This document shows positions 1-15,608 of a DNA stretch of 15,608 bases, piece by piece. A model generated the notes under the pieces. That model ran no database searches, had not been told where the DNA came from, and was given only the letters and a program-made list of their open reading frames with translations. The position numbers were made by a program, and so were the translations under genes. Source of the DNA: Nanobdellati archaeon (GTDB lineage Archaea > Nanobdellota > Nanobdellia > UBA10117). The stretch is taken from the NCBI GenBank assembly GCA_018304365.1, contig JAGVWH010000003.1, forward strand, positions 1-15,608. Direction: 5' to 3'. Numbering within the stretch: the first letter of the stretch is position 1; each line of letters starts with the position of its first letter.

Positions 1-1
1 A

Positions 2-196
2 AAAATTTATGTAGATATAAATGAAGAGGAATTAAGCAAGAAATTAAAACGCGAAGATATAGAAGATGCGATTAAACCCCAAGAAATAATTAAAGAACAG
101 CTTCCTGATGTCAGAATTAAATCCGGGAAAGTAAGGAGAAATAAAAGTGGTAAAAACAAAAAGTCAGCCAAAACAGCCAGAAAAAAGCGCAAGTAA
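2..196 (+). CDS. scpA: C-terminal end of an upstream gene, probably segregation and condensation protein A (partial)
   Basis: An open frame enters from before the window and ends at TAA 194-196, giving 64 residues. The visible part begins KIYVDINEEEL, continues with a charged helix-like stretch and ends in a tail very rich in Lys and Arg (GKVRRNKSGKNKK...RKKRK). The next gene is ScpB-like and overlaps it by 50 nt, and archaeal scpA and scpB are commonly adjacent. The opening 'xIYVDI' also resembles the last strand of the ScpA winged-helix domain. The ScpA name therefore rests mainly on context. The basic tail could be a nucleic-acid-binding extension. The diagnostic kleisin N-terminus lies outside the window. 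Confidence 0.5.
   Translation, partial: KIYVDINEEELSKKLKREDIEDAIKPQEIIKEQLPDVRIKSGKVRRNKSGKNKKSAKTARKKRK
135..138 (+). promoter_or_regulatory. Shine-Dalgarno GGAG deciding the GTG start of scpB
   Basis: GGAG in the context AAGGAGAAATAAAA ends 8 nt before GTG 147. It lies inside the upstream coding frame, so it supports translational coupling and the choice of GTG rather than the later in-frame ATG at 249. Confidence 0.7.
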
Positions 197-743
197 AATT
201 CAAGTTAATAGCGATTTGAAAGCAAAGCTAGAGGCAATATTATTTTGTATGCCAGAAGGAGTAAGTATACAGGTTTTAGCTCATAAAGTAAATTTGGGTT
301 TCACGTCTACTGTCAAGAATGCGCTTCAAGACTTGCAACAGGATTATGTAAAACGAGAAGCTGGATTGCAACTGCTTGATGCTGGCGATATTTGGAAACT
401 TAGGATTAAAGATGAGCATACAACCATCGTAAAAGAAGCAGCAGAGCCAGAATTCGATAGAGCAGTTTTAGAAACTTTAGCTTATATTGCGTGGAGAGGC
501 GGCTCAAGACAATGTGATGTTGTACGAGTGCGCTCCAACAAATCGTATACACATATTAAGACGCTCATTGAGAAAGGCTATGTAGAATCAAGTAAATCTG
601 GATTGAGCAAATGGCTGCAGCCAACAAAAAAATTCTATGAATATTTTGATATGAAACAGGGTGAGAAGCTTAAAACTCCGCAGGCGTTTGTAGAAGCTGC
701 CGCAGAACTGCCCGGAGTAATAGATATTAACTACTCTGAGTAG
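147..743 (+). CDS. scpB: Segregation and condensation protein B (ScpB-like)
   Basis: This 198-residue protein resembles archaeal ScpB, the tandem winged-helix partner that binds the ScpA kleisin of the SMC complex and helps organise and segregate the chromosome. The first ~30 residues are a basic linker. The ScpB core then starts with LKAKLEAILFCMPEGVSIQVLA, followed by a second winged helix with the typical segment RAVLETLAYIAWRGG (about residues 105-119), then RSNKSYTHIKTLIEKGYVE. The C-terminal ~30 residues form a short acidic tail. The start is GTG, chosen because a GGAG lies 8 nt upstream. The gene overlaps the preceding frame by 50 nt, suggesting an scpA-scpB operon. Family assignment is from remembered motifs; the membership of the upstream gene is inferred. 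Confidence 0.8.
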   Translation: MVKTKSQPKQPEKSASKIQVNSDLKAKLEAILFCMPEGVSIQVLAHKVNLGFTSTVKNALQDLQQDYVKREAGLQLLDAGDIWKLRIKDEHTTIVKEAAEPEFDRAVLETLAYIAWRGGSRQCDVVRVRSNKSYTHIKTLIEKGYVESSKSGLSKWLQPTKKFYEYFDMKQGEKLKTPQAFVEAAAELPGVIDINYSE

Positions 744-751
744 CGGAACAA

Positions 752-895
752 TATTTTACCGCGCTAGCGGTCCAGAAAATCCATTCTTCCGTGAAAGATT
801 TTATATACCGCGCTAGCGGTTCAGAAAATCCAGAAGATTTTATATACCGCGCTAGCGATCCAGAAAATTTATTCTACAAGTAAATTTTATATACC
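752..895 (+). repeat. Tandem array of TATA box plus GC palindrome units (array 1)
   Basis: The gap between scpB and the next gene is filled by repeated units. The 12-mer ATTTTATATACC occurs exactly at 798-809, 837-848 and 884-895, with a weaker relative near 751-760. The 14-mer ACCGCGCTAGCGGT occurs at 758-771 and 807-820, and as ACCGCGCTAGCGAT at 846-859. Each is followed by YCAGAAAATYYA. The 14-mer folds as ACCGC / GCTA loop / GCGGT. The last TATA copy, nearest the gene at 917, has no palindrome after it. The palindromes therefore sit where an operator between TATA box and transcription start would be expected. The core CGCGNTAGCG recurs in the array at 2507-2662. Confidence 0.85.
887..893 (+). 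promoter_or_regulatory. TATA box for the coiled-coil gene
   Basis: TTATATA is centred about 27 nt before ATG 917. This is the spacing expected for a leaderless archaeal transcript beginning at or next to the start codon. Confidence 0.6.
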
Positions 896-916
896 TAATT
901 ATAGCTTATCTATACT

Positions 917-1465
917 ATGGTTAGAAAAGTTTCTGGTAAAACCAAATTAAGTAAGCTCGAATCTGATGTAGCAAATATATGGAAAGAAATAAAGATTTTA
1001 AGCGAACAAGCAGTCAAACAAGATAATCTTCATAAGAAGTTTTTACAGGAACTCGCTATCAAAATAGATGAGTCGCATGAACATACTAAGAAATCTTCAA
1101 AAGAAATTTCAAGAGCAAATAAATTTATGCAAAATTTAAGTACCAAAGCAACAGCTGTTGAAAAAACACAAAGAGAAGTTAATCAATCCACAGCAGAAGT
1201 AGAAGATACAGCAAGAATTTTTATAAAACGATTTGATCAAATCAATGATAAAACTAATGCATATATTAGTAAGTTAGTTGATGTAATGAATCAAGTTGAA
1301 GCTCTCGAATCAAAAATGTCAAAGCTTAGCGATGCGCCAAATAAACTTAACGAAATACATTCGCAAGTTAGCAAGCACGAAGAGCATTTGCAGGAAGTTA
1401 AGGAAGCTCTTGATTCAATTCAGCAGTTCAAAAATAAACACGGCAGAACTATAATTATCGATTAG
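917..1465 (+). CDS. Coiled-coil protein of unknown function
   Basis: The 182-residue product is strongly charged and has heptad-like spacing of hydrophobic residues over nearly its whole length, for example KLSKLESDVANIWKEIKIL near the N-terminus and DVMNQVEALESKMSKLSDA near residues 121-140. There is no signal peptide, membrane segment or cysteine. A cytoplasmic, rod-like or oligomerising protein is likely. I do not recognise a family. Following scpAB it could be a chromosome-associated accessory protein, but that is only a guess from position. It has its own TATA box with leaderless spacing and lies behind the repeat array at 752-895. Its 3' end overlaps the 3' end of the minus-strand gene by 11 nt. 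Confidence 0.7.
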   Translation: MVRKVSGKTKLSKLESDVANIWKEIKILSEQAVKQDNLHKKFLQELAIKIDESHEHTKKSSKEISRANKFMQNLSTKATAVEKTQREVNQSTAEVEDTARIFIKRFDQINDKTNAYISKLVDVMNQVEALESKMSKLSDAPNKLNEIHSQVSKHEEHLQEVKEALDSIQQFKNKHGRTIIID

Positions 1466-2471
1466 ATTTTTTCCACTTTGCGTATTTCGTTACAGGTTTT
1501 TGACGTTCTCTATGCGATACAAACCATTTCAAACTTAAAATCCCAGTTAATATTATAATGGAAACTAAAAAGAAATATCCAGGGGATAATAATATATCGC
1601 GAGAACAGTCTGCGGGGCAATTGAATAAAGTTTCAGCATTCTCACAAATGTTATTTCCGCATAAGTTTGTTTCTCTGCAAACAGTTCCAATGCAGTATTG
1701 ATTTACCGGACAACCAGCATCGATACAGCAGTTTGCCGGCGTTTCTCCATTCTGCTGTATGCCATCGCCGCATACTGGATTTTGAATATTTATTGTTTCA
1801 GTTTTATTGTCGCCAACTATTGCGAATGTATGAAACTCGCCGGATTGAAATACGCTTTGATAATAATTATATTTACTATCTTCGTAAGTTTTTACAGCCG
1901 TAACAGATTCCCAGTCCTCTGCTGATTTCAGATAAACTAAATCAATAGTTTCTTGTTTTATTTGTTTATTAGCTATCCAGTTTTTATCTATCTTATATGC
2001 TATAGTGTAACGCGCAATATGTGTATTGTTTAAACTTGGCGTATAAGTTGATGTATTGAAATATTCGTAAATTACGCCTTTTGGGAGTTTTATTTTATTA
2101 ATTGCTGTTAGATTCGGATCAAAATGTATTGTAACATTTTTCGTATCTTTTAGCATTTTGAATGAAATATACATTAATGGAAATTGAGGCTGAGAACTAT
2201 TTATGAAATATACTTTATTTATTTCTAATTTATCAAAAAATATAGTTTGTCTGTAATTTGGAACGTCTGTTCTATCTCTTGTGTTTTCAGGACATTCACA
2301 CGTAGATTTACATCTGTCTAGACATAGCTCAGAATCCAAACCGTCACACTGCTCTCCTAATTCTTTTTCATCATTTCCGCAGACTGCGCTGGGGTCTACT
2401 GTATTAGCAGAAACTGGAATTGCAATAAGAGCAATTGCTATTAGTATGATTACAAACTTTAGTGGCCACAT
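1455..2471 (-). CDS. Secreted Cys-rich surface protein with pre-PGF-like domain and C-terminal membrane anchor
   Basis: The 338-residue protein starts with a signal peptide (hydrophobic ~4-20, cleavage near VSANT). Its first Cys cluster (residues ~31-60) contains CGNDEKELGEQCDG, a relative of the 'CGN...E..EQCD' surface repeats. Residues ~75-225 resemble the beta-rich pre-PGF domain of archaeal surface proteins, ending in SVFQSGEFHTFAIVG. Two further Cys modules follow, CGDGIQQNGETPANCC and CGNNICENAETLFNCPADC. A membrane helix (GYFFLVSIIILTGILSLKWF) and a basic cytoplasmic tail close the protein. N-x-S/T sites are present. The architecture points to a disulfide-stabilised cell-surface protein; its ligand is unknown. 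Its promoter is divergent from cca across the 52-bp repeats. Confidence 0.75.
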   Translation of the reverse strand: MWPLKFVIILIAIALIAIPVSANTVDPSAVCGNDEKELGEQCDGLDSELCLDRCKSTCECPENTRDRTDVPNYRQTIFFDKLEINKVYFINSSQPQFPLMYISFKMLKDTKNVTIHFDPNLTAINKIKLPKGVIYEYFNTSTYTPSLNNTHIARYTIAYKIDKNWIANKQIKQETIDLVYLKSAEDWESVTAVKTYEDSKYNYYQSVFQSGEFHTFAIVGDNKTETINIQNPVCGDGIQQNGETPANCCIDAGCPVNQYCIGTVCRETNLCGNNICENAETLFNCPADCSRDILLSPGYFFLVSIIILTGILSLKWFVSHRERQKPVTKYAKWKKSNR

Positions 2472-2493
2472 AATTTAGTATAACTTCTTCAGA

Positions 2494-2499
2494 TTTTAA
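2494..2499 (-). promoter_or_regulatory. TATA-like box for the Cys-rich surface gene
   Basis: On the minus strand the sequence reads CTTAAAATCT, centred about 25 nt before the ATG at 2471. This fits a leaderless transcript and is similar to the TTAAAAGATA box before the regulator gene at 7571. Confidence 0.5.
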
Positions 2500-2506
2500 G
2501 GCTTTT

Positions 2507-2662
2507 CTCGCGATAGCGAGATTGACTAATTTACGTTGCGCATTAAATTAGGCTATATCTCGCGATAGCGAGATTCACTAATTTACATTGTATATTGAAT
2601 TAGGCTATATCTCGCGATAGCGAGATTCACTAATTTACATTGTGTATTGAATTAGGCCTTAT
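2507..2662 (+). repeat. Three tandem 52-bp repeats with paired inverted repeats (array 2)
   Basis: Units are 2507-2558, 2559-2610 and 2611-2662, exactly 52 bp each and nearly identical. Every unit begins with CTCGCGATAGCGAG, which can fold as CTCGC / GATA loop / GCGAG. It also holds a second dyad, CTAATTTA...TAAATTAG in unit 1 and CTAATTTA...TGAATTAG in units 2 and 3, so the single stem difference keeps pairing as U-A or U-G. The array occupies the divergent promoter region between the surface-protein gene (minus) and cca (plus), and shares the core CGCGNTAGCG with array 1. It could be an operator array or an RNA element. Confidence 0.9.
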
Positions 2663-2673
2663 CTTAATTAGAC

Positions 2674-2680
2674 TTATATA
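2674..2680 (+). promoter_or_regulatory. TATA box of the cca-PAP2 unit
   Basis: TTATATA is centred at 2677. The distance to ATG 2702 is 25 nt, the leaderless spacing seen at other genes here; ATG 2693 would be only 16 nt away. The box therefore favours 2702 as the start. Confidence 0.55.
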
Positions 2681-2701
2681 GTAATTTACCCTATGAATTT
2701 T

Positions 2702-3940
2702 ATGGCTCTGACTATATCAGCGAAAGCGAAAGAACTTATATCGCCATCAAAAGAAGAAGAAAAGAAAATATACGAGGTAGTGTTAGAGGTTTTGCAAGAC
2801 GTTTCAGAGAGTTTGAAAAAACATAACATTCGAGCTAAAATATTAGTTGGAGGTTCTGTCGGAAAACATACGTGGCTTTCAGGCATAAGTGATATAGATT
2901 TTTTTATAGCGTTTAATTATGCATTGTACAAAGATAAATCAGCTGAACTTTCAGATTACGCTGAGAAAGTTTTACGCAAATACAGACCAACGAGGCTAAA
3001 AGGCAGCAGAGATTATTTTTCTGCTAAATATAAGGGTTTTGATTTAGAATTTGTTCCGGTTTTAGAAATTAGTGATATTGGCAAAGCATTGAATATTACT
3101 GATGCAAGCCCGCTGCACGTTTATTATGTAGCTAACAAAGTTGCAGAGAATAAAAATTTAGCAGCAGAAATAAGATTGGCAAAACAATTTTTTAAAAGCG
3201 CGGATGCTTATGGCGCAGAGTCTTATATTTCTGGATTTTCTGGATATGTAATAGAGATTTTAGTTCTACATTACGGAAGCTTTGCTAAATTAATTAAAGC
3301 CGCGAGTAAATGGAAGCATCGTAGAATTATCGATACAGAAAAACATCATAAAAATGCTTTAGAAAGTTTGAATATAGCTAAACTTGATAGTCCTTTAATC
3401 ATTGTTGACCCAATAGATTATCATAGAAATGCCGCAGCAGCATTAAGAAGTAAAAGATTTGCAAATATCATATCTCACAGTAAGTCTTATCTTAAAAAAC
3501 CAAGTTTAAAATTTTTTGAAGTAAAGCATTTCTCGCCGTCTAAATTAAAGGGGAAAAATACAATAATATTAAGCACCAAGCCAATTAAAAAAACACAGGC
3601 GGTCGCTGGTGATGTAATTGTTAGCAAATTTAACAAAATAAGGAGGGTTTTTTCAGAGCACGATTTCGATTTGAACAGTGCCAATTGGTATTGGAATGGT
3701 AACTTAAATGAAAATGCATATTATATTTTTAGATTTTCGGAAATGAATTTGCCAAAGAAAAGAAAACTTACGGGTCCGCCGAAACACGTGCATAAAAGAT
3801 ACATAGCCGCATTTACGCGCAAATGGCGCGGAGCTAGATTAATTAATGATAGGTATTTTGCAGAAACAAGAAGAAAATATACAAATGCAAATCAATTTTT
3901 AAAAGTAATACTGAAAGATAAAACTATTAGGAAGGTATAA
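2702..3940 (+). CDS. cca: CCA-adding enzyme (archaeal class I tRNA nucleotidyltransferase)
   Basis: The enzyme adds or repairs the 3' CCA end of tRNAs. The class I nucleotidyltransferase signature is clear: LVGGSVGKHTWLSGISDIDFF near residues 48-68, providing the GGS..K.T motif and the two metal-binding Asp of SDID. The third carboxylate region reads DLEFVPV, so the usual Asp appears to be Glu. At 412 residues from this start it is slightly shorter than common archaeal CCA enzymes but has all expected regions, including the C-terminal basic tail-domain area. An ATG nine bases upstream (2693) is also in frame, but TATA spacing favours 2702. It shares TAATG with the following PAP2 gene, suggesting coupled translation. 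Confidence 0.9.
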   Translation: MALTISAKAKELISPSKEEEKKIYEVVLEVLQDVSESLKKHNIRAKILVGGSVGKHTWLSGISDIDFFIAFNYALYKDKSAELSDYAEKVLRKYRPTRLKGSRDYFSAKYKGFDLEFVPVLEISDIGKALNITDASPLHVYYVANKVAENKNLAAEIRLAKQFFKSADAYGAESYISGFSGYVIEILVLHYGSFAKLIKAASKWKHRRIIDTEKHHKNALESLNIAKLDSPLIIVDPIDYHRNAAAALRSKRFANIISHSKSYLKKPSLKFFEVKHFSPSKLKGKNTIILSTKPIKKTQAVAGDVIVSKFNKIRRVFSEHDFDLNSANWYWNGNLNENAYYIFRFSEMNLPKKRKLTGPPKHVHKRYIAAFTRKWRGARLINDRYFAETRRKYTNANQFLKVILKDKTIRKV

Positions 3941-4401
3941 TGCTAGATATAGATTCGCAAATAACTGCATTTCTGCCGGAAGCAAATATTATCTACGATG
4001 TAATTAGTGTTTCTGTTTATATTTTATTGTTTGGGGCAATCGCTTTTTTAATTTATAAAAAAGATATCTTCAAAGTCTTCCAAATAACATTCGGCGCAGC
4101 AGTTGCTTTTTTAATTGTCCAAATTATAAAAATAATTATTAGTCGTGAGCGTCCAAATGGATTTGATTTAAGATCTTTTCCATCGCAGCATACCGCATTT
4201 GCATTTTTTCTCGCTTCAGTTTTACCAGTGAAGAGAAAAGAAGAGAGAATTGTATTGTACGGCTGGGCTGTTTTGGTAAGTCTAAGTAGAATGGTTTTGC
4301 TCGAACATTGGTTTACAGATGTATTAGTTGGAGCAATAATAGGATTGGGAGCAGGATATTTAGTTAAGTCAAAAAATGTAAAAAAAGCCCTGGCCGAGTA
4401 A
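3940..4401 (+). CDS. PAP2-family membrane phosphatase
   Basis: The 153-residue membrane protein carries the three PAP2 phosphatase motifs: KIIISRERP (K-x6-R-P, residues 64-72), FPSQH (residues 80-84, usually PSGH) and SRMVLLEHWFTD (residues 116-127) with the catalytic His and Asp. Hydrophobic segments near 22-39, 48-66, 105-118 and 126-142 embed it in the membrane. PAP2 enzymes remove phosphate from lipid or isoprenoid phosphates and diphosphates. Recycling of a lipid carrier for glycan assembly is a plausible role but not shown. The ATG overlaps the cca stop by one base, and a purine-rich AGGAAGGT just upstream can act as ribosome binding site. The Gly-to-Gln change in motif 2 is mild. Confidence 0.88.
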   Translation: MLDIDSQITAFLPEANIIYDVISVSVYILLFGAIAFLIYKKDIFKVFQITFGAAVAFLIVQIIKIIISRERPNGFDLRSFPSQHTAFAFFLASVLPVKRKEERIVLYGWAVLVSLSRMVLLEHWFTDVLVGAIIGLGAGYLVKSKNVKKALAE

Positions 4402-4405
4402 TCTC

Positions 4406-4437
4406 AGCGCGGTATTACTAAATTAGTAATATTAACT
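4406..4437. terminator. Hairpin between convergent PAP2 and dnaG genes
   Basis: TATTACTA / AAT / TAGTAATA (4413-4431) is a perfect 8-bp stem between two converging genes, its last bases falling at the dnaG stop, so it can end transcription from both sides. It is preceded by AGCGCGG, and the stretch AGCGCGGTATTACTAAATTAG resembles the array 2 stretch AGCGAGATTCACTAATTTAC. It may therefore be a degenerate repeat copy. Confidence 0.55.
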
Positions 4438-5712
4438 TCTGGCTTTTGCAGCGCTTTCTGTTTTTGGCAAAACAATATGTTTAGCTATAACTTTTATGCG
4501 CTTTTCATAGGCAATTTTCTTTATTTCATTATCAGATTCACTGCCTAATGCGACTGCATAAACGCCGTCCATATTTTCAAGTGTGTCCGCAAGCTCATCT
4601 TTTGGAACTTTTCCAAGAACATTTAAGCCTCTGTCAAGTATGACAGTTTCATTTTCTGAAAGCTTGTTTGCAATTTCTGAAATTGCTGGATTTGTATATT
4701 CGTGTCTCTCATAACTTTGTGTTCTCGAGTCATTTCTATCGTATCTGGATGGTCCTCGCGAATCTCTAGAGTCATATCTTTCAAATCGCCTTGGTCTTTC
4801 ATCTCTGCTTCTGTCGTCTCTTGAAAAAGGTCTTCGTGTTTCTGCTTCGATTGGTTTTATTTCACGTACGACTGTAGAAACATTTGTATTTTTAGTTTTG
4901 GCTTCTGTCCACAGAATTTTCATTCTAAGAGCTTTCAAAATTTCTTTTTGTGTTAGCTCTTCAACTTCCTTTCCGTCTGGAGCAAATGCAACAAAATTCA
5001 TTTCGGTGAGTTCAGCAACTTTTTTTATGATTAATTCTCCACCTCTATCACCATCTACAAATAAAGTCGCAGATTTTTTCTTTGCTAAATCAATTACTGT
5101 TTGCGGAATATTTGTTCCTTGTAACGCAATAGCATTTTTAATTCCATAGCGCAGCAAGTTTAGTACATCTGCGCGGCCTTCAACAACAATTATTTCGTCA
5201 GAAGTTTCAACTTCTGGACCTGCAACGATTTTGTCTTTGCCAATTTCAATCATTTCAGAAGTTCTGGCATTTTCGTTTAGCAAATTTGTAAATTCCTGCG
5301 AGTCCGGCATATCTGCAACAAGAGTTTTCAAAAGCTCCTGTGCCCTGTCTCTTACGAAATCTCTCTTAGAAACGCGGACATCATCTATGCCTGTTATTTT
5401 TATTTTTGCTTCGCAAGGTCCAACTCTTTCGATTGTTTCAAGAGAAGCTCCAATTATCGCGGTTTCAGTTTTACCCATAGAACTTGGCAAAATTATTTCG
5501 CCAAAGGTTTTTCCATCTTTGTTTTCAGTGTTTACATCTATTCTGCCAATTCTCCCGGATTTTTGTAACTCTCTTAATTCAAGATTCGAACCAAGTAAGC
5601 CTTCAGTCTGTCCGAAGATAGCTCCGATTATGTCTGGTTTTTCTGCAATTCCGCTAAGTTCAAACTTAGCGTGTATTACGTATTTTATTGATACGGGACT
5701 AATTTTTCCCAT
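4432..5712 (-). CDS. dnaG: Archaeal DnaG-like primase / exosome subunit
   Basis: The 426-residue protein matches archaeal DnaG throughout. The N-terminus has the characteristic IFGQTEGLLG (residues 32-41), then a TOPRIM domain with VVEGRADVLNLLRYG (residues 176-190, catalytic Glu 179), ALQGT, and FVDGDRGGELI (residues 218-228, metal-binding Asp). Archaeal DnaG is known as an RNA-exosome subunit and shows primase activity in some species. Residues ~293-338 form a low-complexity linker dominated by Arg, Asp, Ser and Tyr (for example RDDRSRDERPRRFERYDSR) before the conserved C-terminal domain that typically contacts the exosome. The start is supported by GGAG 8 nt upstream. It follows a small TOPRIM gene in the same operon. 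Confidence 0.93.
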   Translation of the reverse strand: MGKISPVSIKYVIHAKFELSGIAEKPDIIGAIFGQTEGLLGSNLELRELQKSGRIGRIDVNTENKDGKTFGEIILPSSMGKTETAIIGASLETIERVGPCEAKIKITGIDDVRVSKRDFVRDRAQELLKTLVADMPDSQEFTNLLNENARTSEMIEIGKDKIVAGPEVETSDEIIVVEGRADVLNLLRYGIKNAIALQGTNIPQTVIDLAKKKSATLFVDGDRGGELIIKKVAELTEMNFVAFAPDGKEVEELTQKEILKALRMKILWTEAKTKNTNVSTVVREIKPIEAETRRPFSRDDRSRDERPRRFERYDSRDSRGPSRYDRNDSRTQSYERHEYTNPAISEIANKLSENETVILDRGLNVLGKVPKDELADTLENMDGVYAVALGSESDNEIKKIAYEKRIKVIAKHIVLPKTESAAKARS

Positions 5713-5720
5713 TTTATTTT

Positions 5721-5724
5721 CTCC
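5721..5724 (-). promoter_or_regulatory. Shine-Dalgarno for dnaG
   Basis: On the minus strand TAGGAGAAAATAAA precedes the ATG at 5712, with GGAG 8 nt away. The site fits translation of dnaG from a transcript shared with the TOPRIM gene upstream. Confidence 0.65.
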
Positions 5725-5732
5725 TAGAAGTC

Positions 5733-6107
5733 CTATAGCGTTACAGAATGCAAGTCTTCAATGTGACGTCTATTTGCCAATTTGAGCAGCTTTTCGCCGC
5801 CTTTATTGACTTTTACGCCAAGGCTTTGCAAGTAAGTTATCATTTTCTTTGATAGCTCCTTGCCCTTTTGATCCGCATCTAACATTAATATTGCTTCGTT
5901 AAAGTTTGAAGCAATGTGTTCTGCACTTTCATATAGGCTTCTTTTTTGATCTGCTAACGAGAAGATTTCAGCACCAGGAAGGAGTCGTTTTAAAGCAAAA
6001 CTATCTCGCTTTCCCTCTACTATTAGGACTGATTGCTCTTTTTGAGCTAGTTTGTCCAGTAAACCCCGAATTTCGGAGCGGTGATGATCAGCTGTGATTG
6101 TCTTCAA
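5733..6107 (-). CDS. Small stand-alone TOPRIM-domain protein
   Basis: The 124-residue protein is essentially one TOPRIM fold. SVLIVEGKRDSFALKRL (residues ~26-42) supplies the conserved Glu, and AILMLDADQKGKEL (residues ~72-85) the DxD-type metal site. This resembles small archaeal TOPRIM proteins (UPF0292-like) related to the primase and topoisomerase catalytic domain; its exact function is unestablished. The start must be TTG at 6107, since no ATG or GTG is in frame before the conserved domain. A TATA-like box centred at 6137 lies about 30 nt upstream. The gene is followed after 20 nt by dnaG, another TOPRIM protein, suggesting a nucleic-acid metabolism operon. Confidence 0.78.
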   Translation of the reverse strand: MKTITADHHRSEIRGLLDKLAQKEQSVLIVEGKRDSFALKRLLPGAEIFSLADQKRSLYESAEHIASNFNEAILMLDADQKGKELSKKMITYLQSLGVKVNKGGEKLLKLANRRHIEDLHSVTL

Positions 6108-6132
6108 GCACCTGTCTTCTTGTTATTAACTT

Positions 6133-6141
6133 ACTATATAG
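6133..6141 (-). promoter_or_regulatory. TATA box of the TOPRIM-dnaG operon
   Basis: CTATATAGT on the minus strand is centred near 6137, about 30 nt before the TTG start at 6107. It belongs to a short divergent intergenic region shared with the plus-strand gene at 6208. Confidence 0.45.
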
Positions 6142-6178
6142 CATAGTAGTTTATAAAGATTGTGTTATTCCAACAAAG

Positions 6179-6187
6179 CATATAAAG
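6179..6187 (+). promoter_or_regulatory. TATA box for the gene at 6208
   Basis: CATATAAAG is centred about 25 nt before ATG 6208. This spacing argues for ATG 6208 and against the upstream in-frame TTG at 6160, which would place the TATA box inside the coding sequence. Confidence 0.55.
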
Positions 6188-6207
6188 TTCTCTACTTAGC
6201 CTCGTTT

Positions 6208-6690
6208 ATGGAAGAACAGCCTCCTATTAAAGCGCGCATAATTGTTGAAGTAGCTGGCTGGCCAGAAGAGCATATCGCCAAAACACTTAATTTAGTCAAG
6301 GAAAAGTTTGGTGCCGAAAATAAGAACATAGTTGTTAAAAAAGCGACCATCCGCGAACCCAAAAAGATTTCCGATAAAGCCCATTCTGGCTTTGTAGAGT
6401 TTGAATTTACAGCCGAAAGGATGACAGATTTGATAGGAATAGTCTTTGATTGGATGCCTTCATCTGTCGAAATAATTGAACCAGCAGATTTGCTCGATAC
6501 AAATGCGAATTTTTCAGATCTTTTGAATGATTTGAGCGCAAAATTGCATCAATATGACGCTCTTATTAAGAAATTAAAGGGAGCAAATATTTTGCTTCAG
6601 AGAGATTTGAATAGATTAAATAGTAAAGTTCTTTCGGCAAATGAGGAAGTCAAAGAACTAAAGAAAGAACTGAACAAGAATTCTAAATAG
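6208..6690 (+). CDS. Unknown protein: small alpha/beta domain plus C-terminal coiled coil
   Basis: From ATG 6208 the product has 160 residues. The first ~95 alternate predicted strands and helices (ARIIVEVAGWPEEHIAKTL, then FVEFEFTAERMTDLIGIVF, then SSVEIIEPADL), suggesting a compact ferredoxin-like fold. Residues ~105-155 are a strongly heptad-patterned coiled coil (LSAKLHQYDALIKKLKGAN, then LNRLNSKVLSANEEVKELK). No catalytic motif, signal peptide or cysteine is present. I recognise no named family; oligomerisation through the coiled coil is likely. An upstream TTG at 6160 would add 16 residues, but the TATA box position argues against it. The gene ends before a series of hairpins that separate it from a convergent operon. 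Confidence 0.65.
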   Translation: MEEQPPIKARIIVEVAGWPEEHIAKTLNLVKEKFGAENKNIVVKKATIREPKKISDKAHSGFVEFEFTAERMTDLIGIVFDWMPSSVEIIEPADLLDTNANFSDLLNDLSAKLHQYDALIKKLKGANILLQRDLNRLNSKVLSANEEVKELKKELNKNSK

Positions 6691-6718
6691 CACAATCTAA
6701 GAGAGCTATTGTATATTA

Positions 6719-6740
6719 TTGAAAACCTACAGGTTTTCAA
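6719..6740. terminator. Hairpin terminator, first of two
   Basis: TTGAAAACCT / AC / AGGTTTTCAA forms a perfect 10-bp stem 28 nt after the stop codon at 6690, between convergent genes. It can serve either direction. Confidence 0.55.
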
Positions 6741-6744
6741 AACT

Positions 6745-6764
6745 AGAAAATCAATAGATTTTCT
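6745..6764. terminator. Hairpin terminator, second of two
   Basis: AGAAAATC / AATA / GATTTTCT forms an 8-bp stem four bases after the first hairpin and is followed on the plus strand by TTGTTCTT. A weaker TTGTT...AACAA pairing follows at 6765-6781. The region has no gene. Confidence 0.55.
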
Positions 6765-6786
6765 TTGTTCTTATATAACAATGCTC

Positions 6787-7074
6787 TTATGCAATTACCA
6801 CCAGTCTTACTTTGCTCTTGAGCTCTGGACTTGCCCACTGGCATAGATTTTCTAAAGTGACATCGCTTAACTCATTGCACCTGATGTTTATTTTTGTCCC
6901 CACCTTATCAACGTTGCAGTAGTCTGGTTTTTCTATTACCGCTGTACTTAATCCGGTCGTTAAACCTACGTGATTGCCGACAAAAAATCCGACGCCAAGA
7001 GTCACTAACATACCAATCATCACAATGGCTACTAAATGTCCCATCACAAGCTCGTATTTCTTTTCTTCTATCAT
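6787..7074 (-). CDS. Small single-pass membrane protein
   Basis: The 95-residue product has a short charged N-terminus (MIEEKKYELVMG), one strong hydrophobic segment (residues ~11-33, LVAIVMIGMLVTLGVGFFVGN) and a ~60-residue tail with three cysteines (in DYCNV, IRCNE and NLCQW). By the lysine-rich N-terminus the tail may face outside. No family is recognised. Its ATG overlaps the stop of the winged-helix gene in ATGA, and GAGGA lies 6 nt upstream, so the two are translationally coupled. The pairing suggests the membrane protein and the regulator act in one process, possibly signalling from the envelope; that is inference. Confidence 0.65.
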   Translation of the reverse strand: MIEEKKYELVMGHLVAIVMIGMLVTLGVGFFVGNHVGLTTGLSTAVIEKPDYCNVDKVGTKINIRCNELSDVTLENLCQWASPELKSKVRLVVIA

Positions 7075-7571
7075 TTTTTATCCTCGTCTTCCTTTTTCCA
7101 TTTAATCGCAACTTTAGTATTCAGGAATTTTAGGAGATTGAATTTATCAACTTCGTATTTTACTTCCCTGCCGTCCGTTTCCCGTTTTATTAGCCCCTCA
7201 TTTTCCAGCTCTCTGATTTGCTTGGAAGTAAACGATTTATCAGTGTCAAGAATTTTAGATAGCTCTTTGTTCTGATGGTTTCCTAACATAATAGCAGTTA
7301 GAATTTTCATTCGTCTTACGAGATTATTCAACTCTCGTCGGCCTTGGTCGAGCTCCTCTGGAGTTTTAGTTAAAATATCATGAGCAGTAAGAACTTTTGT
7401 ATTACTGCTATTGCTCATTTCTGGCTGTTTGTAAACTACATCAATATGTGGTTTTGATTCGAAATCGTTTTCTTTAGTAGGTATTTTTAGGACTAATTTT
7501 ACAGATTTTGCAGAGGTTTTAGCTTTACACTTTCGTTTAGCTTTATCAGCCCTGTTATTATCCTCAACCAT
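7071..7571 (-). CDS. Winged-helix transcriptional regulator
   Basis: The 166-residue protein has a ~55-residue basic and disordered N-terminus, then a MarR/ArsR-like winged helix-turn-helix. RRMKILTAIMLGNHQNKELSK (about residues 86-106) forms the first helices, DTDKSFTSKQIRELENEGLIK the recognition helix region, and KRETDGREVKYEVDKF the beta wing. The end is a charged tail (KWKKEDEDKK). No metal-binding cysteines of ArsR type are seen in the domain. It is transcribed away from the S-layer gene, with only 144 bp between the two starts, so it is a candidate local regulator of that gene and of itself. A TTAAAA box about 26 nt before ATG fits a leaderless transcript. Confidence 0.78.
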   Translation of the reverse strand: MVEDNNRADKAKRKCKAKTSAKSVKLVLKIPTKENDFESKPHIDVVYKQPEMSNSSNTKVLTAHDILTKTPEELDQGRRELNNLVRRMKILTAIMLGNHQNKELSKILDTDKSFTSKQIRELENEGLIKRETDGREVKYEVDKFNLLKFLNTKVAIKWKKEDEDKK

Positions 7572-7594
7572 ATGATAGAACTGCCGATGATATC

Positions 7595-7600
7595 TTTTAA
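7595..7600 (-). promoter_or_regulatory. TATA-like box of the regulator operon
   Basis: On the minus strand ATTAAAAGATATC is centred about 26 nt before the ATG at 7571. A second candidate, CATATAAAC near 7602-7609, would give a short leader instead. Confidence 0.45.
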
Positions 7601-7670
7601 TGGTTTATATGACAGCCTATTCACTTCTCTATGGTAATTATTATACAACGACTTAATTGACCACAATACA

Positions 7671-7676
7671 TTTAAA
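7671..7676 (+). promoter_or_regulatory. TATA-like box of the S-layer gene
   Basis: ACATTTAAACAAA holds TTTAAA centred near 7673. Transcription would begin around 7699, leaving a leader of roughly 17 nt that contains the Shine-Dalgarno site. Confidence 0.45.
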
Positions 7677-7702
7677 CAAAATCTCAAGTTCTTTAGTATT
7701 AC

Positions 7703-7709
7703 AAAGGAG
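7703..7709 (+). promoter_or_regulatory. Strong Shine-Dalgarno of the S-layer gene
   Basis: AAAGGAG lies 6 nt before ATG 7716. It is the best ribosome binding site in the window and the clearest one at a promoter-proximal gene, consistent with very high expression. Confidence 0.75.
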
Positions 7710-7715
7710 AATAAA

Positions 7716-10094
7716 ATGCAAGACGGATTTGTATTAAAAGCAAAAGGCGCAATGCGCAGAATAGCCGCAGTTTCATCAACTGCAGTTATGATGGGCGCAA
7801 CAATGTTTGGTGCCGCTGCTGCAGCCGATTTGGCTGGCTATCCAGCTCCATTTATTACAAATGGACAATGGGTAGGTTTGATTGTTGTTGGAGCTGACGC
7901 AGCCCCAGCAGACATCATAGGCGCAACTGACATTGCTGTAACTTTAGCACAAAGTGCCACGACTTCCGCAGGCGGCGGATCAACTGTAACTGTCGGCGGA
8001 GAAACCGAAGAAATCTCATTAGGCAATTATGTAGGTAACGTAACTCCGAGCGGATTTGACCATGAATTGGAAGATGACGATATTAGCGGTCTAAAAGACA
8101 GCGCAATAACGTTCCAGTCCAAGAGCTACGACTACCATGATGCAATTGTATTCCAAAATGGAACTACAGCTCAATTAGGTCCAAGAATAGTTACATCTTT
8201 AGTAGCAGCTGAAGATGACTATAAGTCTGGAGTATTTGCAGAAGTTGACAGAGGAGTATTTGGTTACTACTATGTCTTTGACAGCTCAATAAATGTAAGT
8301 GTTGCCACAACTGCTGACCCATTAACTATAAATTTCCTGGGCAGAAAGGTAAAAATTACATCTGTAACAGATGACGATACTTTTACCGCAAGAGTTGGAG
8401 AAGAAGTCTTCATGAATGTTGGAGACACTGCAACTGTATCTGGAAAAAAGATTACATTGAAGAATGTAGGTTCAGCCACAACAAGCACACCAGTAATAGT
8501 TGATGTTGACGGCGTACAGGAAACTGTAACCGGAACTGAAACTGTAAATGGTTTGGAAATTAATGTAGCAGAAACTTTCTACGCTGAAAATTTAGCAGAA
8601 AGAGCAGCTACCTTGGTTGTAGGTTCAGAAGCGCTTGAAACATATAACGATGGCGACAAATTTATCGAACCTTGCGCAACTGCTTGGAAGACTGCAAACT
8701 GTAAGAAAGAAGACCCAGATTGGGTATGGGATGTAGATGGTTTGAGCTTGAATGCAGCTGGAGAATTAATAGATAATAACGGCGCAGCAGGAACAGGACC
8801 AACACTTGGTACGATAAACGACTTCGTCATTAATGACGACTCTGACGGTCCAATCACGGTTGGCGGTAAATATGACTTGCCACTTGGTGGATTCGAATTG
8901 AGATTTGACGGCTTAACTGTACCTGATAACAAATACGCAGAACTTACCATAAAGTACGAAGCATCTGCAGATTTCAGTGATGCAGCAGGTTTCACAGCAC
9001 AAACTGCTGAACCAGCATTTATCATTGAATCTTCAGTATCGGATTCGTTATTGGTAACTGTCGGCGGAGCTAACAAGAAAACAAACAGAATTTACATTAG
9101 CGTCGACGACATAAGAGGCAATGATACAAATGTATTTTACCGAAACCCAAGCGATGGTAAGATAACCTTTGCTGGAAACGGAACATTCCACACTGATAAC
9201 GCGACAATCGGTAACTCTACCGCAAAGATTGGTGAAGTAGCATACGATGATACCAAGAGTACAAATATAATTATTGGTACAAGCGGTGGACAAATGGGTA
9301 CTGGTAATGTAGCTGCAAACGTACTTAATTTAACATTTGATGTCATTGATGACAATGGCTATTTGTTAGATAAGAGCGACGATTTGCACATATGGTTAGG
9401 ACATGCCTCCGCAGGAGACTTCACTAGTCTAGGCTCAACAGCCTCACTTGAACAAGCAAATGAAATCTTCTGGGGAACTGGTTATCCAACTAACTTGTCT
9501 TTGGGTACTAAAGATGAAGACCACAGAACAAGATATGGAATTGTAATCAAGGATCCAAAGGGCAATGGTGCAAGTGACAGAGTAAAGCTATTGATACCAG
9601 CAGACTCTGTAAGAGCAAAGATAACTGTTGCAGGTCCTGAAACAACTACAACTACAAGCGGTGGAGCAGTTGCAATTAGTTCTGTAGCTGGCGTTCCAGT
9701 TGCAAAATTGGATACAGAAGTAACAGACAAGACTGCCTTCGACGTAATTATTGTAGGCGGACCAGCTGTTAACAGATTAGCAGCAAATGCTTTAGGTGTA
9801 AGCTACCCAGCATACGGCGCAGCATCAGGTATACCTCAAGATGCAGGTTTGATCAAGATGATCGAAAACGCATTCGGTGGAACCAAGACCGCAGTAGTAG
9901 TAGCTGGATGGGAAGCGCAGAACACCAGAGATGCATCTGCAGTATTGAAAGACTATTCTGCATATGGCTTATCTGGAAGTGCAGTTAAAGTAAGTAGCTC
10001 AGCAGGCGTAATAACTGTTGGACCACTTGCTGTAGCAGCATCAGCTGAATCTGCAAGTGCAGAAGAACCAGCCGCTGAAGAACCAGCCGCGTAA
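7716..10094 (+). CDS. S-layer protein (Methanococcus-type S-layer N and C domains)
   Basis: The 792-residue secreted protein forms the outer protein lattice of the cell. An N-terminal signal peptide with basic start and hydrophobic core ends near FGAAAAADLAGYPAPF, the usual start of mature archaeal S-layer proteins of this family. The central part is beta-rich and acidic, with typical segments such as TFQSKSYDYHDAIVF, TINFLGRKVKIT and ATLVVGSEALETYNDGDKFI. The C-terminal domain (~670-770) has DVIIVGGPAVNRLAANALG and VVVAGWEAQNTRDASAVLKD, also typical. It ends in a low-complexity Ala/Glu/Pro tail (EEPAAEEPAA) without a membrane helix. Two cysteines sit close together (PCATAWKTANCKK). Codon use looks less AT-biased than its neighbours, in keeping with strong expression. 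A palindromic terminator follows directly. Confidence 0.92.
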   Translation: MQDGFVLKAKGAMRRIAAVSSTAVMMGATMFGAAAAADLAGYPAPFITNGQWVGLIVVGADAAPADIIGATDIAVTLAQSATTSAGGGSTVTVGGETEEISLGNYVGNVTPSGFDHELEDDDISGLKDSAITFQSKSYDYHDAIVFQNGTTAQLGPRIVTSLVAAEDDYKSGVFAEVDRGVFGYYYVFDSSINVSVATTADPLTINFLGRKVKITSVTDDDTFTARVGEEVFMNVGDTATVSGKKITLKNVGSATTSTPVIVDVDGVQETVTGTETVNGLEINVAETFYAENLAERAATLVVGSEALETYNDGDKFIEPCATAWKTANCKKEDPDWVWDVDGLSLNAAGELIDNNGAAGTGPTLGTINDFVINDDSDGPITVGGKYDLPLGGFELRFDGLTVPDNKYAELTIKYEASADFSDAAGFTAQTAEPAFIIESSVSDSLLVTVGGANKKTNRIYISVDDIRGNDTNVFYRNPSDGKITFAGNGTFHTDNATIGNSTAKIGEVAYDDTKSTNIIIGTSGGQMGTGNVAANVLNLTFDVIDDNGYLLDKSDDLHIWLGHASAGDFTSLGSTASLEQANEIFWGTGYPTNLSLGTKDEDHRTRYGIVIKDPKGNGASDRVKLLIPADSVRAKITVAGPETTTTTSGGAVAISSVAGVPVAKLDTEVTDKTAFDVIIVGGPAVNRLAANALGVSYPAYGAASGIPQDAGLIKMIENAFGGTKTAVVVAGWEAQNTRDASAVLKDYSAYGLSGSAVKVSSSAGVITVGPLAVAASAESASAEEPAAEEPAA

Positions 10095-10096
10095 TT

Positions 10097-10141
10097 AGGG
10101 GTTTAAACCCCTTCTTTTTTATTTTATTTTATTTTCTTTTA
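10097..10141 (+). terminator. Palindrome plus T-rich tract ending S-layer transcription
   Basis: AGGGGTTTAAACCCCT (10097-10112) is a perfect 16-bp palindrome two bases after the S-layer stop, followed by about 30 bases that are almost all T with single A and C interruptions. T tracts are the known archaeal termination signal, so this is a strong terminator. Confidence 0.75.
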
Positions 10142-10172
10142 TTATTTCAAGCGAAATACACCTTTCGAAACT

Positions 10173-10179
10173 TTTATAT
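10173..10179 (+). promoter_or_regulatory. TATA box of the envelope operon
   Basis: TTTATAT is centred 26 nt before ATG 10202, with purine-rich CGAAAC just upstream as a possible TFB element. The spacing indicates a leaderless transcript separate from the S-layer mRNA. Confidence 0.6.
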
Positions 10180-10201
10180 CGCTTCTCTATGAGTCGATTA
10201 T

Positions 10202-11011
10202 ATGGCGCTGCCTAATATTGGAATTGATTGGCACAAAGACGATGAAAAGCCGGAAGAGAAGAGGATAGAAGAAAATACTTCTAAAAATGATGCGAAATCT
10301 CCACTACCAAAAAGTTTTTTTCCTAATTTTCTACCCAAAATAGAATTTAAAGTACAAGATACGCCAAAAGAGGCGGCAAGCTTGAAAGAGAGAAAGGAGA
10401 AGTCAACGAATAAAACAAAGCAAATAATAGTTTGGTTTACAGTTCTAATATTAGTAGGGAGTACGATAGGTTTCTTTGGAATATCCGCTCTTACTGGAGC
10501 CGCACCAGGACTGCCAAATAATGCTTTTAGAGTTGGCGATTATGTTTTTTACAGCCTCGAAGATAACACTTTTGGAACTTTAATAAAGCACGGCGGAAAA
10601 GATATACCTATATTATTTAGATTGGATCCAAGATATGCTGAAGGAATACTATTGGACCAATCAGTAGTACAAAGAGTATTAGGTTCGCAGAAAATTTATT
10701 TAGTATTAGATCCAAATGCAGAAGAGATTGCTAAATATGTAATTGCAGCAACAGAAATTGCAAGAATTACAGCTCTTTATGGAATTGAAACAATTACGGC
10801 TTATACTGAAGATTCAAATCCAGTTCAGCCAGAAATACCATTGCGGGACTGCGATGCAGTCGATGCCACAACAGGAGTAATTAAATTTCAACTTGGAACT
10901 ACAGGCATAGTATTAGAAAATGGCTGTGTGATTGTAGCGGGAAATACACCAGATGAATTAATATTAGCCGCAGATAAATTAGGATATAATTTAGTGGGTA
11001 TAGCTATCTAA
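10202..11011 (+). CDS. Membrane-anchored protein with extracellular domain, unknown function
   Basis: The 269-residue protein has a long hydrophilic, Lys/Glu/Pro-rich cytoplasmic N-terminus (1-73), one membrane helix (residues ~74-97, QIIVWFTVLILVGSTIGFFG) and an extracellular part of about 170 residues. The latter has two alternating hydrophobic and charged regions (VGDYVFYSLEDNTFGTLIK; IPILFRLDPRYAEGILL). It finishes with a compact segment bearing two cysteines (LRDCDAVDATTGV; LENGCVIVAGN) that could form a disulfide, ending in AADKLGYNLVGIAI. I believe similar proteins recur in DPANN genomes but know no function. It is first in a tight operon (5 nt to the next start) with a glycosyltransferase, suggesting work at the cell surface. 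Confidence 0.7.
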   Translation: MALPNIGIDWHKDDEKPEEKRIEENTSKNDAKSPLPKSFFPNFLPKIEFKVQDTPKEAASLKERKEKSTNKTKQIIVWFTVLILVGSTIGFFGISALTGAAPGLPNNAFRVGDYVFYSLEDNTFGTLIKHGGKDIPILFRLDPRYAEGILLDQSVVQRVLGSQKIYLVLDPNAEEIAKYVIAATEIARITALYGIETITAYTEDSNPVQPEIPLRDCDAVDATTGVIKFQLGTTGIVLENGCVIVAGNTPDELILAADKLGYNLVGIAI

Positions 11012-11016
11012 ATAAA

Positions 11017-12255
11017 ATGTTAGAAGTTCTCGCTTACAAATTGGTTCTTTACGTAAGTTCATTTATCAGTTTATTTATGGCTATTTTTTGGATTAGTATT
11101 TTATTTCTGGAAGAAGGAAGTTTAGAAGAGCAAAAATGGGATAAAAAATATGCGCCTTTAGTTAGTATTTTGATTCCAGCTCACAACGAAGAAGACGTTA
11201 TAGCAGCTACATTAGATAGTGCGCTGCAAGTCGATTATCCTAAGACAAAAAGAGAAATTATAGTTTTAGCTAATGCCTGTACTGACAGAACAGAAGAAAT
11301 TGTAAAAAGTTATAAGGAAAAAGGCGTGAAATTGATTTCAATTAAAGAACCTGGAAAAGGATATGCAGTAAATATAGGTTTAGAAAAATTAAAAGGTGAA
11401 TTTACAGTAATATTAGATGCAGATTCTATTGCAACCCCTAATCTACTGGAAGTTTTATTGCCGAAATTTAACGATCCTAATGTCGGCGGAGTTAAAACAA
11501 GTATAAAAGTTTGGAAACCAGAAAATTTCCTGGAAAAATTACAATGGTTTGAATATATGGCTGTCGGTTTAACGCATAAATTAATGTCTGTTTTAGATAT
11601 TTTGTATTTAACTCCAGGAGTTTTTAGTATTTACAGGACAGATGCTTTAAGAAAAGTCGGCGGATTCGATGAAAATATTTTAACAGAAGACATAGAAATA
11701 GCTGTTAGGCTTTTGCACAATGGCTACAAAATAAAATCTAGTTTGGAAGCAATGCCATTTACAAAAGTTCCGAAGACAATAGAAGGTTATCACGGCCAAA
11801 GATTACGATGGGCGCGCGGTTTTTTTGCAACTATGCTTAAACACAAAGAAATGTTTTTCAAAAAAGAGTTTGGTTTGCTTGGGCTGTTTATGCTGCCAGT
11901 CAGTTTTGCAATGCCTATTTTAATTATATTAAGTATGTTAATAGTATTTTATACTATTTCTACGTTTGTATTTCGTGCAGTGGTTAACATTTTATTAACT
12001 GGCAGGATATTCCACGGAGCAATTCTTCCATTGGTAGACTTTAGTGTTATTTTTTGGACTAGCGTATTAGTTATATTTAGTATTTATGTATTATATAAAT
12101 CTGTAAAACTATTTAGGGAAAAAGCATCTTATCCATTAGCAGGACTTATGTTTTTCATTGCTTATCCTGGTGTGAAATCTTTTTATTGGTTTCTGGGCGC
12201 TATGTATGAGATATTTGGAGTAAAGAAAGTCTGGAGAGGAAATGTAAGATGGTAG
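11017..12255 (+). CDS. Membrane glycosyltransferase, GT2 family (processive, cellulose/hyaluronan synthase-like)
   Basis: The 412-residue protein has an N-terminal membrane segment (~10-32) and a cytoplasmic GT2 domain: VSILIPAHNEED (nucleotide-binding strand, residues 49-60), LDADS (DxD, residues 133-137), TED (223-225, catalytic base region) and QRLRW (261-265, the QxxRW motif of processive transferases). Three or more C-terminal membrane segments follow (~285-315, 335-361, 372-400). The set indicates transfer of sugars from nucleotide-sugar donors with export or deposition at the membrane, such as polymer synthesis or lipid-linked glycan elongation; donor and acceptor cannot be read from sequence. 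It starts 5 nt after the preceding stop without a clear Shine-Dalgarno site, and overlaps the next gene by 7 nt. Confidence 0.88.
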   Translation: MLEVLAYKLVLYVSSFISLFMAIFWISILFLEEGSLEEQKWDKKYAPLVSILIPAHNEEDVIAATLDSALQVDYPKTKREIIVLANACTDRTEEIVKSYKEKGVKLISIKEPGKGYAVNIGLEKLKGEFTVILDADSIATPNLLEVLLPKFNDPNVGGVKTSIKVWKPENFLEKLQWFEYMAVGLTHKLMSVLDILYLTPGVFSIYRTDALRKVGGFDENILTEDIEIAVRLLHNGYKIKSSLEAMPFTKVPKTIEGYHGQRLRWARGFFATMLKHKEMFFKKEFGLLGLFMLPVSFAMPILIILSMLIVFYTISTFVFRAVVNILLTGRIFHGAILPLVDFSVIFWTSVLVIFSIYVLYKSVKLFREKASYPLAGLMFFIAYPGVKSFYWFLGAMYEIFGVKKVWRGNVRW

Positions 12256-12893
12256 CTGAACGTTATAAAAAATATTTGCTTGTAACAACATTAATAATTA
12301 CTATATTTGTATTTGCTGCAGGACTATTAGTTGGAAGTACATTCGATACATATCAAACTGATGAACTTTTACTTAGCGTAAGGCAAAATGAACTCGAAAC
12401 GCAGTCATTTTTGGTTGAACAGCAATTCGTAGAGACTTTCGGAGGCCAATGCGATAGTATGACATCAAGAGTTGAAAACGTACAAAAATCAATTGCCGAT
12501 ACGGGTAGAAAACTTACTTTGCTAGAGAATAGCCATAAATACGAAGGAGCTCAAGATTTTGAGTATTTAAAAAATAAGCATTTGATTTCGAAAGTCCAAT
12601 TTTTTACGTTGTTAAAAGATTTTGAAGAGACTTGCGGAGTAAATTACGATATAATATTATTTTTCTACCAAGCAGATCATTCCGAAAGTATAACGCAGGG
12701 ATTTGCTCTCGATGGATTTGCAGAAAAAAATCCAGATGTCGTAATTTTATCTATAGATAAAGATTATGAAAAAGAACCATTGGTTAATCTGCTTGTTGCA
12801 CGTTATGATATAGGGGAAGCCCCGACTTTAATAATTAATGACGAAAAAATCGAAGGATTTATTTCAACAGATAATATTGAAAATTATATTTAA
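12249..12893 (+). CDS. Membrane-anchored thioredoxin-fold protein lacking the CxxC site
   Basis: The 214-residue protein has one N-terminal membrane helix (residues ~9-29), a helical or coiled-coil linker (~40-125) and a C-terminal thioredoxin-like domain. YDIILFFYQADHSESITQG gives the first strand and the loop where CxxC would lie, VVILSIDKDYEKEP a second strand, and GEAPTLIIND the cis-proline region. No Cys is present in the active loop; the only cysteines are 68 and 129, in the linker. A redox role is thus doubtful and a binding or chaperone role more likely, unless the two linker cysteines pair. A purine-rich GGAGAGGA is 8 nt upstream of ATG, and the start overlaps the glycosyltransferase gene. 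Its stop shares bases with the truD stop. Confidence 0.7.
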   Translation: MVAERYKKYLLVTTLIITIFVFAAGLLVGSTFDTYQTDELLLSVRQNELETQSFLVEQQFVETFGGQCDSMTSRVENVQKSIADTGRKLTLLENSHKYEGAQDFEYLKNKHLISKVQFFTLLKDFEETCGVNYDIILFFYQADHSESITQGFALDGFAEKNPDVVILSIDKDYEKEPLVNLLVARYDIGEAPTLIINDEKIEGFISTDNIENYI

Positions 12894-13891
12894 CCAAATA
12901 AATATTTTATTAATTCAGTTGCATAAGCGCCTTTTTCTAAACTAAAGACAGATGCCAGCTCTGGAATTCTTTTAGAAGAAAAATCATCTAGTATAATTTT
13001 TTCTCTTTTAAGAGCTGATTTAATAGCTTTAGAGAATACATCATTGCCTAGTTTTGTGTCTGTTCCTGGAATCGGAAGTTCTGGATTGCCTTTAATTTTA
13101 TCTAAACATTTTTCAAGAGCTTTGTTCCAAATCCCGCTTTGATAGGCATGTATATACATACGTCTCATAGTTTTGGGAATGATTCTTAATGCGCCTCCAA
13201 AATCCGTGGGATTTTGAATCAGCCAATTTAAAACAGCTTTTTCTAAATCCATATAGTTTGGGAATTTAACAATAATTGCTCTCCAATCTCCCCAGTTTTT
13301 TAGTGCAAATTCTTTCGCAATTTTTGTATCGTTGTTAGAACCTTCCGAGTAAGTTATTATTAACTTTACAGCGTTTTCTAAATTTCCTTTAAGAATTTCT
13401 TTGCCGACTAGGTGCGTATTGCCGTAGCCAAACCTCTGCTCGCCGAAATAATTTGGAAAACCTACGGATTTTATTTTAGCCAGCTTTTTGGAATTAACTT
13501 TGGCTTTTAAATCTCTTACAATTATTGTAAATTTATTGCCGCTTAATGTGCCTAAAGAAATAGGGGTGTTGCCTTTGCCAATAATATTTATTTCAATATC
13601 TTTTATCATAATGCGTTTTAACTGTTCGGGAGAAATTTTGAAAGCCGATACAGCTTGCTTAGTAACTGCATTTCTATCTTTATTCCCAGCAAATTTAAAC
13701 CGCCTCATACTAGTGTGGCAGCGCTGGGCGATAGTAGATATAGCTTTGCCAGTTGTCCAATTCCTTTTAGTTAGCCAGAAATAAGTCTGTTCGCCGTTTT
13801 CATTAAGTTCTAACCTTATCAGCTCTTCTACCGCAAAATCTTCAGGCAATTGTTTGATTAACATGGGATTTTGAAGAAGAGCCAATGGCAT
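12890..13891 (-). CDS. truD: tRNA pseudouridine synthase TruD
   Basis: TruD makes pseudouridine 13 in tRNA. The diagnostic catalytic segment FKFAGNKDRNAVTKQAVS (residues 65-82, catalytic Asp 72) is present, as is FPNYFGEQRFGYGN (residues 145-158). The end, EKGAYATELIKYLFG, matches the usual GsYAT...L tail. The enzyme is on the short side at 333 residues, so the variable insertion domain is probably reduced. Recognisable homology starts at MLIKQLPEDF, that is at ATG 13864. The nine residues before it are antisense to aEF-1beta codons. A TATA-like TTATAATAAT about 24-26 nt before 13891 suits a leaderless start there, so both starts remain possible. Its stop overlaps the convergent gene by four bases (TTAA). 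Confidence 0.9.
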   Translation of the reverse strand: MPLALLQNPMLIKQLPEDFAVEELIRLELNENGEQTYFWLTKRNWTTGKAISTIAQRCHTSMRRFKFAGNKDRNAVTKQAVSAFKISPEQLKRIMIKDIEINIIGKGNTPISLGTLSGNKFTIIVRDLKAKVNSKKLAKIKSVGFPNYFGEQRFGYGNTHLVGKEILKGNLENAVKLIITYSEGSNNDTKIAKEFALKNWGDWRAIIVKFPNYMDLEKAVLNWLIQNPTDFGGALRIIPKTMRRMYIHAYQSGIWNKALEKCLDKIKGNPELPIPGTDTKLGNDVFSKAIKSALKREKIILDDFSSKRIPELASVFSLEKGAYATELIKYLFG

Positions 13892-14031
13892 TCGGACTTA
13901 GTGCTTTGAAGATTATTATAACATTTAAAGAGGAAGATAATCCTAATGTTGATATACTTGAAGAGAAATTGAAAGCTCTCGAGGCTGTCAGCTCAACAGA
14001 AGTAATAGATATACGCAGAGCTTTTGGTTAA
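13858..14031 (+). pseudogene. Truncated elongation factor aEF-1beta, C-terminal half only
   Basis: A frame opening after a TGA at 13855 and ending at TAA 14031 encodes WDFEEEPMAFGLSALKII, then TFKEEDNPNVDILEEKLKAL, then VSSTEVIDIRRAFG. This is the C-terminal half of archaeal EF-1beta, the GDP/GTP exchange factor of EF-1alpha, where 'EEPIAFGLxAL' and 'VxVxDVRR' are conserved. Normal proteins have about 90 residues; about 54 codons remain and the first ATG (13885) gives only 48. Homology extends 5' of that ATG, up to the start codon of truD on the opposite strand, which indicates truncation at a rearrangement junction rather than a short gene. An intact copy may exist elsewhere. Confidence 0.75.
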
Positions 14032-14091
14032 TGTCAAAACTTTATCTGAAAAGTCGCAGTCCGCCAACTTTCAGACAAGGATGTAATACTT

Positions 14092-15070
14092 ATGGGTGTC
14101 AATCTCAAAGACTTAGTCATTAAGAGAAATATCGAGTTAAATGATTTAGCCGATAAAAAAATAGCAATTGATGCTTACAATGTTATCTATCAATCAATTT
14201 CTTTCTACTATCAGACAGTACGATGGAACTCCTTTAATGGATAAAAATGGAAATGTAACTTCTCATCTGTCGGGCTTGTTTTACAGAACTATTAATCTGA
14301 TGGAAGCAGGAATTTTGCCAGCTTTTGTTTTTGACGGCAAAGCGCCGATTGAGAAGCAGGCAGTTCAGGAAGCCCGCAGAGAGATACGAGAGACTGCGCG
14401 AGAAAAACAGCAGGAAGCTTTGGAGCGCGGTGATAAAGAAGGAGCACGCAAATATGCGCAGCAGACCTCTAGACTAACTCCTGGAATGATACAGGAAGCG
14501 AAAGAACTTATTAGAGCAATGGGATTACCTTGGGTTCAGGCACTTTCAGAAGGAGAAGCACAAGCTGCGTATATGTGCAATAAAGGAGATGTTTGGGCAG
14601 TTGCCAGCCAAGATTATGATACGCTTTTGTTTGCGGCTCCGAGATTAATTAGAAATCTATCTGTATCCCGCAAGCCGGAAGTCAAAATAGAAATAATTGA
14701 TTTGACTGAAATGCTGACTAAACTGCAGCTGGATATTTCGGGTTTGGTTGATATCGGACTTTTAGTTGGAACAGATTACAATGTCGGCGGTGTTTCTGGA
14801 ATTGGTCCTAAGACCGCATTGAAGATTGCGCAGGAGCATAAGATGAAACAATATGAAAGTAAGATTAATAGTTACACTACATTAAAAAATTTATTTCTGC
14901 AGCCAATCGTGAATAAAGACTATGAATTAAATTGGACATCTCCAAATGTTAAGAAGATAAAAGAGATATTAGTGGAGCGCCATGGCTTTGCAGAAGACAG
15001 GATTGATGCAGCAATAAGAAGAATGACTGGCAGAGATGTAAAGCAGAAAGGTTTAGGAGATTATTTGTAA
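14092..15070 (+). pseudogene. fen: Flap endonuclease FEN1, reading frame broken by a 4-nt tandem duplication
   Basis: FEN1 removes 5' flaps in replication and repair. ATG 14092 begins MGVNLKDLVIKRNIELNDL and reads IDAYNVIYQ (catalytic Asp 27), then runs out of frame to a TAA at 14242-14244. From 14198 the homologous frame is shifted and continues FLSTIRQYDGTPLMD to 15070. The break lies at TCAATCAA (14190-14197); removing one TCAA restores a 324-residue protein. In restored numbering Asp 80, Glu 152, Glu 154, Asp 173 and Asp 175 are all present, with a further Asp at 227. The end KQKGLGDYL resembles a PCNA-binding PIP box. The downstream fragment alone (from TTG 14168 or ATG 14171) lacks the N-terminal Asp. 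AAGG 12 nt before ATG and TTTATC near 14041 may serve as start signals. Confidence 0.88.
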
Positions 15071-15074
15071 ATAA

Positions 15075-15094
15075 AGCGAAAACCTCTTTTCGCT
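15075..15094. terminator. Hairpin after the FEN1 gene
   Basis: AGCGAAAA / CCTC / TTTTCGCT is a perfect 8-bp stem 5 bases after the FEN1 stop and between convergent units, so it may end transcription from either strand. Confidence 0.6.
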
Positions 15095-15108
15095 AATCCC
15101 CTTAAATT

Positions 15109-15345
15109 TTAATTTCGGTAGATATTATCGTGATGATCAAAGTCTAGAAATAAAATAAAGTTTTTGTTCTTATACACTCTAAATATTAACACAAAAGATT
15201 TATCTATATGTACTCGTTTTTTATCCGGCATATCATATCTAAGATTTTTATACCTGTCAATCGTATCAATATCATTACTTATAATTTCCTTAATTTTTTT
15301 ATTAATAGTTTCAAACTTTTTCTTGTCTCTGCGCGTTTGTCTAAC
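15109..15345 (-). CDS. RelE/ParE-family toxin frame without a standard start codon
   Basis: An uninterrupted 78-codon frame (just after TGA at 15346-15348, stop TAA 15109-15111) encodes RRDKKKFETINKKIKEI, then RYDMPDKKRVHIDKSFVLIF, and ends ILFLDFDHHDNIYRN. The 'RVHIDKSFVLIF' and 'DxDHHDNIYR' motifs are typical of archaeal RelE/StbE-like mRNA interferases. The frame has no ATG, GTG or TTG before the conserved core, and the expected first 10-20 residues are missing. It overlaps the 3' end of the antitoxin-like gene, lying in the -1 frame. It may be a truncated relic, may be made by frameshifting at the A5 run (15317-15321), or may be affected by a one-base sequence error. The C-terminal catalytic part looks intact. 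Confidence 0.6.
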   Translation of the reverse strand, partial: VRQTRRDKKKFETINKKIKEIISNDIDTIDRYKNLRYDMPDKKRVHIDKSFVLIFRVYKNKNFILFLDFDHHDNIYRN

Positions 15346-15581
15346 TCACGCAAAGACATTTTTCTATTAGAATGTTTTTCAAAGTGCTTTTTTTCTAATT
15401 CTATTAGCTTTTTGATATAAGTTTCCTTAGGTTCACGTTCAATAAAATCTTCTCCAAACAACTCAGTAAATTTTTCAAGCGCAGCGGCTTTATCTCGTAA
15501 TCCAAACTTTTCTTTTATAACACCAAGAACTCTACTCGCATAGTTCGAAACTCGCAAGTTCATAGTTACTGTTTTTTCCAT
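15279..15581 (-). CDS. Antitoxin-like protein (DUF2683-like), probable partner of the RelE-like frame
   Basis: The 100-residue protein opens with a ribbon-helix-helix-like segment (TVTMNLRVSNYASRVLGVIKE, residues ~4-24) followed by FGLRDKAAALEKFTELFGEDF and a charged helical region. This pattern is that of small archaeal antitoxin-like proteins of the DUF2683 type found next to RelE toxins. After RKMSLRELDKRAE (~73-85) the sequence becomes a Lys/Leu tail that overlaps the toxin codons in another frame, so the natural C-terminus may have been altered. ATG 15581 is preceded by AGGTAAAG, a modest ribosome site, and by AATATAAAA near 15597-15604, a possible TATA box. A second ATG at 15563 is possible. 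The upstream region leaves the window. Confidence 0.65.
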   Translation of the reverse strand: MEKTVTMNLRVSNYASRVLGVIKEKFGLRDKAAALEKFTELFGEDFIEREPKETYIKKLIELEKKHFEKHSNRKMSLRELDKRAETRKSLKLLIKKLRKL

Positions 15582-15608
15582 ATAACTTTACCTAATTTTA
15601 TATTAGTT

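Follow-up and report, generated by a model that had tools for sequence, protein, structure and literature searches.

The question raised by this locus is why two short intergenic arrays, 1.7 kb apart, carry G+C-rich palindromes with nearly the same core. A first-pass annotation had taken the palindromes for the part of the repeats that is kept by selection, either as operators of a dimeric protein or as RNA hairpins. The explanation that we prefer, in a judgement that is evenly poised, is that the arrays are lineage-specific, locally amplified intergenic hairpin repeats of a REP- or minisatellite-like kind. The window (the whole stretch of DNA analyzed) is a 15,608-base contig of a 290,440-base, 25-contig assembly with an estimated completeness of 52%. 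Its genome (G000) was compared with the one other genome of the genus examined (G001) and with a member of another genus of the family (G002). Four genes frame the arrays:

147 to 743, plus strand, scpB (Pfam domain match to SMC_ScpB, PF04079)
917 to 1465, plus strand, coiled-coil-like protein of 182 amino acids with no Pfam family (coiled coil judged by eye), kept in G001
1455 to 2471, minus strand, predicted surface or membrane protein of 338 amino acids with no Pfam family (judged by eye), missing at the counterpart place in G001
2693 to 3940, plus strand, archaeal CCA-adding enzyme, with a more likely start at 2702

Both arrays lie outside open reading frames. Array 1 occupies the 173-base spacer between scpB and the coiled-coil-like gene, beginning 14 bases past the scpB stop, and array 2 occupies the spacer that separates the membrane-protein-like gene from the CCA-enzyme gene. 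The coiled-coil-like and membrane-protein-like genes, which lie between the arrays, are convergent. Domain searches also placed PAP2, Toprim (DnaG-like), and S-layer genes in the window, and a candidate MarR/ArsR-like regulator gene lies at 7071 to 7571.

Direct inspection of the sequence, joined for array 1 by a hairpin scan and for array 2 by Tandem Repeats Finder, resolved the following G+C-rich elements, none of which has an assigned strand:

758 to 771, array 1 palindrome 1, ACCGC-GCTA-GCGGT (sequence and hairpin scan)
807 to 820, array 1 palindrome 2, same sequence as palindrome 1 (sequence and hairpin scan)
846 to 859, array 1 palindrome 3, ACCGCGCTAGCGAT, one broken pair (sequence and hairpin scan)
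2507 to 2520, array 2 palindrome 1, CTCGC-GATA-GCGAG (sequence)
2559 to 2572, array 2 palindrome 2 (sequence)
2611 to 2624, array 2 palindrome 3 (sequence)
2499 to 2664, array 2 as a tandem repeat of period 52, 3.2 copies, 90% match (Tandem Repeats Finder)

The stem-loop-forming palindromes of the two arrays measure 14 to 18 bases and are spaced 49 and 39 bases apart in array 1 and 52 and 52 in array 2, where pairing extends outward to 7 bp (ATCTCGC/GCGAGAT) in copies 2 and 3 and to 6 bp in copy 1. Copies run head to tail in both arrays (array 1 was not reported by Tandem Repeats Finder), and the bodies repeat along with the palindromes, with 61 to 89% identity between units of the same array over the whole unit. 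The motif ACCGCGCTAGCGGT, which the first-pass annotation had assigned to the array 1 units, holds for two of the three copies; the third reads ACCGCGCTAGCGAT, ends in CGAT, and has lost the second pair. Two further statements of that annotation stand: the core CGCGNTAGCG occurs three times per array (six matches in the window), and the bodies of the two arrays are unrelated, their alignment score being equalled by 91 of 500 shuffles. Missed at that stage was a second, A+T-rich dyad that is present in all six units (strand unassigned):

776 to 802, array 1 unit 1, AAAATC ... GATTTT (dyad analysis)
825 to 841, array 1 unit 2, AAAATC ... GATTTT (dyad analysis)
864 to 888, array 1 unit 3, AAAATTTA ... 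TAAATTTT, overlapping a TATA-like box
2526 to 2551, array 2 unit 1, CTAATTTA ... TAAATTAG (dyad analysis)

The C-G pair of the second dyad in array 1 units 1 and 2 becomes T-A in unit 3. The dyad of array 2 recurs at 2578 to 2603 and 2630 to 2655, with one T-G replacing T-A. Folded as single-stranded DNA, the six units give z scores of −2.6 to −5.2.

The two arrays appear to be placed at promoters. In the 80 bases before 213 starts, TATA-like hexamers peak 25 to 32 bases upstream of the start codon genome-wide (63 of 188 hits), and this peak points to mostly leaderless genes in the window genome. By the same measure, arrays 1 and 2 lie at leaderless-type core promoters, the boxes being placed by eye and by the genome-wide peak:

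886 to 892, plus strand, TATA-like box of the coiled-coil gene, 31 bases before the ATG at 917
2494 to 2499, minus strand, TATA-like box (TTAAAA) of the membrane-protein gene 1455 to 2471, 28 bases before the ATG
2674 to 2680, plus strand, TATA-like box (TTATATA) of the CCA-adding enzyme gene, 28 bases before the ATG at 2702

By eye, the box of the coiled-coil gene marks the end of array 1, and its string TTTTATATACC also closes units 1 and 2 (799 to 809 and 838 to 848). Array 2 is flanked, again by eye, by the boxes of two divergent genes, and the CCA-adding enzyme gene of G001 has a TATA-like box at about equal distance. In the main rival to the repeat reading, a dimeric protein would recognize 5-bp half-sites separated by roughly one turn of the helix, and would co-regulate the coiled-coil gene through array 1 and the membrane-protein and CCA genes through array 2. 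We regard such operators as unlikely but as a serious contender. Five of the six copies have perfect half-sites of 5 to 7 bp around a 4-bp centre, and the location fits, with array 2 between divergent boxes, array 1 ending at a third, and convergent genes in between. One of the three array 1 sites is broken, however, and further evidence on both sides comes from the statistics and the genome comparisons below.

Hairpins at such places might instead act in RNA. Spacer transcripts would then fold into tandem stem-loops that end, protect, or process RNA, for instance at the 3′ end of the scpB mRNA, a role that we consider rather improbable. The onset of array 1 just after the scpB stop is in keeping with it, as is the T-A to T-G change in array 2, which keeps pairing only in plus-strand RNA. 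RNA folding of the array regions gives z = −6.1 for the 203-nucleotide region of array 2 and z = −2.9 for that of array 1. These scores also follow from DNA dyads, however, and a single array 2 unit, taken in the phase of Tandem Repeats Finder, which differs from that of the DNA folds, gives only z = −1.15 as RNA, so that the arrays do not exceed chance on all measures. No Rfam family was found in the window at gathering score, and neither array has a terminator-like site; the one such site in the window, at 1757, is inside a gene, and 0.9 is expected by chance. Array 2 lies between divergent leaderless-type promoters, and little transcription would be expected across it.

The shared core could also be a coincidence between two unrelated hairpin arrays. 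The six matches to CGCGNTAGCG in the arrays are the only ones in the whole assembly (290 kb, 52% complete); with one mismatch allowed, 1.07 matches are expected in the window, and none of 200 shuffles reaches six. We then compared distinct hairpins of the window genome with a loop of 4 and a 5-bp arm, on either strand, in counts that include the array 1/array 2 pair. At least 9 of 10 core positions matched in 9 of 2,556 pairs with at least three G+C in the arm, in 2 of 231 pairs with at least four, and in 712 of 132,870 pairs with no G+C limit. About 0.3 to 0.9% of pairs thus match as well as the two arrays do, with many pairs open to post hoc choice, and the core sharing is unusual but not decisive because it was picked out after the fact. 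Both arrays are nevertheless triplicated in the same orientation and only 1.7 kb apart, and we consider pure coincidence very improbable. The same agreement at 9 of 10 core positions, between arrays whose bodies are unrelated, is among the points in favor of operators.

The first-pass annotation had seen selection for dyad symmetry in the outer base pairs, which differ between the arrays while pairing is kept. The dyads are real and non-random, and both arrays lie at promoters; to this extent the earlier interpretation is supported. The outer-pair argument, however, rests on two pairs. It also sets side by side two arrays with bodies that cannot be aligned, and template switching would leave an identical pattern: a single event can produce perfect stems together with compensated pairs, without selection (as described in PMC8794818). 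Because template switching can create both, the compensated outer pairs are not in themselves evidence of selection, and that part of the claim is not supported. Within the arrays, variable columns make up 1 of 14 in the palindrome versus 7 of 25 in the rest of the array 1 unit (P = 0.127) and 0 of 14 versus 8 of 38 in array 2 (P = 0.065). The combined P value of 0.048 is a weak hint of selection, lends weak support to the earlier view that the palindrome is the functional part, and, together with the shared core, keeps operators in contention, against which stands the confinement of the core to these two places in the assembly.

Compensated changes that distinguish two copies are commonly read as proof that a stem or operator is functional. 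Arrays 1 and 2 show such compensation alongside signs of local amplification and of turnover between species, and so call for caution in reading covariation from two loci.

Comparison with other genomes weighs further against operators. G001 retains scpB and, at 60% and 65% identity respectively, the coiled-coil-like and CCA genes in the same order. The orthologous spacers, 44 nucleotides after scpB and 29 in the next one as counted by eye, contain no array. Sites are thus not kept at the orthologous promoters of the coiled-coil and CCA genes in this one genome, although both genes are. The MarR/ArsR-like regulator has a counterpart in G001 that is 70% identical, where these genes have no sites. 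The membrane-protein gene is not at its place in G001, which holds elsewhere only a weak 34-residue match. In G002, a gene for a membrane-protein relative with 31% identity lies near the CCA gene; a further gene and a tRNA-like stretch intervene, and no repeat was reported there. A palindrome in G001, TACTCGCTAAATAGCGAGTA (L092:10774), was considered as a counterpart of array 2 and rejected, as it lies after the neighbour of the CCA gene and before dnaG, between convergent genes; it adjoins a T-run and looks terminator-like by eye.

A wider search for the core was equally unfavorable to an operator. No further site was found in the 52% complete assembly, so no regulon is seen. Among 55 other genomes, 26 contain a total of 86 core matches. 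Of the 29 matches inspected as loci, 24 fall inside open frames of at least 100 codons; the first outer pair is complementary in 12 and both pairs in 4, so that no palindrome family is seen there. The sole CGCGNTAGCG match in G001 likewise sits in a long open frame, and CTCGCGATAGCGAG is absent from all 17 other members of the order examined. A search for a viral link with two exact unit patterns gave no match in viral_contigs.

The neighbourhood of scpB raises one more possibility, which we regard as extremely improbable: a role like that of a centromere or an origin, with a protein of segregation or replication recognizing the site. It draws on the position of scpB at 147 to 743 and on the clustering of these palindromes nowhere else in the assembly. 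No ParB_N domain, as a ParB-parS system would have, was detected in either of the two genus genomes, both incomplete, at E ≤ 0.001 (a control was present in 10 of 14); Cdc6_C was found in G001 only, on contig C11, whereas scpB is on C6; and scpB has neither array beside it in G001.

In favor of repeat amplification, arrays of similar design recur in the genus with other sequences. When 288,770 bases of the window genome were scanned for a hairpin that recurs at a distance of no more than 250 bases, four clusters emerged, namely arrays 1 and 2, an intergenic array on L073, and a weak pair that lies within the S-layer gene. Three copies of the genome shuffled by a Markov model gave none. The third array (L073:10351-10460) is upstream of a tRNA-Asp gene and consists of two copies of ATCGCTGATTCGTCAGCGAT and a decayed third copy (by eye), just before the TATA-like box of that gene. 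Its body shows no similarity above shuffles to those of arrays 1 and 2 (332 and 163 of 500 shuffles, respectively, reach the score). With looser settings, the window genome (288,770 bases) yielded three intergenic clusters, and G001 (437,743 bases) yielded five, plus one coding cluster. Outside the genus, there were none in 418,665 bases of G002, one in 120,000 of G003, none in 100,000 of G004, and none in 102,640 bases of the others; one shuffle per set gave no clusters. Intergenic clusters thus number 8 in 726,513 bases of the genus and 1 in 741,305 elsewhere, an 8-to-1 excess that is descriptive only, as the scan rule was set after arrays 1 and 2 had been seen and loosened after G001 had been seen.

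In several of the G001 arrays, each unit likewise contains two dyads (by eye), and cores are re-used in that genome with different flanks: CAAATCAGAGATTTG at L104 and L132, CTAATC-N4-GATTAG at L112, L129, and L131, and GGAATTACAAAGTAATTCC at L126 and L114. None of the array cores searched is common to G000 and G001, except for the one CGCGNTAGCG match in a G001 frame. One edge of the third array matches G001 L115:7361-7381 at 20 of 21 positions, there without a second arm or tandem copies, which indicates that this array is not wholly private in sequence. Like-designed arrays with other sequences in G001 suggest an array-making process rather than the site of one protein. The same genomes also contain a separate, covarying, dispersed hairpin family, which was not found in the window.

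In the repeat reading, a promoter-proximal segment with a G+C-rich stem-loop of 14 to 18 bases and an A+T-rich stem-loop would have multiplied locally into a tandem triplet, the likeliest mechanisms being slippage promoted by the hairpins or template switching during replication. The core of the G+C-rich hairpin would then have been re-used at the second site 1.7 kb away, presumably from a common source. The arrays would behave as REP/BIME or minisatellite DNA that multiplies, probably varies in copy number, and turns over between species, and any effect on neighbouring promoters would be secondary, with probably no conserved regulatory role. Several observations count against this reading: the variability bias of the palindromes, the shared core, the ending of all three arrays at or just before TATA-like boxes (by eye), the 20/21 edge match, and two differences from true REPs in the absence of dispersed unit copies and of a Y1 transposase. 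An extended form of the idea seems to us quite improbable. In it, archaea of the genus would have a process by which pairs of stem-loops close to promoters are selected and triplicated, with one stem-loop core re-used at other promoters, so that each species gains private palindromic sites upstream of genes. In the window species, one new type of site would have been placed before two convergent genes and a housekeeping gene as a fresh regulatory circuit. Should the arrays affect promoter activity, they would exemplify the acquisition of new regulatory sites by streamlined DPANN genomes.

Short intergenic palindromes of the REP type, found in clusters, are known from bacteria and archaea; what defines REPs is that they are extragenic, palindromic, short, similar to one another, and present in multiple copies (PMC12306157). 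One large REP class is described as linked to a tyrosine transposase (PMC3733652). A Y1 transposase was found in neither of the two genus genomes (the window genome being 52% complete), while a control was present in 5 of 14. The arrays resemble REP and BIME elements as short, clustered, intergenic palindromes capable of forming stem-loops. They differ from REPs in not being dispersed, since the six core copies occupy two neighbouring places only and no dispersed copy of either unit was found in the window assembly, and they differ from BIMEs in running head to tail, where BIMEs alternate in orientation (PMC2817692). A literature search found no account of arrays of this kind in DPANN archaea, although one may exist. 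CRISPR, which the arrays resemble as tandem palindromic repeats, was rejected on account of repeating bodies (the 61 to 89% unit identity), the lack of unique spacers, and a copy number of only three. Operator arrays of archaeal dimeric regulators consist of palindromes at promoters, upstream of or beside TATA-like boxes; arrays 1 and 2 share this placement, but they have no visible regulon and are not kept in G001. MIRU-type minisatellites or VNTRs are tandem intergenic repeats with units of about 50 bp. Arrays 1 and 2 are likewise tandem and intergenic, with units of about 50 bp in about three copies, although each of their units is composed of two dyads. With head-to-tail units in the minisatellite range of 10 to 100 bp (52 bp × 3.2 copies in array 2, three copies in array 1), minisatellite is the closest structural label for the arrays.

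A dispersed hairpin family follows the layout outer stem, G, CAG, CG, YY, U, inner stem-loop, RR, CUG, GU, outer stem. The structure was drawn by hand, and the pattern used to collect the copies already sets part of the core; only the variable pairs of the family therefore count as evidence. Across 20 aligned copies, 92.1% of the cells are paired, compared with 77.7% in shuffles, and changes on both sides of a pair were found in 38 cells (13.8 in shuffles), a value matched by none of 500 shuffles. Additional pair types, a weaker indicator, number 18 in these copies and 15.4 in shuffles, with 56 of the 500 shuffles matching. The window itself carries no copy of the family; copies are located elsewhere in its own genome (G000), in one other genome of the same genus (G001), and in another genus of the same family (G002), as follows.

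Hairpin copies, G000: L066:2196-2289, L070:3558, L072:9540-9706, L074:127, L079:11516
Hairpin copies, G000, continued: L081:4332-4476, L087:2822, L087:14933, L089:1139-1232, L090:3738
Hairpin copy, G001: L132:4494
Hairpin copies, G002: L141:11752, L153:9167, L153:15000, L162:11004

A search of 56 genomes with a model built from the copies (E ≤ 0.01, strict filters) identified 16 copies in G000, 1 in G001, 5 in G002, and 3, 2, and 1 in the further genomes G004, G006, and G010, respectively; 8 of these 28 copies were outside the training set. The remaining 50 genomes gave no match at the same threshold and filters. The difference of 16 copies versus 1 inside one genus suggests that the hairpin family is a spreading element. 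Some copies are placed in tandem, those at L072, L089, and L090 are adjoined by tRNA genes, and others lie, by eye, directly upstream of start codons. In an Rfam scan, tRNA was the sole match among the loci scanned.

Hairpin units of another kind, GGAATTACAAAGTAATTCC, occur beside tRNA-Glu genes in G001, in two regions.

L126:8010-8210, tRNA-Glu-adjoining region
L114:3983-4141, tRNA-Glu-adjoining region

In both regions, the last 18 bases of the tRNA-Glu gene, at its 3' end, recur farther along, 183 (L126) and 141 (L114) bases away, and the units are located between the 3' end and its repeat, with three units at one site and one plus a decayed one (by eye) at the other.

Directly upstream of a gene start in G000, a 68-base unit is repeated three times in tandem with a 95% match (L079:6904-7115). 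Each copy, by eye, can be read as a frame of some 23 codons, with the stop of one frame overlapping the start of the following one; in the frame taken, the translation displays one copy (MIKQNLIRKYRFADHFNHMRFTK). In the window, the start of the CCA-adding enzyme gene is probably 2702 rather than 2693; by eye, this start puts the TATA-like box at a distance of 28 bases on the upstream side, similar to that in G001.

A further motif, GCTGGGCCCAGC, has additional stems on its flanks, appears by eye as two back-to-back hairpins on a CCC/GGG basis, and is scattered across the following sites.

G000: L074:12432, L075:11659, L087:7907, L089:2712
G001: L105:6808

Between convergent genes at window 6719-6740 lies TTGAAAACCTACAGGTTTTCAA, which is terminator-like judging by its position, and similar ones occur at L072:9263 and elsewhere. 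Among the four-base loops of 6-bp intergenic stems, T-N-C-G loops account for 6 of 53 in G000 and 5 of 63 in G001, while their reverse complement occurs 1 and 3 times in the same stems. This excess hints at an RNA role for some intergenic stems of the two genomes.
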